A stretch of 64,000 nucleotides of DNA, taken from the NCBI RefSeq assembly GCF_000223215.1, contig NC_017243.1, positions 124,001 through 188,000 on the forward strand, in the 5' to 3' direction. The notes under the pieces are model-generated. The model worked only from the letters and a program-made list of their open reading frames with translations, searched no databases and was not told the origin of the DNA. The position numbers and the translations under genes were made by a program. The stretch is from Brachyspira intermedia PWS/A. Its GTDB lineage: Bacteria; Spirochaetota; Brachyspiria; Brachyspirales; Brachyspiraceae. How positions within the stretch are numbered: the first letter of the stretch is position 1; every line of letters starts with the position of its first letter. Shown here one piece after another: positions 1 through 64,000 of the stretch.

Positions 1-9
1 TTAATCAAG

Positions 10-1053
10 ATGAGCATACCTAATTTACAAAATATACAAAATAAACTTTTTCCAATAATCAATAAAGAAATGCCTAGATATATGGGGCAGACTAATTTCG
101 TGAGTAAATATATACCAGAAATTTTTGTCGGTGTTTCTCAAGGAGCTATTGGAGGCGATTTAGATAATACAGCTTTCAATCTCAAAAATATGTATGGAGG
201 TACTTCATTGGGAGATTTAAATATTTTCAATGAGTATCCTAAACATGAGGCTAGAGTTTTTAAAATGGAGCCTGAAGAATATTATATTGGAATAGATATT
301 AACAGAATAGAAGAAATCAATGAGCTTTATGCAAGAGATGAGAAAAAAGCAGGAGAAGAAATTTTAAATTATATTGCACAAAAACTTGTTTCAAGACTTG
401 GACTTTTAAGAGAAAGAAATTTAGCAGCAAAAGTTACAGATGCAGAACTTTACGGAAGTACAAACACTGTTGATTTAACTGCTAAGCCAATAAGCACTTG
501 GACAGAGGCAGATATTGATAATTTCTTTTCTTCATTTATAGATTTGGCAAAATATTTGAATTATGCTGTAGGCGGAAATTTATTTAATGATAAAATGGAG
601 CTTCAGGATAATGGACAGAAACTTTATATAGTTATTCCAATAGATGTATATATTAAACTTCAAGGCTTATTCAGATTATTTTCTAATTATATATCAATGA
701 TAGGAAATGATGCCAATGGAAAATATAAAGCATTCAGACCGGATATTTTTAATGCAGTAACAAGCGGAATCACTGTTGTAGGAACTGCATTCAGGGTTGC
801 TGATGATCATGAAGTTGATCAAAAGTATCAATTAGAAAATCTTACAGATATATGGACAGGCTCATCAATTTATATGTTTACAACTTCATCTAATGTTTTG
901 GATATGGCTTCAATAAAAGAGGTAGTTTATTTAAATCATGATATAAGAGAGGTTGATATATTAGGCAATAATTTGTGGAGAACAAGAACAAAGAGATGCA
1001 CAGTAGCTTCTAACCCTTACGGCTTCTGTAAAATAGATTTGAGCTTGTCTTAA
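10..1053 (+). CDS. Major capsid (head) protein of a VSH-1-like gene transfer agent
   Basis: A 347-residue soluble protein with no signal peptide or membrane segment, heading a run of phage-type late genes. A helical acidic segment (about residues 85-135, rich in E, K and R) followed by mixed alpha/beta sequence is compatible with an HK97-type or lambda gpE-type shell protein. Its predicted mass of about 39 kDa fits the roughly 38 kDa head protein described for Brachyspira VSH-1 particles. The reading frame is still open at the left window edge, so the start at base 10 is the first ATG seen, not a proven start. The function rests on position, length and family resemblance, not on a catalytic motif. 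Confidence 0.6.
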   Translation: MSIPNLQNIQNKLFPIINKEMPRYMGQTNFVSKYIPEIFVGVSQGAIGGDLDNTAFNLKNMYGGTSLGDLNIFNEYPKHEARVFKMEPEEYYIGIDINRIEEINELYARDEKKAGEEILNYIAQKLVSRLGLLRERNLAAKVTDAELYGSTNTVDLTAKPISTWTEADIDNFFSSFIDLAKYLNYAVGGNLFNDKMELQDNGQKLYIVIPIDVYIKLQGLFRLFSNYISMIGNDANGKYKAFRPDIFNAVTSGITVVGTAFRVADDHEVDQKYQLENLTDIWTGSSIYMFTTSSNVLDMASIKEVVYLNHDIREVDILGNNLWRTRTKRCTVASNPYGFCKIDLSLS

Positions 1054-1423
1054 TTTTAATAATATATAAAAAATTTATATAGTTATTATATTAGTTTTTT
1101 GAAAAATTATTAATCTAATTTTAACAACTATTTGATTGATAATATTAAAAATTTTTAAGTTAGTTAATTTTTTTATTGTTCTTTTTCCCGCCGCAAAAAG
1201 AACCAAAAAGTGCAAGTATAAAAATTAATATTAAATAATACTAATTATATTTTATATATGTAATATAAATTATAAAATTTAAGTTAAAATACAGCCTTTT
1301 TGCTTCTTTGTGGCAACAAAAGAAGTGGGGTGCGGCACGACTGTGTGCTTCGCAGCAAAGCCCTGCAAATATTAATTTATATTAATATTTTAATATAAAT
1401 TTTTAATATCAAAAAGAGGCTGT
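1054..1423. repeat. R1 MITE-like repeat, copy a (degenerate), between head genes
   Basis: No gene is seen here. A left end related to the R1 family lies at 1143-1167 (TATTAAAAATTTTTAAGTTA). A GC-centred hairpin follows at 1178-1203, with 9-bp arms GTTCTTTTT/AAAAAGAAC around CCCGCCGC. A second hairpin at 1303-1325 has arms CTTCTTT/AAAGAAG. The stretch closely resembles 4978-5328. No clean right end is visible, so the copy is probably decayed. It separates the capsid gene from the next late gene. Confidence 0.6.
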
Positions 1424-1719
1424 ATGTCAAAGAAATCTTTATTATTTTTTTAGAGAATAGTATTACAAATAAAGAAATAAAAGCTAATGATTATGTTGTA
1501 TCAAGAGTGGGTTATTTCTTTAGAGATGTGCATGAGAGAATATGCAAAGTTATAGTGGAAAGCGATTTAAATATATCTTTAAGCGATTCATTTTTGATTA
1601 TAAGCAAAGAGGAAGCAGAGGAGCTTATAAGAGAAAAGATGAAGCCTAATGATGTAATAAATTATCTTAAAGAAGAAAACAAAAAATTAAAAGAGAAAAT
1701 AAAAGAGCTTGAGGCTTGA
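1424..1719 (+). CDS. Small late protein, frame broken at a T7 run
   Basis: The ATG at 1424 has a well-placed AGAGG five bases upstream but meets a TAG at 1451 after nine codons. The stop sits at the end of a run of seven T (1445-1451). A -1 shift on that run (or one extra T in the true sequence) joins the start to an open frame running to 1719. The product would be about 98 residues, with a C-terminal charged coiled coil (KEENKKLKEKIKELEA). Without the shift only a GTG at 1507 is available, and it lacks a ribosome binding site. Position after the capsid gene suggests a head accessory or decoration-size protein; no family is recognised. The shift may be an assembly error, a true mutation or programmed slippage. 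Confidence 0.5.
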
Positions 1720-1796
1720 TTTATTTTTTATGTGCTGTCTTAAATTATATTTCATTATATTTGAGATAGTACATTAAAACTAAAAAGGAAATTAAT

Positions 1797-2180
1797 ATGC
1801 AGGAATATATTTATGAGCCTGATATAGATTATTTTAAAAGCATATTTAAAATGTTCAACTATGATGATATTGATATAGAATTTTTAAAAGAGCAGCTAAA
1901 AAATTATACCATTCAATTTAGAAGAATGATTTTAAATATGAATTATACAGAACCTACAGAAGAAAACGGACTTCCTTTTATATCTATAAAAAATTATATA
2001 TGCTATGAGGTAGCGAGACTTTTAACTGTTAATTTTGTTTCAAATAGCGATTTAATAAATTTTATTCGTACAGAAAGTTTGCGTTTAAAAGAGCTTGCTA
2101 TAAAAGATTTATCAAGCATTGTAGTTGGAGAAAATAGTTATGATAGTGTTCGTTTGTACGGCGATATAAAGAAGCCTTAA
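1797..2180 (+). CDS. Hypothetical late protein, possible head-tail connector
   Basis: A 127-residue protein, rich in acidic and aromatic residues, predicted mostly helical, without signal peptide or membrane helix. AAGGA lies just upstream of the ATG. It sits between the capsid gene and the tail tube gene, where phages usually keep head-tail connector and completion proteins, and its size fits that class. No motif identifies it, so the role is an inference from gene order only. Confidence 0.45.
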   Translation: MQEYIYEPDIDYFKSIFKMFNYDDIDIEFLKEQLKNYTIQFRRMILNMNYTEPTEENGLPFISIKNYICYEVARLLTVNFVSNSDLINFIRTESLRLKELAIKDLSSIVVGENSYDSVRLYGDIKKP

Positions 2181-2487
2181 TAAATATTGATACTATTTAA
2201 AACTATTAAGTTTGTCAATTTTATATTTTTAATTTTTTATTGTTTGTGGGGATTAGCCTACAGTTATGCGTACTTTGTAATATCCTAATTAGTATTAACC
2301 AATTTTGATGCATATTCTTAAAATATCGAACTGTAGTATATGCGTTTTTTGCAACTTTTTTGTGCGGCAAAAAAGTTGATTATAGATTTATAAAATATAA
2401 AAATTGATAAATTATAATTATTTTTTATTTAGTTTTCAATAAGTCTATTATGTACATCTAAAAAATAAAAATTAAAAAGGTTATGAT
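2181..2487. repeat. R1 MITE-like repeat, copy c
   Basis: The left end at 2191-2217 ends in AAGTTTGTCA, the signature of the R1 left terminus. A degenerate form of the R1 palindrome (GTGGGGATTAGCCTAC) lies near 2249. A perfect 10-bp-arm hairpin CAACTTTTTT/AAAAAAGTTG around GTGCGGC lies at 2352-2378. The right end is not clear. It is inserted between two late genes of the GTA cluster. Confidence 0.6.
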
Positions 2488-3045
2488 ATGATACATTTCA
2501 AAAATAGTGTTATATATGTTTTAGATAATTTTATGAACTTTATGGCTGATGAATATATAGATTTTTCAGGTAATAAAGTTCAGGGAGAAAATAATTTAAA
2601 CAGCCTATTAGATGATAAATTGAAAATAGATTGTTTCAGTTTAGGTGCTGTTAAGTCTATGAGCAAATCATTTCTTTGGGCTACAATATCCGAAGGAGAG
2701 AGCAGAGGAGATAAATCATATATAGGAGATTCAGCAGGTTTTGCAGATGATATATCTTTAAAAGCTACGGTATATAAAGAGATAAAAGCAGGAGAATCAT
2801 TTCTTGCATATACTATGATTCCTTTAGCACTCAATCAGGCTTCGCGTTATTGGATATCAAAACTTAATGATGAAGGAGAACGCATAGCTTTATCTCCTGT
2901 TATTAAATGGGAATCTCCTTCTTTTGACAGTGAAAACAATAAAAGACAATTTAATGATTTTTCATCTATTAGAGGCGTGAGTTTTTCTCTTGATATTAAT
3001 TTTAGAATTATGACTGGGAGTTATTTAAATGAAGTTCTTTACTAA
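2488..3045 (+). CDS. Hypothetical late protein, likely head-tail or tail component
   Basis: A 185-residue soluble protein (about 21 kDa) with alternating strand-like segments, no signal peptide and no coiled coil. AAGG precedes the ATG. Its end overlaps the start of the next gene by 17 bases, implying translational coupling. Position just ahead of the tail tube gene is where tail-completion or neck proteins are usually encoded. I do not recognise the family. Confidence 0.45.
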   Translation: MIHFKNSVIYVLDNFMNFMADEYIDFSGNKVQGENNLNSLLDDKLKIDCFSLGAVKSMSKSFLWATISEGESRGDKSYIGDSAGFADDISLKATVYKEIKAGESFLAYTMIPLALNQASRYWISKLNDEGERIALSPVIKWESPSFDSENNKRQFNDFSSIRGVSFSLDINFRIMTGSYLNEVLY

Positions 3046-3301
3046 TTTAATTAATAAAGCATTTAATAAAAAAATTTATGATTATGTTCAGAACAGAGAT
3101 AAATTTTATAAAATAAAAATTACTTCTTCTCCTGAAAATGCTGTCATTATAATGAATGAAGAAGAAAAATATTTCGGTGCTTACAAAAACGGAGAAGTTA
3201 TAAATTATCAAGTTAGTCTTGAAGGCTATCAGACAAAAGAAGGAAGTATAACAGTTGATAATAGAGATATTTTGGAGAATGTAGTTTTAGAAAGTGTGTG
3301 A
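3029..3301 (+). CDS. Small PEGA-like domain protein in the tail gene cluster
   Basis: A 90-residue protein. Residues about 28-88 look like a PEGA-type beta fold: the pattern is KITSSPENA, then a hydrophobic strand, a Gly-Ala turn, and a SLEGYQTKEGSITV segment. PEGA domains are usually surface or envelope modules. Within a tail operon this one could decorate the particle or bind a cell-surface ligand. It starts inside the previous gene with GGGAG upstream, so the pair is coupled. The domain call is by eye and moderate. Confidence 0.45.
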   Translation: MKFFTNLINKAFNKKIYDYVQNRDKFYKIKITSSPENAVIIMNEEEKYFGAYKNGEVINYQVSLEGYQTKEGSITVDNRDILENVVLESV

Positions 3302-3321
3302 TTTAATATATTAATTTTTTA

Positions 3322-3450
3322 AACACGCGGTGAGTAAAATTTGATATATAGTTTTTATTAGATTATTATTTTATTTATATTTTTGTATGAGTTTAACGCG
3401 TGTTAATTATAGTGTTTATTTAATTAAAGTTTGGGGTGGGCGGGCGGGGT
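3322..3450. repeat. R2 palindromic motif cluster (C, C', B) inside the GTA operon
   Basis: Contains AACACGCGGTG (3322-3332), its inverted partner TAACGCGTGTTA (3393-3404) and a G-rich segment TTGGGGTGGGCGGGCGGGG from 3431. These match motifs C, C' and B of the R2 family seen at about ten sites. It lies between the PEGA-like gene and the tail tube gene, 50 bases before the chosen tail tube start. Confidence 0.6.
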
Positions 3451-3502
3451 TATAATAGTTAAAAATAAAAATAATATTATTATATTATGCAGAGGCAAAA
3501 TA

Positions 3503-4903
3503 ATGAGCATTTTTGATTTGAAAGGAAATTTAATGAATGATGAGGACGGCTTAACTGTTGTAAGCGGTTCTAGTTATAAAGTTAGAATAGCAAAAACAAA
3601 CAATAGAAATGAAAAAGTAGATTTTACTTCTGATGATGTTAAAGGAAAATATTTAATATATCCTTCATCAGTTGGGCTTACTCCTACTACAGAATCAATG
3701 AGTAAAGAGTATGTTGGTGCTCCTTCTTCAGAAAGTTATGCAGGTGCTACTACTTATGCAGGAGATATTTCTTATGGAGCTTTCCCAAATACAAATGCAT
3801 ATTACGCTAGTTTAATATGGGCTAATGTTCATACAAAAGAAACTACAGGTAATTTACTTTGCATTAACTCTTTTAATAATTTTGCTGTAAGGTTTAATAA
3901 ATCTTCAGAAGACGAAAGTATTATTAATATGCTTGAAATTATAATCGAAGAATATGACGGATATAATAGTAATTTTATTGACGTATATGATTCAATGAAG
4001 CAGAAAGATTTAATTGAATCTATAAATAAAATAAAAGATATGAAAGCGTTTTTAATAACAGGAAGCGAAGAAGATGAAATTGATTTTACTAATATAATAA
4101 ATGAACTAGAAGAATATAACAGTGAAAATAATCAAACAGAATATTTACTTAGTTTTAAAAGAGTTGGACTTATTGAAAGCGGTGTGTTTGGTGAAGAAGA
4201 TAAAAAGAAATATCCTAAATATCAAAGCATAATAGCTCCAAGATTCGGAGAGGCACAATATTATAATATAGCTTTGTATGATGGTTCAAAAAATATGGAC
4301 GGTAATCAATACATAGGCTGCGAAAGTAAATCTATGAATTTCAATTTTGCTAATAAAGCTATGACAGAAATTAGTTCTTCTTTATGGGCTTTAGATGAAA
4401 TAACAATAGATAAGGATTCTGTTTTATATGAGGAAAGAGCAGAAGAAAGAGATGTTGTAATGGCTCAAACTTCAAAGTATCCTACAAAACTTTTTATAAA
4501 TGGCACTGAAGCTACTTCTGTAAGCGATGTTGCTTTAGCTTTTGAATGGACTAAGGAAGAAAAGTTTAATATTTCAGCAAAAAGATACGGATTTCCAAAT
4601 TCTAAATTTACATTGAGTTTTTCAGGAAATGCAGTTTTTAATATTCAGTCAAAAGAACTTTTTTATAATAGAGTTTTAAATGGCAATAGACAGTCATTTA
4701 TAATATCATCAAAAACAAGATTTAAAAATAAAGATTATCCTTTTATATTTATAAGCACAGATGTAGGAGGAAGCCCTTCTTTTCCTGCAATAGAGCCTAA
4801 AGAACTTTCAATATCTTTAAGTAATTTTAAGGCCATTGAACAATCAAATGATATGAACAGTAATTATTTGATTGCATTTACAGACAGAGAAGATTTATTT
4901 TAA
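3503..4903 (+). CDS. Major tail tube protein, VSH-1 Hvp53-like
   Basis: 466 residues from the ATG at 3503, which has AGAGG eight bases upstream. The frame is open further left to a TTG at 3431, but that falls in a G-rich repeat without a ribosome binding site. The predicted mass of about 53 kDa matches the 53 kDa tail protein described for VSH-1. The N-terminal 110 residues (VGLTPTTESMSKEYVG, then repeated YAG and YGAF turns) resemble long-tailed phage tube proteins. Residues about 330-385 look like an Ig-like beta domain. An acidic helical insert lies near residues 130-215. A non-contractile tube fits the siphovirus-like VSH-1 particle. Confidence 0.55.
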   Translation: MSIFDLKGNLMNDEDGLTVVSGSSYKVRIAKTNNRNEKVDFTSDDVKGKYLIYPSSVGLTPTTESMSKEYVGAPSSESYAGATTYAGDISYGAFPNTNAYYASLIWANVHTKETTGNLLCINSFNNFAVRFNKSSEDESIINMLEIIIEEYDGYNSNFIDVYDSMKQKDLIESINKIKDMKAFLITGSEEDEIDFTNIINELEEYNSENNQTEYLLSFKRVGLIESGVFGEEDKKKYPKYQSIIAPRFGEAQYYNIALYDGSKNMDGNQYIGCESKSMNFNFANKAMTEISSSLWALDEITIDKDSVLYEERAEERDVVMAQTSKYPTKLFINGTEATSVSDVALAFEWTKEEKFNISAKRYGFPNSKFTLSFSGNAVFNIQSKELFYNRVLNGNRQSFIISSKTRFKNKDYPFIFISTDVGGSPSFPAIEPKELSISLSNFKAIEQSNDMNSNYLIAFTDREDLF

Positions 4904-4977
4904 ATTTTTAATAATTAAAAAATAATAAGTTATCAGTAAAAAATTAATAAGCAGTAAAGACTATGTTTGTATTTTGA

Positions 4978-5328
4978 GTATATACTAAAAATTTTTAAGT
5001 TTGTCATTTTTTAGTCAACTTTTTCCCGCCGCTTACGCTCTGCGGGCTTCGCCAAAGTTGCTGCCGTAGGCACGCTTCGCGAAAGTGCAAGGTGTAAAAT
5101 TAGTACTAAATAATACTAAAATTATTTTACATGTATAAACTATCAATTTAAGATAAAATATAGCCTTTCGCGAAGCGTATCCGAGCTTGTCGAGGATATA
5201 GATTCTTTGTGGCACCAAAAGAAGTGTGGTGCTGTGTAAGCACACAACGTGGTGGGCAAATCCCTGCAGATATTTAAAATTTAAAAAAATTATTTTTGAC
5301 AAAATATAGTTGTTTAGGTATATTCAGT
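4978..5328. repeat. R1 MITE-like repeat, copy b
   Basis: Left end GTATATACTAAAAATTTTTA then AGTTTGTCA (4978-5006); right end TGACAAAATATAG onward (5297-5327). Inside are a CAACTTTTTCCCGCCGC...AAAGTTG hairpin, and an exact inverted pair ACGCTTCGCGAAAG (from 5079) and CTTTCGCGAAGCGT (from 5165). No gene is supported; a minus-strand reading frame here is made of repeat sequence. It splits the tail genes. Confidence 0.65.
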
Positions 5329-5330
5329 CA

Positions 5331-5437
5331 GCGAAAAAATTAAGGAGTATATAAACTTGCTCCTTATATTTTTATAGCCTATGACAATGTAATTGTCATA
5401 AACTTTTAGTGAAAAAAATTAAGGAGAATTTAAATGG
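5331..5437 (+). promoter_or_regulatory. Duplicated ribosome-binding segment with hairpins before 5434
   Basis: The segment GCGAAAAAATTAAGGAG (from 5331) recurs almost exactly at 5409-5426 in front of the ATG at 5434. The first copy can pair its AAGGAG with CTCCTT (5370-5375) in a 7-bp hairpin. A second hairpin ATGACAAT/ATTGTCAT lies at 5381-5399. Only the second copy leads into a gene. The arrangement may tune translation or mark a repeat insertion into an old leader. Confidence 0.4.
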
Positions 5438-5790
5438 AAAAATTAGAATTTAAATGCGTTGATTTTTTTAATAGATATATTATAGAAGAAATTGTTTATA
5501 AAGATGACGGAGAAAATATTGTCCCTGTTAAAGTATTTAGCCGTTCTACTTTGGGAAATAAATTTAAAAGTGATGATATTATAAGTATTAATCGTCCTAG
5601 CTTCAATGAAAATATTAAATATGTGAGAGAGAAAGAAGAAAAGATTATTGATGATGATATTTTTAAATGGCTTGATGTAAGAATAAATAATAATCTTGCT
5701 GTAAGTCTTCTTGATGAATGGAGTACAAAAGATATTAATGAATTTGCTCAGGTGATAAAAAGTTTTTTGCTGGAGAGAAGAATTATGTAA
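5434..5790 (+). CDS. Hypothetical tail gene, possible tail assembly chaperone
   Basis: A 118-residue acidic protein with strong AAGGAG upstream. It stands directly after the tail tube gene, where siphovirus-type clusters keep their assembly chaperones (lambda G/GT position). The C-terminal part is helical (LLDEWSTKDINEFAQVIKSFL). It overlaps the next gene by one base in an ATGTAATG arrangement, so the two are coupled. No slippery sequence for a G/GT-type frameshift is evident. The role is positional inference. Confidence 0.45.
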   Translation: MEKLEFKCVDFFNRYIIEEIVYKDDGENIVPVKVFSRSTLGNKFKSDDIISINRPSFNENIKYVREKEEKIIDDDIFKWLDVRINNNLAVSLLDEWSTKDINEFAQVIKSFLLERRIM

Positions 5791-6080
5791 TGAAGTTTTC
5801 TGTAATAGAGCAGACTGAAATTGATAATCTAGTAAATTATGCTTTTAATAATAGAGAAGTTAAATATGATGACTTTTGCTATTTTAATAATGGGCTTATA
5901 AGTTTGTATACAGCTTCTTTATTTTGGAATAAAATAATATTAGAGGCTTGGTATCAAATAATAAGCGGAAGATTTGTTCACTGTGTTTATGATGAAGATG
6001 ATTATTTGAGGCTTGGGCTTAATTATGCAGTATTCAGATTTAAAATTTTAATAGATAAATCAATTCATAATAATAAATAA
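5790..6080 (+). CDS. Hypothetical small tail-cluster protein
   Basis: A 96-residue, aromatic-rich protein (many F, Y and W) without a clear membrane helix or signal. It begins at the base where the preceding gene ends, so translation is probably by re-initiation. Together the two could form a tail-assembly chaperone pair encoded as separate coupled genes instead of by frameshifting. No recognised domain. Confidence 0.4.
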   Translation: MKFSVIEQTEIDNLVNYAFNNREVKYDDFCYFNNGLISLYTASLFWNKIILEAWYQIISGRFVHCVYDEDDYLRLGLNYAVFRFKILIDKSIHNNK

Positions 6081-6140
6081 TTTTTTATATTAGTTTTCAT
6101 TTTTTATTAATACAATTCATTAATATATTTTGGGGATATC

Positions 6141-7016
6141 ATGATTTCTAGTACTAAAGGAACAATATTAAATTATTTTGGACTTTCAAATACATATAAT
6201 CCTTTTAAAGATGAAAATGCATTGCAGGTCGCAGAGAATCTATATTTTGAAATACCTATTGAACCATTTGAAAATTCTAATTATGTTGCAGTATCTACAG
6301 GACTTTTAACTAATTCACTTTCTTTTCTTAATGACTGTATTTTTGAAATATATGATAGTGATACAAAAATTGCAGATTTACAGAATGTTATAGGTGAAAT
6401 TGGAAATGATAAATATATACCAAAAGAAGGACAAATATTTTGGTTCAATAAAGATGGTTTGAGAGGAACTTATTTTTTAAATAGTATTTATGCAGGTAAG
6501 AAATTAAAATTAGTAAGTGGAAGATATATAACCACTTCAATAACATCAGGTGTATTAAACGATATGTTTGAAAGAACAGTTGGAGTACCTTCATATATAG
6601 AGGAAATTAATAATATGATTGATGATATAAAAAATAATTCTACTTTTATAATAAAAGAAACCATCACAAAATCAGGAAGCGGTAATCAAAATTGGGAATT
6701 AAATTGGAGAGATGATTTGGAATATTTGCAAGTATCAGGTTATATAAGCGGTGATATTAAAGCTATGCAATCAATGTCATCTTTTGGTCTATATCAAACT
6801 ATAAATGATAAAGCTCCTTTTATAGGCTGGTTTGGTAGCAGTTCTGCTGCATATTATTATGGTGGGGAATTTCAAAATAGTTTTGCCAATATTACAGCAG
6901 GACTTCCTAATATTAAATGGTTTCCAATACTCAATCCTAAGCCTATTTTAGCTATAAAAAATTCTTCAGAGCAAACTATAATAGCTGAATTATATTTTTT
7001 AGTAAGATATAAATAA
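6141..7016 (+). CDS. Hypothetical tail protein, about 32 kDa
   Basis: A 291-residue protein, start supported by GGGGA eight bases upstream. The first 150 residues are strand-rich, followed by a short helical linker (YIEEINNMIDDIKNN, residues about 152-166) and a Gly/Ser/aromatic-rich C-terminal domain. That layout, a collagen- or helix-linked distal beta domain, is common in tail tip or fibre-associated proteins. It precedes the fibre-like gene by 64 bases. The family is not recognised. Confidence 0.45.
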   Translation: MISSTKGTILNYFGLSNTYNPFKDENALQVAENLYFEIPIEPFENSNYVAVSTGLLTNSLSFLNDCIFEIYDSDTKIADLQNVIGEIGNDKYIPKEGQIFWFNKDGLRGTYFLNSIYAGKKLKLVSGRYITTSITSGVLNDMFERTVGVPSYIEEINNMIDDIKNNSTFIIKETITKSGSGNQNWELNWRDDLEYLQVSGYISGDIKAMQSMSSFGLYQTINDKAPFIGWFGSSSAAYYYGGEFQNSFANITAGLPNIKWFPILNPKPILAIKNSSEQTIIAELYFLVRYK

Positions 7017-7080
7017 ATTTATTATTTAATTCTCTCTTTCTTTTTTAATTTTTACTTCTTATATTAAAGGGAATATCAAA

Positions 7081-9624
7081 ATGATTCTTAATGAAAATAA
7101 TATACAATCTCCGTTTCAGTACAAAATAAGTGAAAATACATTTCAATTACTAAAAAGAAATGGAGAATTAGAACTTAATACTGATAATATTCAGGTAAGA
7201 GTTTTTGAAGGTCAAAGACTTTTTTGCGCTGATATAGGTTATGCCGTTGATGGTCCATTAGAAAATATGGAGTTCTTAATTGATGATATAAAAGTATATC
7301 CGCAGTTATTAGAAAGCTTAAAAGATTTACAAACTGTATATGTTAAAGATAATGAAATATATTTAGTAAATAATGATCTTAATTTCAAGAGTATAATTTT
7401 CTTTCCGCCAAGTGATTTAAATAAAAATTTTAAATTTGATATTACAACATATAGTACAACTTTTTCATCATTTATGTTTGATGAGATAGCTAAAAAATTA
7501 AATACTCTTGATACAAATTATCCTATAAAAAATTATTATGCGAATATAGATTATAAAGTTAATGATGTTATAAAAAATAATGGCTATTTTTATAGAGTTT
7601 TTAAAGATTTTAAAAGTGATAATACAGATTATTATTTAAAAAATAATTGTAATTTAATAACTCCGTTCAAAAAATTAGAATTAGATACTGATTATAAAGC
7701 TAATGAATTAATAGAATATGAAAATAATTTTTTAATGGTACAAAAAGATTTCAGATACGAAAATAAAAATGGAGTATTAACTAATTTAAACGGTTTATTA
7801 AAGCCATTACAGGACATTATCATTTGGTTTGATGGAATAGCCAAGATATATAAAAATCAAATAATCATAAAAGATAATATTTCTTATATAGTTCTTGAAG
7901 ATATAGAAAATCCTGTTTGGGGCAATATACAAAAGAAATTAAATAGATTTATAAAAGCAGAAAATACTTTTTATGATGATACTAATTCAGGATTTGGAAA
8001 TAATACAAACAATGTTCAAAAGGCAATAGAAAAATTAAAATCAGGTAAGCAGGATAGTTTAACAGCCGGAAATAATATCAATTTAAATGGTAATAATATA
8101 AGCGTAATAGGCGGAACTAATAAAGAGTATGAATTAGGAAGTTTATATTTTATAAATGATTTGATTATTAAAGATGATAAAATATATCAAGTTAATGAAA
8201 ACTTTACTGCTTCAAATTGGAATACAGATATAAGTAAATGTACTTTAGTAAGCGGCGGAGAAATCGTAGGACAAGTAAAAGCAGTAGATGTAAGTTTTGA
8301 CAACAGCAACACACAATTACAGCAATTAGTAGGTTACGATTATCCAAAATATAAAAAGACTATAGCTGATAGTATTAATATGGTGTTTACTAATGGATCT
8401 TCTGATTATAACGCTTCAATAGTAAAGCAGTCGGATGGAAGCTATAGATTAAAATGTAATATTAGTAATTATTATATTGGTAGCAGAGATATGGGAGTAT
8501 TTCTTACCGTAAAAAATATAAATAATATTGATAATATATATGAGAGATTATCGTTTTTATCACAATTTTTTAATATACAAACTAATTATACAAGTATTGA
8601 GAGTTTAAACTATGTTAATTTAACTTCTGATGAATATATAATATCTGATTTAAATCTTAATTTAAAATTTGTTTTTATTTATAGCAGTTATAATAAATCT
8701 TTAAGTTTAATGATAGTTAAACAGGATTTTACTCCTATTATTGAAGGGACTTATAATATAACTTTAAATATAAGAAACAGAGTATTAAGACAAGAAGATA
8801 GAAATATATTTGCTTTCAGCAGCGGTTTTATGACAGAACAGGATATAATGGATAATTATATTTTTAATTTATCTCAAAATAACAGCAGCGTAAAATTAAA
8901 AGGTTCATATACTTTAAAAGCAGGTGCTGGACTTCTCATTGCTTTTTATAGCCCTATTATAGAAAACTATTTTAATGTTTCTAATTCAGGAGAATGGACA
9001 AATACAAATGGTATAACATCGAGCAGTAAAAAACCTTTAAAATTTAGTTTATATAAAAATAGTGATGCTGGAAATGAAAATCCTTTATATTTATTATTTA
9101 TAATGCATCAAGATGAAACAGATTTAACTGTAGGAGAAACAATTACTTTCAATCTCACACCGGATAAAAACTCTACACTTAATCCTATTTATTCTACAGT
9201 TACTAATGTTCAGCAAATGGGAGATGCTTTAGGTAATAATATTTATGATTACAGCGGGGTTGAAACTATAGTTCCTGGTGCAAAAGTTATAACATTAGAT
9301 GGTAAAACACATAAAGTTTATAGAAAATATTTTGAAATAGAATATGAATTTTTAAAAGATAATGTTGCACATGCTTTAACTGCATTATCAATAAACGGAA
9401 AAGTACTATTATTTGAAACTATACAAGTTAAAACTAGATATTTACCAGAGAATTTAGTATGGAATCAAGAAATATATTCCGGTAAAGTGTCAAATAGTAC
9501 GCATAGATTTGATGAATTTTTAGTACGTATAACTGAAAGAGGTTTTTCTATAATCTATCAAATTAGTATAGAGTCGTCATATAATTATGAAGGCTATTCT
9601 GGTTGGGTTCAATATTATAAATAA
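7081..9624 (+). CDS. Tail fibre-like protein, possibly VSH-1 Hvp101 counterpart
   Basis: 847 residues, about 97 kDa, rich in Asn, Tyr and Ile; AAGGGA lies upstream of the ATG. Around residues 305-345 it has GNNTNNVQKAIEKLKSGKQD followed by SLTAGNNINLNGNNISV. This is the short helix plus 'KQDxLTAGxNI' pattern typical of phage tail fibre shafts. The C-terminal half is beta-rich. Its size is close to the largest VSH-1 tail protein (101 kDa). It probably contacts the recipient cell surface. The fibre pattern is seen directly; the identity with Hvp101 is inference. Confidence 0.5.
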   Translation: MILNENNIQSPFQYKISENTFQLLKRNGELELNTDNIQVRVFEGQRLFCADIGYAVDGPLENMEFLIDDIKVYPQLLESLKDLQTVYVKDNEIYLVNNDLNFKSIIFFPPSDLNKNFKFDITTYSTTFSSFMFDEIAKKLNTLDTNYPIKNYYANIDYKVNDVIKNNGYFYRVFKDFKSDNTDYYLKNNCNLITPFKKLELDTDYKANELIEYENNFLMVQKDFRYENKNGVLTNLNGLLKPLQDIIIWFDGIAKIYKNQIIIKDNISYIVLEDIENPVWGNIQKKLNRFIKAENTFYDDTNSGFGNNTNNVQKAIEKLKSGKQDSLTAGNNINLNGNNISVIGGTNKEYELGSLYFINDLIIKDDKIYQVNENFTASNWNTDISKCTLVSGGEIVGQVKAVDVSFDNSNTQLQQLVGYDYPKYKKTIADSINMVFTNGSSDYNASIVKQSDGSYRLKCNISNYYIGSRDMGVFLTVKNINNIDNIYERLSFLSQFFNIQTNYTSIESLNYVNLTSDEYIISDLNLNLKFVFIYSSYNKSLSLMIVKQDFTPIIEGTYNITLNIRNRVLRQEDRNIFAFSSGFMTEQDIMDNYIFNLSQNNSSVKLKGSYTLKAGAGLLIAFYSPIIENYFNVSNSGEWTNTNGITSSSKKPLKFSLYKNSDAGNENPLYLLFIMHQDETDLTVGETITFNLTPDKNSTLNPIYSTVTNVQQMGDALGNNIYDYSGVETIVPGAKVITLDGKTHKVYRKYFEIEYEFLKDNVAHALTALSINGKVLLFETIQVKTRYLPENLVWNQEIYSGKVSNSTHRFDEFLVRITERGFSIIYQISIESSYNYEGYSGWVQYYK

Positions 9625-9638
9625 GGAGTTAATGAAAA

Positions 9639-9938
9639 ATGAAAGATATGTTTGATAAAAAATACTCTAAATTAGAAAAAGACGGAAAAACTTTAACACC
9701 TAAAACTGATAAAGAGCTTTTTGAAGAAAATATTATAACTAAAGAAGAATATAATGAAAGAATAAATCAAAAAAGAGAAACTTTATATGAAAATAAAACT
9801 GATAAGCAAGTAATAGAATTATCTAGAAATTTTTTTAATAAGAATAAAGATAATCTATTAGAAGAAGAGAAATTTGTTCTTGATTCAATCAATAAAGAAG
9901 TAGAAGAAATAAAAACACAATATCCAAAACAAAATTAA
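9639..9938 (+). CDS. Small charged protein after the fibre gene
   Basis: A 99-residue, strongly charged (Lys/Glu-rich), predicted helical protein. Residues 20-50 contain TPKTDKELFEENIITKEEYN, a pattern seen in small phage proteins (SHOCT-like 'G.ITEEEF' turns). AAGGAG lies ten bases upstream; an ATG seven bases earlier is out of frame and closes after seven codons. Placed between the fibre and the endolysin, it may be a fibre-assembly or accessory protein. No firm function. Confidence 0.4.
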   Translation: MKDMFDKKYSKLEKDGKTLTPKTDKELFEENIITKEEYNERINQKRETLYENKTDKQVIELSRNFFNKNKDNLLEEEKFVLDSINKEVEEIKTQYPKQN

Positions 9939-9974
9939 AGGAGGAAAGCGACCAAGTAGGGAGCATAACAATAA

Positions 9975-10051
9975 AGGAGGAAAGCGAAAACGAGCCAGCT
10001 AGTAACTTCAGTTGCTAGCTATTTATAGGCGAGTTTGAGCATAGAAATAGT
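9975..10051 (+). promoter_or_regulatory. Structured leader of the endolysin gene (element E1)
   Basis: AAAGGAGGAAAGCGA occurs twice (from 9938 and from 9974). It is followed by GCC (9994-9996), a 10-bp hairpin with arms AGCTAGTAAC/GTTGCTAGCT (9997-10020), a 7-base bulge ATTTATA, and GGC (10028-10030) that can pair with the GCC. The endolysin ATG follows 21 bases later with no Shine-Dalgarno sequence of its own. A very similar element, with the same bulge length and spacing, precedes the gene at 27864. Confidence 0.5.
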
Positions 10052-10645
10052 ATGATAACAAAAGAACAAATAATAAAAATAGGAATAGAAGAAAAATGGC
10101 TTGAACCTTTGAATAATGCTTTTATAAAATATCATATTACAGATATAAATGAAAAAGCAATGTTTTTGGCTCAAACTACTCATGAAAGCAATAATTATAA
10201 AAGGCTTGAAGAGAGTTTTAATTACAGCCCTAAAAGATTATTTGAAGTTTTTAGAAAAAGAGTTGGAAGTTTGGAGAATGCCAAAAAGTTATGTAATGAA
10301 GGATCTAAGTCAATAGCAGATTTTGTTTATGGTGGAAGATTAGGAAATGCCAAAGATGAAGGATACAAATACAGAGGCAGAGGAATAATGCATCTTACAG
10401 GAAAAAATAATTATGAATACTACGGCAAGAAATTAAATATTGATTTAGTTAATAATCCTCACTTGGCAAAAGAACCTGATGAGGCAATAGAAATAGCTTT
10501 ACTTTTTTGGAAGGAAAAAGGCTGCGGAATGTTTGCCAAAATGAGAGATGTAAAAACTGTAACTAAATTGATCAATGGCGGTTACAACGGACTTGATGAC
10601 AGACAGAAAAGATTTAATAGTATTTTAAAAATACTAGAAAGCTGA
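10052..10645 (+). CDS. Endolysin, glycoside hydrolase family 19
   Basis: A 197-residue cytoplasmic muralytic enzyme with no signal peptide, as expected for a holin-dependent endolysin. GH19 hallmarks are visible: AMFLAQTTHESNNY at residues 36-49, with the general acid Glu45, and YKYRGRGIMHLTGKNNY at residues 105-121. The domain fills almost the whole protein and there is no separate wall-binding module. It opens the lysis block of the cluster and matches the lysin reported for VSH-1. It would cut peptidoglycan to release GTA particles. The start has no nearby Shine-Dalgarno but follows the structured element just upstream. Confidence 0.85.
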   Translation: MITKEQIIKIGIEEKWLEPLNNAFIKYHITDINEKAMFLAQTTHESNNYKRLEESFNYSPKRLFEVFRKRVGSLENAKKLCNEGSKSIADFVYGGRLGNAKDEGYKYRGRGIMHLTGKNNYEYYGKKLNIDLVNNPHLAKEPDEAIEIALLFWKEKGCGMFAKMRDVKTVTKLINGGYNGLDDRQKRFNSILKILES

Positions 10646-10666
10646 AAAAGGAATAAAAATATTAAA

Positions 10667-11521
10667 ATGGATTTATACACTTTTGTTTCTATAGTGTTTG
10701 GATTTTTAGCTTTTATCTTATTTTTAAGATTTCTTTATTATATATTTGGAAACGTTAAAGATAAAATGAAAGATATTAATATAGAAGCCAAGCATAAAGA
10801 CGGACATCAATTTAATATCAATTCCAATTTTGATAATAAAATAAAAGAAGTCAAAAAAGAGATTTTAAATAATGATGATATAAACGAAGAAAAACTTCTT
10901 AATAATTTAAATATTAAAGTACCTACAGAAAAAGAATTTAATTATCAGGAAGCTATCAAAAAATACAAAACAGAAATATATAACTTAAAAAATAAATATA
11001 TTACTAAAACTATTTATATAGCTTTTTTATATATAGTTCTTAATTGGGAAAGCTATACTCGTAAAGTTTTTAGGAAAGTAATTTATAAAAATGGTATAAG
11101 CAAATATGAAGGACATAAATATTCAGAGTATAAGCAAAAATATATTGACAATATAATTTTAGCTTTCAATCAATTATTACAAAGAAGCGAAATAAAAAGT
11201 CTCCAGAACAAAGAAATCAAAATCATACTTAATACTAATATGCTTCTATTTAATATGGAGCTTAATAGAATATTTGATGATATAAAAAACAGACATATAG
11301 ATGCAGAAAACAGCAGAAAAGAAATTAATCTTTCTACAATAAAAGATAATTATAACAATAGAGAAATTATTGAAAGCGAGCTTGAAAATATTAATGATTT
11401 TAATGAGGCTTTAAGAGAGATAGAAGACAGCATATTAAATAAAGATATAAAAGAATTAAAAGAATTTATTTTAGGAAACTTTCTTAATATGCTAAAAAAT
11501 AATGTTAGGAATAGTAAATGA
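10667..11521 (+). CDS. Membrane-anchored helical protein in the lysis block
   Basis: 284 residues with one N-terminal membrane helix (about residues 5-28) and a long, charged, largely helical remainder. A second moderately hydrophobic stretch lies near residues 112-128 (YIAFLYIVLNW). It lies between the endolysin (21 bases away) and the holin-like gene, overlapping the latter by ATGA, so it belongs to the lysis operon. It might regulate or help lysis, but no known family is recognised. Confidence 0.45.
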   Translation: MDLYTFVSIVFGFLAFILFLRFLYYIFGNVKDKMKDINIEAKHKDGHQFNINSNFDNKIKEVKKEILNNDDINEEKLLNNLNIKVPTEKEFNYQEAIKKYKTEIYNLKNKYITKTIYIAFLYIVLNWESYTRKVFRKVIYKNGISKYEGHKYSEYKQKYIDNIILAFNQLLQRSEIKSLQNKEIKIILNTNMLLFNMELNRIFDDIKNRHIDAENSRKEINLSTIKDNYNNREIIESELENINDFNEALREIEDSILNKDIKELKEFILGNFLNMLKNNVRNSK

Positions 11522-11775
11522 GTATATTTAATTTTACAGACAAACATAATGCTAACAAAAAACTTTCTATATATACGAGTATAATAAGTTTTTTATTAGG
11601 TTGTATTTGGGTATTTGTTAATTTGATTTATAGAGGCAGAATAATAACTAAAGAAGAGTCAATAGCAGTAGTTATAATTCTTTTAGGACTTAATGCTGTG
11701 AGTTTTGGAAGTGATTTGAGAGGATTTATAAAACTTTTAAAAAATAAGGATATTAAAAAAGATGATAATGATTAA
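11518..11775 (+). CDS. Holin-like small membrane protein
   Basis: An 85-residue protein with two membrane helices (about residues 17-37 and 47-63), a positively charged loop between them and a charged C-terminal tail (KNKDIKKDDND). That is the class II holin layout. It overlaps its neighbours on both sides (ATGA at 11518; the next start at 11762 lies inside it). Known VSH-1 clusters include a holin next to the lysin. It would open the inner membrane to free the endolysin. Holins have no shared motif, so the call is by topology and context. Confidence 0.6.
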   Translation: MSIFNFTDKHNANKKLSIYTSIISFLLGCIWVFVNLIYRGRIITKEESIAVVIILLGLNAVSFGSDLRGFIKLLKNKDIKKDDND

Positions 11776-12124
11776 TATGTTTATTAATTTATTTAAATCT
11801 AAATTTATTGATTTTTTAAAGTCAAAATATTTTCTATTGTTTATTATAATAGCTTGTATATCTATATATATATTATTTTTAAATATTAATCTGAATAATA
11901 AAAATAAAGAAATAGATAAATTAAATAATGATATAATCAATCTTAAAGCTACTAATTCCTTATTATATAAGGATATTAATTTTAAACAAAAGCAATTAAT
12001 GATATTAGATACTTTTACAAACAGTGATAATGTTATACGAAATATTAAAAATAAAAAATTAAGTGATGATACTATAAATGCTTTAAATATTATTATTAAT
12101 GATTATAGAAAAACATTAAAATAG
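11762..12124 (+). CDS. Inner-membrane spanin (Rz-like) candidate
   Basis: A 120-residue type II membrane protein: a short cytoplasmic N-terminus, one helix (about residues 24-43), then a periplasmic coiled coil (NNKNKEIDKLNNDIINLKA and onward). This is the i-spanin architecture. The next reading frame is a small lipoprotein, as in Rz/Rz1 pairs. Spanins link and fuse inner and outer membranes in the last step of lysis, which fits a double-membrane spirochaete. Identification is from architecture and gene order only. Confidence 0.55.
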   Translation: MIMINMFINLFKSKFIDFLKSKYFLLFIIIACISIYILFLNINLNNKNKEIDKLNNDIINLKATNSLLYKDINFKQKQLMILDTFTNSDNVIRNIKNKKLSDDTINALNIIINDYRKTLK

Positions 12125-12139
12125 GATAATAAAAAATAT

Positions 12140-12345
12140 ATGAAATATTTAATTTTTTTATGTTATTTTTTGTGATAAGCTGTTGCTCAACTAAGTACAT
12201 TACAGTTCCGTTAATAGCATCTCCAGATATATATAACCCGGGTATAGTATATACAGAAAAGGACTTAATTAGAGAATATAAACGCTCTTTAATGAAAATA
12301 AGTGAATGGCAAAATTGGTATAATGTTCAAACAAATATAAATTAA
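12140..12345 (+). CDS. Outer-membrane spanin (Rz1-like) lipoprotein, frame broken at a T7 run
   Basis: From the ATG at 12160 the product is 61 residues with only six residues before the lipobox cysteine (LFFVISC), too short for a signal peptide. An ATG at 12140 would give a proper lysine-led signal, MKYLIFFMLFFVISC, but only if the run of seven T at 12153-12159 is read with a -1 shift (or has one more T). The mature part is a short Pro-containing peptide, as in Rz1-type o-spanins. The pairing with the upstream i-spanin candidate supports the role. Confidence 0.5.
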
Positions 12346-12399
12346 TTTTACAATTAATGAATAAAAATTTATATTAAAATAATATTTTAGAACAAAATA

Positions 12400-12428
12400 T
12401 TGACATATAATTGTTTTTTGTATAGAAT
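12400..12428 (+). promoter_or_regulatory. Sigma-70-type promoter for the first chemoreceptor
   Basis: TTGACA (12400-12405), 17-base spacer, TAGAAT (12423-12428). It is placed between the lysis genes and the first chemoreceptor start at 12463, so the chemoreceptor can be expressed independently of the GTA late transcript. Confidence 0.65.
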
Positions 12429-12462
12429 ACTTGCATCAAAATATATGAGGTAAATTTTTATT

Positions 12463-14292
12463 ATGAAGAAGGTAAAATTGCCAAAAGCAAGTACAGTTTT
12501 TAAAATGGGTAAATTTGATAGTATAATGTTTAAAATACCATTAATGGTCATAGTAATGATACTTATATTATCGGTAACAATTATAAGTGTTTCAATTAGT
12601 TTAGCAACTAAAGAATTAAATAATGTAACAGCGTCTGGATTTGAGACTTCTGTTAATGGTTTTTCGTCCTTAATAGATAGCATACTATCTTATCAGTCTA
12701 CACTTATAGAATCTTATGCAAATATTCCTACAATAAAAGAATATGTTTCAAGTCGTAGTGAAGAAGTTCAAAATAGGGCAATAAGAACTATGACAATATT
12801 ATTTGATAATAATGATTATATAATAGATTTACTTATGCTTGATTTGAATGGAAAAGTAATTGAAAGCTATGATGGCAGCAAAGATTTAACAGGTACAGAT
12901 ATATCCACAAAATACAATAGATTATGGACAGCATTTGTCAATCAAAATTATAAAACTACATTATCATTTAGTATATATAAAGAAGGAAATGATATAATAC
13001 TTCCAGTTTTGCAGGGCGTTAAAGATAATAATAATACAGTAGTTGGAGCTTTTATAGCTTATGTGAATTGGGGAAAGATAATTGATGAAAGTTTGAAAGA
13101 TTCAAAAGATCAATTTTCAACAGATAAAACACTTTTTATCATAAACGATTATTCAGAAATAGTTTATCATAATAATAAAAACAGATTATTTTCTAAAGCT
13201 ACAGATTCTCTTATAATACCTGAAAATGAAACATCAGGACTTCTTAGTTATGTAAGAGAGGGAGTAGGAATATCAGCATTTTTCAAGAAATTATCTACAA
13301 CTAGATGGACAATGGTTGAAAGAACAACTGATGATTTATTATATGCACCAGGTAAAAAGATGATATTAATCGGTATTATAAGTACTATTAAACCTATCAA
13401 ATTTATAGTAAAAGAAGCACATGATATGGCTGAGGGTAATTTTGCTTTAAGTGCTACTATAGAAAACAGACATGATGAAATAGGTGAATTATCTCATTCA
13501 TTTCAGGTTATGAGAGATAAAATAGTAAGTGTTATAACAGATGTATTAGATGCTTCTACAGAAATAGCCAATGCTGCGACTCAATTATATAAAGGCGGAG
13601 AGGATTTAGCAGAGAGAACAGAGTATCAGGCATCTAGTTTGGAAGAAACAGCTTCATCTATGGAGGAGATGGCATCTACTATCAAATCTTCTGCTCAGCA
13701 TTCTATTGATGGAAATAATGTTATGATAGATTCAAGAAATGCGGTTGAAGAAGGTGCTGTTGTTATTGGAAACACTACTCAAATGATAGAAGATGTTTAT
13801 GAATCCAGTGCTAAAATAAAAAATATAACAAAAGTAATAGAAGATATTGCTTTTCAGACAAATATACTTGCTTTAAATGCTTCAGTAGAGGCAGCAAGAG
13901 CAGGTGATCAAGGTAGAGGTTTTGCGGTAGTAGCAAGCGAGGTAAGAAATTTAGCACAAAATTCACAGGCTTCAGCTAAAGATATAACTTTACTTATAGA
14001 TGATATATATGAGAAAATAAATAAATCAGCAGAAATGGCAAGACATTCTCAGGAAATATTTAACAATATAGAATCAAAAATAGAAGAGACTTCTAAAATA
14101 ATGAATGATATAAGTCATACAGCAGTAGAACAGGAGGCTGGAGTAGATCAAGTAAATACAGCTGTGGCTAAAATGGATAGTATCACTCAGCAGAATGCTG
14201 CTTTAGTAGAAGAAGCAACATCAGCATCTAAATCATTATTAGATCAGGCTAAACATTTAGAGGATCTTATGTCTTTCTTTAGAGTTAAATAA
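12463..14292 (+). CDS. Methyl-accepting chemotaxis protein lacking its second membrane helix
   Basis: 609 residues. TM1 is at about 26-48, then a dCache-like periplasmic sensor (50-290), then the cytoplasmic signalling domain with the invariant tip ([19 protein letters not shown] and [16 protein letters not shown]). In the two downstream paralogues a 20-residue hydrophobic TM2 follows the KK pair at the end of the sensor. Here the sequence runs [16 protein letters not shown], 18 residues shorter, leaving only about seven hydrophobic residues. The reading frame is intact. Without TM2 the signalling domain could not reach the cytoplasm with normal topology. In B. hyodysenteriae, as I recall, VSH-1 genes adjoin mcp genes, and this fits. 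Confidence 0.85.
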
Positions 14293-14347
14293 AAATTATT
14301 TTTAGGTATTTGCTATTGACTATTTATTTATAAGTATTAATATCTTT

Positions 14348-14438
14348 GCAGCATAAAATTATTAAAAATATTTTTTATATAGGAACTTTTTGTTTTTTAA
14401 AACGTCTAACAATAAATAAATAATTTTATTTATGCTGC
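14348..14438. repeat. Inverted repeat between chemoreceptor genes
   Basis: GCAGCATAAAATTA at 14348-14361 is repeated inverted at 14421-14438 (TAATTTTATTTATGCTGC, with four extra bases), enclosing about 60 bases. There is no T-run after it, so it is not an ordinary terminator. It lies in the leader of the second chemoreceptor, whose start is at 14466 behind AGAGG. Confidence 0.45.
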
Positions 14439-14465
14439 AATTATATTAACTAGAGGTGTTTTTAT

Positions 14466-16301
14466 ATGAAAAAAATTAATAGTATAGCAGTAAAACTTCC
14501 ATTAATTGTAAATATTGTAACAATAATGATATGTGTTTTTATAATACTTTCATTATTGAAGGTGGCAGTTGATGAAATTAATGGTTATGTTAATACTAAT
14601 ATAGAAACATCAGCAAATGGATATTGTAATTTTTTGGATAAGACTATAGAAGAACAAACATTACTAATGCAAAGTTATTCTAGCATGCCTGTTATAATAG
14701 ATTATTTGAAAAATTATATTTGGATGGAAGGTACTGTTTTTATAACTTTGCAGAAAGTATTGAATAATAATGAATTTATAACTAATGCTTATATACTTTC
14801 AAGCGACTCTAGTCTAATATCATCTTATGATGGTAAGTTAAAAGATTCAAGTATAAAGATATCATCACAATATCCTGATTTATGGAATAAGTTTGTATCT
14901 AAAAATTATGAAATAACTATAGCAGATAACATATATAAATCAGATATTAATAATGGATTTGTTTTACCTATAATTTGTCCTATTTTAGATTATGATAATA
15001 CTTTTTTAGGAGCTTTTATAGGTTTTATAGATTGGTCTTTAATTATACAAGACAGTTTAAATAGATTTGGAAATGTTTTTAATAAAGATAATTCAATATT
15101 TATAATTAATGCTAATAACGAGTGTGTATTCCATAATATTTCTTCAGAATTAAACAAAAAATTAGATATAGGCATACCTCAAAATGGGGCTAGTGGAATT
15201 ATTAAATATGATTATTTTAATGAATCTAAATTAGCATTTTATAAAAGAATGGAAATTATGCCTTGGGTTTTAGCTAATGGGGTGTCTGAAAAATTAATTT
15301 ATTCAGCACCTAAAAAAATGTTATTAATAGGAAGTCTTATTGGTTTAATCGGTATAATTATATCTGTTTTATTTTCAGTATTTTATATAAGAAAGACTAT
15401 TAATCCTATTAAATATATAGTTAAAGAGGCAAAAGAGATATCTTCAGGAAATTTTGCATCAAATTCTAATATAAAAGCAAGTAATGATGAAATAGGAGAA
15501 TTGCTTGATTCTTTTTCTGAAATGAGATCTAAATTTTCTACTATGATAAAAGAAATATTAATGGCTTCTAAAGAGATAGCTAATTCAGCTTCAGAATTGT
15601 ATGCTGGAAGCGAGGATTTAGCAAAAAGAACAGAATATCAGGCATCCAGTTTGGAAGAAACAGCTTCATCTATGGAGGAGATGGCTTCTACAATAAAATC
15701 ATCAGCTCAAAATTCTGTAGATGGTAATGAGGTAATGATGGCTTCAAGAAATGCCGTATTAGAAGGTGGTAGTGTTATAGCCAATACTACTAAAATGATA
15801 GAAGATGTTTATGATGCTAGTGCTAAAATAAAAAATATAACTAAGGTAATAGAAGATATTGCTTTTCAGACAAATATACTTGCTTTAAATGCTTCAGTAG
15901 AGGCAGCAAGAGCAGGGGATCAAGGAAGAGGTTTTGCAGTAGTGGCAAGCGAGGTAAGAAACTTAGCACAGAACTCACAAACATCAGCTAAAGATATAAC
16001 AGTATTAATAGAAGACATTTATGAAAAGATAAATAAATCAGCAGAAATGGCAAGACATTCACAAGAAATATTTAGTGATATAGAATCAAAAATAGAAGAG
16101 ACTTCTAAGATAATGAGTGATATAAGTCATACAGCAGTAGAACAAGAAGCAGGAGTTGATCAAGTTAATAGTGCGGTATCTAAAATGGATAGTATCACAC
16201 AGCAGAATGCTTCTTTGGTAGAACAATCCACTGCAGCATCTAAATCTTTATTAGATCAAGCTAAACATTTGGAAGAATTAATGTCATTTTTTAGACTTTA
16301 A
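14466..16301 (+). CDS. Methyl-accepting chemotaxis protein, paralogue 2
   Basis: 611 residues: TM1 about 11-33, periplasmic dCache-like sensor, TM2 about 284-306 (GSLIGLIGIIISVLFSVFYI), HAMP-like linker (INPIKYIVKEAKEISSGNF), and a full signalling domain ending SFFRL. It lacks the C-terminal pentapeptide that tethers CheR in enterobacteria. The signalling half is almost identical, in DNA as well as protein, to the genes on either side, while the sensor halves differ strongly. Separate ligands feeding one chemotaxis pathway are likely. Confidence 0.92.
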   Translation: MKKINSIAVKLPLIVNIVTIMICVFIILSLLKVAVDEINGYVNTNIETSANGYCNFLDKTIEEQTLLMQSYSSMPVIIDYLKNYIWMEGTVFITLQKVLNNNEFITNAYILSSDSSLISSYDGKLKDSSIKISSQYPDLWNKFVSKNYEITIADNIYKSDINNGFVLPIICPILDYDNTFLGAFIGFIDWSLIIQDSLNRFGNVFNKDNSIFIINANNECVFHNISSELNKKLDIGIPQNGASGIIKYDYFNESKLAFYKRMEIMPWVLANGVSEKLIYSAPKKMLLIGSLIGLIGIIISVLFSVFYIRKTINPIKYIVKEAKEISSGNFASNSNIKASNDEIGELLDSFSEMRSKFSTMIKEILMASKEIANSASELYAGSEDLAKRTEYQASSLEETASSMEEMASTIKSSAQNSVDGNEVMMASRNAVLEGGSVIANTTKMIEDVYDASAKIKNITKVIEDIAFQTNILALNASVEAARAGDQGRGFAVVASEVRNLAQNSQTSAKDITVLIEDIYEKINKSAEMARHSQEIFSDIESKIEETSKIMSDISHTAVEQEAGVDQVNSAVSKMDSITQQNASLVEQSTAASKSLLDQAKHLEELMSFFRL

Positions 16302-16400
16302 GTTGATTTATAAATGAAAATTAAGTGAATTTTTTTGTTTTTATTCATTAATATATAAAACTTTTTTATAATAATAAATTTATATTATTGTTTTTTTTAA

Positions 16401-16429
16401 TTGACTTTTTTTGTTAACTAAATTATACT
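16401..16429 (+). promoter_or_regulatory. Promoter for the third chemoreceptor
   Basis: TTGACT (16401-16406), 17-base spacer, TATACT (16424-16429), about 80 bases before the ATG at 16513. AGAGG lies ahead of the start codon. The third receptor can therefore be transcribed on its own. Confidence 0.5.
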
Positions 16430-16512
16430 GTTAGAAGTGGTGTTGGTAGTTTTCTTATTATAACATAATATCTAGTTTTAAATATTTAGTAATTTATTTA
16501 TAGAGGTCTTTT

Positions 16513-18363
16513 ATGAAAAGGTTTAATAGTATAACTTTAAAAATTCCTTTAATTGTTAATATAGTTATAGTTGTATTATCATTTACAATTATATTTGCTT
16601 CTATTCAAATAGCTAGCAGAGCAATAAATAATGCTACATATTCAGGATTTGAAACTTCTGTTAATGGTTATTCAACATTGCTTGATACAATACTTGAAGA
16701 TCAGCTTCTTATAATGGATGCATATTCGAGAATACCTACAATAATAGAATATATGGAAACAAGAAGTGAATATATAAAAGATAGAGCTATACAAACTATG
16801 ATCAATTTATTTGATAATAATGATTATATAGTTACATTAGATTTAATAGACTTAGATGGAAAGGTTATAGAAGCTTATAATGGAGATGAGAAGAATGCTG
16901 GTTTAGATATGGCAGCAGCATATCCTCAGTTATGGAAGGAGTATGTTGATTCAGGTTATGATCATGCTACTAGTGATGATATATATAAATCAGATATAAA
17001 TAAAGGATTTGTACTTCCTATAGTGCATTCTATATATAATTTAGATAATAAACTCATAGGCAGTTTTGTTGCTTTTGTAGATTGGAGTAGAATAATAAAT
17101 AATACTTTAGAAGATACGAGAAATGAATTATCTGCAGAAAAAACAATATTTGTTGTAAATGAGGCTGATTTACAATGTGTATATCATAATATTGATGCTA
17201 CAATAGGTACAAAGGCGAATGAGTCTCTTATGCCTCCTGCCGGAAAATCTTCAGGAATATTCACATATACTTTTAATGATGTTAGCAGAACAGCTTTTTT
17301 TAAAAGAATGCAAACTCAGCCTTGGTTTATGATGGCAGGTATTACACAAAAATTATTATATGCAGAAAGTAAAAAGATCACTATAATAGGAACATTATTA
17401 GGAGTAATAGGTATTATCATATCTTCTATAGTATCAGGATTCTATATAGGTAAATCTATAAAACCTATCAAAAATATAGTTGATGAAGCACATGAAATGG
17501 CTAATGGAAATTTTGTTTTTCAGTCTAAATTTACTAACAGACATGATGAAATAGGAGAGTTATCACAATCATTTGATATGATGCGAAATAGATTTGTAGA
17601 GGTAATTTCTGAAGTACTTAATGCTTCTAAAGAAATAGCAAGTGCTGCTTCTGAACTTCATAAAGGAAGTGAAGATTTAGCTAGCAGAACAGAATATCAG
17701 GCATCTAGTTTGGAAGAAACAGCTTCATCTATGGAAGAGATGGCTTCTACAATAAAATCATCAGCTCAAAATTCCGTAGATGGTAATGAGGTAATGATGG
17801 CTTCAAGAAATGCGGTAGTAGAAGGCGGCAGTGTTATAGCCAATACTACTAAAATGATAGAAGATGTTTATGATGCTAGTGCTAAAATAAAAAATATAAC
17901 TAAGGTAATAGAAGATATTGCTTTTCAGACAAATATACTTGCTTTAAATGCTTCAGTAGAGGCAGCAAGGGCAGGAGATCAAGGAAGAGGTTTTGCGGTA
18001 GTAGCAAGTGAAGTAAGAAACTTAGCACAGAACTCACAAACATCAGCTAAAGATATAACAGTATTAATAGAAGACATTTATGAAAAGATAAATAAATCAG
18101 CAGAAATGGCAAGACATTCACAAGAAATATTCAGTGATATAGAATTGAAGATAGAAGAGACTTCTAAGATAATGAGTGATATAAGTCATACAGCAGTAGA
18201 ACAGGAAGCAGGAGTTGATCAAGTTAATAGTGCTGTATCTAAAATGGATAGTATCACACAGCAGAATGCTTCTTTAGTAGAGCAGTCTACAGCAGCGTCT
18301 AAGGCTTTATTAGATCAAGCTAATCATTTGGAAGAGCTTATGTCTTTCTTTAAAGTTCAGTAA
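16513..18363 (+). CDS. Methyl-accepting chemotaxis protein, paralogue 3
   Basis: 616 residues with TM1 about 11-33, dCache-like sensor (45-285), TM2 about 288-310, HAMP-like segment ([20 protein letters not shown]) and a complete signalling domain with the invariant tip. The sensor is closest to that of the first gene of the trio (shared GFETSVNG and FDNNDYI segments), and the signalling half is nearly identical to the second. A hairpin terminator follows directly. It is the best-preserved member of the trio and serves as reference for the TM2 loss in the first. Confidence 0.93.
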
Positions 18364-18384
18364 TATTTATTGTATATGATTTTT

Positions 18385-18416
18385 AAGCCTATAGATAATT
18401 TTCTATAGGCTTTTTT
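18385..18416 (+). terminator. Terminator of the chemoreceptor cluster
   Basis: Inverted arms AAGCCTATAGA / TCTATAGGCTT with a 6-base loop, followed by a T-run, 22 bases after the stop of the third chemoreceptor. Confidence 0.8.
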
Positions 18417-18479
18417 ATATTTGCATTCTTTTATAAAAAAATATATATTGTTTAATAAATAAATTAAAGTAATAGTAAA

Positions 18480-19310
18480 ATGAAATATAGATTAATACTT
18501 TTGATAATTTTATTTATATCTTGTACAAATAGGAATAATGTATCTAGTGAAAATACATTAAAGAGAGATGAGATAGAACCTAATAATTCTTTAGAATATT
18601 CTCAATATATAGACTGTAATACTGTAATCAGTGGAAATATTGATGATTATAATGATGTTGATTTTTATCAGATAAATCCTACTAATGGTTTTGTGATGGA
18701 TTTTTCTATGTCAGTTTATAATCTTGATGCTAATATATCAATGAATATTATTTCTACTAATAATGATACAATATTTAGCATTAATTCTGAAGATATTTCT
18801 AATTATAAGGGATTTATAGAGTTAAAAGATATTCTTCTAAATGATGATGCTTATTATTTTAAATTAAATGCAGATAAAGAATGCAAATATAATTTAAAGT
18901 TTATATTTAATGATGATTATATTCCTGCAAATGAAGCAGAGCCTAATAATACCATTTATGAGGCTGACACTATTCATTATCCTAATGAAATGGTTTATGG
19001 ATATTTTATAAAAAATTATTTCAACATAGATGAATATATGAAACCATATATAAAGAAATCAGGATTAATAGATGTAGATTTTTACCAAATAAAAAATGAT
19101 ACAGATATAAATACTTCTATAAATATTAAATTAGAATATTCAAAAGATATAGATATTATTTTATTTGATGAAAATTATAATTATTTAAAACAAGGTATTA
19201 ATCAATTAAATACATCTTTCGAGCCTAATAAAAAATATTATATAGCATTAGTATGTTATGGGGATAAATATATTGCGGAGAGATACATATTACATTATGA
19301 ATTTAATTAA
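18480..19310 (+). CDS. Lipoprotein with two pre-peptidase C-type (PPC) repeats
   Basis: 276 residues. The N-terminus MKYRLILLIILFISC ends in a lipobox cysteine, so the protein is lipid-anchored. Two copies of a PPC-like module are visible: the first begins EIEPNNSLEYSQYID and reaches DVDFYQINP; the second begins EAEPNNTIYEADTI and reaches DVDFYQIKN. PPC domains are beta-sandwich modules usually attached to secreted proteases, but here no enzyme domain is present. The protein probably has a surface or binding role. It stands alone between two terminator-bounded units. Confidence 0.65.
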   Translation: MKYRLILLIILFISCTNRNNVSSENTLKRDEIEPNNSLEYSQYIDCNTVISGNIDDYNDVDFYQINPTNGFVMDFSMSVYNLDANISMNIISTNNDTIFSINSEDISNYKGFIELKDILLNDDAYYFKLNADKECKYNLKFIFNDDYIPANEAEPNNTIYEADTIHYPNEMVYGYFIKNYFNIDEYMKPYIKKSGLIDVDFYQIKNDTDINTSINIKLEYSKDIDIILFDENYNYLKQGINQLNTSFEPNKKYYIALVCYGDKYIAERYILHYEFN

Positions 19311-19333
19311 TATTCTTTAATTGATAAATACTA

Positions 19334-19362
19334 TTGACAAAGTAATATTTTTAATATAAAAT
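19334..19362 (+). promoter_or_regulatory. Promoter of the NhaC-family antiporter leader
   Basis: TTGACA (19334-19339), 17-base spacer, TAAAAT (19357-19362). Transcription would start close to 19369, about 235 bases before the antiporter ATG. Confidence 0.65.
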
Positions 19363-19363
19363 G

Positions 19364-19533
19364 ATTCTTACTACAAAAAGTAAGAGTAATTTTGGATATT
19401 TTCTATGAATAATTCTTTTTTATATAAAAAGCTAAAAGAAACCTTCTGTTCTTGGGAGTGTTGAATTATTATATTTTTTACAATATATAATAATTTTTTA
19501 ATATTTAGCCTCCCTAAATAAGGGGGCTTTTTT
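19364..19533 (+). promoter_or_regulatory. Candidate attenuator or riboswitch leader of the antiporter gene
   Basis: The leader holds a 5' hairpin (ATTCTTAC 19364-19371 / GTAAGAGT 19380-19387) and a terminator hairpin near 19507-19528 (AGCCTCCCT / AGGGGGCT) followed by six T. It also holds CTTGGGAG (19451-19458), which can pair with CTCCC of the terminator's left arm and so form an antiterminator. Two mutually exclusive folds ahead of a transporter gene are the mark of premature-termination control. No T-box or other known riboswitch consensus was recognised. Confidence 0.55.
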
Positions 19534-19604
19534 ATATTTTAACAATTATTTTTCAAGAAATGATTCAAGATTATAAAGGTGTATATATTAATTAGGAGTA
19601 ACTT

Positions 19605-21236
19605 ATGGAACATTATGGTCTGTTGGGTATTATACCGCCTCTTTTAGCCATTATACTTGCTTTAGTAACCAAAGAAGTTATTATTTCGCTTACGCTTGGT
19701 ATACTATCTGGAACTTTAATAATAGCTCATGGTAATGTATTTACTGCTATTACAATATTTACTGATAAGGTAGCAGATATGAGTGGGGACGCTTGGAATA
19801 TAAGAATACTTTTATTCTGTGCTTTGCTTGGTGCTTTTGTTAGTATGCTTTCAAAAACTGGTGCTACTAAGGCTTTCGGTTTATGGGCTAGTAAATATTT
19901 AAAAACTAAAAAAAGTATACTTATATTTACTTGGTTTTTCGGACTTATCATATTTATAGACGATTATTTTAATAGTTTATCTGTTGGTACTGTTATGCGT
20001 CCTGTTTCAGATCAGAATAAAATTTCAAGAGCTAAACTTGCATACATATTAGACTCTACTGCAGCTCCTGTATGTATACTTGCTCCTATATCAACTTGGG
20101 TAGTAACAGTTATGAGTTATATAAGAGATTCTGAAGGTTTTGAATCTTTGAATATAAGTGAATTTGTTTTCTTTATAAAGATGATACCTTATTCTGTTTA
20201 TCCGCTTCTTGCCTTGGCTTTTGTAGTTCTTATTTCTTTAGTATTTAAAGATTTCGGTCCTATGAAAAGAAGTGAAGACAATGCTCAAAATGGAAAACTT
20301 TTTGATGAGGAATTATATGGAGCTTGTCCTGGTAATATGGAAACTTCTTCAAACAATCAGGCTAAATGGTATGATATGGTTATAGCTATACTTGTACTTA
20401 TAATAGTTTGTATAGTGATGTTCCCTGTTACTACATATATGGGATTAGTTGGAAGCGATGGAATAGAAACTTTCTCTCAAGCTATGTCAAGCATATCATT
20501 GAATCAAGCATTTTTAGATACTGATGCTTCTAAAGCTTTATTCTATGGTGCTGTTATTTCTCTTATGATAATGTACATCTACTATGTAGCTAGAAGATTA
20601 TTGAGTGTACGTTCTGCCGGAAACTCTATTATGGAAGGTGTTAAATCTATGGTTCCTGCATTAGTAGTTTTAGCATTAGCCTGGTCTATAGGAAGCGTTA
20701 TAAAATCATCTCCTGCAGACGGCGGACTTGGACTTGCTGCTTTCTTATCTGAAGCTGTAAAAGGCGGCGGTTTCCCACTTTGGATACTTCCTGCTATAGG
20801 TTATTTACTTGGTTGTGTTATAGCTTTTTCTACTGGTACAAGCTGGGGTACTTTTGCTATACTTATTCCTATAGTTATACCTATTGCTAATGGACTTGCT
20901 GCTGCTAATGGTTATACTGATAATGCTCTTCTTAATGTTCTTCTTATAAATGTTGGTTCTGTTGTTTCAGGTGCTGTATTCGGCGACCATTGTTCTCCTA
21001 TATCTGACACTACAATACTTTCATCTACTGGAAGTAACTGTCCTCTATTAGAACATGTTGCAACACAGATTCCTTATGCAGGTTTGGTTGCTATATCTGC
21101 TTTCATTGGTGTAATAGTTGGAGGAGTTACTTTAAATCCTATAGCTGCATTATTAACAGGTTTTATAGTAATGTGCGTACTTGCTTTACTTGCTCCTAAG
21201 TTTTATGATAAAATTTCAAGTTTTAAGAAAAGTTAA
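19605..21236 (+). CDS. NhaC-family Na+/H+ antiporter
   Basis: 543 residues, about a dozen membrane helices, with an AGGAG well placed before the ATG. NhaC-type features include the buried acidic pair in FGLIIFIDDYFNSLSVGTVMRP (about residues 106-127), and the Gly/Ser/Thr-rich stretch IAFSTGTSWGTFAI (about 405-418) followed by the FGDHCSPISDTTILS motif. The family exchanges Na+ for H+, sometimes coupled to organic substrates such as malate/lactate or amino acids, so the exact substrate is open. The gene is alone, between its own leader and a terminator. Confidence 0.85.
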   Translation: MEHYGLLGIIPPLLAIILALVTKEVIISLTLGILSGTLIIAHGNVFTAITIFTDKVADMSGDAWNIRILLFCALLGAFVSMLSKTGATKAFGLWASKYLKTKKSILIFTWFFGLIIFIDDYFNSLSVGTVMRPVSDQNKISRAKLAYILDSTAAPVCILAPISTWVVTVMSYIRDSEGFESLNISEFVFFIKMIPYSVYPLLALAFVVLISLVFKDFGPMKRSEDNAQNGKLFDEELYGACPGNMETSSNNQAKWYDMVIAILVLIIVCIVMFPVTTYMGLVGSDGIETFSQAMSSISLNQAFLDTDASKALFYGAVISLMIMYIYYVARRLLSVRSAGNSIMEGVKSMVPALVVLALAWSIGSVIKSSPADGGLGLAAFLSEAVKGGGFPLWILPAIGYLLGCVIAFSTGTSWGTFAILIPIVIPIANGLAAANGYTDNALLNVLLINVGSVVSGAVFGDHCSPISDTTILSSTGSNCPLLEHVATQIPYAGLVAISAFIGVIVGGVTLNPIAALLTGFIVMCVLALLAPKFYDKISSFKKS

Positions 21237-21261
21237 TTAAATAAAAAGATAATTAAAAAAT

Positions 21262-21306
21262 AATCCTTTAATATTATTCATTTAATATTAAAGGATTTTT
21301 TATTTT
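21262..21306 (+). terminator. Terminator after the antiporter gene
   Basis: Inverted arms AATCCTTTAATATT / AATATTAAAGGATT followed by a T-run, 25 bases after the stop codon. Confidence 0.85.
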
Positions 21307-21339
21307 TTAATTTTATATAAATTCTATAAATTTAATATA

Positions 21340-21787
21340 CGCTTGGGTGGGTGTTACCATTTCTAATGTGATAAAAAAGAAATTTTGTATTTTTATTACT
21401 TATTAATTCAAAAAGGAAAAAGGGCGGGGTATGTAATTAATTTTTTAAAACAAAAATTAATTAGAATTCCCACCCTTTAGATTTATCACTTTTATATGTA
21501 TTTACAATCTCATCATATTTAATACTTTAATCAGAAATTATAGCTGCCCACCCAAGTATTTTTTTAATTTAAAAAATCACTAAACGCACGTTTAATGACG
21601 CTAAATATATAACTATATTATTAATATAAATTAAACTATATTTATAATTCTGCTTACCGTGCGTTAAATAGATACTAAATTTAAATAAATCTTGGGCGGG
21701 TGCTTCAATTTCTAATCAAGTTAAAAAAAATAATTAAATCAAAATTTCAAATTGTAGCAATAAATATAAAGGGTGGGCGAATGTAAG
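21340..21787. repeat. R2 palindromic motif array (B A A' B' C C' B A)
   Basis: No gene is seen. In order: CGCTTGGGTGGGTGTT (21340), AGGGCGGGGTATGTAA (21421), its inverse CCCACCCTTTAG near 21468, GCCCACCCAAGT near 21548, AACGCACGTTT near 21592, ACCGTGCGTT near 21657, CTTGGGCGGGTGCT near 21692 and AAGGGTGGGCGAATGTAA near 21769. That is one full mirror-ordered unit plus a partial one. It fills the gap between convergent genes. Confidence 0.7.
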
Positions 21788-21847
21788 TAAAATTTAAAAA
21801 ATAAATTATTTATTTTTCATTAAATCTAAATGCAATCAAATAAAAAA

Positions 21848-22819
21848 CTATTTCTTATGGCCTTCACAATGTTCTTCTTTATGTTTGATATTATCTCTAT
21901 ATACAGGCTGAAACTCTTCCCTTAAAAGTTTTCTGTTCAAATCTTTGCCTATAAATACTACTTCAAGCTTATCATTTTCATCTGCTCCTGTAACAGCATA
22001 TCTTTCTCCTACAACATCATATCTAAAATAGTTACTACCGCATTTTATAAAACCTTTAGACCTTGCTATGAATCCAAATCGTCCGTGAATAATATCTTCA
22101 AGTAAAGTCATAAATTTATTTTCACTTTCTACACAGCAGGCTTTCATACTTATAGAGTCGGGCATTTCTTCATTTTTTGGTTTTTCCAATTCTTTTATAG
22201 CGTATTTATCATCTAAAAAAGAATTTAAAATGTTTTCCCACCATTTTTTATCTTTATTAGAATAATGTTCTTCAAGTATTTCTATATTATCTAATGGCAA
22301 ATTGTTTTTTATAATCAATGACTTTATTTTTTTTATAAGATCTTCTTTTTCATATTCTTCTTTTGATTCCATTTTAGATATTATTATCTTTGAGCCATTT
22401 AAAATTTGATCAGTATAAATATCATCATAGGAATTAATAAAAGAGTCGAATGTATTTCCGTCTATTATAGTTATAGGTTTCAAAAGTACTATTCTTTCAT
22501 ATTCAATTTGTTTTATATTGTTGATAATATTGCTTAATTTAGCAGCTCCTGTAGGTTCCACTATTAAGTATTCAGGATCAAGAGAATTAGCTATTGTGAG
22601 TATAGAAGAAGCAAAATCTTGTTTCATAGTGCAGCATACACATCCTTCTGTAAGTTCCCAGATATTCATGCCTTCATCTTTCAATATATTGGAATCTATA
22701 TCAACATCTCCATATTCATTTTCCATTACAACAAAATCTCTTTTGGTTTTATTAGCCATTTCTTTTATGAGTGTAGTTTTTCCAGCACCTAAAAATCCTG
22801 AAACAATCAATATTTTCAT
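21848..22819 (-). CDS. G3E-family GTPase (CobW/YjiA/ZNG1 type metallochaperone)
   Basis: 323 residues with P-loop GFLGAGKTT (residues 8-16), ENEYGDVDID (switch region), the signature metal motif GCVCCT (about 59-64) and EPTGAAK (about 89-95). The C-terminal CobW_C-type domain begins near residue 225, and the tail ends in a metal-binding HKEEHCEGHKK. COG0523 proteins use GTP to insert or deliver Zn, Co or Ni to client enzymes. The neighbour across the intergenic region is a zinc-dependent alcohol dehydrogenase, a possible but unproven client. No zinc-uptake repressor site could be recognised in the AT-rich upstream region. Confidence 0.85.
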   Translation of the reverse strand: MKILIVSGFLGAGKTTLIKEMANKTKRDFVVMENEYGDVDIDSNILKDEGMNIWELTEGCVCCTMKQDFASSILTIANSLDPEYLIVEPTGAAKLSNIINNIKQIEYERIVLLKPITIIDGNTFDSFINSYDDIYTDQILNGSKIIISKMESKEEYEKEDLIKKIKSLIIKNNLPLDNIEILEEHYSNKDKKWWENILNSFLDDKYAIKELEKPKNEEMPDSISMKACCVESENKFMTLLEDIIHGRFGFIARSKGFIKCGSNYFRYDVVGERYAVTGADENDKLEVVFIGKDLNRKLLREEFQPVYRDNIKHKEEHCEGHKK

Positions 22820-23039
22820 ATATTACATTTCTCCATTAATCCTGTTATATAATCATTATATAATGCTTTGTATATAAAAGCTAGTAATAATAAATAGAGT
22901 ACTAATATATAGATTTTTTATATGACGGTATTTTATTACAAAATAAATTATAATAATAAAATTTTATTTTAAATAAGATGTATAGTTTTTTACTTTTAAA
23001 ATCATATACTGTAATATAAAATAAAAAAGGAGTGTAAAT

Positions 23040-24101
23040 ATGAAAGGATATGCGATGTTAAAAATAGGTGAATCAGGTTGGATTGAGAAAGAAAGACCTG
23101 CTTGCGGTCCTGCTGATGCTATTGTGAAACCTCTTGCTGTTGCTATATGTACTTCTGATGTACATACATTATGGGAAGGTGCTATAGGTGAAAGACATAA
23201 TATGATTTTAGGTCATGAAGCTTGCGGTGAGGTTGTAGAAGTTGGAAGTTTAGTAAAAGACTTTAAACCAGGAGATAAAGTTTTAGTTCCTGCTATTACT
23301 CCTGATTGGAATAGTGTAGAAGCTCAGGCTGGATATTCTATGCACTCAGGCGGTATGCTTGCCGGATGGAAATTCTCTAATTTTAAAGATGGTGTATTTG
23401 GAGAATTCTTCCATGTTAATGATGCTGATGGTAACTTGGCTCTTTTACCTAGCAATATTGATCCTGTAGATGCTTGTATGCTTTCTGATATGGTGCCTAC
23501 TGGTTTCCATGGTGCTGAGTTAGCTGATGTACAATATGGAGATAGTGTACTTGTTATTGGTATTGGACCTGTTGGTCTTATGGGAGTTGCTGGAGCTGCT
23601 TTAAGAGGAGCTTCAAGAATTATTGCTGTTGGTACTAGACCTAATTGTGTTGAAGCTGCTAAAAAATATGGTGCTGAAGAGTTCATTAGCTACAAAAACG
23701 GAACTATTGATGAGCAAGTTTTGAAAATGACTAATGGTAAAGGTGTTGATAAAGTTATTATTGCTGGCGGCGGTGTTGAAACTTTTGCTGAAGCAGTTCG
23801 TTCTTTAAAACCGGGCGGTAAAATCGGAAATGTTAACTATTTAGGTAAAGGTGATTATATACAAATTCCTAGAGCTGAATGGGGTGTTGGTATGGGGCAT
23901 AAAGCTATACTTGGCGGACTTATGCCTGGTGGAAGACTCAGAATGGAAAAACTTGGTGCATTAGTAGCTTCTGGAAAATTAAATGTTCATCATTTAGTTT
24001 CTCATGTATTTGACGGTTGGGAAAATCTTGAAAAGGCTTTATTTATGATGAGAGATAAACCTGCTGATTTAATTAAACCTGTAGTAAGAATTGAGAAATA
24101 A
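23040..24101 (+). CDS. NADP-dependent secondary alcohol dehydrogenase
   Basis: 353 residues, matching the Thermoanaerobacter/Clostridium secondary ADH family end to end. Catalytic zinc ligands are all in place: Cys37, His59, Glu60 and Asp150. The Rossmann motif is GIGPVG near residues 174-179. NADP-binding residues are Gly198, Thr199 (Ser in the prototypes), Arg200 and Tyr218. The enzyme reduces ketones and aldehydes to secondary or primary alcohols and disposes of reducing power in fermentation. GGAG precedes the ATG, and codon choice looks like that of a highly expressed gene. It is a single-gene unit closed by a terminator. Confidence 0.93.
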   Translation: MKGYAMLKIGESGWIEKERPACGPADAIVKPLAVAICTSDVHTLWEGAIGERHNMILGHEACGEVVEVGSLVKDFKPGDKVLVPAITPDWNSVEAQAGYSMHSGGMLAGWKFSNFKDGVFGEFFHVNDADGNLALLPSNIDPVDACMLSDMVPTGFHGAELADVQYGDSVLVIGIGPVGLMGVAGAALRGASRIIAVGTRPNCVEAAKKYGAEEFISYKNGTIDEQVLKMTNGKGVDKVIIAGGGVETFAEAVRSLKPGGKIGNVNYLGKGDYIQIPRAEWGVGMGHKAILGGLMPGGRLRMEKLGALVASGKLNVHHLVSHVFDGWENLEKALFMMRDKPADLIKPVVRIEK

Positions 24102-24122
24102 GCGTTTTATATAATAGAAAAG

Positions 24123-24160
24123 CTGGCGGGTATTAAAAATATCTGCCAGTTTTTATTTTT
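24123..24160 (+). terminator. Terminator after the alcohol dehydrogenase gene
   Basis: Arms CTGGCGGGTATT / AATATCTGCCAG (two G-T pairs), a 3-base loop and a T-rich tail, 21 bases after the stop. Confidence 0.8.
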
Positions 24161-24255
24161 ATTAATTTATTAAGAAAAAACTGTCATTCCATATTTATAG
24201 TTTTAAATTTTAATTTTGTTCTATATGTATTTTTGAACTAATTATAAATGAAGGT

Positions 24256-24501
24256 TCCCGCCCAAAGTTTTATTCACATTTTTAATATATTCAGACGCAC
24301 GGTGAATGTATTCTTAGATATAATTTAAATTTTAATTAATATGCAATCTTATATTTATTATTCGGCTCAGCGTGCGGAATGGATATTCTAAATTTAAATA
24401 AATCTTGGGCGGGTGCTTTAATTTCTAATCAAGTTAAAAAAAAATAATTAAATCCAAAATTTTATTTAATAGCTATAAAGAAAAAGGGCGGGCGTATGTA
24501 G
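24256..24501. repeat. R2 palindromic motif array (B' C C' B A)
   Basis: TTCCCGCCCAAAG (24256), GACGCACGGTGA (24293), CAGCGTGCGGA (about 24366), CTTGGGCGGGTGCT (24404) and AAAGGGCGGGCGTATGTAG (24483). The left A' motif is missing or lost. It ends six bases before the stop of the minus-strand CAP lipoprotein gene, and no other gene lies in the gap. Confidence 0.65.
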
Positions 24502-24506
24502 TAAAA

Positions 24507-24950
24507 TTAATCAAAAAGCTGTACCCAATATAATTTTCCGTTACTGTCTTTATAAACGCCTATACCTATATAGCTATGACTGGCTATAATATTGTTATAA
24601 TGTCCTTGAGAATTTATCCATGCTTCCATTACAGCCTGAGGTGTTTTTTGATATCTTGCTATATTCTCAGCTGAAGGTTCTCGGCAGCCTTCTACTTCTT
24701 TTGATACTGTATAATAAGCAGTTTTATTTGGTCTAATATGATCAAAAAGAATTGATATTTCTTCTGCTCTTATAGCAGCTGCTCTATTTAATTTTTCATC
24801 TAATATCAAAGCATATCTGCCAATATCTGCTCTGGTTTGATTTACTAATTCAAATACTTCCTGTATTTCACTATTATTAGGCTCATATTTACTATTGCAG
24901 GATAATATGATAAAAGCAAATAACAATATAAATAAACTTTTTCTAATCAT
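24507..24950 (-). CDS. CAP (SCP/PR-1) domain lipoprotein
   Basis: 147 residues. The signal peptide MIRKSLFILLFAFIILSC ends at a lipobox cysteine. The rest is a compact CAP domain: VNQTRADIGRYALILDEKLNRAA, then a FDHIRP segment, the AENIA motif, AWINSQGHYNNI and a closing GIGVYKDSNGKLYWVQLF. The His of FDH, the Glu of AEN and the His of GHY correspond to the usual CAP cavity residues. CAP proteins are secreted and bind lipids or other small ligands; their exact role in bacteria is often unknown. The gene probably shares a transcript with the thymidine kinase gene 32 bases upstream. Confidence 0.8.
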   Translation of the reverse strand: MIRKSLFILLFAFIILSCNSKYEPNNSEIQEVFELVNQTRADIGRYALILDEKLNRAAAIRAEEISILFDHIRPNKTAYYTVSKEVEGCREPSAENIARYQKTPQAVMEAWINSQGHYNNIIASHSYIGIGVYKDSNGKLYWVQLFD

Positions 24951-24982
24951 AATAAAATCCTTATTTAAAAAGGTAATTAATT

Positions 24983-25576
24983 TTATAAATCAAATTTTAC
25001 TTCGTCTTCGCCTTCATAACAATATCGGCAGACACATTTATATATATCATCTCCTATTACAACTCTGTCAACATCTTTAACTATTCTCTTTGAATATATT
25101 CCTTTTCTTCCGCAGTCACATTTACCGAAAACTTTTGTATGTATATCAATCAAATCTTCTTCTATTAATGCCGATACGCTTTCCCAATAATTTCTTTTAT
25201 AGTCCATATCAAGAGAGGCTATACAAAAATTGGTTTTGCAGTTTCTTTGAGTGCATGTTTTTATAAGTTTTATAAAAATGGAAGTATCATTTAAAAAACA
25301 AAATTCATCTATTCCAACAATATCATATCTTGCAATATAATTATAAATATTTTCAACATCTTTTCCAATATTATTTTCAATTTCTTCTTCAGTGATTATA
25401 TCTATTCTTTTATCTAAATAAACATTTTTATCACGGCAGAAATATCCCCTAAAAGAAATTGCTGGATATATGAATAATATTTTTATATTTTTATTTTCAA
25501 GTAAAAGATAATCTAAAGTTTTAATTAGATATTTTGATTTTCCTGCGAACATAGGTCCGGTAATTAAATGATTCAT
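24983..25576 (-). CDS. tdk: Thymidine kinase, type II
   Basis: 197 residues of the small zinc-binding thymidine kinase family. P-loop GPMFAGKS (residues 7-14); Walker B-like DIVGIDEFCFL (about 84-94), whose Glu is the catalytic base; two cysteine pairs in the C-terminal lasso (CDCGRKG and CVCRYC), suited to structural zinc. It phosphorylates thymidine to dTMP in the salvage route. The basic domain order is standard and nothing is missing. It is followed closely by the CAP lipoprotein gene on the same strand. Confidence 0.88.
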   Translation of the reverse strand: MNHLITGPMFAGKSKYLIKTLDYLLLENKNIKILFIYPAISFRGYFCRDKNVYLDKRIDIITEEEIENNIGKDVENIYNYIARYDIVGIDEFCFLNDTSIFIKLIKTCTQRNCKTNFCIASLDMDYKRNYWESVSALIEEDLIDIHTKVFGKCDCGRKGIYSKRIVKDVDRVVIGDDIYKCVCRYCYEGEDEVKFDL

Positions 25577-25724
25577 AAAAGTCCAATATTTTTAAGTGAA
25601 TCGTTATATTATATCATTAAAAAATGTATATATCAAATATAAATGCTGTAAAAAAGTATATTATAATTAGTTTAATTTTATTATAAATATAGTATAATGT
25701 ATTGATTAAGTTTAGGAGTAAATA

Positions 25725-27784
25725 ATGAAAGCTAGTGAAGCCAAATTGAATGATTTAATAAAGAAAAATGATATACAATTTGTAATTCCTGTGTATCAAA
25801 GAAATTATGATTGGACTATAAAAGAATGTAAAGTTTTATTGAATGATATAAAAGATGCAGGTAAATTAAATAGAGAACATTTTATAGGAAGTATAGTATA
25901 TGTTGATGATCATGCTCCTAAAACAGGTATACAAGAATTAATTATAGTAGATGGACAGCAAAGATTAACCACAATAATATTGATTTATTTAAGATTATAT
26001 AAATTAGCGGAGGAATTAAAAGATAATAGATTAAGAGATAGAATGTATGAACATTATCTTATAAACAAATATGCTAATACAGAGGAAGAAAAAATAAAAT
26101 TAAAACCAACAGAAAATAATGATAAAGCATTAAAATCTATTTTTTCGGGTGTAGAGTTTAAAGAAAAATCTAATATAATAGATAATTATAATTTTTTTGA
26201 AAAAGAAATAAACAGTTATAATTATGAAAACATTTTAGATGGATTAGAAAAATTAATATTTGTTGATATGTCTTTAGATAGAAAAGAAGATGATCCGCAG
26301 CGTATATTTGAAAGTTTAAACTCTACAGGTTTAGCATTATCGCAAGGCGATTTAATCAGAAACTATATTTTAATGAAATTAAATTCAAAAGAACAAAAAT
26401 ATATTTATGAAAATTATTGGCAATATATAGAAAAAAATGCTAGAGATGAAAGTCTTAATAAAGATATGGTATCAGATTTTATAAGAGATTTTATGACATC
26501 TGAATATAATAAAATACCGAATAAAAATAGAATTTATGAAGAGTTTAAAGAAAAATATTCTATAAGTGATTTATCTGAAATAGAAAAATATTTAAGTAGT
26601 TTAAAAGATTACTCAAATTATTATAACAAACTATTGAATCCAAAAAATGAAAAAGATAAAGATATATCAATAAAACTTGAAAATATAAAAACAATAGAAG
26701 TAAATGTATCGTATCCATTCTTTTTGAAAATTTACAAAGATTATAATGATAAAGTTATAGACAATAAAACTTTTTTAAAAATTATTGATTTAATAGAATC
26801 TTTTGTATTTAGAAGATTTATATGTGATGTATTCAGCAATGCTATGAATAAAATATTTATGTCATTATATAGCAAAATAGATAAAAATAATTATTATAAT
26901 TCATTAGAAGAATATTTATGCAAATTAAAAAATGTTCAGAGATTTCCAAATAATGATGAAGTTATTAATAAATTAAAAGAAAAAGATATATATAACGCTA
27001 TGAATACAAAAAGAAAAATGTATTTATTCAATAGATTAGAAATGGGACTTGGTAAAACAGTTATTGATTTTTCAAAAACTGATTTTGAAATAGAACATAT
27101 ATTTCCTCAAAATCCTGTAAAAGAATGGAAATATAATTTAACAGATGAAGAATATAAAACAATGCAAAGTAAACTACATACAATATCTAATTTAACAATA
27201 TCTGCAAATAACAAAGAACTTTCAAATAAAACTTTTTTAGATAAAAAAATATGAATGTAGATAATAAAGAACAAGGTTATAAATACAGTCATCTTTGGCT
27301 TAATGAATATTTAAAAACTATAGATGAATGGGATACTAAAAGAATAGAAGAGCGTTTTAATATTTTAAGTGAAAGATTTATAAATACATGGAAATATCCT
27401 AATATTGTTGTTAATCAAATTAGCAACAATACTAATGAAGAAATAAATATATTTGATGCTGGAGATCCGACAGGTAAGAAATTAGATTATATAATATTTA
27501 ATGGAGAGAAAATTGATAAAGTCGTAGATGTTTCAAAATTATTTTCTTTTGTATTAAGATATTATTATAATCAGGATAAAGAAGCATTCTTTACAGAAGA
27601 AATGCAAAGTTTAATTCAAATTACAAAAAATAAAGATGAACTTAGAACAGAATATCCAATAGATATAGATGATATATATTTTGCCGAAAATAATTACAGC
27701 AGTGAAAGAAAATTTTATTTAATTAAATATTTGATAGAAAAATTTGACATGGAAGATGAATTATATATTAAATACAAAGATTAA
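25725..27784 (+). pseudogene. DUF262/DUF1524 (GmrSD-like) nuclease gene split by a frameshift at A7
   Basis: The first frame (25725-27254, 509 residues) begins with a DUF262 domain: PVYQRNYDW near residue 22 and IVDGQQRLTT near 74. It reaches the DUF1524 HNH motif EIEHIFPQNP near 455. It ends in NKTFLDKKI just after a run of seven A (27243-27249). The second frame (27251-27784, 177 residues) continues exactly where the family continues (YKYSHLWLNEYL, then the IEERFNILSERFINTWKYP segment). A -1 shift in the A run rejoins them. Members related to GmrSD restrict foreign or modified DNA. ATGA coupling of two subunits is possible but splits a known domain. An AGGAG precedes the first ATG. Confidence 0.75.
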
Positions 27785-27790
27785 TTTAAA

Positions 27791-27863
27791 GTGAGCCGAA
27801 ACCAGCAAATAAATTTATTTATTTGCTTATTATAGGTTGAGGCGAATATAACAATAATAAAAA
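27791..27863 (+). promoter_or_regulatory. Structured leader element E2 before the HrgA-like gene
   Basis: GCC (27795-27797), GAA, ACC, then a hairpin with arms AGCAAATAAA/TTTATTTGCT (27804-27827), a 7-base bulge TATTATA, GGT, TGA and GGC (27841-27843). GCC pairs with GGC and ACC with GGT. The ATG at 27864 follows 20 bases later with no Shine-Dalgarno. It shares its layout with the element before the endolysin gene (9994-10030). Confidence 0.5.
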
Positions 27864-28370
27864 ATGAAATGGGGTACTCCTGATATAGTAGCCGTTACTT
27901 TTAAAGATTATATTAATAAATCAGTTTTAAAATTATTTAATCATATAAATTTACCCACTACAGAGCTTTATGCTTATGAATTAAAATTAAAACTTACACT
28001 TGGAAGTTTGACAGAATATTATTTTCAGGCATTATCAAATTCTGGTTGGGCTAATGAGGCTTGGCTCGTTGCTATGGAAATAGATGAAAATAATTATGAT
28101 GAGTTAATGGAAGAAATAAAAAGATTAAATCAATCTTTCGGAGTAGGTGTAATTAAATTAGATTATAACAATCCTGAAGATTCTGAGATATTATTTTCAG
28201 CCAAAAAAAGAAATTATTTAGATATAGATACTATGCATAAACTTTGCTATAACAGACAGTTTCAAGATTTTATTAATGATGTTAATGAAATATTAGAAGC
28301 TAAAGATAAATCTAAAAATCATATAATATCAAGTTTGATAAATAGCGGAAGATTTAATAATCCTAATTAA
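27864..28370 (+). CDS. HrgA/COG2958-like protein, N-terminally truncated
   Basis: 168 residues equal to the C-terminal domain of the COG2958/HrgA family as I know it. Visible are WGTPDIVAV (residues 3-11), YELKLKL (about 38-44), YYFQALSNSGWANEAWLVA (52-70), SFGVGVIKL and the closing LDIDTMHKLCYNRQFQDFIND. The PD...ELK spacing is that of a PD-(D/E)xK nuclease core. Family members usually carry an N-terminal winged-helix (HARE-HTH-like) region of 100 or more residues, absent here. It lies 80 bases after the DUF262/DUF1524 gene, so the two may be one defence locus in decay. Confidence 0.6.
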   Translation: MKWGTPDIVAVTFKDYINKSVLKLFNHINLPTTELYAYELKLKLTLGSLTEYYFQALSNSGWANEAWLVAMEIDENNYDELMEEIKRLNQSFGVGVIKLDYNNPEDSEILFSAKKRNYLDIDTMHKLCYNRQFQDFINDVNEILEAKDKSKNHIISSLINSGRFNNPN

Positions 28371-28502
28371 TAAAATAAAATGTATTGATAATATTATTTT
28401 AAATTAGTATTCTAATTGCTTGTATATAATCAGAAAAAATATATAATTGATAAAAAAGAAAAATCAAGATAATAAAAATGTTAGAGGAATAGATAAATTT
28501 AA

Positions 28503-30923
28503 ATGAAAAAATGGATTTACATAACATTCTTATTAATAAGTATTTTATTTTTAATATTAAATATTTTGGGTAGAATAACTAGAGTTGGTTATTTATCTGA
28601 TTTTCAATTAGATATACAAAAAACATTAGAATTAAATAATATTAAAGATGTTGAAGATGTAGAAAGTATATATACAAATAAGAATATCAAAATATATTTT
28701 TATAATTATAAGTTAAAATATTATAATAACATATTTAAAAATAATGATATTTATGATGTTTATTTATATACAAATGAAGTTTTAAGTAAAAATAATTTTT
28801 TAAAAGAAATAAATACTGAAAATAATGGAAGTACTTTTGGAAGCTTTATTAGTTATGAAATAATTAATTCAAAAAGTATAGATAATATACCATATATTTT
28901 AAAGCTTAAGCAAACTATATTATACGTTTTTATATTATTTGTTTTTTTATTATCTTTTATAATATTTGTACATAATCGCAATAGTCTAAAAATAAAAATA
29001 TTTAATACATTATTATTATTTGTTATTTTTGTAATATTATCTAAATATGTGCTTAAAATATATTTTATCAATTATATAGGTATTATATTTTTTATATTGT
29101 TATATTACTTTTTTATATATTATAAAAATTATCATAATTCTTTTTCTATAAGTAATAAAAAACAATATTTAATATTATATATGTCTGCTATTTTATTCAG
29201 TATAATAAATATAGTTATTTTAAATTGCAGTTTTCCATTAGTAGGGCATGATTTCACTATGATTATACCTAGAGCATATTCATTATTAATTTATGCTAAA
29301 AATAATGGTATATTTAGTACAGAATTTGCTTCACCATTAATAGGTGCAGGAATTATAAGTTATGCTAATCCTCAGTATGATCAATATTCTATATTTTATT
29401 TTGTAAGGTATTTTTTATCATTTTGGGATTCGTATTTACTATTAACTTTTCTTTTTTCTTTTATTGGTTTTATTTCTTTTTATTATGCAGTTAAAGATAT
29501 ATTAAAATGTCCTTTCATTATATCATTAATGTCTGCTGCCTTATTTTTATGCACATCATATTATATGCACCATATAGCTGTTGGACATTGGGCTTTTTTA
29601 TATCATCCTCTTACTGCTTTTATAGTATGGTTATCTTTTACTGATAGATTTAACTATATTACTAGAATTGTATTAAGCGGATTAGCTTTTTCAATGATGA
29701 TATTTGGAGGAGCTATGCAGACAATATTTTTTTTTACATGCTTTAGTTTATTGGGAATTGCTTCAATTCTTTTTAAACCAAATAAAAAATTTATATATCA
29801 ATGTATATCTATATTATTATCTGTATCATTAGGAATTATATTATCATTATCCAAATTCATTCAAGCTATCTATTTTGGGTCAAAAATAGATAGAGGCCCA
29901 TATGGTTTATATATTAATGATGTTAAATTATTATTAAGTAATATTCTTCATATATTTATATACCCATTTTATAATCTAATAAATATAAACTCTTTTTTAA
30001 CTAATTCAAATATGAGAATAAATATAGATCATCAATATATAGGAGAAGTATGGGAGGCAGATTTAGGATTACCAGCTGTTGTTTTTATATTTGGATTGTT
30101 TATGATGATAAATTTGTTAAAAAATTACTTTTCAAAAAAATCATTGATTAATTTTATAAATAAATATAAATTTAATTTGATATTTATATTAATATTCATT
30201 TATTTATATTGTGATATTTTTTTTGGAGATGGATTAACAAGATCAGTATTTAATACTCTTAAAGCAGTAAATATTCATTTAAGAATGAGTAGCGTTTTAA
30301 TAATTCCATTTTTGTTTGTATTTGCCTTACTAATAAAAAATATTAATATAAAAAATACTTATAAGAATATAATAATAATATTTATTATTATATCATCTGT
30401 CTTATTATATGTACAAAAATTCATCTATATTAAAGAACATAACAATGCATATATAAATGTTAATATACGTGATGATAAGACAATATTTAAAAATATAAAA
30501 TTAAATCATAATCAATATAGAGTATTTTATATAAATAATAAAAAAGAATTTCTAAACTTAAAGGATTTTATAACAACTACTAATTTGAATACATCAAGAT
30601 TACCATATGAGTCTATATATGGTTATAGTTTAGAAACATTTAAACCTAAGGAAGAAGGAAGCCCATATAAAATAATTAATGGAGAATATAACTTCACAGA
30701 TCCAAGAAGTTTAATATTTTTTAATGATGAATATCCACAATTTAGTGGTTTTGCAACAAATGATAAAAACACACTGGATAATTTTTTAAGTTTTCAAAGT
30801 GTGAATTGGAAGATTCCTAAAATGTTTACTATATCAAATTATATAAGTGTTATATCTCATATAATTATATTTTTATTCTTAGTATTTAGTATATTTTATT
30901 ATTTACTTAAAAGGAAAAAATAG
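28503..30923 (+). CDS. Large polytopic membrane protein, GT-C/YfhO-like
   Basis: 806 residues with one N-terminal helix, a 100-residue extracytoplasmic segment, then at least ten membrane helices and a C-terminal soluble stretch closed by a last helix (about 780-800). A loop after a helix reads GHDFTMIIPRAYSLLIYAKN. It is followed by an aromatic YANPQYDQYSIFYF segment, reminiscent of the acidic first loop of GT-C glycosyltransferases and YfhO-type proteins. A role in glycosylating a surface polymer is plausible but not shown. The upstream AGAGGA is rather far (about 13 bases). The next gene starts 40 bases later. Confidence 0.55.
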   Translation: MKKWIYITFLLISILFLILNILGRITRVGYLSDFQLDIQKTLELNNIKDVEDVESIYTNKNIKIYFYNYKLKYYNNIFKNNDIYDVYLYTNEVLSKNNFLKEINTENNGSTFGSFISYEIINSKSIDNIPYILKLKQTILYVFILFVFLLSFIIFVHNRNSLKIKIFNTLLLFVIFVILSKYVLKIYFINYIGIIFFILLYYFFIYYKNYHNSFSISNKKQYLILYMSAILFSIINIVILNCSFPLVGHDFTMIIPRAYSLLIYAKNNGIFSTEFASPLIGAGIISYANPQYDQYSIFYFVRYFLSFWDSYLLLTFLFSFIGFISFYYAVKDILKCPFIISLMSAALFLCTSYYMHHIAVGHWAFLYHPLTAFIVWLSFTDRFNYITRIVLSGLAFSMMIFGGAMQTIFFFTCFSLLGIASILFKPNKKFIYQCISILLSVSLGIILSLSKFIQAIYFGSKIDRGPYGLYINDVKLLLSNILHIFIYPFYNLININSFLTNSNMRINIDHQYIGEVWEADLGLPAVVFIFGLFMMINLLKNYFSKKSLINFINKYKFNLIFILIFIYLYCDIFFGDGLTRSVFNTLKAVNIHLRMSSVLIIPFLFVFALLIKNINIKNTYKNIIIIFIIISSVLLYVQKFIYIKEHNNAYINVNIRDDKTIFKNIKLNHNQYRVFYINNKKEFLNLKDFITTTNLNTSRLPYESIYGYSLETFKPKEEGSPYKIINGEYNFTDPRSLIFFNDEYPQFSGFATNDKNTLDNFLSFQSVNWKIPKMFTISNYISVISHIIIFLFLVFSIFYYLLKRKK

Positions 30924-30963
30924 ATACAATATAAGTAATTAATTTATTAGGAATATAATTTAT

Positions 30964-33129
30964 ATGCTTTTAAGAAAAATAGAACTGCTTGCACCTGTTG
31001 GCGATGAAAGAGGATTGAAGGCTGCTGTTAATGCTGGAGCTGATGCTGTATATTTCGGTACCAAAAGTTTTAATGCTAGGGTAGGGGCAGCTGAAAACTT
31101 CGATGAAAAGGTACTTGAAGAAAATATAAAATTCGCAAAATTAAGAAATGTTAATGTTTATATAACAGTAAATACTTTGGTTTATAACGATGAAATTGAT
31201 AAAGTACTTCCATTAATAAAAAGTGTTTCGGATTTGGGAGCTGATGCCATTATCGTTCAGGACTTAGGTGTTATTGATATTGTAAGAAATAATTTAACAA
31301 TTCCAATGCATGCAAGTACGCAAATGTCTTGTAATAATTTAGAGAGTGTAAAACTACTTAAGAGTATAGGAATTGATAGAGTGGTTCTAGCTCGTGAGAT
31401 GAGTTTAGAAAATATAAAATATATTAGAGATAATACTGATATAGAACTTGAAACTTTTGTGCATGGAGCTTTATGCGTAAGTTTTTCAGGTCAGTGTGCT
31501 TATTCTTATTTGCATGGCGGAAGAAGTGCAAACCGCGGAGCATGTGCCCAGCCTTGCAGAATGGAATATACTGGAGGAAAAACTGATTATCCTTTAAGTA
31601 CTAAAGATTTAATGACAATTGATATAATTCCAAATTTACTTGAAAGCGGAATAACTTCATTTAAAATTGAAGGACGTGCCAAAAGAAGCGAATACGCTGC
31701 AATCACAACTTCAATATATAGACATGCTATTGATTTAGCTTTAGAAAATAAAGATATACCCATTGAAAAATATAGAGAAGATTTGATGAAGATTTTTAAT
31801 AGAGGCGGATTCTCTCAAGGTTATTATTATAATTCAAAAGATATATTTGAAAATTACAAGCCTAGTCATGACGGTGAGTATATAGGAGAAGTTACAGCGT
31901 ACAAGAAAAATAAAATATATATAAAAGTAGAAAAAGAATTAAATGTTTATGACGGGTTATCATTTGGTGAAAGCGGAAAAGTTGGAATGCAGATTTCTGA
32001 TTTATATAAAGATAATGTAAGGGTCAAAAGAGCAAAAGGAAATTTAAGTTTTTCAGCTGTTTTAAAAAATGTAAATATTGGCGATGAAGTTTACAGAACC
32101 ACTGATAAACTACAAATGGACGAAGCAGACAAAATAATTGAAAGCGATCATTTTAAACATCTTCTTGATTTAAATTGCATTATTGGTTTTAATGATATTG
32201 ATGATAATGAAAAAATAAAATTAATAGTCAATAGCAAATATGATGATAGATTAAACAATATAGAATATATAAGCGATTATACACTTCAGGAAGCTAAAAC
32301 TAAAGCAACAACTAAAGAAGATATTTTTAATTCTCTTTCAAAAACTGGAGGCACTGTATTTGAATTTGAAAATATTAACATTGAAGAAAATTTTAAAAAT
32401 CCTTTTATACCAGTTAAAATTTTAAATGAAGCTAGAAGATGCCTAATTGAAAAACTTGAAAATATTTTAATGCAGTCTAAAAAAATTAATTATAATAAAG
32501 ATTGTGAAAAAAATATTAATTACCCAAACACTGATATAAAAGTTTTGATTGCAAACAGTGAAGAAAAAATTAATTTATATTCTGATATTCATTATGATAA
32601 AAAAATATTATTTCCAAATATTTATGATGAAAATATAATTAAGCTTTTTGAGGCTAAAAAAATAGATGGTATACTTTTACCGCATGTTACATTTGATAAA
32701 GACATTGAAGTTATAAAAAGCATAGTAGAAAAAACAAATAATATGATAGTAATATGCAATAATTTAGGACATATTGAAGCATTAAAAGGAAAAGCTATAT
32801 TATGGGCAGGCATTGGGCTTAATGCAATTAATAATTACAGTGTGAATCTTTTATATAAGTTAGGAATTGATACTGTTATATCTGCTATAGAAGCGGGTAA
32901 AAATTTAAAACATACTTTATCTGTAAAAGAAGGTTTTATTCCTGCTATGAACTTTGCTTTCTGTCCGAAAAGTATGTCAGTAGGATGCAGTAAATGTAAA
33001 GAAGAAGATATTATTGATCATAGAGGAAATACTGTAATATTTGATTGTGTGAGAATGCATAACAAAACAAGTTTTATATTAGAGAAAATAAAAAATAAAA
33101 ATGGAAATATTTATTACAGTATATATTAA
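30964..33129 (+). CDS. Peptidase U32 family protein, RlhA-like
   Basis: 721 residues. The N-terminal TIM-barrel begins ELLAPVGDERGLKAAVNAGADAVY, and VHGALCVSFSGQCAYS followed by GACAQPC (about residues 168-200) forms the conserved cysteine cluster of the U32 family. The central region matches the DUF3656 insertion, and the C-terminus has a second Cys group (GCSKCKEED). U32 proteins of this length are linked to tRNA or 23S rRNA hydroxylation (TrhP, RlhA), not to proteolysis as first named. Which RNA is modified here cannot be told. It is followed by a small broken gene. Confidence 0.8.
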   Translation: MLLRKIELLAPVGDERGLKAAVNAGADAVYFGTKSFNARVGAAENFDEKVLEENIKFAKLRNVNVYITVNTLVYNDEIDKVLPLIKSVSDLGADAIIVQDLGVIDIVRNNLTIPMHASTQMSCNNLESVKLLKSIGIDRVVLAREMSLENIKYIRDNTDIELETFVHGALCVSFSGQCAYSYLHGGRSANRGACAQPCRMEYTGGKTDYPLSTKDLMTIDIIPNLLESGITSFKIEGRAKRSEYAAITTSIYRHAIDLALENKDIPIEKYREDLMKIFNRGGFSQGYYYNSKDIFENYKPSHDGEYIGEVTAYKKNKIYIKVEKELNVYDGLSFGESGKVGMQISDLYKDNVRVKRAKGNLSFSAVLKNVNIGDEVYRTTDKLQMDEADKIIESDHFKHLLDLNCIIGFNDIDDNEKIKLIVNSKYDDRLNNIEYISDYTLQEAKTKATTKEDIFNSLSKTGGTVFEFENINIEENFKNPFIPVKILNEARRCLIEKLENILMQSKKINYNKDCEKNINYPNTDIKVLIANSEEKINLYSDIHYDKKILFPNIYDENIIKLFEAKKIDGILLPHVTFDKDIEVIKSIVEKTNNMIVICNNLGHIEALKGKAILWAGIGLNAINNYSVNLLYKLGIDTVISAIEAGKNLKHTLSVKEGFIPAMNFAFCPKSMSVGCSKCKEEDIIDHRGNTVIFDCVRMHNKTSFILEKIKNKNGNIYYSIY

Positions 33130-33150
33130 AATATTGAGAGGTGAAATATA

Positions 33151-33493
33151 TTGAAAAAATTATTTTTTATTTGTTATAATATATGCTAATATATTTGCTT
33201 TTAATGATTTTAATTTTAATTCTGCATTTCATAGATCTACGGCCGGAGCTTTTAGAAGTCATAGTGAATCTTTAATAAGGCTAAGAGAGAAAAAGAAAAA
33301 CAGAAGAGAATTATTTTTAAAAGGTAAAGGATATATAAGCACATTAGGCGGAGATATATACAGAAAAAATTTTTATTCTAATACTTATTTTAATGCTATA
33401 CATTTTGGATTATGCGGATTTTATTTTTATGATAATGTACAATATAAAAATAAATTAAATATACTTAAATATAATAATACAAATTTTAAATAA
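33151..33493 (+). pseudogene. Small exported basic protein, frame broken at an A6 run
   Basis: A TTG at 33151 sits seven bases after GAGAGGTG but closes after 12 codons. If the A6 run at 33154-33159 is read with a -1 shift, the frame becomes MKKNYFLFVIIYANIFA, a signal-peptide-like start. It continues about 100 residues to 33493 (RLREKKKNRRELFLKGKGY and onward). Without the shift the long frame has no start codon. The mature part is Arg/Lys-rich, and no family is recognised. It lies 21 bases after the U32 gene and ahead of a bidirectional terminator. Confidence 0.5.
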
Positions 33494-33533
33494 AAAATAG
33501 AGATATAAAATTAATTACATCTCTATTTTTTAT
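33493..33533. terminator. Bidirectional terminator between convergent genes
   Basis: Arms AAAAATAGAGAT / ATCTCTATTTTT with A-rich left and T-rich right flanks, serving both the plus-strand small gene and the minus-strand gene ending at 33548. Confidence 0.75.
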
Positions 33534-33547
33534 TTTAAGGTAGTTTT

Positions 33548-33928
33548 TTAATAAGTATTGTTTTTTATATCATTATATTTTGCTAAAAATTCATCTGCTA
33601 AATCTTGAAGTTCTTTTGAATACTGAATATTTAAATTCATGGAATTACTTATAATATTAGGATCAGAATTTTTTTTAGACATTTCCAAATCCATTTTAGT
33701 TTTTTCTAAATAAATTTTTTCTTTTAAGTCATGGAATCTTGATTGATATTCTGATTTTAGTTTCATAACTTCTGTTAATTGCGCCTGTGTAAGTCCTGCT
33801 TCATTATAAATAAAATATTCATAATTGCATTTTCCGTTATAATCTTTCCAGTCATATCTTTTTTCTTTGGCATATACTGATACTGATAATATAACTGTGA
33901 ATAAAATAATGCTAAAAATACGTTTCAT
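33548..33928 (-). CDS. Periplasmic Spy/CpxP-like (LTXXQ) protein
   Basis: 126 residues with a cleavable signal (MKRIFSIILFTVILSVSVYA). The mature helical protein contains LTQAQLTEVMKLKSEYQSRF, an LTXXQ-type motif, and further amphipathic helices to the end. Spy/CpxP relatives are periplasmic chaperones or metal-stress sensors. Size and helix-only content fit. GAGG upstream supports the start. It stands alone, so there is no pathway clue; distant LTXXQ similarity by eye is the only family evidence. Confidence 0.55.
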   Translation of the reverse strand: MKRIFSIILFTVILSVSVYAKEKRYDWKDYNGKCNYEYFIYNEAGLTQAQLTEVMKLKSEYQSRFHDLKEKIYLEKTKMDLEMSKKNSDPNIISNSMNLNIQYSKELQDLADEFLAKYNDIKNNTY

Positions 33929-34055
33929 AATAAACCTCTCTTTTAATTAAATGTTGTATTTGCTTTATTAGACGAATTATACAATTGAAAGTTCCTAATG
34001 ATTTATATTTTTTAATAATTTTTATATAAAAAATTATAATTTTATTTTTAAAATT

Positions 34056-34381
34056 TCACTTACATACCCCGCCATTTAAAGTTTTCTACTATATTTTAAA
34101 TTTTAGTTTTAATTATATTTAAAGCCAAATTAGAAATTACAGCACCCGCCCAAGTTTTGATTAGCTTTAAAATTATCATCAACGCACGGTTAGCTAATTT
34201 TTATTTATTATTTAAATTACTATTTTTAATTAATCATAAGTTTAAAACTTTGCTCTGCGTGCGGTGTGGAAGCAGCAAATTAAAAAACGCTTGGGTGGGC
34301 AGCTAAAATAACAGATTAAGATTAAGAAGAAAAATAATGCTGAAATGACAAATAGAATTAAAAAGCCTAAAGGGTGGGATC
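34056..34381. repeat. R2 palindromic motif array, complete unit (A' B' C C' B A)
   Basis: The cleanest copy: TACATACCCCGCCATTTA (about 34060), GCACCCGCCCAAGT (34142), AACGCACGGTTA (34181), CTGCGTGCGGTG (34255), CGCTTGGGTGGGCAGCT (34288) and AAAGGGTGGGAT (34369). The outer pairs A'/A and B'/B are inverted copies of each other. The gap between minus-strand genes at 33929-34429 holds nothing else I can support. Confidence 0.75.
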
Positions 34382-34429
34382 AAAATAAAAGGCTTGATAA
34401 ATATTTATCAAACCCTTTATTTATAATTT

Positions 34430-36100
34430 TTATTTGTATAAGAATCTTTTTATCTTTTTAGTAGGATTTTTTATAAACTCTTCTTTTTGAATGGTGAATC
34501 CTGATATCCTTCCAAATTCAGGAAGTAATTTATTAACTTCTATTCTGTTGTTTTCTATAAGTTTATTAACTTCTTCTTCGCTTAATTTTTCATCTCTGAT
34601 TCTTTCAGCATCCAAATATAGTAAAGCATGAAGTTTATTATCTCTTTGTAAAACTAAAGACTCTAATATATAAGGCATAGCATTTAACTTACTTTCAATC
34701 TCTTCAGGATAAATATTCTGTCCGCTGGCACCAAGCAGCATATTCTTGCTTCTTCCTCTGATAAATATTCTATTGTTTTCACCAAGCACACCTAAATCCC
34801 CAGTTCTAAGCCATCCATCTTTAGAAAGTACATCTGCGGTGGCCTTGTAGTTTTTATAATAGCCAAGCATAACATTTTCACCCTTAACCATAATCTCACC
34901 TACATCACCTTCTTTTTCAGCATCTATTTTTACTTCTAAAGTGTCTATTATGCATCCGCAGCTTCTAGGTACATGCTTATCCCAAGGGCCATAACTTATT
35001 AAAGGTCCGCATTCAGTCATACCATATCCTACTGTGAATTTAAAACCTATATCCATAAGAAATTTTTCTACATCGCTATTTAAAGCACTTCCTCCTATTA
35101 TAACCTCGTGGAAATTTCCTCCGAAAGATTGTGTAAGTGTGTTTCTTATTTTTGATTTTAGTATAGATGATATAATAGGCAGTTTTAATAAATTAGCAAT
35201 TAAAGGCTTGCTTATAGTAGGAAGTATTTTTTTAAGGTAAATTTTTTCTATGATAAGAGGAACCATCAATATAAGATTAGGTTTTACCTCATCGAATGCT
35301 TTAAGTAATATATTAGGACTAGGTATAGCATTAAGCATATATATGCATGCTCCTCTTGAAAATGGAAATAAAAAGTCGAATAAACATCCGAATACATGGG
35401 CAAGAGGAAGGAAAGAAAGTATATGATCATTAGGCTTTATAGGCATATTATTAATAGCAAATCTTATATTAGCAGCTAATGAATTATGATTAAGCATAAC
35501 ACCTTTACTGAATCCTGTAGTTCCTGAAGTATATATTATAGTAGCCAAAGTGTCATTTTCAAATATAGTAAGATTAAAATCTTCTTTTTTTATATCTCCA
35601 ATTTCTATATCGCTGAATATATTTTCTATTTTTTTATTACTTTCTTTTTTTTCTTCACTTTTTTCTTTTGTATTTTCTTCTTCTATAGTAAATGTATCGA
35701 AATTATTTAAATGAAAAGATTTAGTAAGAAGCGATAAACTATTAGAGTCAATTCCTTTTAATATGTTTGAGTCTGCAAATAAAAACTTCACTCCTGAATC
35801 TTTTAATATAGACGCTATATCTTCTTTTGAAAAGTCTACGAGTATAGGAACAACCACAGCTCCATAGCTTACTATAGATATATATGTTAAAGCCCAATTA
35901 ACAGAGTTAGCACCGCATAGGGCTATTTTTTCACCTTTATGTATATCAAGCTTTTTAAAACCTGTATGTATTTTTAGAATATTTTTGGCTATATCAGAAT
36001 ATTTTAGTATATTATTAGTGCCGTAATCAACTAATGCATTAATATCCCAATTTTCTTTTATAGTATTTTGAATATAGTCGCTTAGTCTTTCTTTAATCAT
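34430..36100 (-). CDS. AMP-forming acyl-CoA synthetase (long-chain fatty acid-CoA ligase family)
   Basis: 556 residues of the ANL superfamily. ATP-binding P-loop TIIYTSGTTGFSKGV (about residues 187-201); adenine motif GYGMTECGP; GWLRTGDLG, whose Asp binds the ribose; RGRSKNMLLGASGQNIYPEEIE linker; C-terminal PTKKIKRF with the catalytic Lys. The low-complexity Glu/Lys stretch near residues 140-160 is unusual. It activates a carboxylic acid, probably a fatty acid, via an acyl-AMP to the CoA thioester. It is probably co-transcribed with the HlyIII-like gene 39 bases upstream. GGAG lies just before the ATG. Confidence 0.85.
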   Translation of the reverse strand: MIKERLSDYIQNTIKENWDINALVDYGTNNILKYSDIAKNILKIHTGFKKLDIHKGEKIALCGANSVNWALTYISIVSYGAVVVPILVDFSKEDIASILKDSGVKFLFADSNILKGIDSNSLSLLTKSFHLNNFDTFTIEEENTKEKSEEKKESNKKIENIFSDIEIGDIKKEDFNLTIFENDTLATIIYTSGTTGFSKGVMLNHNSLAANIRFAINNMPIKPNDHILSFLPLAHVFGCLFDFLFPFSRGACIYMLNAIPSPNILLKAFDEVKPNLILMVPLIIEKIYLKKILPTISKPLIANLLKLPIISSILKSKIRNTLTQSFGGNFHEVIIGGSALNSDVEKFLMDIGFKFTVGYGMTECGPLISYGPWDKHVPRSCGCIIDTLEVKIDAEKEGDVGEIMVKGENVMLGYYKNYKATADVLSKDGWLRTGDLGVLGENNRIFIRGRSKNMLLGASGQNIYPEEIESKLNAMPYILESLVLQRDNKLHALLYLDAERIRDEKLSEEEVNKLIENNRIEVNKLLPEFGRISGFTIQKEEFIKNPTKKIKRFLYK

Positions 36101-36139
36101 ATTTTATCTCCTCCAAATCAATATGTATTTTTAACAAAA

Positions 36140-36811
36140 TTAGAAAATGTTAGCAACATATCTAAACATAAAAACTGCATGGCATACATTAGATATTATT
36201 AAAAGCGAATAAAATAAAGGTAAAAATAAAGTATATCTTCTATTCGCTTCATACATAGCAAGCCTGTAAAATACCATTGCTATATTTAAAAGAAGAAATC
36301 CGGTTAAATATAATATAGCTCCGTATTCACCAACGGCTGCGGCTATTTTTGATATAGCTATGAGCCAAACCCAATTTAATAAAAAATAATATATTGTTTC
36401 AGTAGCACCACGCCATCTGTATCCAAATACGCTTCTTAAAGTAATACCTAATGCACAAAGCCCTGTAATAATTCCAAAGAAACTCCAGCCCCATCCGTTT
36501 TGTAATGAAATTAAACATGGAGGAATATATATACCCCATATCATCATAATAAAAAAAGCATGTGATAATATATAAAAAACCTTTTTGGCTTTATTGTTAA
36601 AAGGGAAAAAATGATATATTGAATTTATTATATAAAATATTGTTAAAAAACTTGAGTATAAAGAAAATGAGGTAATTTCTCTTGCAGTTTTAGAATTAAT
36701 TATTAAAAGCACTAAGACAGCTATTGCAGAACTAGCACATATTATGCATATAACCGCACTTATCTTAGAAACAGAATTTTTTACTATATTATTATTCAAA
36801 TCAGCGTTCAT
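36140..36811 (-). CDS. Hemolysin III (YqfA/PAQR) family membrane protein
   Basis: 223 residues with seven predicted membrane helices. FYIINSIYHFF (near residue 62) carries the Ser/His of the family's first motif, and the later LSHAFFIMMIWGIYIPPCL aligns with the usual DH....I.GTYTP motif. The conserved Asp is Ser here, and only one of the C-terminal histidines is seen (SNVCHAVF). The usual metal site is therefore incomplete. Family members are integral membrane proteins, some called hemolysins on weak evidence. It precedes the acyl-CoA ligase gene in the same direction. Confidence 0.6.
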   Translation of the reverse strand: MNADLNNNIVKNSVSKISAVICIICASSAIAVLVLLIINSKTAREITSFSLYSSFLTIFYIINSIYHFFPFNNKAKKVFYILSHAFFIMMIWGIYIPPCLISLQNGWGWSFFGIITGLCALGITLRSVFGYRWRGATETIYYFLLNWVWLIAISKIAAAVGEYGAILYLTGFLLLNIAMVFYRLAMYEANRRYTLFLPLFYSLLIISNVCHAVFMFRYVANIF

Positions 36812-36987
36812 AGTGTTCTATATAATAAACCTTATTTATAATAAAGTAAATGGTAATTTATAACTATTTTCATATTAAAATAATTATGAGATTTAAAAAT
36901 TTCATTATCAAAATATAAATTTATACGATATATTAGAATTAAGATTATTTTTTGATAAATACAATTAAAATATAATAGGTATACAAA

Positions 36988-37974
36988 ATGATATTAAATA
37001 GCGAATTAAAACAAAATATTTTAAATAGGTTTAAAAATAAAAAAATAGCAGTTTTGCATGGCGGATTAAGCTCTGAGAGAGAAGTTTCACTTAGAAGCGG
37101 ACAGAATGTTTATAAGGCATTAACTAGCTTTGATGAAATTAAAGATAATTGTATTTTAATAGATGTTAAAGATTCTTATGAATTAGTAAAAACATTGAAA
37201 GAAAATAATATTGAATACTGCTATAATATTTTGCATGGCACATCAGGAGAGGATGGAACTATTCAGGGACTTTTGGAGAGTCTTAATATTAAATATACAG
37301 GCGAAAATATTTTAGTTAGTGCCGTTTGTATGAATAAGGTTTATACAAAAAGAATATGGAAGTCATCAAATGTATCTACTGCAGATTTTATGCTTCTTAA
37401 AGATGTTAAAGAGATTAATGATAATAATGTGAAAGGAAGCCTACTTTCTTTTAATTTCCCTATAATATTAAAGCCTATATCAGATGGTTCAAGTGTAGGA
37501 GTTCATTTGATAAAGACGAAATCAGAATTTGAAAATGTAGTAAAAGATATAAAAGATATTCAAAATTATTTCTTAGAGCCTTATATAAAAGGAAAAGAAA
37601 TTACAGTTGGATTAGTAAAACAAGATGATGATAATACTTATGTCTTTCCAATACTAGGAATAAATCCTAAAAATGAAATATACGATTATGAGGCAAAATA
37701 TACACCAGGAAAAACAGAAATGGAAATGCCTGCCAAATTATCAAAAGAAATGGAAAACAAAGTGGTAGAAACATGTAAGAAGGCTTATAGAGTTTTAGGC
37801 TGCAGCGGACTTTCAAGAATAGATGCTATAGTTGGCGATGATAATGAAGTTTATCTTATGGAAGTAAACACTCAAGGAGGTATGACAAATACTTCTGACA
37901 TACCTGCAATGGCCAAGCATATAAATCTTGATTTTAATGATCTTGTTTTATATATATTAGGTCTTTTAAAATAA
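36988..37974 (+). CDS. ddl: D-alanine--D-alanine ligase
   Basis: 328 residues, ATP-grasp fold. Conserved parts include KIAVLHGGLSSEREVSLRSG at residues 12-31, LHGTSGEDGTIQGLLE (about 81-96), PISDGSSVGV (about 166-175) and the metal-binding MEVNTQGG near 290. The last motif normally reads N-x-x-PGMT; here the proline is replaced (TQGGMT). The enzyme makes the D-Ala-D-Ala end of the peptidoglycan stem peptide. The gene stands alone with its own terminator, not inside a mur cluster. Confidence 0.9.
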   Translation: MILNSELKQNILNRFKNKKIAVLHGGLSSEREVSLRSGQNVYKALTSFDEIKDNCILIDVKDSYELVKTLKENNIEYCYNILHGTSGEDGTIQGLLESLNIKYTGENILVSAVCMNKVYTKRIWKSSNVSTADFMLLKDVKEINDNNVKGSLLSFNFPIILKPISDGSSVGVHLIKTKSEFENVVKDIKDIQNYFLEPYIKGKEITVGLVKQDDDNTYVFPILGINPKNEIYDYEAKYTPGKTEMEMPAKLSKEMENKVVETCKKAYRVLGCSGLSRIDAIVGDDNEVYLMEVNTQGGMTNTSDIPAMAKHINLDFNDLVLYILGLLK

Positions 37975-37995
37975 TCTTTGTTATTAATTAAATAA

Positions 37996-38036
37996 AAAAC
38001 AGATATGCATGTATTTATTTGCATATCTGTTTTATT
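37996..38036 (+). terminator. Terminator after ddl
   Basis: Arms AAAACAGATATGCA / TGCATATCTGTTTT around a 10-base loop, T-rich tail, 21 bases past the stop. Confidence 0.85.
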
Positions 38037-38037
38037 A

Positions 38038-38349
38038 TATACTGAAAATTTTAAAGTTTCTTAAATACACAATTTTTAATTTAAGTTATTTGTGGGGACT
38101 AGTCCCCACACCCCCAGTTCTTTTATTGATATAAGGCGAAGCCCGCCTCACGAAGTGTGCCTACGGCAGGCGAGAACCAAAAGAACTGCATTTTTAACCT
38201 AAATTTTAGGTATTACCATACGTTTAATACATATTGTAATAATATAAGGTTGTAGCACTTGCGTTTTTTGCAACTTTTTTGTGCGTCAAAAAAGTTGATA
38301 ATAATTATATAATATGCAATAGTCGGCAAAATGAAATCGTTTCAGTATA
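38038..38349. repeat. R1 MITE-like repeat, copy d (best bounded)
   Basis: Left end TATACTGAAAATTTTAAAG (38038) and right end TTTCAGTATA (38340-38349) are inverted copies. Inside are a perfect 18-base palindrome GTGGGGACT/AGTCCCCAC (38092-38109), a long arm pair AGTTCTTTT/AAAAGAACT enclosing GC-rich GGCG/CGCC hairpins, and the hairpin CAACTTTTTT/AAAAAAGTTG around GTGCGTC (38271-38297). No gene is present in this gap. Confidence 0.7.
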
Positions 38350-38359
38350 TATTAATTTT

Positions 38360-39192
38360 TTATATCATAGTCATTAAATTTGAATAATCGTTTTTATATT
38401 CCATTTGATCAAGCATTACAGAAATCTCTCCTCTATGATGAGTGGCATGATTTAAGGCATGCATTATCAAATGGTATCTAGGCTTTTTTATTACCGCATT
38501 AGGAATAATTACTTTTCCTGATATATTAAAATCTTCTATACTATTAACAATAGCTATTATAACATCATCTAATTTTTTTCTTATATCTATTAAACTGTTT
38601 AAATCTTCATCTATATTTATATTGAAAGTAAAATCTTCATTTAGATAGTTTAATATATCTTCATTTTCTATTTTCTTTTTGCTTGAATATTTTCTGTATA
38701 CATTAAAGAAATATATATCGCATTGAATAATATGTTTAAATGTTCCAAGCACAGATTTGAAATATGCATTAGTTTCTTTTATTAAATCTTCTTCTTTGAC
38801 TGTAAGAAGAATTTCAATAAGTTTTTTATTGGCATTCTTATTGTATAAAGCCATCATATTCATGATTTTTTTTGCTGTTTTATCTATAGGCTTTTTATTT
38901 TGACTGTTTTCTATATCTTTCTTTTTTTCATCTATTTTTTTACTTACTTCTTTTGTGGTATTATCTTTTTTTGCATTTAGAAGATTAGATTTCATTTCTT
39001 TTACTTTATCTGTAATATTTTTCTTTTCTTCCTGAAGTTTTTTTAATTGATTTGTTTTTAATTCTTTAACATTCTTTTTTAAATCTTTAGTTATAGATGA
39101 TTTAATTTTTTCAATATCCTTTATTTTTTATCCAGCTTTTTTGATTCAGTTTCTATTTTTCTTGCAAGCTCTTTAACTTTATTGTCAATCAT
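38360..39192 (-). CDS. DinB-like protein with N-terminal coiled coil, frame broken at an A6 run
   Basis: The intact downstream frame (38360-38995, 211 residues) has a DinB/YfiT-type four-helix domain: FKHIIQCDIYFF and YHLIMHALNHATHHRGEIS give the three-histidine metal site. On the minus strand an ATG at 39192 opens MIDNKVKELARKIETESKK and stops at a TAA. The stop follows six A (plus-strand T6, 39124-39129). A -1 shift there continues as an unbroken Lys/Glu coiled coil into the 211-residue frame. The full product would be about 278 residues. DinB proteins often bind metals and act in thiol-dependent or stress functions. Confidence 0.6.
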
Positions 39193-39281
39193 ATAATTAA
39201 ATCCTACTCAAATGAATATTTTTTATATTATATTATTTTTGTTTTTATAATTCAATATTTAATATTGTTTTTTGAGAGATA

Positions 39282-39315
39282 AAAAAAGATGCCGTGAGAT
39301 AACAGCATCTTTTTT
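39282..39315 (-). terminator. Terminator of the lipoprotein gene at 39342-40106
   Basis: Arms AAAAAAGATGC / GCATCTTTTTT with a 10-base loop; on the minus strand the hairpin ends in a U-run, 27 bases after the stop. Confidence 0.75.
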
Positions 39316-39341
39316 ATTATATAAGAACAGATAATTATTTA

Positions 39342-40106
39342 TTATTGTATATCTCTGTAAGGTGAAGTACCTGTATATCTAGGTTTGTAATCACTATTTC
39401 CTTGAGCAGTAATATAGAAATCATATAAAGTAACAGTACCGTCATCATTAACTACACCTATAGGGTCATACTGCCAGAATTTATGAGCTTCAAAAGTTAT
39501 ATCTGCTCCTCCATTAGGATCTCCAGTTCTTCCTAATTCAGCGGATATCCAACCTGCAGGTGATCCTAAAGCACTCCATTTTTCAGGTACAGCATAAGGG
39601 AATACATATCCTGTTTTTGTATCAACAGCCACTAAGAAATTGTCTAAATCAACTTCTAGCATTCCAGCTACGATGACAAGTTTACCTATATACCTATAGA
39701 AATAGAATTGTTTTTCTATATCATTTCTTATTACTTTTTCAAAAGGATTAATTCCTCTATATACATATACTTTTAGTCCATTTATTGGGAATGGTTTACT
39801 TGGCTGTTCAGAAGGCATTTGGTTTCCGCTTTCTCCGTCTGGGGCATTGTAAATATAGCATGTATTAGTACCATCATTATCTGCTGTCCATTGTCTAGGA
39901 CCTGTAGCAGCTGTTCCGTCATCTTTGAAGAATGTGAATGTTGGTACAGTCTTATTGTCTGTTTCAAATTTTAAAAATACTTCATCAAAATTAACAGATG
40001 TTGTTCTAAGTGGAAGCTTATTATCTGTTGGGTTATTTGGGTTGTTTTTTGAACATGATATAATAATTATCATAGACAAAATTAAAATAGATATTTTTTT
40101 AATCAT
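39342..40106 (-). CDS. Hypothetical lipoprotein, paralogue of the one at 40862
   Basis: 254 residues; signal MIKKISILILSMIIIISC with lipobox Cys, then an Asn/Pro-rich linker. The rest is beta-rich. Its second half parallels the lipoprotein at 40862-41725: LDNFLVAVDTKTGYVFPYA against LDNYLIAIDTYSKFIFAYA, QYDPIGVVNDDGTVTLY against EYDPIGFIDKNKNIILY, and PRYTGT in both. The two genes flank a third lipoprotein gene and are divergent. The family looks genus-restricted; the role is unknown beyond an envelope location. Confidence 0.65.
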   Translation of the reverse strand: MIKKISILILSMIIIISCSKNNPNNPTDNKLPLRTTSVNFDEVFLKFETDNKTVPTFTFFKDDGTAATGPRQWTADNDGTNTCYIYNAPDGESGNQMPSEQPSKPFPINGLKVYVYRGINPFEKVIRNDIEKQFYFYRYIGKLVIVAGMLEVDLDNFLVAVDTKTGYVFPYAVPEKWSALGSPAGWISAELGRTGDPNGGADITFEAHKFWQYDPIGVVNDDGTVTLYDFYITAQGNSDYKPRYTGTSPYRDIQ

Positions 40107-40386
40107 AAATTTTTACTCCCTACATTTTTGAAGAATTGTAGTTTATTTTAAATAAAATTCAACTAATCAAATATATTTAAATATAAAAAATAAACACTTT
40201 TTATACAATGTCTTTTTAATAATAAAAAATAATAATACATTTTATACAAAAATGATTTTTATACATATTTTACAAATAAAAAGAAATACATTTTACTAAA
40301 TTCATATATTTTTTATATTGAGTTTTTATGTATGTTATTTTAATATGTTCTAGTTAAAATAATATTAATAATTGGAGTAAAGCAAT

Positions 40387-40848
40387 ATGAAAAAAACAGC
40401 TATTTTATTAAGTTTAATTTTGTCAGCATTTATTATATCATCATGTGCTGAAAAAAATCCTAATAATCCAAACGACAACAGTAACAATATTCCTCTTTCA
40501 GAAAGAGCAGGAAAATATACAGGCACAATTGCTCAAATAAACAATATGTCATTGGAAATGATTCTTAATAATACAGGAAGTTTAACATCATTGAAAGTTA
40601 ATAATGAAGAAAGTTTAGATCAAAGTAATCCTATAAATGTAGGAGATTCTACTTCAAAATCAACAACTTTTGGACCTTTTAATGCTACTATTAAACTTGG
40701 AGGTAATCCTGCAAGTGCACAAGTACAAATAACATTTAAATCTGGAACAGATAAAACTTTAGGTGCTTCAGTTGATATAGATATAATAGATGATGGTAAG
40801 TTTGATCCATCTATTAAAGATGTTATTTTAAACTATCAAGCTAATTAA
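40387..40848 (+). CDS. Hypothetical small lipoprotein
   Basis: 153 residues; signal and lipobox MKKTAILLSLILSAFIISSC, then AEKNPNNPNDNSNN linker and a beta-rich domain (ERAGKYTGTIAQINN and onward). The SERAGKYTGT start of the mature domain resembles SKRKGTYEGI in the lipoprotein at 55797, so both may belong to one family of small envelope proteins. GGAG before the ATG. Only 13 bases separate it from the next lipoprotein gene, implying an operon. Confidence 0.65.
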   Translation: MKKTAILLSLILSAFIISSCAEKNPNNPNDNSNNIPLSERAGKYTGTIAQINNMSLEMILNNTGSLTSLKVNNEESLDQSNPINVGDSTSKSTTFGPFNATIKLGGNPASAQVQITFKSGTDKTLGASVDIDIIDDGKFDPSIKDVILNYQAN

Positions 40849-40861
40849 TTAAATTTTTTAT

Positions 40862-41725
40862 ATGAAGAACATACTATATCTAGTGATAATTACAGCTTTT
40901 TTATGCTCCTGCATGAATCCTTTTAATTCAAGATCAAAGTATTATTATAATGCCAATAAAAATCAGAATTATCCAGATATAGATATGCCTTCATATAGTA
41001 AAGATGATACGACAGATCCTTTTAATAGCAAAGAGGATTGGAACAGAATAGATTATAAATTTAATGGAAATGAACTTTATAATTATTTTATGAAGATAAG
41101 TTTTGAAGTTACAACTGTTCCTGTATATTCTTTCTTTATTCCAAATGATGGAAGAGAATGGAAAAAAAATACTAAAAGTGATTATGATGAATATACTTTC
41201 GATGCTAGCGATGATGGAAATACAACAGAAAGTCCTTTATTTCCTGATCGACCTTTATCAATAAGTCCTATGACAGTATATCGTTATGGTAAAAACCCTT
41301 TAGTAAGCTCTGATGGATTTTATAATTCTTCTGAAAGGATAAAGAGATTTTTCTTTATAAGAGCAGAAGGAACAGCAGGGGTTAAACTAGATAATTACCT
41401 TATAGCGATAGATACATACAGTAAATTTATATTCGCTTATGCTAAAATAACAAAATATTCTGATATATTAGGTCAGCTTCTTCCTACAGATTTTGAAGCT
41501 ATAGAGCATTATCATCAAAAAAGAAAATTTTATGAGTATGACCCTATAGGCTTTATTGATAAAAATAAAAATATTATTCTATATCAAGTATATGAAGATG
41601 ATATGACAGCTAATTCCTCAAAATATGTACCTAGATATACAGGCACAGGAGGAAAAGCAGCCGAGCAGATAGATAAAACTACAACAGGTCATTCTCCTTA
41701 TGCAATAGAACCAGCAAATCAATAA
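40862..41725 (+). CDS. Hypothetical lipoprotein, second gene of the pair
   Basis: 287 residues; lipobox in MKNILYLVIITAFLCSC. The mature part shares its C-terminal two-thirds plan with the lipoprotein at 39342-40106 (see the LDNYLIAID, EYDPIGF and PRYTGT segments). It has extra Asp/Asn-rich insertions. No enzyme motif is seen. Its stop codon abuts the stop of recX on the other strand with no spacer, so the two transcripts must overlap. Confidence 0.65.
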   Translation: MKNILYLVIITAFLCSCMNPFNSRSKYYYNANKNQNYPDIDMPSYSKDDTTDPFNSKEDWNRIDYKFNGNELYNYFMKISFEVTTVPVYSFFIPNDGREWKKNTKSDYDEYTFDASDDGNTTESPLFPDRPLSISPMTVYRYGKNPLVSSDGFYNSSERIKRFFFIRAEGTAGVKLDNYLIAIDTYSKFIFAYAKITKYSDILGQLLPTDFEAIEHYHQKRKFYEYDPIGFIDKNKNIILYQVYEDDMTANSSKYVPRYTGTGGKAAEQIDKTTTGHSPYAIEPANQ

Positions 41726-42349
41726 TTACTCTTTATAATTTTCTTTTTTATCTATATATTTTCTCACTAGAGTTTTGATTCTATCGTATTTGAAACCTTT
41801 ACGCATTAATGTCTTTATAATATAATCTTCTTTTCTTTCTTTATGTTCATATAGTTTATAATATTTTCTTATAGCATCTTTTAAGGCTTTATCATCTATT
41901 CTATCGCTTATAGAGTTTTGTGCTTTTTCTATCAAACTTGGTTTTACTTTATTTTTCTTTAAATAATCTATTATATGTCTTTTGCTTTTGCCTTTAAGCT
42001 TTAAACTATTAATAGCTATTTTTACGAATCTTTTATCATCTATAAGATCATATTCTTTGCAGTAATTTACGGCATGTCTTATGAATCTTTTTTTATGCCC
42101 TTTTTTTGTGAGTTTTTCTCTAAGCATACCCTCGCTTATAAATCCGCGTTTAAGTATAGATACTGCAGATTTTCTTGCGGCAGACTCGAAAGCTCTGAAT
42201 CTTATATGAGGTATTTCATCGTATTCAAGTTCCATTCCCTCATATAAATCTAGTTCATAGAGTCCGTTTTTTGGTATAGTGAATACATCTCCGCCTGATA
42301 CTTTGATATGTATCTTATCGCCTTTTAATTTCATTTTTAAAATAACCAT
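41726..42349 (-). CDS. recX: Regulatory protein RecX
   Basis: About 207 residues from the second in-frame ATG. RecX three-helix repeats are visible: RKSAVSILKRGFISEGMLREKL, AVNYCKEYDLIDDKRFVKIAI and DYIIKTLMRKGFKYDRIKTLV. RecX modulates RecA filaments. An N-terminal segment of about 50 residues (KGDKIHIKVSGGDVFTIPKNG) precedes the repeats. The frame is open to 42385 and a further ATG lies at 42334; none of the three starts has a clear Shine-Dalgarno, so the start is uncertain. recA is not in this window. Confidence 0.75.
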   Translation of the reverse strand: MVILKMKLKGDKIHIKVSGGDVFTIPKNGLYELDLYEGMELEYDEIPHIRFRAFESAARKSAVSILKRGFISEGMLREKLTKKGHKKRFIRHAVNYCKEYDLIDDKRFVKIAINSLKLKGKSKRHIIDYLKKNKVKPSLIEKAQNSISDRIDDKALKDAIRKYYKLYEHKERKEDYIIKTLMRKGFKYDRIKTLVRKYIDKKENYKE

Positions 42350-42405
42350 AATAGAAATATTATAATAAATACAAATAGTTTTCAAGTATTAAATTTAAAA
42401 ACTTT

Positions 42406-42427
42406 ATTTACATACCCCGCCCTTTAG
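42406..42427. repeat. Solitary R2 A' motif
   Basis: TTACATACCCCGCCCTTTAG stands alone without its B, C and mirror partners, 80 bases before an R1 fragment. It may be a remnant of a truncated R2 unit. Confidence 0.5.
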
Positions 42428-42479
42428 TTTTTTTGATTTTTTCTACATTTGATGGATTTATTTATAATATTTAATATGA

Positions 42480-42583
42480 AGTTCTAGTAATTGCGTTTTT
42501 TGCAACTTTTTTGTGCGGCAAAAAAGTTGATAATTTTACATAAAGTCATTGATTGACAAACTTAAAAATTTTCAGTATATACT
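42480..42583. repeat. R1 MITE-like repeat, copy e (right-end fragment)
   Basis: Hairpin CAACTTTTTT/AAAAAAGTTG around GTGCGGC (about 42503-42529) and a perfect right terminus TGACAAACTTAAAAATTTTC then AGTATATACT (42554-42583). The left part of the element is not present. It lies downstream of the methyltransferase gene; the rest of the 42386-42669 gap has no gene. Confidence 0.65.
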
Positions 42584-42669
42584 AGCTTATTGAGTATATA
42601 TAATATTCTTTTAATTATAAAAAAAGCTATGTGTGTGAGTAAATAATAAAACTTAAAAAATACATGAAA

Positions 42670-44286
42670 CTAAAAAATAAAATCATCTGTATTTTCTGAT
42701 ATCTTCTTTTTTAGTATGTTTCTTTTGATCTTGATTTCTTTTAATATATCCGAAGCTAATTTAACATCTTTAAGAGATTTTCTTATCTGCCAAAATCCAG
42801 TGTCCCATAAAGATATTTTGAATTTTTCTTTATTGATTTTTTCTATGTTGGAATAAAAATATTTATAAAGTTCTTCTGCACTATTCATCAATTCAGATGC
42901 TTCATCAGATATATAGTCTTTGTTATTTTCTAAATATTCAAAGCAGAATCTTTTTTCATTATCGTATTTGAAGAAAGTACAGCCTGAATATACTTTTTTA
43001 TAATCAAAAGGGTAAAAATGATTTATGATAGTGTAGTATTTATCTTTATAAAATATATTATCCATAGAGGATGTTTGATTGGAAGTAGAGAATAAAGTCC
43101 ATACTACACAGTCTAATATAAATTTTCTATTAAGTTCATTTTTAGGTATACAAAATTGATCGCTTCCATTAAGCCAGTCAACTTTAGCAGTTCTTCTAAC
43201 GGCATGTATTATCATGGCTTTTTCAAAATTTTCTTTTGTGATTGAAAGAGAGCCGGCAGAAGCCTGAGGAGCAGAAAATATTGCTGTAAGATTTTGTTTT
43301 TGCAAATCACTTCCGCAGCTCATAAGTGAACCTATAAATCCTTCGCATACTTTATCTCTTATATCTTTTCCTGATGTTTTTACTTTTATTGCTGATGAAA
43401 GCGGTACAAATGTTGATGAAGTTTTTATCCTTTTTATCCATTTGTTAAGAAGATTATCACTTTCTATTACATTATAACTTTTTTTATTTATTATATTGCA
43501 ATTATCATCAAGAACATCGAGAATAATATTTTCAGTTTTTATATTATGATTATTATTTATTTCCCAAATTATAAAGCTTACAGGAAATGGTGTAGTTTTT
43601 GATGTGTTGTCAAAATTAGATGAAGAGAAAATAAAGCCATTTAAAAATTTGTAATTGCATACCTTGTTTCTAAACTTTTCATTGTTATTGTATTTTATAT
43701 AATTAGTTTTAGAAAATATTGCAAGATAAACTTTATCATTGTTTCTAAACTCTTTATGTATTCTAAACATAAACTGAGCATATAATTCTCTTGAGGCATC
43801 GCCAAGTTTTTCTTTATGCATCAAATCTCTAATCTTGCTTATGCTTACATTTTTTTTGCTTTTAGAGTTTGTACCTGCTACCTGACTTGTGGCATAAGGA
43901 GGATTGATTAATATAATCCATTTTATGTCTTTATTATTTAAATCATATTGAAGATTTTGAGGAAGTTTATTATATTCAAAATCATTATCTTTTATATCAT
44001 CATTAAGGTAATCATATTGAAATAGGCAGGCATTTTTAAATTTTTCTTTAGAATATTCTATATCATTTTCATCTATTGTAGACATATAAAGATATTTATG
44101 ATATTTCTCATCAAGATAATATTCTAAATTTCCTGTACCAGAGGACATATCCCATATTCGATAATTGCCGTTTTCTAATTCTTTTTTGTCTATTACATCA
44201 AATATATATGATAAAGATTTTTCAGCAAAATTTAAAGGAGTATAGAATTCTCCTAAATATCTCTGTTTAGAATCATGTTCATTCAT
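42670..44286 (-). CDS. Orphan N6-adenine DNA methyltransferase
   Basis: 538 residues. GEFYTP near the N-terminus, WDMSSGTGNLEYYLDE (SAM-binding motif I, about residues 45-60) and LINPPYA (catalytic NPPY motif IV, about 126-132) are those of Type I/IIG-like N6-adenine methylases. The C-terminal half may be the target-recognition part. No restriction subunit lies next to it. It is preceded by the M23 peptidase gene 40 bases upstream on the same strand. It could be a regulatory methylase or the remnant of a restriction-modification system. Confidence 0.75.
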   Translation of the reverse strand: MNEHDSKQRYLGEFYTPLNFAEKSLSYIFDVIDKKELENGNYRIWDMSSGTGNLEYYLDEKYHKYLYMSTIDENDIEYSKEKFKNACLFQYDYLNDDIKDNDFEYNKLPQNLQYDLNNKDIKWIILINPPYATSQVAGTNSKSKKNVSISKIRDLMHKEKLGDASRELYAQFMFRIHKEFRNNDKVYLAIFSKTNYIKYNNNEKFRNKVCNYKFLNGFIFSSSNFDNTSKTTPFPVSFIIWEINNNHNIKTENIILDVLDDNCNIINKKSYNVIESDNLLNKWIKRIKTSSTFVPLSSAIKVKTSGKDIRDKVCEGFIGSLMSCGSDLQKQNLTAIFSAPQASAGSLSITKENFEKAMIIHAVRRTAKVDWLNGSDQFCIPKNELNRKFILDCVVWTLFSTSNQTSSMDNIFYKDKYYTIINHFYPFDYKKVYSGCTFFKYDNEKRFCFEYLENNKDYISDEASELMNSAEELYKYFYSNIEKINKEKFKISLWDTGFWQIRKSLKDVKLASDILKEIKIKRNILKKKISENTDDFIF

Positions 44287-44326
44287 ATAATACTAGAGTA
44301 ATAGATTTAGTATAAAAATATAAATA

Positions 44327-45481
44327 TTAGAATCTAGCACTCAAATAAGGCATAGGATTCTTATGATCTCCTCCAACTCTAATCTCGAAATGGCAGTGTA
44401 TTCCTGTAGTTCTTCCAGTATTTCCTATTAAAGCTATTTTTTCGCCTCTTTTTACCTTCTGACCATAATCAACAAGAAGTTTAGAGTTATGTCCGTATGC
44501 AGTTTGATAACCATTAGCATGGGTAATTAGAACAAACCAACCATATCCGTTTCTCCATCCTGCAAATGTAACAGTACCATCAGCAACTGCAAGTATAGGA
44601 GTACCATAAGGTCCTGCTATATCTACACCATAGTGATAACTTTTTTCCTGATTGAAAGGAGAAAGTCTAGCACCGAATCCGCTTGATATTCTTCCGCCTC
44701 CTGCAACAGGCCAGCCTAAAGGAATTTCTTTATGTATTTTTGGAGATACTTCCATAAATGAAAGAATATTCTTCTGATATGAATCTAATTCGCTTAACAT
44801 TTTGTCGATGTTACCGGATTCATTATTATTGTTAAATGTACCCATATCATTGTAATCTATAATATAAGATATAGATTTAATAACATTATTATATTCAGTT
44901 AATGCTTTAGAGAATCTATTAAGAGATTTTTTATAATCTTCTATTAATGTATAAGTTTTAGCTTCTCTTGCTGAGAGAGTATTATAAAATTCTCTAGCTT
45001 CTTTCTGTCTAATATATGCATCATAACCAGTATAAATCAAAGCAGAAAATACTAATACAAGAAATAAAATCATAAAATTATTGATAGGAAGTCTAACACC
45101 ATGTTCTTCATCATCATAGAATATAAGTATGCTTCTTTCATGATTACCTTTTCTTTTAATAGCTCCTACAACTGATTTAAATACATGTCTTATTCCGTAA
45201 GTAGAATTATATAATTTATTAAGTATTTTTTTAGTTCTATTAAATTTTATTTTTGCTCTTGGGGCTTTATATCTTGAAGAAGGAGTTAATTTAACATTTT
45301 TCTTATAGTTTATATCGAATCTGGAATTTGAATTATCAGCAGATTTATTAGCATCTTTGAAGTTTCCTACAAATTGTTTAGCTAAATTTTTTACATCTTT
45401 TGAAGTTTCTTCCAAATAATATTTATCCAACTGAGCATTGGACTTTTTTTCTTTTGTTAAAGTATCGTCTGTAATTAAAAT
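44327..45481 (-). CDS. M23-family peptidoglycan endopeptidase, membrane-anchored
   Basis: About 385 residues. One membrane helix (FMILFLVLVFSALIYTGY), a coiled coil, then a LytM/M23 domain: HYGVDIAGPYGTPILAVADG, TAYGH and the closing HCHFEIRV carry the zinc-binding His/Asp residues. The start is unusual: AAGGAG overlaps the ruvB stop codon (TAAGGAG) and six bases later the in-frame codon is ATT, with no ATG, GTG or TTG nearby. An ATG at 45535 in frame lies inside ruvB without a good ribosome site. The enzyme trims peptidoglycan or activates amidases, acting outside the inner membrane. Confidence 0.7.
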   Translation of the reverse strand: MLITDDTLTKEKKSNAQLDKYYLEETSKDVKNLAKQFVGNFKDANKSADNSNSRFDINYKKNVKLTPSSRYKAPRAKIKFNRTKKILNKLYNSTYGIRHVFKSVVGAIKRKGNHERSILIFYDDEEHGVRLPINNFMILFLVLVFSALIYTGYDAYIRQKEAREFYNTLSAREAKTYTLIEDYKKSLNRFSKALTEYNNVIKSISYIIDYNDMGTFNNNNESGNIDKMLSELDSYQKNILSFMEVSPKIHKEIPLGWPVAGGGRISSGFGARLSPFNQEKSYHYGVDIAGPYGTPILAVADGTVTFAGWRNGYGWFVLITHANGYQTAYGHNSKLLVDYGQKVKRGEKIALIGNTGRTTGIHCHFEIRVGGDHKNPMPYLSARF

Positions 45482-45491
45482 AGTAAGCTCC

Positions 45492-46529
45492 TTAAAAATC
45501 AAATAATCCTCTTTCTTCTTCATAATTATCGTCATACTTTGAAGAAAGATTTAAATAACCATAAGCCTTATTTGTAGCAACTCTTCCTTTTGGAGTTCTT
45601 TTTATAAATCCGCATTGTATAAGATAAGGCTCTATTACATCTTCTATAGTTTCTATCTGTTCGGATAAAGATACCGATAAAGTATCAACTCCTACAGGAC
45701 CTCCGTTATAATGTTTAATAATAGTATTTAAATAAAGTTTGTCAAGTGCTTCAAAGCCGTTTTTATCTATTCCTAATTTTTCAAGAGAATCACAGGCAAA
45801 CTCTTCGTCTATTTTTAAAACATCATGTACGGTGGCAAAGTCAAAAACTCTTCTTAAAAGCCTATTAACTATCCTTGGTGTTCCTCTAGATCTTGAAGCT
45901 ATTGAAATGGCAGCCTCATCTGTGATATCTATATTAAGAAATTCTGAACTTCTCTTTACTATATTAGCCAAATCTTCATTGGTATAAAATTCAAGTCTTT
46001 CTACTATTCCGAATCTATCATATAAAGGCGTACTTAATAAACCGCTTCTTGTTGTAGCACCTATCAAAGTAAAATGCGGTAATTTCACTCTAAAACTTTT
46101 AGCAGATGTTCCTTCTCCCACCTTTATATCTACGAAAAAATCTTCCATAGCTGAATAAAGCACTTCTTCAACTACGGTTCTAAGTCTATGTATTTCATCT
46201 ATGAATAGTATATCTTTTTCACCCAAAGTAGTGAGTATAGAAGCCAAATCTCCTGGACGCTCTATTATAGGTGCTGATGTGGCTTTTATATTGCTTCCCA
46301 TTTCATTTGCTATTATTTGGGCTAATGTAGTTTTTCCAAGTCCTGGTGGACCGTAAAATAATATATGATCCAAAGAAACATCTCTTTTCTTAGCACTATC
46401 TATAAAGACTTTCAATTTTGATTTTATATTTTTCTGTCCCAAAAAGTCATCAAAACCTTGAGGTCTTATATTATTATTGGGCTTGTCATAAGAGTTTTCT
46501 TCAGCATTTGTTATGCTTTCTTTATCCAT
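45492..46529 (-). CDS. ruvB: Holliday junction branch migration helicase RuvB
   Basis: 345 residues, full-length AAA+ motor. Walker [13 protein letters not shown] (about residues 60-71), Walker [10 protein letters not shown], the sensor [21 protein letters not shown] segment and a C-terminal winged-helix domain ending [12 protein letters not shown]. It drives branch migration with RuvA, which is not in this window. It is the first gene of a likely operon with the M23 peptidase gene and perhaps the methyltransferase gene. Confidence 0.96.
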
Positions 46530-46574
46530 GGTCTATGAATTATATATTAAAATTCTTTAAATAACAAATTTTAT

Positions 46575-46780
46575 TAACACGCGGTTAGATGATATTATAT
46601 TTAAAAACAGTTATTATTAAAGTATTATTCTATAATATATAGCCAACTAAACGCGTGCTGAATTGGCTATAAATTTAATAAAATCTTGGGCGGGTGCTAT
46701 AATTTATAATAAAGCAAAAAGATAAAATAAAGTGAAAATTACATATTAGATAATAAAGAATAAAGGGCGGGGTGTGTAAA
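46575..46780. repeat. R2 palindromic motif array (C C' B A)
   Basis: TAACACGCGGTT (46575), inverted partner AAACGCGTGCTGA near 46648, CTTGGGCGGGTGCT (46685) and AAAGGGCGGGGTGTGTAAA (46762). The C pair here is the CACGCGG variant also seen at 3322. No left half is present. Confidence 0.65.
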
Positions 46781-46810
46781 TAGTTTTTTATTATTGCTAT
46801 TCTTGGGGTA

Positions 46811-47038
46811 ACAATTTTTATTAGCAATAATAAATTATGAAATATTATAAAGCTGACCATAAAAATTGTGAGCGTCTGCTAAGTTTACTTGGCAGAGCAA
46901 TAAAAGCGAACAATTTTTATTAGCAATAATAAGAATAATATTATGAAATATTATAAAGTTAACTATAAAAATTGTGAGCGTCTGCTAAGTTTACTTGGCA
47001 GAGCAATAAAAGCGAACAATTTTTATTAGCAATAATTG
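46811..47038. repeat. Tandem repeat with hairpins upstream of a chemoreceptor
   Basis: Starts of the unit at 46811, 46910 and 47016 (spacing 99 and 106), each beginning ACAATTTTTATTAGCAATAA. Two full units also carry ATAAAAATTGT, the inverse of that start, and the hairpin TCTGCTAAG-TTTA-CTTGGCAGA. The array ends about 70 bases before the chemoreceptor start at 47106. No protein is encoded. It may form a structured leader or bind a regulator. Confidence 0.7.
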
Positions 47039-47105
47039 TATATAAATACATATTATTGTATAATAATGTAAATATAATTTATAATATCTTTTGGGAGATA
47101 CCTTA

Positions 47106-49055
47106 ATGAAGATCTTTAACAGCCTGCAATTTAAAATAAGTATGGTTATAATTGTTCCTTTTATTATCATGCTTGTTATATCAAATTTATTTAACATATT
47201 TTCTGTTAATAATGTTACTAAAAAACTTTCATATAAGGTATTGGAGGAAAGTGCCAAAGGAGAGGCAGCTAAAGTACAGTCCATTGTTCAGGAAGCATTC
47301 GATAGTTTAAGTACATTTGAATATACAATAGATAATTTATACAGATCAGGAGAGAGAAACAGAGAAGTATATAAAAATACAACTAAAGATTTTTTTAGTA
47401 CTCTTCCTGATAATACAGGAGCTTTGTTTCTTATATTTAAAAATAATGTAATGGGCAATGATGCTGATTATATAAATGATCCTAACTATTCAGAAGCAGG
47501 CGGTATGTTTTCAGATTATGTATATAGAAATAATGGTTCTGCTGCCGACAGAGGTATGACAAGAGAAGAATTAAAAAGTGACTATTATTCAGTGCCTGTA
47601 ACTACAGGAAATATTAATATTACATCTATATATGATTTTGAAGTAGGCGGCAAGATGGTAAAAATGAACACTTGGTCTATACCTTTAAAAAATAACGGAG
47701 AAATTATAGGCGTTGCAGGTGTAGATATATTTATAGAATCATTAGCCCCTATAATGGATAATATTAATCCTTTTGAAAATACTCTCACTTCTTTATTTGA
47801 TCATAATGGTACACTTCTCTATAATAAAGAAAATGAAACTTATGTTGGTAAAAATGTTTATGAGGCATATCCTTATTACAGGGATAATAATGTATTAGAA
47901 AGTATAAAAGCAGGTCAAACTGTGATATTTGAGGATTTCAGTGCAACATTAAATACTAAATCTACATATATATTTGTACCTATAAAACTTGAAACAGGTC
48001 AGAATTGGGGTATGAAAATATTAGTTCCTAATTATGTAATACTTGAAGATAGTAATAATATAAGAAATATTATGATTATAATTTTAGCTTTGATATTAGT
48101 AATAGTCTTTATTATTACACCTCTAATAATAAATAAAAAAGTTGTATTTATCATTAAATTACTTGCTCAGGATTTGACTAAATTATCTAAAGGAGATATA
48201 TCTTGGGATACTCCTCCAGGATTTACAGAACTTAAAGATGAGTGGGGAGATATAGCCAGAGCAATAAAAAGTATATTAGATAATTTAAATAATGTTATGA
48301 ATACGGTTAAAGAATCATCAGAACAAGTTGAAAGTGCTGCCAATGAAGTTCTTTCAGGAAATAATGATTTATCTAATAGAACAGAAATGCAGGCTTCCAG
48401 CTTGGAGGAAACAGCATCAACTATGAATGAAATGGCTTCTAATGTGAAATTTGCCGTTTCTGATATATATGATAGTACAAATATGGTTGTTGAAGCAAAG
48501 GATTATGTAGGCAAGGCAGGTAAAATAATAGAAGAAAGCGTTAATAAAATGGATGCTGTTTATGAGTCCAGTTCTAAAATAATGGATATAACTAAAATTA
48601 TAGAATCTATTGCATTTCAAACAAATATACTTGCACTTAATGCTTCAGTAGAGGCGGCAAGAGCTGGAGAGCAGGGAAGAGGTTTTGCTGTTGTAGCCAG
48701 CGAAGTTAGAAATTTGGCACAGAATACACAAGAATCCGTAAAAAATATTACTTCTCTTATAGTTGATAGTAATGATAAAATCAATTTAGCTGCTGCTAGC
48801 GTTAATGAATCTAAGGATATTTTTAATGATATATCAGACAGAATGGATAAAGTTTCTGATTTGATGCAGAAGGTTAATATAGCTGCTAAAGAACAGGAAA
48901 ATGGAATAGGGCAGATTAATGTTGCTATAAATGAAATGGATTCTTCTGTTCAGCAAAATGCTGCTTTAGTAGAGGAGGCTAGTTCTTCATCTCAGTTGCT
49001 TTTAAATGAGGCTCAAAATTTAAATAAATTAATCGATTTCTTTAAATTAAGATAA
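47106..49055 (+). CDS. Methyl-accepting chemotaxis protein, dCache type
   Basis: 649 residues from the ATG at 47106 with GGGAG upstream; an in-frame TTG at 47091 overlaps that ribosome site and is rejected. TM1 about 12-34, dCache-like sensor (about 40-310, with [15 protein letters not shown]), TM2 about 320-343, HAMP-like region, then a full signalling domain with the invariant [20 protein letters not shown] tip. It belongs to a different subgroup from the trio at 12.4-18.4 kb in both sensor and adaptation helices. The long, repeat-bearing leader is unusual. Confidence 0.93.
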
Positions 49056-49100
49056 TGATTACTTACATACTAGTATAAATTAAATACAATATATAATTAT

Positions 49101-49143
49101 AAGTGTTTTATTATTGAACAGATATAATAAAACACTTTTTTAT
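49101..49143 (+). terminator. Terminator after the fourth chemoreceptor
   Basis: Arms AAGTGTTTTATTA / TAATAAAACACTT, 11-base loop, T-run, 46 bases after the stop. Confidence 0.85.
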
Positions 49144-49395
49144 TATTATAATATTATCACCATTTTATTTTATAAAAATCAAAAATTATATACAAATCAT
49201 CAAATCAATAGTATTATTTTTATATTTATTATTCTATATTATTTATTTTTATCATAAAATATAATAAATACAGTATAAAAAATGTTCTAAATTGTAGAAT
49301 TGGTATATTTATTGCATAAAATACTTAACAAGATTTTATTTGACTTATAAGTATATTTTATATTATACTATACAATATCATTAGGAGTTTTGTTA
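49144..49395. other. AT-rich region upstream of lon
   Basis: No gene. The only local structure noted is TTCTA-AATTG-TAGAA around 49283-49297, a short inverted repeat that could be an operator. No CIRCE-type heat-shock element (TTAGCACTC inverted) is present. Confidence 0.3.
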
Positions 49396-51900
49396 ATGGC
49401 TAAGGATAAAGATAAATTAGATAATAATAAAAATATCGATAATAATAAAAATAAAAAAGAGGATAATACGGTTGCAATCGTGGAAGATAAATTACCTTCA
49501 AGATTAATAATCATACCAGTAATGGGAAAACCTTTATTTCCCGGGCTTTATGCACCATTTCCTATACCGGCTCATCATGCAGATGCTGTAAATAAGGCTA
49601 TAGCCGAAAATGACGGATTTTTAGGACTTAATTTATATATTTCTGATACTCCGTCTGAAAAGAAAACGCCTTCTGTTGATGAAATTTATAAAGTTGGTGT
49701 TGTTGTAAAAGTATTCAAAAAATTAAATTTGCCTGACGGCGGACTTAATCTTCTTATAAATTCCATACGAAGATATAAAGTTATAAAATTTGTAACTACA
49801 GATCCTGTAATAAGAGCTGAACCTCTTTATATACCTGATATAGATCCTTTCAGAAATGAGAAAGAAGCCAAAGAAATAAAAGCATATACTAGAGCTTTAC
49901 TTTCAGATATAAAAGCCATAAGTGAGAATAATCCGCTTTTTACTGAAGAAATGCGTCTTACTATGGTGAATGTTGATGATCCCGGAAGATTAGCTGATTT
50001 TGTTACATCTATGCTTAATGTAGAGCGTGCAAGTCAGCAGGAAATACTTGAAACTTTTGATATTCAGGAAAGACTTGAAAAGGTTCATCTTCTTCTTCAA
50101 AAAGAGAGAGAAATATCAGAAATACAGCAGAAGATTCAAGGTAGCATTAATTCTAAAGTACAAAAACAGCAAAGAGAATATTTCTTAAAAGAACAATTAA
50201 AAGAAATAAAAAAAGAATTGGGCTATGATACAGATCCTAAACAAAGAGATATAGAGAAATACAAAAAAACTCTTGAAGAACTTAATGTTATAGATGAAGT
50301 TAAAGAGAGAATGGAACAGGAGATAGAAAAGATTTCTACAATAGATACTCATTCTCCGGAATATACTGTTTCTAAAAATTATTTGGATACTTTATTTGCT
50401 TTGCCTTGGAATAAGGAAAATAAAGAAAGAGAAGATATTTCAAAAAGTAAAAAGATATTGGACAGAGATCATTACGGACTTGAAGATGTTAAAGAGAGAA
50501 TATACGAATTTTTAGCAGTGAGAAAATTAAATCCTGAGAAAAAATCTTCTATACTATGTTTTGTAGGTCCTCCGGGGGTTGGTAAAACTTCTATAGGTAA
50601 GAGTATTGCTGAGGCATTAGACAGACCTTTCTTCAGATTTTCTTTAGGCGGTATGAGAGATGAAGCTGAAATTAAAGGACATAGAAGAACTTATATAGGT
50701 GCTATGCCTGGTAAAATTATTGAAGCTTTGAAGATAGTAAAAGTAAAAAATCCGGTACTTATGCTTGATGAAATTGATAAATTGGGAACTAGTTTTCAGG
50801 GCGATCCTTCAAGTGCCTTACTTGAAGTTTTAGATCCGGAACAGAATGCATCATTTAGAGATCATTATTTGGATTTGCCTTTCGATTTATCAAATGTTTT
50901 ATTTATAACTACTGCAAATACACTTGATACAATTCCTAGACCTTTGCTTGACAGAATGGAAGTTATAAGACTTTCAGGATACATTATGGAGGAGAAATTA
51001 AAAATAGCTTCTAAATATATTATACCTAGACAGGTTAAAGCTCATGGACTTGATATAAAAAATATAAAATTTACTAATAAGGCTATAAGTACGATAATAG
51101 ACGGATATGCTAGAGAGGCTGGGGTTAGAAATTTTGAAAGAAGAATAGAAAGAATATGCAGAAAAATTGCTGCTGATATTGTAGAGCATAATAAAAAAAC
51201 TTACAGCTATACAGTAGATGAAAAAGATTTAGAGAAGTATCTTAAAAAGCCAATATTTACAGAAGATTTCACAGAGAAGGATTTGAAGCCTGGAAACTCT
51301 ATAGGATTAGCTTGGACATCTTTAGGCGGGGCAACTCTTACTATAGAATCAATAAAGGTATCAGAGAAAAAAGATTCTGGAAACATACAAGTAACAGGAC
51401 AGCTTGGCGATGTTATGAGCGAGAGTGTAGAGATAGCTTATAGTTATGTAAAAAGCGTTGCCAAAGATTATGGCGTTGCTGAAAATTATTTTAATGATGC
51501 TATGATTCACTTGCATATTCCTGAGGGAGCTACTCCTAAAGACGGCCCTTCAGCAGGTATTACTATGGCTACTGCCTTGCTTTCACTTTCTATGAATAAA
51601 GTTATAAGAAATGATACTGCTATGACAGGCGAGCTTTCATTGAATGGAAAAGTTTTGCCTATAGGTGGACTTAAAGAAAAAACTATAGCGGCAAAAAGGC
51701 TTGGATTCATTAAGCATATAATAATACCTTATGAGAATATTAGGGATTTAGATGAGATTCCTGAAAATGTTAAAAAGGGTTTAGCTTTCCATCCTGTTAA
51801 AGATGTTAAAGAGGTATTTGATTTTATGTTTAAATTGAATAAGCTAAATAAATCAGAAAACAAAAAATCATCTAAAAAAACATACAAAAAAAGTAAATAA
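49396..51900 (+). CDS. lon: ATP-dependent protease La (Lon)
   Basis: 834 residues from the ATG at 49396, which TTAGGAG precedes by eight bases; an in-frame TTG two codons earlier is rejected. A Lys/Asn-rich N-terminal tail precedes the substrate-recognition domain (LPSRLIIIPVMGKPLFPG). Walker A GPPGVGKTSIGKS (about 390-402) and Walker B VLMLDEIDKLG follow. The protease domain has the catalytic Ser in PKDGPSAGIT (about 719) and the Lys in GGLKEK (about 762). It degrades misfolded and regulatory proteins in the cytoplasm. The C-terminus carries an extra Lys/Ser-rich tail. Confidence 0.97.
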   Translation: MAKDKDKLDNNKNIDNNKNKKEDNTVAIVEDKLPSRLIIIPVMGKPLFPGLYAPFPIPAHHADAVNKAIAENDGFLGLNLYISDTPSEKKTPSVDEIYKVGVVVKVFKKLNLPDGGLNLLINSIRRYKVIKFVTTDPVIRAEPLYIPDIDPFRNEKEAKEIKAYTRALLSDIKAISENNPLFTEEMRLTMVNVDDPGRLADFVTSMLNVERASQQEILETFDIQERLEKVHLLLQKEREISEIQQKIQGSINSKVQKQQREYFLKEQLKEIKKELGYDTDPKQRDIEKYKKTLEELNVIDEVKERMEQEIEKISTIDTHSPEYTVSKNYLDTLFALPWNKENKEREDISKSKKILDRDHYGLEDVKERIYEFLAVRKLNPEKKSSILCFVGPPGVGKTSIGKSIAEALDRPFFRFSLGGMRDEAEIKGHRRTYIGAMPGKIIEALKIVKVKNPVLMLDEIDKLGTSFQGDPSSALLEVLDPEQNASFRDHYLDLPFDLSNVLFITTANTLDTIPRPLLDRMEVIRLSGYIMEEKLKIASKYIIPRQVKAHGLDIKNIKFTNKAISTIIDGYAREAGVRNFERRIERICRKIAADIVEHNKKTYSYTVDEKDLEKYLKKPIFTEDFTEKDLKPGNSIGLAWTSLGGATLTIESIKVSEKKDSGNIQVTGQLGDVMSESVEIAYSYVKSVAKDYGVAENYFNDAMIHLHIPEGATPKDGPSAGITMATALLSLSMNKVIRNDTAMTGELSLNGKVLPIGGLKEKTIAAKRLGFIKHIIIPYENIRDLDEIPENVKKGLAFHPVKDVKEVFDFMFKLNKLNKSENKKSSKKTYKKSK

Positions 51901-51922
51901 AAAAATTATAATATAAAATCAT

Positions 51923-51957
51923 AAAAGGTGCAGGATTAATTATTCTGCATCTTTTTT
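51923..51957 (+). terminator. Terminator after lon
   Basis: Arms AAAAGGTGCAG / CTGCATCTTTTTT, 11-base loop, followed by T. Confidence 0.8.
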
Positions 51958-51986
51958 ATTATTAATAAAAATATACAATAATAATA

Positions 51987-52453
51987 TATACTGAAAATTT
52001 TTAACTTTGTCAAATATTCGCCATACCCTACGGGTACACTTCGTGTGGGCTTTCCGCACGGTATTGCAAATCATTATGGATAGCCAACTATACGTGCGGC
52101 TGATTACTTATTATTGTACAAAAATTATTTAATCAATATTATATAATATTGATTTGATATTATAAAAAATTATAATTTATATTCACAAAAAAGTAGCTGC
52201 CACAGGCACGCTTCGCGAAAACGCAATTGCTATAACTTTATATTTTAAGAATATCTATCAAATATGGTGTAATACCCTAATTTTAGGTTAAAAATGCAGT
52301 TGTTTTGGTTCTCGCCGCAGGCGGGCTTCGCCTTATACCAATACCGAAAGGTACCTACTCGGTAAAAGAACTGGGGGTTCGTGGGCTAGTCCCCGAAAAT
52401 AATAACAATATAAAAAATAAAATTGACAAAATATAGTTTTGTAGGTAATGCTA
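51987..52453. repeat. R1 MITE-like repeat, copy f, with R2-like motifs inside
   Basis: Left end TATACTGAAAATTTTTAACT then TTGTCA (51987-52012); right end TGACAAAATATAG (52432 onward). Inside are an R2-type C pair (CCGCACGGT near 52074 and TACGTGCGGCTG near 52110), ACGCTTCGCGAAA (near 52209), an arm carrying AACCAAAAG/CTTTTGGTT-like and GGCG/CGCC hairpins, and a decayed form of the 18-base palindrome (GTGGGCTAGTCCCC, near 52389). The gap 51958-52612 has no gene. Confidence 0.65.
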
Positions 52454-52612
52454 AGAAAAGATAATATTTAAACTATTTTACCAATTTATATTACAAATCA
52501 TACTATACAATCATTTTTATATATTATTACTATTTTTTATTACCTATTTATGGTATTATGGTTTTTTATATCAAATATAATTTTTTGAAAATAACTTTTT
52601 ATGAGGAAAATA

Positions 52613-53992
52613 ATGATAAAAAATTTTAATGAGATAACAAAAACTTTAGGTTTTAAAATACTTATAATAGTGATATTAGGTCTTTTGCTTTTGATACCTA
52701 TGTCTTTTATAAACAGTGTTGTAAGAGATAGAATCAGTTATCAAAGAGAGGCTGTATCTTCTATAATAGAGCCTGTGGGAAGCAGTGCCAATATACAAGG
52801 TATAGTTGTTGCAATACCTTATTTAACTAGGGTTATTGACAGTGAGACTAAAGAGATAAGCTATATAAGAAAATATATTTTTTATATGCCTAATGAATAT
52901 AATGTTACGGGCGATGTTGAAGTTTCAAGTTTAAACAGAGGAATATTTAAAGCCCCTATATTCAATTCTAAATTAAATATTACAGGAAGATTTGATAAAT
53001 ACAATGCTGAAATATATAATTTAGATGAAAATAATGATACTATACTTTATGATGAAGCTATGATTATATTAGGAATAGGAAATAAAAAGAATCTTATGAA
53101 GCTTCCTACTATATTAGTTAATGAAAATGAAGAGCTTAAATATTATGAGAAAAATATTAGTATAGCTTTAAATATGTTTAATAATAAATTCTTCTATACC
53201 ATTTCAAGAGATAGAATATTAAATGGTTTTGATTTTAATATTACAATGGACATTCAAGGAGGAAACTCTCTTATAATAACTCCATTAGCTTCTGAAAACA
53301 CTTTTAAAATATCTTCAAAATGGAAAGATCCTAGTTTTACAGGCGGATTCTTGCCTACAAAGAGAGAAGTTAATAATGATGGATTCAATGCCGAGTGGAA
53401 TATAGCCAGTTTTAATACAGCATTTACTAAGTATTGGACTAGCGATGAAAATGCAAATAGAGCAGATAATATTGATGATACTCAATACTTCACTGCAGAT
53501 CAAAATCTTAATAGATCATCAAACAATGTTTTAATATCTTTTCTACTTCTAAATGATAATTATCAGAAAACATCAAGAAGCGTGAAGTATGCAATATTAT
53601 TTATATTCATTCCGTTTTTTGTATTATTTTTATGCGAGGTGCTTTCAAAGAAACGCATACACCCTGTTCAATATATATTAATAGGTATAGCTAATGCAAT
53701 ATTCTATCTACTTCTTTTAGCTATATCAGAACATATAAACTTCAATATTAGTTATTTTATAAGTGCATTGATGGTAACGGCTTTAACTTCAATATATATA
53801 GGCTACATTATAAAATCGCCGAAGTACACTATTTCAATGGCTATTGTAGAGGCTTTGATATACATATTCTTATTTGGAATACTTCAGCTTACTGATTATG
53901 CATTGCTTATGGGAACTTTAGGTTTATTTGCTGTTATTGCTCTTGCTATGTACTTTACTCGCAATGTTGATTGGTATGGTGAGAATAACTAA
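52613..53992 (+). CDS. creD: CreD-like inner membrane protein
   Basis: 459 residues from the ATG at 52613, preceded by AGGA at seven bases; an earlier ATG at 52601 contains that ribosome site and is rejected. One N-terminal helix (GFKILIIVILGLLLLIPMSF), RISYQREAVSSI, a large periplasmic domain with FTGGFLPTKREV and FNAEWNIASFN, then five or six C-terminal helices. This is the CreD/inner-membrane family plan; the usual SGSLPFLPEKREI-like and VxYAxLFI segments are recognisable. Its role is poorly known (linked to colicin tolerance and beta-lactam stress). No creBC partner is nearby. Confidence 0.85.
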   Translation: MIKNFNEITKTLGFKILIIVILGLLLLIPMSFINSVVRDRISYQREAVSSIIEPVGSSANIQGIVVAIPYLTRVIDSETKEISYIRKYIFYMPNEYNVTGDVEVSSLNRGIFKAPIFNSKLNITGRFDKYNAEIYNLDENNDTILYDEAMIILGIGNKKNLMKLPTILVNENEELKYYEKNISIALNMFNNKFFYTISRDRILNGFDFNITMDIQGGNSLIITPLASENTFKISSKWKDPSFTGGFLPTKREVNNDGFNAEWNIASFNTAFTKYWTSDENANRADNIDDTQYFTADQNLNRSSNNVLISFLLLNDNYQKTSRSVKYAILFIFIPFFVLFLCEVLSKKRIHPVQYILIGIANAIFYLLLLAISEHINFNISYFISALMVTALTSIYIGYIIKSPKYTISMAIVEALIYIFLFGILQLTDYALLMGTLGLFAVIALAMYFTRNVDWYGENN

Positions 53993-53998
53993 GTGAAT

Positions 53999-54432
53999 TC
54001 CCGCACGGTGAGCTTAGCTTTAAACATAATAAAAATTATAATTATGAATTTGTTATAATATTTAAGTTTAGTTTATCGTGCGTTGTATATGCTATAAATT
54101 TAAATATCCGCTTGGGTGGGTGCTAACAAATTCTAATTTGGCAGAAAGAAAATAAAAATTTATATTGCATATTAATATTTAAAATATAGAGGGTGGGGTT
54201 TGTAATTAAATTTTAAAACTTAAATTACATACCCCCCCCTTTAGATTTATTATCTATTTTGTAATATGAAATTTTATTTAAATTTTTTGCTTAATTAAGA
54301 AAAAAAGATTCCCGCCCAAGATTTTTTTAAATTTATAGCGTTTACTTAACGCATGCTTTATACAATATTGTTTTTTTGCTATAAGTATAATTTTAATCTT
54401 GATTATATTTTTTGTTTTGCTTAGCATGCGAG
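53999..54432. repeat. R2 palindromic motif array (C C' B A, A' B' C C')
   Basis: CCGCACGGTGAGC (53999), TATCGTGCGTTG near 54075, CGCTTGGGTGGGTGCT near 54108, AGAGGGTGGGGTTTGTAA near 54188, then the inverse TTACATACCCCCCCCTTTAG near 54224, ATTCCCGCCCAAGA near 54310, TAACGCATGCTT near 54347 and AGCATGCGAG near 54423. Two half units meet head to head. It ends ten bases from the stop of the minus-strand gene. Confidence 0.7.
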
Positions 54433-54442
54433 ATAATAAAAA

Positions 54443-55375
54443 TTATACTTCTCTTTTTATATTAGGCGTATATATTATTCTTCTAAAATCAGAGTCTTTA
54501 TCATCCATATTTCCTAAAAACATTCTCTCATGTTTAGGTACTTTTTCATAAGCCTCTTTTAATAATTCTCTGTTATAATCTGAAGGATATACAAGATAAT
54601 TATGGTAGCATTTTATTGCATAATCAAAAGCATTTTCTTTACCTGAAATCTCTTTTATATTTTCTTCTATCTCTTTTAATTTTTCTTTTTTATTTGTGTA
54701 CTTTATAGTTGGTTTTAATTTCAGTTTGGCAAGATTTTCTATTATGATAGTATCATCTTCTTTTGGATATAAAAGCAGTTCATTTTTCTCAAACATATTT
54801 TTTATATCATCAAAAGAATATATATTGTCATCATTATATATTGATATTGTTTCATCATCATAAATGGCATAGCAAGTTAAAAATATTTCTTTGCTTGATG
54901 AATAATTATCAGATTTTCTAAATATAAAATAACTTTTACCATCGGATAAATCATATCCGAATTGCCCTTTCATTTTAAAATCAATAGGATTAGCCATAAA
55001 TGATACTTTTAATTTTTCCAATTTTTCTATTTCTCTTTTAGTAGTTTTATAAATATTCTGCATTTCAGGATTCATTTCTTTTAATATGCTTTTAATGTAT
55101 TCATAATAATCATCTTTATGAAGCCACTGTGATTCTAATATTTTAAAATTGCCTATACCATGAATATCCAATTTCTCATTATCTTCTATAAATGATACAA
55201 CCCATTTTCTCTCCAATGCTTTTTCAAACTGATAAATATCAAATTTCTCCCAAGCACTTACTATACCATCTTCATAAATTGCTAAATTAGAAAGAAAATA
55301 AGAACTATTTTTAATAATACCAAAAAAACTTCTGCCTTCTATTTTTGCATTTCTGTATACATTATTTTTGTTCAT
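54443..55375 (-). CDS. Hypothetical protein with two related domains
   Basis: 310 residues, no signal or membrane helix. Two halves look related: residues about 13-75 (GRSFFGIIKNSSYFLSNLAI, EDGIVSAWEKFDIYQFEKAL, WVVSFIEDNEKLDIHG) and about 145-220 (GKSYFIFRKSDNY, YDDETISIYNDDNIYSFDDI, LLLYPKEDDTIIIENLAK). A helical C-terminal part follows. This is probably an internal duplication of a small alpha/beta domain. I do not recognise the family, and flanking R2 arrays on both sides give no functional clue. Confidence 0.6.
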   Translation of the reverse strand: MNKNNVYRNAKIEGRSFFGIIKNSSYFLSNLAIYEDGIVSAWEKFDIYQFEKALERKWVVSFIEDNEKLDIHGIGNFKILESQWLHKDDYYEYIKSILKEMNPEMQNIYKTTKREIEKLEKLKVSFMANPIDFKMKGQFGYDLSDGKSYFIFRKSDNYSSSKEIFLTCYAIYDDETISIYNDDNIYSFDDIKNMFEKNELLLYPKEDDTIIIENLAKLKLKPTIKYTNKKEKLKEIEENIKEISGKENAFDYAIKCYHNYLVYPSDYNRELLKEAYEKVPKHERMFLGNMDDKDSDFRRIIYTPNIKREV

Positions 55376-55423
55376 AAAGATATTCCCTTGTAATTAATAA
55401 ATATATTGTTTTTTTAATTTATT

Positions 55424-55627
55424 TTCACTCCCCACCCTTTATATTTATCGTTTTTTGTTGAAAAGTTTGTTTAAAATATTTTTTTTGATTAGTTTAAAAA
55501 AGCATGCCCGCCCAAAATTTTTTTAAATTTATAGCGTTTACTTAACGCATGTTTTATGTAAGTTGTTTTTTTATTTTAAGTATAATTTTAATTTTTTTAT
55601 ATTTTTTGCTTTGCTTAGCATGGGTAA
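55424..55627. repeat. R2 palindromic motif array (A' B' C C', degenerate)
   Basis: CACTCCCCACCCTTTA (55426), GCCCGCCCAAAATTT near 55507, AACGCATGTTTTA near 55544 and AGCATGGGTAAT near 55617. The segment TTTTTTTAAATTTATAGCG, followed by TTTACTTAACGCATG, also occurs at 54322-54356, so the two neighbouring arrays share recent sequence. Confidence 0.6.
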
Positions 55628-55661
55628 TAGTATTATATTTTTTATTGTTATTTAAGTAATC

Positions 55662-55689
55662 TTGACAATTCATTATTTTTTTATAGAAT
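55662..55689 (+). promoter_or_regulatory. Promoter for the lipoprotein gene at 55797
   Basis: TTGACA (55662-55667), 16-base spacer, TAGAAT (55684-55689), giving a leader of about 100 bases. Confidence 0.6.
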
Positions 55690-55796
55690 AAAATGAATAT
55701 AAAATCAAAAAACATTTGCTATTTTAAAATAAGTATTAAGCTGTAATAATTATTGTAGATAACTTGTGTTTACAATATTAATAAAAGGATAGAAAA

Positions 55797-56210
55797 ATGA
55801 CTAAACATATTAATAAAATTATAATTTTAATTGTATCTGTTTTTATTTTAAGCTGCAGTAATAAAGTAACTAATCCTGGTAATAAGGTAACTATTTCTAA
55901 AAGAAAAGGAACATATGAAGGTATTGCAATTCGACCAACTTTCAGAATGAGAATAATGTTTAAACTTGATGATCAAGCAAATATAATTTATTTGGAAAGG
56001 TCTAGTGGAAAACCAGTAATAACTGAGGATAAGAAAATAAATATTTCAACAGATGTTTATTCTATAGCTACAGAATTTTCTTTTGTATTAGAAAGTACTA
56101 CATACACAATACAATTTAATAGTGATAGTGAAATATCAGGCGGAAAATTACTAGAAAATAATTCTAGTACTGGTGAAAATAATAATTATGATTTGACAAA
56201 AATAGAATAA
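55797..56210 (+). CDS. Hypothetical small lipoprotein
   Basis: 137 residues; signal ending ILIVSVFILSC with lipobox Cys. The mature domain begins SKRKGTYEGIAI, like SERAGKYTGTIA in the 153-residue lipoprotein at 40387, and has the same strand-rich character with an Asn/Ser-rich end. The two are probably distant paralogues of a spirochaetal envelope family. AAGGA precedes the ATG. It is a single-gene unit with its own promoter and terminator. Confidence 0.65.
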   Translation: MTKHINKIIILIVSVFILSCSNKVTNPGNKVTISKRKGTYEGIAIRPTFRMRIMFKLDDQANIIYLERSSGKPVITEDKKINISTDVYSIATEFSFVLESTTYTIQFNSDSEISGGKLLENNSSTGENNNYDLTKIE

Positions 56211-56244
56211 TAAAAAATTATAATTAATACTGCGAAAAATACAA

Positions 56245-56288
56245 AACATATATGCAAATAAATGATATTTATGCATATATGTTTTTTT
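56245..56288 (+). terminator. Terminator after the lipoprotein gene
   Basis: Arms AACATATATGCA / TGCATATATGTT with further inner A-T pairs and a T-run. Confidence 0.8.
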
Positions 56289-56495
56289 ATATTAAATTTA
56301 AATTTCTTATTTAATTAATTATAATACTGCTTTTCAAATTTTCAGAATTTCATTTTTTATTTCTTTATTCTTAATTAGGATTTAATCTGTATTTATAAAT
56401 AAAAAAATATTGCAAAAATTATAATCTCATATATATTATAGCTTTCATAATTAAAAATAGTTATGAAGAAAAAACTGTTATAAGGAATATATTTT

Positions 56496-57806
56496 ATGGA
56501 CAAATTTTTTAAGCTAAAAGAATATGGTACTAATGTAAAAACAGAGATAATAGCAGGCTTTACTACTTTCATGACAATGGCTTATATACTAGCAGTAAAC
56601 CCTAGCATACTTAGTGCAACAGGTATGGATAAGGGAGCAGTATTTACAGCTACAGTAGTATCTGCAATAATAGCAACTTTGATAATGTCTTTACTTGCTA
56701 ATCTTCCTTTTGCTTTAGCACCTGGTATGGGACTTAATGCTTTCTTTGCTTATACTGTAGTATTGGGTATGGGTTATAGCTGGCAAACTGCTTTAACAGC
56801 TGTATTTATAGAAGGTATTATATTTGTTGTTCTTACTATTTTTAATGTGAGAGAAGCTATAGTTAATAGTATACCTGTTAATATGAAAAGAGCTATTTCA
56901 GTAGGTATAGGATTATTCATAGCTTTTATAGGACTTCAAAACTCTAAAATCATAGTTAATAATGATGCTACTTTACTTGGACTTGGAAACATTACTTCAG
57001 GCAGTGCATTACTTGCTATTATAGGACTTCTTATAACAGCAATTTTATTAGCATATAATGTAAAAGGAGCAATTCTTTTAGGTATACTTATTACTACTAT
57101 AATAGGAATACCTATGGGACTTACAAAAATGTCTCCTGATGCTAGCCTTGTACCTCCTTCATTAGAACCTATAGCTTTTAAACTTGATTTTAGCAATATA
57201 TTCACTCCTAATATGTTCATAGTATTATTTACTTTCCTTTTTGTTGATATGTTTGATACAGTAGGTACATTAGTTGGAGTATGTACTAAAGCAGATATGC
57301 TTACAAAAAATGGAGAAGTTCCTAGATGTAAACAGGCTTTATTTGCTGATGCTGTAGGAACAGTTGTAGGTGCATGCTTAGGTACTTCTACTGTTACTAC
57401 TTATGTAGAAAGTGCATCAGGTGTTGCTGAAGGCGGTAAAACAGGTTTAACTTCTCTTGTTGTTGCTATATTATTTGCTGTTTCATTATTCTTATCACAT
57501 ATATTTCTAGCTATACCTTCTGCTGCTACTGCACCTGCTTTGATTATAGTTGGATTATTCATGATGACTCCTATATTAGAGATTAATTTCAATGATTATA
57601 CAGAGGCAATTCCTGCTTTTATATGTATAATATTTATGCCTTTCGCTTATAGTATAGCTGAAGGTATAACTTTCGGAGTATTATCATTCACTATATTAAA
57701 GTTCGTTTCTGGTAAAAATAAAGATATATCATTATTAACTTGGATATTATCAGCACTTCTTTTAATTAAAATACTTATGCCTATAATACAAGGATTCTTA
57801 GGATAA
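56496..57806 (+). CDS. NCS2/AzgA-family purine permease
   Basis: 436 residues, 12-14 membrane helices. The N-terminal EIIAGFTTFMTMAYILAVNP (residues 14-33), ALAPGMGLNAFFAYTVV (about 75-91), FVDMFDTVGTLVG with its acidic residues (about 250-262) and GTSTVTTYVESASGVAEGGKTG (about 297-318) are the AzgA/PbuG signature. The carrier takes up adenine, guanine and/or hypoxanthine with H+ or Na+. The upstream 200 bases were inspected for a purine riboswitch and none of its conserved core was found. Ends at its own terminator. Confidence 0.9.
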   Translation: MDKFFKLKEYGTNVKTEIIAGFTTFMTMAYILAVNPSILSATGMDKGAVFTATVVSAIIATLIMSLLANLPFALAPGMGLNAFFAYTVVLGMGYSWQTALTAVFIEGIIFVVLTIFNVREAIVNSIPVNMKRAISVGIGLFIAFIGLQNSKIIVNNDATLLGLGNITSGSALLAIIGLLITAILLAYNVKGAILLGILITTIIGIPMGLTKMSPDASLVPPSLEPIAFKLDFSNIFTPNMFIVLFTFLFVDMFDTVGTLVGVCTKADMLTKNGEVPRCKQALFADAVGTVVGACLGTSTVTTYVESASGVAEGGKTGLTSLVVAILFAVSLFLSHIFLAIPSAATAPALIIVGLFMMTPILEINFNDYTEAIPAFICIIFMPFAYSIAEGITFGVLSFTILKFVSGKNKDISLLTWILSALLLIKILMPIIQGFLG

Positions 57807-57837
57807 TTGATATTTAATTAATTGATTTGAATATTTA

Positions 57838-57870
57838 AACAGAGGGATTTTTATATCTCTCTGTTTTTTT
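57838..57870 (+). terminator. Terminator after the purine permease gene
   Basis: Arms AACAGAGGGAT / ATATCTCTCTGTT (one bulge) followed by seven T. Confidence 0.8.
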
Positions 57871-57975
57871 ATTTAATAATTTCTTAATTTGAATAGTTTG
57901 TAATTTTATTGGAATTCAAAATTTGAAAAGTATGTTTATTACAAAATTCAAAATTAAGAAATTGATTTAATGCAA

Positions 57976-58010
57976 TAAAAAAGAGGTTATCTAATAATAG
58001 ATAACCTCTT
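57976..58010 (-). terminator. Terminator after asd
   Basis: Arms AAGAGGTTATCTA / TAGATAACCTCTT with a 4-base loop; the plus-strand A-run at its left is a U-run in the asd transcript. Confidence 0.85.
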
Positions 58011-58035
58011 ATTAATTTTATATTTATTTAAATCA

Positions 58036-59133
58036 TTATTTCTTTGTTGATTTTCTTACACATGGTTTTCTAGCAGGTTTCTTTTCTGCTACTGCTTTCT
58101 TTTCTGAAGAATTGTCATCAGATTTTTTTTCTAATTCAGGTAAAAGAAGTTCAGCTATTTGTACAGCATTTGTAGCAGCACCTTTTCTTATTTGGTCTCC
58201 TGCACACCAGAATACCAATGAATTTTTAGCACTGATATCCTCTCTTATTCTTCCAACATATATATTATCCTGATTAGAAGTATCTAAAGGCATAGGATAT
58301 TTAAACTTAGCAGGATCATCAACTACTTTTACACCTTTTGCTTTAGATAATAATTCTTTAGCTTTTTTAGCAGTGATTTTTTTCTCAGTTTCTATTGTGA
58401 TAGATTCACTATGGCTTCTTATAACAGGAACTCTTACACAAGTACAGCTTATCTGCATATCAGGTGTATGAAGAATTTTTCTTCCTTCATTAGTCATTTT
58501 TAATTCTTCTTTAGTGTATCCGTTCTTATCGAAAGAATCAATATGAGGAATTAAATTGTGAAGTATTTGATATTTGAAAGTACTATTTTTAAGTTTTTTT
58601 CCTGCAACATAATCTTTTATCTGCTGTTCTAATTCTTCCATACCTTCTTTACCAGCACCGGAAACAGCCTGATAAGTAGAAGCTATGATTCTTTTTATCT
58701 TTCCGAATTTATGAAGCGGAGCTAATGCCACTAAAGCTATTATTGTAGAGCAGTTAGGATTAGCTATTATTCCTTTATGAAGCTTAACATCTTCAGGATT
58801 AACTTCAGGAACTACTAAAGGAACATTTTTATCCATTCTGAAAGCACTGCTATTATCTACAACTATACTTCCAGCTTTTACAGCTAACGGACTTAATTTC
58901 TTACTTAAATCAGCTCCTACAGCAACCAATGTTATGTCCATATCTTTGAATGAATCTTTAGTTGTCTTTTCGATTGTGTATTCTTTTCCGTTAAATTTTA
59001 CTTTTTTTCCTGCTTCTCTATTTCCAAGAAGTCTTAACTCATTGATTGGGAATTTTCTTTCTTCCAATACTTTAAGCATCTCCTGACCTACAGCACCGGA
59101 AGCCCCTAATAAACATAAATTTACTTTTTTCAT
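58036..59133 (-). CDS. asd: Aspartate-semialdehyde dehydrogenase
   Basis: 365 residues. NADP-binding GASGAVGQ (residues 9-16), DNSSAFRMD, ANPNCSTI with the catalytic Cys near residue 132, YQAVSGAGKEGM and RVPVIRSHSESI are all standard for the enzyme. It makes aspartate semialdehyde for lysine/diaminopimelate, threonine and methionine. Unlike usual members it has a C-terminal extension of about 30 residues rich in Lys, Ala and Pro (EKKPARKPCVRKSTKK end). It stands as a single gene with its own terminator. Confidence 0.95.
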   Translation of the reverse strand: MKKVNLCLLGASGAVGQEMLKVLEERKFPINELRLLGNREAGKKVKFNGKEYTIEKTTKDSFKDMDITLVAVGADLSKKLSPLAVKAGSIVVDNSSAFRMDKNVPLVVPEVNPEDVKLHKGIIANPNCSTIIALVALAPLHKFGKIKRIIASTYQAVSGAGKEGMEELEQQIKDYVAGKKLKNSTFKYQILHNLIPHIDSFDKNGYTKEELKMTNEGRKILHTPDMQISCTCVRVPVIRSHSESITIETEKKITAKKAKELLSKAKGVKVVDDPAKFKYPMPLDTSNQDNIYVGRIREDISAKNSLVFWCAGDQIRKGAATNAVQIAELLLPELEKKSDDNSSEKKAVAEKKPARKPCVRKSTKK

Positions 59134-59676
59134 AATAGTGTACCATTAATTATTTTTTATTTTTTGTTCCTGCAATTATATATTAATAATATATTAAAAT
59201 CAAGAATTTTTATATATAGAAATATTTCTTTTTTAATTTGATTGAGATGATTTAATTATAATTTTTTATAAAAATGAATTACAAGATTAAATTATAGAAT
59301 CAATAAATAAATGTCTGTAATTAGACTATTGATTTAAAGCTGTTTTTTAATAGTGATATAAAATGTTTTTTAAAAAATAAAAACTTTGTATATGTTGCAA
59401 ATTAAATTAATGAATATTTATGTATTTTTATTATTATATAAATTTTGACTTAGTAGTAAGCAATAATTTTTAAGATTACATAAGTCTATATAAGAAAAAA
59501 GATTTTGATACATTAAAAATCATTCTTTATAAAATTTATAATGACTCATTTTTATAATTTAATATTAAAATAATTCTGAATATGATTTTTTCAAATATCT
59601 TAAAACAAGTCTAACATAAAAAGCTAATATAATTTTAAAAAAATGTAAATTTTTAGTAAAAAACTAGTAAAATTAA
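59134..59676. other. Long AT-rich intergenic region with no gene seen
   Basis: More than 500 bases of AT-rich sequence between the divergent asd and PepSY-like genes. No open frame of note, no R1 or R2 motif and no strong hairpin was found. The promoter of asd should lie near its left edge. Confidence 0.4.
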
Positions 59677-59705
59677 TTGACATAATTATAAAATTGTACT
59701 ATAAT
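59677..59705 (+). promoter_or_regulatory. Consensus promoter for the PepSY-like genes
   Basis: TTGACA (59677-59682), 17-base spacer and TATAAT (59700-59705): a full consensus match, the strongest in the window, suggesting high expression. Confidence 0.8.
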
Positions 59706-59712
59706 ACTAAAT

Positions 59713-59748
59713 GTAAAGATAATTTACCTGTTACTAAATTGTCTTTAC
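59713..59748 (+). promoter_or_regulatory. 5' leader stem-loop of the PepSY-like mRNA
   Basis: Arms GTAAAGATAATTT / AAATTGTCTTTAC pair over 13 bp with one G-T and a 10-base loop. It lies just after the predicted transcription start, where such stems protect abundant mRNAs from decay. There is no T-run, and the gene's GGAG follows 14 bases later. Confidence 0.6.
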
Positions 59749-59772
59749 AAAATAAAAAACAGGAGAAATATT

Positions 59773-60372
59773 ATGACTATAAAAAAAGCTTTATTTATAC
59801 TTTTTGTTTCAGCAATGCTTACAGGTTCATTGTTCGCTCAATATGACGGATATTATGATAATAATCAAGGCGGTGGTCAAGGAGGATATCAAGACCCTTA
59901 TGGACAGCAAGGCGGCGGTCAAGGAGGTTATCAAGACCCTTATGCTCAGCCTCCTGCTCAGCAAAATTATCAAGATCCTTATGCTCAGCAAGGTGGTCAG
60001 CAGCAATATGGATACGGTGTACAATTATCTTCTATACCTCAGAATGCTCAGAACTTTATAAAACAGCATTTCCCTAATATAAAAGTTACTTTCATTGAAA
60101 GAGATTGGGAAGATATAGAAGTATATTTAGAAAATGGAACTCAAATAGATTTCTTCCCTAATGGTGATTGGAAAGAAGTTAAATGCTATGGAAATATGCC
60201 TGCTACTATATTGCCTGCTAATGTTATGAATACAATAAAAAGAACTTATCCTAATGCTGCTATAGTGAAAATAGAAAAACAGTTCACTATATTTGAAATA
60301 AAATTAAACAACATGATGGAATTATATGTTGATAATAATGGTCAGTTATTAGGTCAAAAATGGGACGATTAA
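59773..60372 (+). CDS. Secreted PepSY-like protein with Gly/Gln/Tyr/Pro-rich region
   Basis: 199 residues. Signal peptide MTIKKALFILFVSAMLTGSLFA, then residues about 23-80 built from repeats of GGGQGGYQDPYAQQ type, then two tandem PepSY-like (DUF2874) modules. The first is SIPQNAQNFIKQHFPNIKV with the NGTQIDFFPNGDWKEV strand; the second is LPANVMNTIKRTYPNAAI, ending with LGQKWDD. PepSY-like modules bind or inhibit proteins or chelate in the periplasm; the precise role is unknown. The promoter and leader point to high expression. The repeat region is likely length-variable. Confidence 0.7.
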   Translation: MTIKKALFILFVSAMLTGSLFAQYDGYYDNNQGGGQGGYQDPYGQQGGGQGGYQDPYAQPPAQQNYQDPYAQQGGQQQYGYGVQLSSIPQNAQNFIKQHFPNIKVTFIERDWEDIEVYLENGTQIDFFPNGDWKEVKCYGNMPATILPANVMNTIKRTYPNAAIVKIEKQFTIFEIKLNNMMELYVDNNGQLLGQKWDD

Positions 60373-60420
60373 TTAAATAATTATAATAAAAAAATAAAAT
60401 ATTAATTAAAAGGAGAAAAT

Positions 60421-60672
60421 ATGAAAAAAATACTTTGTTTATTAGTAGCTTTGACAGTTTTAAGTACTTCAGCTTTATTTGCTGATTGGTATGTACCTCT
60501 TAATCAAGTTCCTCAGGCTGTAATAGCAACAGCTAAAAGAACTTATCCTCAAGCTGAGATTTGGGCAGTAGAGATGGAACATTATAATGTATATAAAGTA
60601 AAAATGAATAATATGATGGAATTATACATTGACAAATCAGGTCAGTTATTAGGTCAGGAATGGGACGATTAA
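60421..60672 (+). CDS. Secreted single PepSY-like domain protein
   Basis: 83 residues: signal MKKILCLLVALTVLSTSALFA, then one PepSY-like module. From VPQAVIATAKRTYPQAEI to the end LGQEWDD it is plainly a copy of the second module of the preceding protein (AKRTYP, NNMMELYID and GQLLGQEWDD shared). The two genes are 48 bases apart with AAGGAG before the second, and share a transcript ending at the terminator at 60699. A duplicated small periplasmic or surface protein. Confidence 0.7.
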   Translation: MKKILCLLVALTVLSTSALFADWYVPLNQVPQAVIATAKRTYPQAEIWAVEMEHYNVYKVKMNNMMELYIDKSGQLLGQEWDD

Positions 60673-60698
60673 TATAAATAAACTTTAATATAAAATTC

Positions 60699-60736
60699 GA
60701 ACAAGGGATATTAATAAAATCCCTTGTTCTTTTTTT
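60699..60736 (+). terminator. Terminator after the PepSY-like genes
   Basis: Arms GAACAAGGGAT / ATCCCTTGTTC, 9-base loop, run of seven T. Confidence 0.9.
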
Positions 60737-60827
60737 AACTTAATATTTAAATAAAATTATATTGACATTATATCTGTAATTATGTAAACTATAATATGTT
60801 TACTAAATTACAGAAGGTATTTGTATA

Positions 60828-61832
60828 ATGGTTATAGTGAAAGTAAATGATTTAATGCAAAAAGTATATGATAAATTCAAAGCAGCAGGCGTATCAAATG
60901 AACAGGCTGCTATAGTAACAGATTTATTAATTTACGCTGATCTAAGCGGTATACATTCTCATGGAGTTTTAAGAGTTGAACATTATATAGAAAGAATAAA
61001 AGCGGGCGGAATAAATTTAAATTCAAAATTCAATATAGAAGAAAAAAGACCTTCTTTTGCATTAATGGATGCTGACGGCGGATTCGGACATGTTGCAACG
61101 CAGTATGCTATGGAATGGGCTTTAGAAACAGTTGAAAAACAGGGTATTGCTTTAATAGGAATAAAAAATAATAGTCATGCGGGTGCTTTAGGTTATTATA
61201 ATAAAATGGCTATACATCAAAATAAGGTTTCTTTAATAATGGTTAATACTGATCCTTGTGTTATACCTTTTGGCGGAAAGAGACCATTTTTCGGTACTAA
61301 TCCTATAAGTTATGGATTTCCTGCAAAAAAAGATTTTATACTTGGAGATATGGCAACAAGCGAGGTATCACTCGGACGCATATTTACTGCTCGTGAAAAT
61401 AATGAAACTGTTCCTATGAATTGGGGTGTTGATGAAAACGGCAATCCAAGTTCAAATCCTAATGAGATAAAATATGTTGTTCCTTTCGGAGGAGTTAAGG
61501 GATATTTAATAATGACTATGGTTGAGGCATTTACGGGGCTTTTAATAGGACAGGCATATTGCAATAATTTAGTAAAAATGTATGGCGATATGGACAAAAA
61601 AAGAAATCTTTCTACATTTATACTTGTTGTTGATCCTGCTGTTTATAATGATTTGGATACTTATTTAAATACTGTTCAATCATTCATTGATGATATAAGA
61701 AAAGAGCCTGCTTTAAAAGAAGGAGAAACTATATCTATACCGGGTGAGAGAAAAGAGGCTTGTTCTGCCGACTACTTAAAAAATGGAATACCTTTATCTG
61801 AACATGTTTATAAATATATTTTTGATAAATAA
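60828..61832 (+). CDS. Ldh_2-family dehydrogenase (ureidoglycolate/malate/lactate type)
   Basis: 334 residues of the NAD(P)-dependent MDH2/Ldh_2 family. ADLSGIHSHGVLRVEHYIERI (about residues 37-57) holds the conserved SHG and Arg. NNSHAGALGYY (about 114-124) carries another conserved His. VIPFGGKRPFFGTNPISYGFP and DMATSEVSLGRI complete the fold. It resembles E. coli AllD most closely in these segments, but no allantoin genes are present, so the substrate (ureidoglycolate, malate, lactate, sulfolactate) is not settled. The AlkD-like gene follows after 18 bases. Confidence 0.75.
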   Translation: MVIVKVNDLMQKVYDKFKAAGVSNEQAAIVTDLLIYADLSGIHSHGVLRVEHYIERIKAGGINLNSKFNIEEKRPSFALMDADGGFGHVATQYAMEWALETVEKQGIALIGIKNNSHAGALGYYNKMAIHQNKVSLIMVNTDPCVIPFGGKRPFFGTNPISYGFPAKKDFILGDMATSEVSLGRIFTARENNETVPMNWGVDENGNPSSNPNEIKYVVPFGGVKGYLIMTMVEAFTGLLIGQAYCNNLVKMYGDMDKKRNLSTFILVVDPAVYNDLDTYLNTVQSFIDDIRKEPALKEGETISIPGERKEACSADYLKNGIPLSEHVYKYIFDK

Positions 61833-61850
61833 AATTTTGGGCTTTATTAA

Positions 61851-62519
61851 ATGAGTGATTTATATACTACTCTTTCAAAAGAATTTGAGAAATTAAAAAA
61901 TGAAAAAGAAGCTATTTTCATGGCTAAATACATGAAAAACAATTTTGAGTTTTTAGGTATTCATTCAAAGGAAAGAAAAGAAGCTCAGAAAAAAGTATTC
62001 AAAACAATTTCAAAAGATGAAAAAGAGTTTATTGATTTTAGCTTTACAGATAAATGCTATGAGAATAAATACAGGGAATTTCAATATGCTTCTTTAGATT
62101 ATTTAAATTCAAAAAAGAAATATTTAAATAAAAATCATATAGAAAAATTAAAAGAATATGCACTTACAAAATCTTGGTGGGATAGCATAGATTGTTTAGA
62201 CAGGATAATTGGCAGCATTGCTTTAAGAGATGAGTCTGTCAATAATATACTTTTAGAATGGTCTTTGTCTGATAATATTTGGCTTAGGAGAATAGCTATA
62301 GATCATCAGCTTTTAAGAAAAGATAAAACCAATACTGAATTATTAGAAAAAATAATCATAAATAATCTAAACAACAAAGAATTTTTTATAAACAAAGCAA
62401 TAGGGTGGTCTTTAAGGGATTACAGTAAAACTAATCCTGATTGGGTGAGAGATTTTATAGAAAGGCACAAGGAAAACATGGCTAATATCAGCATCAAGGA
62501 AGCGAGCAAGTATATTTAA
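61851..62519 (+). CDS. AlkD-like DNA alkylation repair protein
   Basis: 222 residues, all helical, built of HEAT-like repeats. FLGIHSKERKEAQKKVF near residue 35, TKSWWDSIDCLDRIIG (about 104-119), NIWLRRIAID (about 142-151) and FFINKAIGWSLRDYSKTNPDWV (about 179-200) are family hallmarks. They contain the Trp, Asp and Arg that line the DNA-binding cleft in Bacillus AlkD. Such glycosylases remove alkylated bases. Only a weak ribosome site is seen, and the gene is probably translated from the same mRNA as the dehydrogenase. Confidence 0.85.
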   Translation: MSDLYTTLSKEFEKLKNEKEAIFMAKYMKNNFEFLGIHSKERKEAQKKVFKTISKDEKEFIDFSFTDKCYENKYREFQYASLDYLNSKKKYLNKNHIEKLKEYALTKSWWDSIDCLDRIIGSIALRDESVNNILLEWSLSDNIWLRRIAIDHQLLRKDKTNTELLEKIIINNLNNKEFFINKAIGWSLRDYSKTNPDWVRDFIERHKENMANISIKEASKYI

Positions 62520-62563
62520 TTTATTATTGTTGCTAGTGATAAACTCATAATTATAAATTTCAG

Positions 62564-62958
62564 TACCAGCCCAAGTGTTTATTAGATTTTAAATCTTTTT
62601 AACGCACGGTAAACAAAATTAACAATATAATAAAAATTTGAATTGCAAATAAATCTATATATTTAGCTTTACTCTGCGTGCGGTGAATGCACTATAATTT
62701 TAAATATAACTTGGGTGGGTTGTTAGAAATTCTGTTTATACTTCAAAGAAATAAAAAATCATAATTGCAAATTAAAGTAATAAGCCTAAAGGGTGGGCAA
62801 ATGTAATTAAGCTTTAAAACTTTATTTACATACCCCGCCCCTTAAAATTTACTGCTTTATTTTGAATTATAATATTGATTATCTTTATAGCTTAATTATA
62901 ATTTGTTAGCACCCGCCCAAGTGCTTATTATCTTGAAAATTTGTTTAATGCATTTCAG
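62564..62958. repeat. R2 palindromic motif array left of the TPR gene
   Basis: Order B' (ACCAGCCCAAGT, 62564), C (AACGCACGGT, 62601), C' (CTGCGTGCGGTG, near 62683), B (CTTGGGTGGGT, 62710), A (AAAGGGTGGGC, near 62788), A' (TTACATACCCCGCCCC, near 62824), B' (GCACCCGCCCAAGT, near 62910) and a worn C (TTTAATGCATTTC, near 62945). The 62600-62716 part recurs almost base for base at 63834-63950, on the other side of the TPR gene. Confidence 0.75.
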
Positions 62959-63057
62959 CAAAAAAATTAATTGTTCTAATATTAAATAATAACAGCTTGA
63001 AAATACCAAAAAATGAAATATATTATTTTCATAATAAAAAATTATTTGAGGTAAAAT

Positions 63058-63831
63058 ATGTCATCAGAAAAATATTATGAAGAAGGTTTAAATTATTTTA
63101 AAGAGAGAAAATACAAAGAAGCTATAGAATCTTTTGATAAAGCAATAGAGTTAGACCCTAATAATAGTAATACTTATTATAACAGAGGAATTACTAAAGT
63201 AAATTTAGGACAGTATGAAGAAGCTATAAAAGACTATGATAAAGCTATAGAGTTAAACCCTAATGATAGTGATACTTATAATAACAGAGGAATTGCCAAA
63301 TATAATCTAGGACAGTATCAAGAAGCTATTAAAGACTATGATAAAGCGATAGAGTTAGACTCTAATGATAGTGATTCTTATAATAATAGAGGAATTGCTA
63401 AAAAAAATTTAGGACAATATAAAGAAGCTATTAAAGACTATGACAAAGCAATAGAATTAGACCATAATTATAGTTCTGCTTATAGCAATAGAGGAATTGC
63501 TAAAAAAAATTTAGGACTGTATGAAGAAGCTATAAAAGACTATGATAAAGCAATAGAATTAGACACTAATGATAGTAATGCTTATAATAACAGGGGACTT
63601 GCTAAAGGAAGTTTAGGACAATATAAAGAAGCTATTAAAGATTTTGATAAATCTATAGAGTTAAACCCTAGTTATAGCGATGTTTATAATAACAGAGGAG
63701 TATCTAAAGAAAATTTAGGACAGTATAAAGATGCATTAAAAGATTATAAAAAGGCTTTGGAATTAGATTCTAATAATAACATAGCTAAAAATAATATAAA
63801 AAATCTTCAAAATAAATATGGTTTGAAATGA
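63058..63831 (+). CDS. Tetratricopeptide repeat (TPR) protein
   Basis: 257 residues made of about seven 34-residue TPR units with the consensus NRGIAKxNLGQYxEAIKDYD followed by KAIELD. The repeats are nearly identical to each other in DNA, so copy number may vary. No signal peptide or other domain is present; the protein is probably a cytoplasmic scaffold. The gene sits within an R2 array: the same 117-base R2 segment occurs before it and again starting two bases after its stop codon. GAGG before the ATG supports the start. Confidence 0.88.
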   Translation: MSSEKYYEEGLNYFKERKYKEAIESFDKAIELDPNNSNTYYNRGITKVNLGQYEEAIKDYDKAIELNPNDSDTYNNRGIAKYNLGQYQEAIKDYDKAIELDSNDSDSYNNRGIAKKNLGQYKEAIKDYDKAIELDHNYSSAYSNRGIAKKNLGLYEEAIKDYDKAIELDTNDSNAYNNRGLAKGSLGQYKEAIKDFDKSIELNPSYSDVYNNRGVSKENLGQYKDALKDYKKALELDSNNNIAKNNIKNLQNKYGLK

Positions 63832-63833
63832 CT

Positions 63834-63960
63834 TTACGCACGGTAAACAAAATTAACAATACGATAAAATTTAAATTTCAAATAAATCTATATATTTAGC
63901 TTTATTCTGCGTGCGGTGAATGCATTATAAATTTAAAAAAACTTGGGTTGGTGTTAACAA
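63834..63960. repeat. R2 palindromic motif array right of the TPR gene
   Basis: TTACGCACGGTAAAC (63834), CTGCGTGCGGTGAATGC (near 63908) and CTTGGGTTGGTGTTAAC (63942). It is a direct repeat of 62600-62716 with about ten differences. It may continue past the window edge; no gene is seen to base 64000. Confidence 0.7.
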
Positions 63961-64000
63961 TTATGTTTAAACTTTAAAAAATAAAAAATCATAAATGTAA

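Follow-up and report, generated by a model that had tools for sequence, protein, structure and literature searches.

The DNA analysed here (the window) is a stretch of 64,000 nucleotides, bases 124001-188000, of the 3,304,788-bp chromosome of Brachyspira intermedia PWS/A, whose genome also includes a 3,260-bp plasmid. No tRNA or tmRNA genes were found in the window. At window positions 34056..34381 lies an imperfect mirror-ordered unit built from GC-rich cores of 6-7 bp: A' and B' (both CCCRCCC, with R being A or G) and C (CGCACG), followed by the inverted partners C', B, and A. In the general layout of the family, A' -78- B' -37- C -74- C' -37- B -78- A (distances in bp), three nested inverted core pairs make up a unit of about 310 bp, and adjoining units meet in an A-42-A' junction, 42 bp from core to core. 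The AT-rich centre, which separates C from C' (for example, window 34189-34257), has a loose consensus of its own (AATTTATAATATAATAAAATTTGAATT...) that is seen across species.

An earlier note, made from the window alone, had described this mirror order at about ten sites. All six motifs were indeed present in order at 34056-34381, and a half-element profile search of the window returned nine good clusters and one doubtful one (3346-3496), in agreement with that count (Table 1). The window also contains a G-rich heptamer run in this 27% GC genome, GGGTGGGCGGGCGGGG at 3434-3449; its match to the half-element profile was weak (E 9e-4), and it probably does not belong to the repeat.

Table 1. Copies of the repeat in the window and cores of the unit at 34056..34381 (window coordinates; numbers after core names are core positions).
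Feature	Position	Strand	Remark
Array: half-element B 21345, A 21422; junction; full element A' 21469, B' 21547, C 21585, C' 21658, B 21694, A 21771	21321..21800	.	
Element B' 24257, C 24296, C' 24371, B 24407, A 24486	24193..24508	.	
Imperfect mirror-ordered unit A'B'C..C'BA	34056..34381	.	Both halves profile-matched, E 4e-31 and 3e-27; cores located by sequence
A' core CCCGCCA, degenerate	34068..34074	+	One base off CCCRCCC
B' core CCCGCCC	34145..34151	+	77 bp from A'
C core CGCACG	34183..34188	+	38 bp from B'
C' core CGTGCG	34258..34263	-	75 bp from C
B core GGGTGGG	34293..34299	-	35 bp from C'
A core GGGTGGG	34372..34378	-	79 bp from B
Truncated copy, A' alone, core 42416	42392..42487	+	
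Half-element B 46688, A 46765	46622..46790	-	
Head-to-head half-elements: C 54002, C' 54077, B 54114, A 54191 / A' 54233, B' 54311, C 54350 (CGCATG), C' 54425	54002..54430	.	
Half-element A' 55431, B' 55507, C 55546 (CGCATG)	55416..55565	+	
Array: C 62603, C' 62677, B 62713, A 62791 / A' 62834, B' 62912	62546..62986	.	
Element C 63837, C' 63910	63823..64000	.	Runs beyond the window end

The motifs were matched 7 times each in the 64,000-nt window, against 0.01, 0.01, and 0.13 matches expected from shuffled sequence. Collecting the copies genome-wide, as the earlier note had recommended, yielded 128 exact C..C' pairs in B. intermedia PWS/A and none of a reversed control pattern. Their geometry was examined in the origin region by a distance count that was unbiased in permitting any spacing of 10-200 bp between A' and B'. 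The A'-to-B' distance was 76-79 bp in 66 of 67 cases, B' to C was mostly 37-38 bp, C to C' was 73-75 bp, and A to the A' of the neighbouring unit was about 42 bp. The spacing of 25-80 bases reported before as roughly kept is thus kept, but far more tightly than stated. The companion statement that the spacers are not conserved was nearly right for their sequence (64% identity between copies vs. 56% after shuffling) and missed that their length is fixed: it holds to within about 1 bp although the spacers are often replaced. Such a tight length distribution at near-saturated sequence points to constraint on the spacing itself. A coding relic is disfavoured: spacer lengths vary by 1-3 bp, and the copies are intergenic.

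Orthologous sites at which a single alignment spans the element were then compared between B. intermedia and two relatives, G007 and G025. G/C positions of the cores had changed in 5 of 294 cases (1.7%) in G007 and 17 of 444 (3.8%) in G025, whereas the corresponding values were 132/423 (31%) and 188/618 (30%) in the spacers, 24% and 18% in flanking intergenic DNA, and 12% and 10% in coding sequence. The A/G position R, which serves as an internal control because transitions affect it just as they affect the C columns and yet it is free to be A or G, had changed at 25% and 33%. Ascertainment somewhat favours intact copies, and the spacers were drawn from those same copies. Judged from these alignments, the short GC-rich cores are held by selection. 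The uniform decay of motifs and spacers that would mark a decaying insertion was looked for and not seen, and the constraint on the cores keeps the protein-binding sites suggested earlier plausible.

Inverted partners differ systematically from each other. At the A-A' junction, with its 35-bp loop, the two R bases were A/G in 55 of 57 cases and never G/G; in a separate set of loci they were unlike in 19 of 21 junctions. The unlikeness weakened as the partner distance rose from 35 to 140 to 300 bp, with unlike R bases in 51 of 62 B'..B pairs (140 bp) and 26 of 41 A'..A pairs (300 bp). Position -1 of C behaved similarly, being A/C in most pairs and essentially never C/C, and an independent set likewise contained no C/C. 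Across orthologous junctions the state was kept in 20 of 24 comparisons. The arm types are also linked within a unit, C-1 with C+6 at 118:18 and the R of B with the R of A at 20:2.

The earlier note had offered RNA stems as the alternative to protein-binding sites. In that case a transcript would fold with the inverted cores as its stems, and R would form a G.U wobble or an isosteric A.C. On one strand the partners CCCGCCC/GGGTGGG could indeed pair along their whole length with a single wobble, and joint G.T to A.C changes occur at the B'/B pair of 34056..34381. The unlike bases at C, in contrast, are A vs. C and G vs. non-G, which are not isosteric wobbles. Pairing covariation was absent beside C, where arm positions +10 and +11 vary independently of pairing, and Watson-Crick compensation was absent between the partners in general, which were systematically unlike or independent. 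Neither does the unlikeness follow the direction of transcription, the G.T strand being the coding strand in 13 cases and the opposite strand in 19, and elements occur in every gene orientation. No Rfam model matched the window at the gathering threshold. The unlike partners, the lack of covariation beside C, and the lack of agreement with the coding strand disfavour an RNA stem, which we consider very unlikely; this half of the former suggestion is unsupported.

Alternatively, the copies could be selfish or neutral repeats in which gene conversion alone conserves the motifs and descent from an ancestral polar unit alone accounts for the unlikeness. The linkage of arm types within a unit and the common replacement of segments are what such repeats would display. 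Conversion alone, however, leaves unexplained why the cores change less than coding G/C (10-12%), and a swap of the flanking context still leaves the junction R bases unlike: among 40 junctions that have C vs. G before the core, 31 had one arrangement, 9 the other, and none were alike. This explanation is accordingly improbable. Inversion of the centre between orthologues was examined as a frequent source of swapped polarity and was not supported (59 direct, 2 weak inverted, and 21 ambiguous cases). From the sequences, we read the unlikeness as selection against perfect palindromes, or for a two-sided (polar) assembly, at positions unneeded for recognition. An obligatory difference of inverted partners is unusual for any bacterial repeat.

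The family extends across the genus. Exact C..C' pairs were present in 23 of 26 Brachyspira genomes, the other carriers holding 23-143 pairs each, while genomes G001, G003, and G019 contained none; the reversed control pattern was absent from all 26. In a scan of GTDB species genomes, the low-GC genomes among the matches listed were all Brachyspira, and the remaining matches listed were high-GC genomes in which the rest of the lattice was almost missing. On the strength of these scans, the repeat is likely limited to Brachyspira. A viral origin was rejected, as the 15 viral contigs that matched the A-B pattern were all of high GC content and look like chance matches. Copies of B. murdochii (G009) at 1.22-1.90 Mb carry a distinct arm type, with TTTTAGATTTAAAAGCTTTATTTTTT after the A core, which indicates that arm lineages differ between species.

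The origin referred to throughout is that defined by GC skew. Sequence numbering of B. intermedia PWS/A starts at this origin, as passages of its genome paper state (PMC3163572), so coordinate 0 is the inferred origin, and the sampled GC skew supports this placement, being lowest near 0 and highest near 1.72 Mb. The 427 kb surrounding the origin (84 kb intergenic) contained 106 half-elements, 105 of them (99%) intergenic, compared with 5 in the 49 kb of intergenic DNA of a 400-kb region at the terminus, corresponding to densities of 1.27 and 0.10 per intergenic kb. The 53 exact A cores (CCCCGCCCTTT) had a mean distance from the origin of 390 kb vs. 826 kb expected, a value as low being reached in 0 of 100,000 simulations. 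In a second complete genome (G004) the copies were most frequent about the skew minimum of that genome, near 1.74 Mb, and in B. murdochii they lay mostly at 1.2-2.0 Mb, where the sampled skew flips sign.

The position of the Brachyspira origin is disputed, having been placed at dnaA in earlier papers and by GC skew in the B. intermedia paper, passages of which also state that dnaA is remote from the skew origin (PMC3163572). We observed the same separation: in the Brachyspira genomes examined, dnaA was distant from the skew origin and away from the repeat copies in four of four (at 1330717, or 1.33 Mb, in B. intermedia), the repeats tracking the skew origin and not dnaA.

At least five other intergenic repeat families occur in B. 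intermedia, including short hairpin families and a 317-bp family with 23 copies near the origin and 11 near the terminus. Counts of five other families in these regions showed two that were nearly even per intergenic base, two that were about twofold enriched at the origin, and one of 6 copies that occurred in the origin region only; none approached the 12-fold origin bias at comparable numbers. With respect to gene orientation, and with related genomes pooled, which overstates the significance, convergent gaps held 35% of the elements vs. 20% of all gaps of at least 250 bp, and divergent gaps held 12% vs. 20%. The placement between convergent genes or just after stops that had been noticed in the window is therefore a bias but not a rule. 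Since the copies are intergenic, accompany genes of any orientation, and thin out from origin to terminus in several species, a chromosomal role is likelier than control of single genes.

The sites are also subject to extensive exchange. The element at 34056..34381 was found in about ten relatives and was missing from others, and in a comparison with a 96%-identical relative its A'-B' spacer proved wholly different, the remainder of the element being nearly identical. Spacer replacement between orthologues recurred at further sites, with segments common to distant copies, and similarity of the A-B spacer did not predict that of the B-C spacer (r = 0.09). In the array at 21321-21800, relative G007 is one 348-bp unit short and is joined within the A core. 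Gene-order breaks fell on 8 of 29 element gaps vs. 1 of 29 other long gaps in a comparison of two species, and on 9 of 27 vs. 3 of 28 in the reverse direction, which overlaps the first set. The best reading of these comparisons is that the family is mosaic and recombinogenic. The earlier choice between binding sites and a decaying insertion was too binary: the copies do not decay uniformly, but they exchange segments, gain or lose a whole unit, and coincide with breakpoints.

These data lend weight to a serious rival, in which the repeat is non-autonomous and mobile, or recombines (MITE-like or a BIME-like mosaic), and its units have spread and swapped segments through transposition or ectopic gene conversion. 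A transposase or recombinase would then recognise the cores, and the origin gradient would reflect a bias of insertion or retention (gene dosage, few essential operons). The gain or loss of the 348-bp unit exactly between two A cores, the exchange of spacer segments, the excess of synteny breaks on element gaps, and a copy number spanning 0 to 143 C..C' pairs between species are all in keeping with it. On the other hand, cores are constrained at orthologous sites that do not move, most other repeat families of the same genome are without strong origin bias, and the partner-difference rule is unexpected for transposon ends. Inverted ends are present, but element-free orthologous sites gave no clean junction or target duplication. 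Mobilisation by RAYT, as for REP/REPIN sequences, was rejected: the Y1_Tnp domain (PF01797; RAYT/IS200-type) was found in 0 of 26 Brachyspira genomes and in 5 of 14 controls. Overall, we regard such a mobile or recombining origin of the family as possible but doubtful, and as partly compatible with a scaffold role.

The reading that we prefer, at a probability of about one half, is that the repeats are genus-wide composite DNA sites for multi-site protein binding that act at the level of the origin domain. Core constraint and geometry suggest that CCCRCCC and CGCACG are bound by one or more candidate proteins with sequence specificity, which would then build a nucleoprotein structure across the AT-rich spacers of fixed length. 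Given the chromosomal position of the copies, such assemblies may serve the architecture, anchoring, segregation, or division-site signalling of the origin domain, and the variable positions (R and the core-adjacent bases) would keep the inverted partners unlike and the palindromes imperfect. The wide range of copy number between species counts against an architectural function; together with the gain, loss, and rebuilding of sites, it implies more mobility than essential sites of this kind should show. A Noc-like ParB paralogue was considered as the binder and rejected, because each of the 26 genomes, including the three repeat-free ones, has exactly one ParB-family match (PF02195), uncorrelated with presence of the repeat.

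Several known systems share features with the family. Noc NBS, SlmA SBS, and parS are single short palindromes with many dispersed sites that cluster at the origin and are depleted at the terminus. The Brachyspira sites are likewise numerous, dispersed, enriched at the origin, and rare at the terminus, but their unit consists of six cores over 310 bp. BIME or REP (PU) arrays of enterobacteria are intergenic mosaics of alternating inverted GC-rich modules, the REP being a 35-bp hairpin. Like them, the Brachyspira family has a characteristic spacing, an excess in convergent gaps, an absence from coding DNA, alternating inverted modules, and mosaic exchange. It differs in its 6-7-bp cores, set in a 310-bp lattice of three nested pairs with unlike partners, and in its grading from origin to terminus; cores 37-78 bp apart are also not the close pairs of GC-rich hairpins of about 20-35 bp that characterise REP/REPIN. 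BOX, ERIC, RUP, and Correia elements are modular intergenic repeats of 100-300 bp with tens to hundreds of copies per genus, comparable in size and copy number to the present family, which is distinguished by its sequence, its spacers of fixed length and freely varying sequence, and the measured constraint on orthologous cores and origin gradient.

The repeat was absent from the examined passages of the genome papers on B. intermedia, B. hyodysenteriae, and B. pilosicoli (two genome papers), and no earlier account of it was found in the literature searched, a coverage outside which most subscription papers fall. Tentatively, it might represent a kind of chromosome-organising site not described before, in which rigid three-pair nucleoprotein scaffolds with obligatorily unlike partners form an array in the origin domain that would be read by a genus-specific DNA-binding system.

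Chromosome organisation is poorly known in spirochaetes, and a repeat that in several species becomes denser towards the skew origin offers a physical handle on the question of the origin. Its copies mark rearrangement breakpoints near the origin, and the repeat is a ready-made DNA bait for the candidate binding protein.
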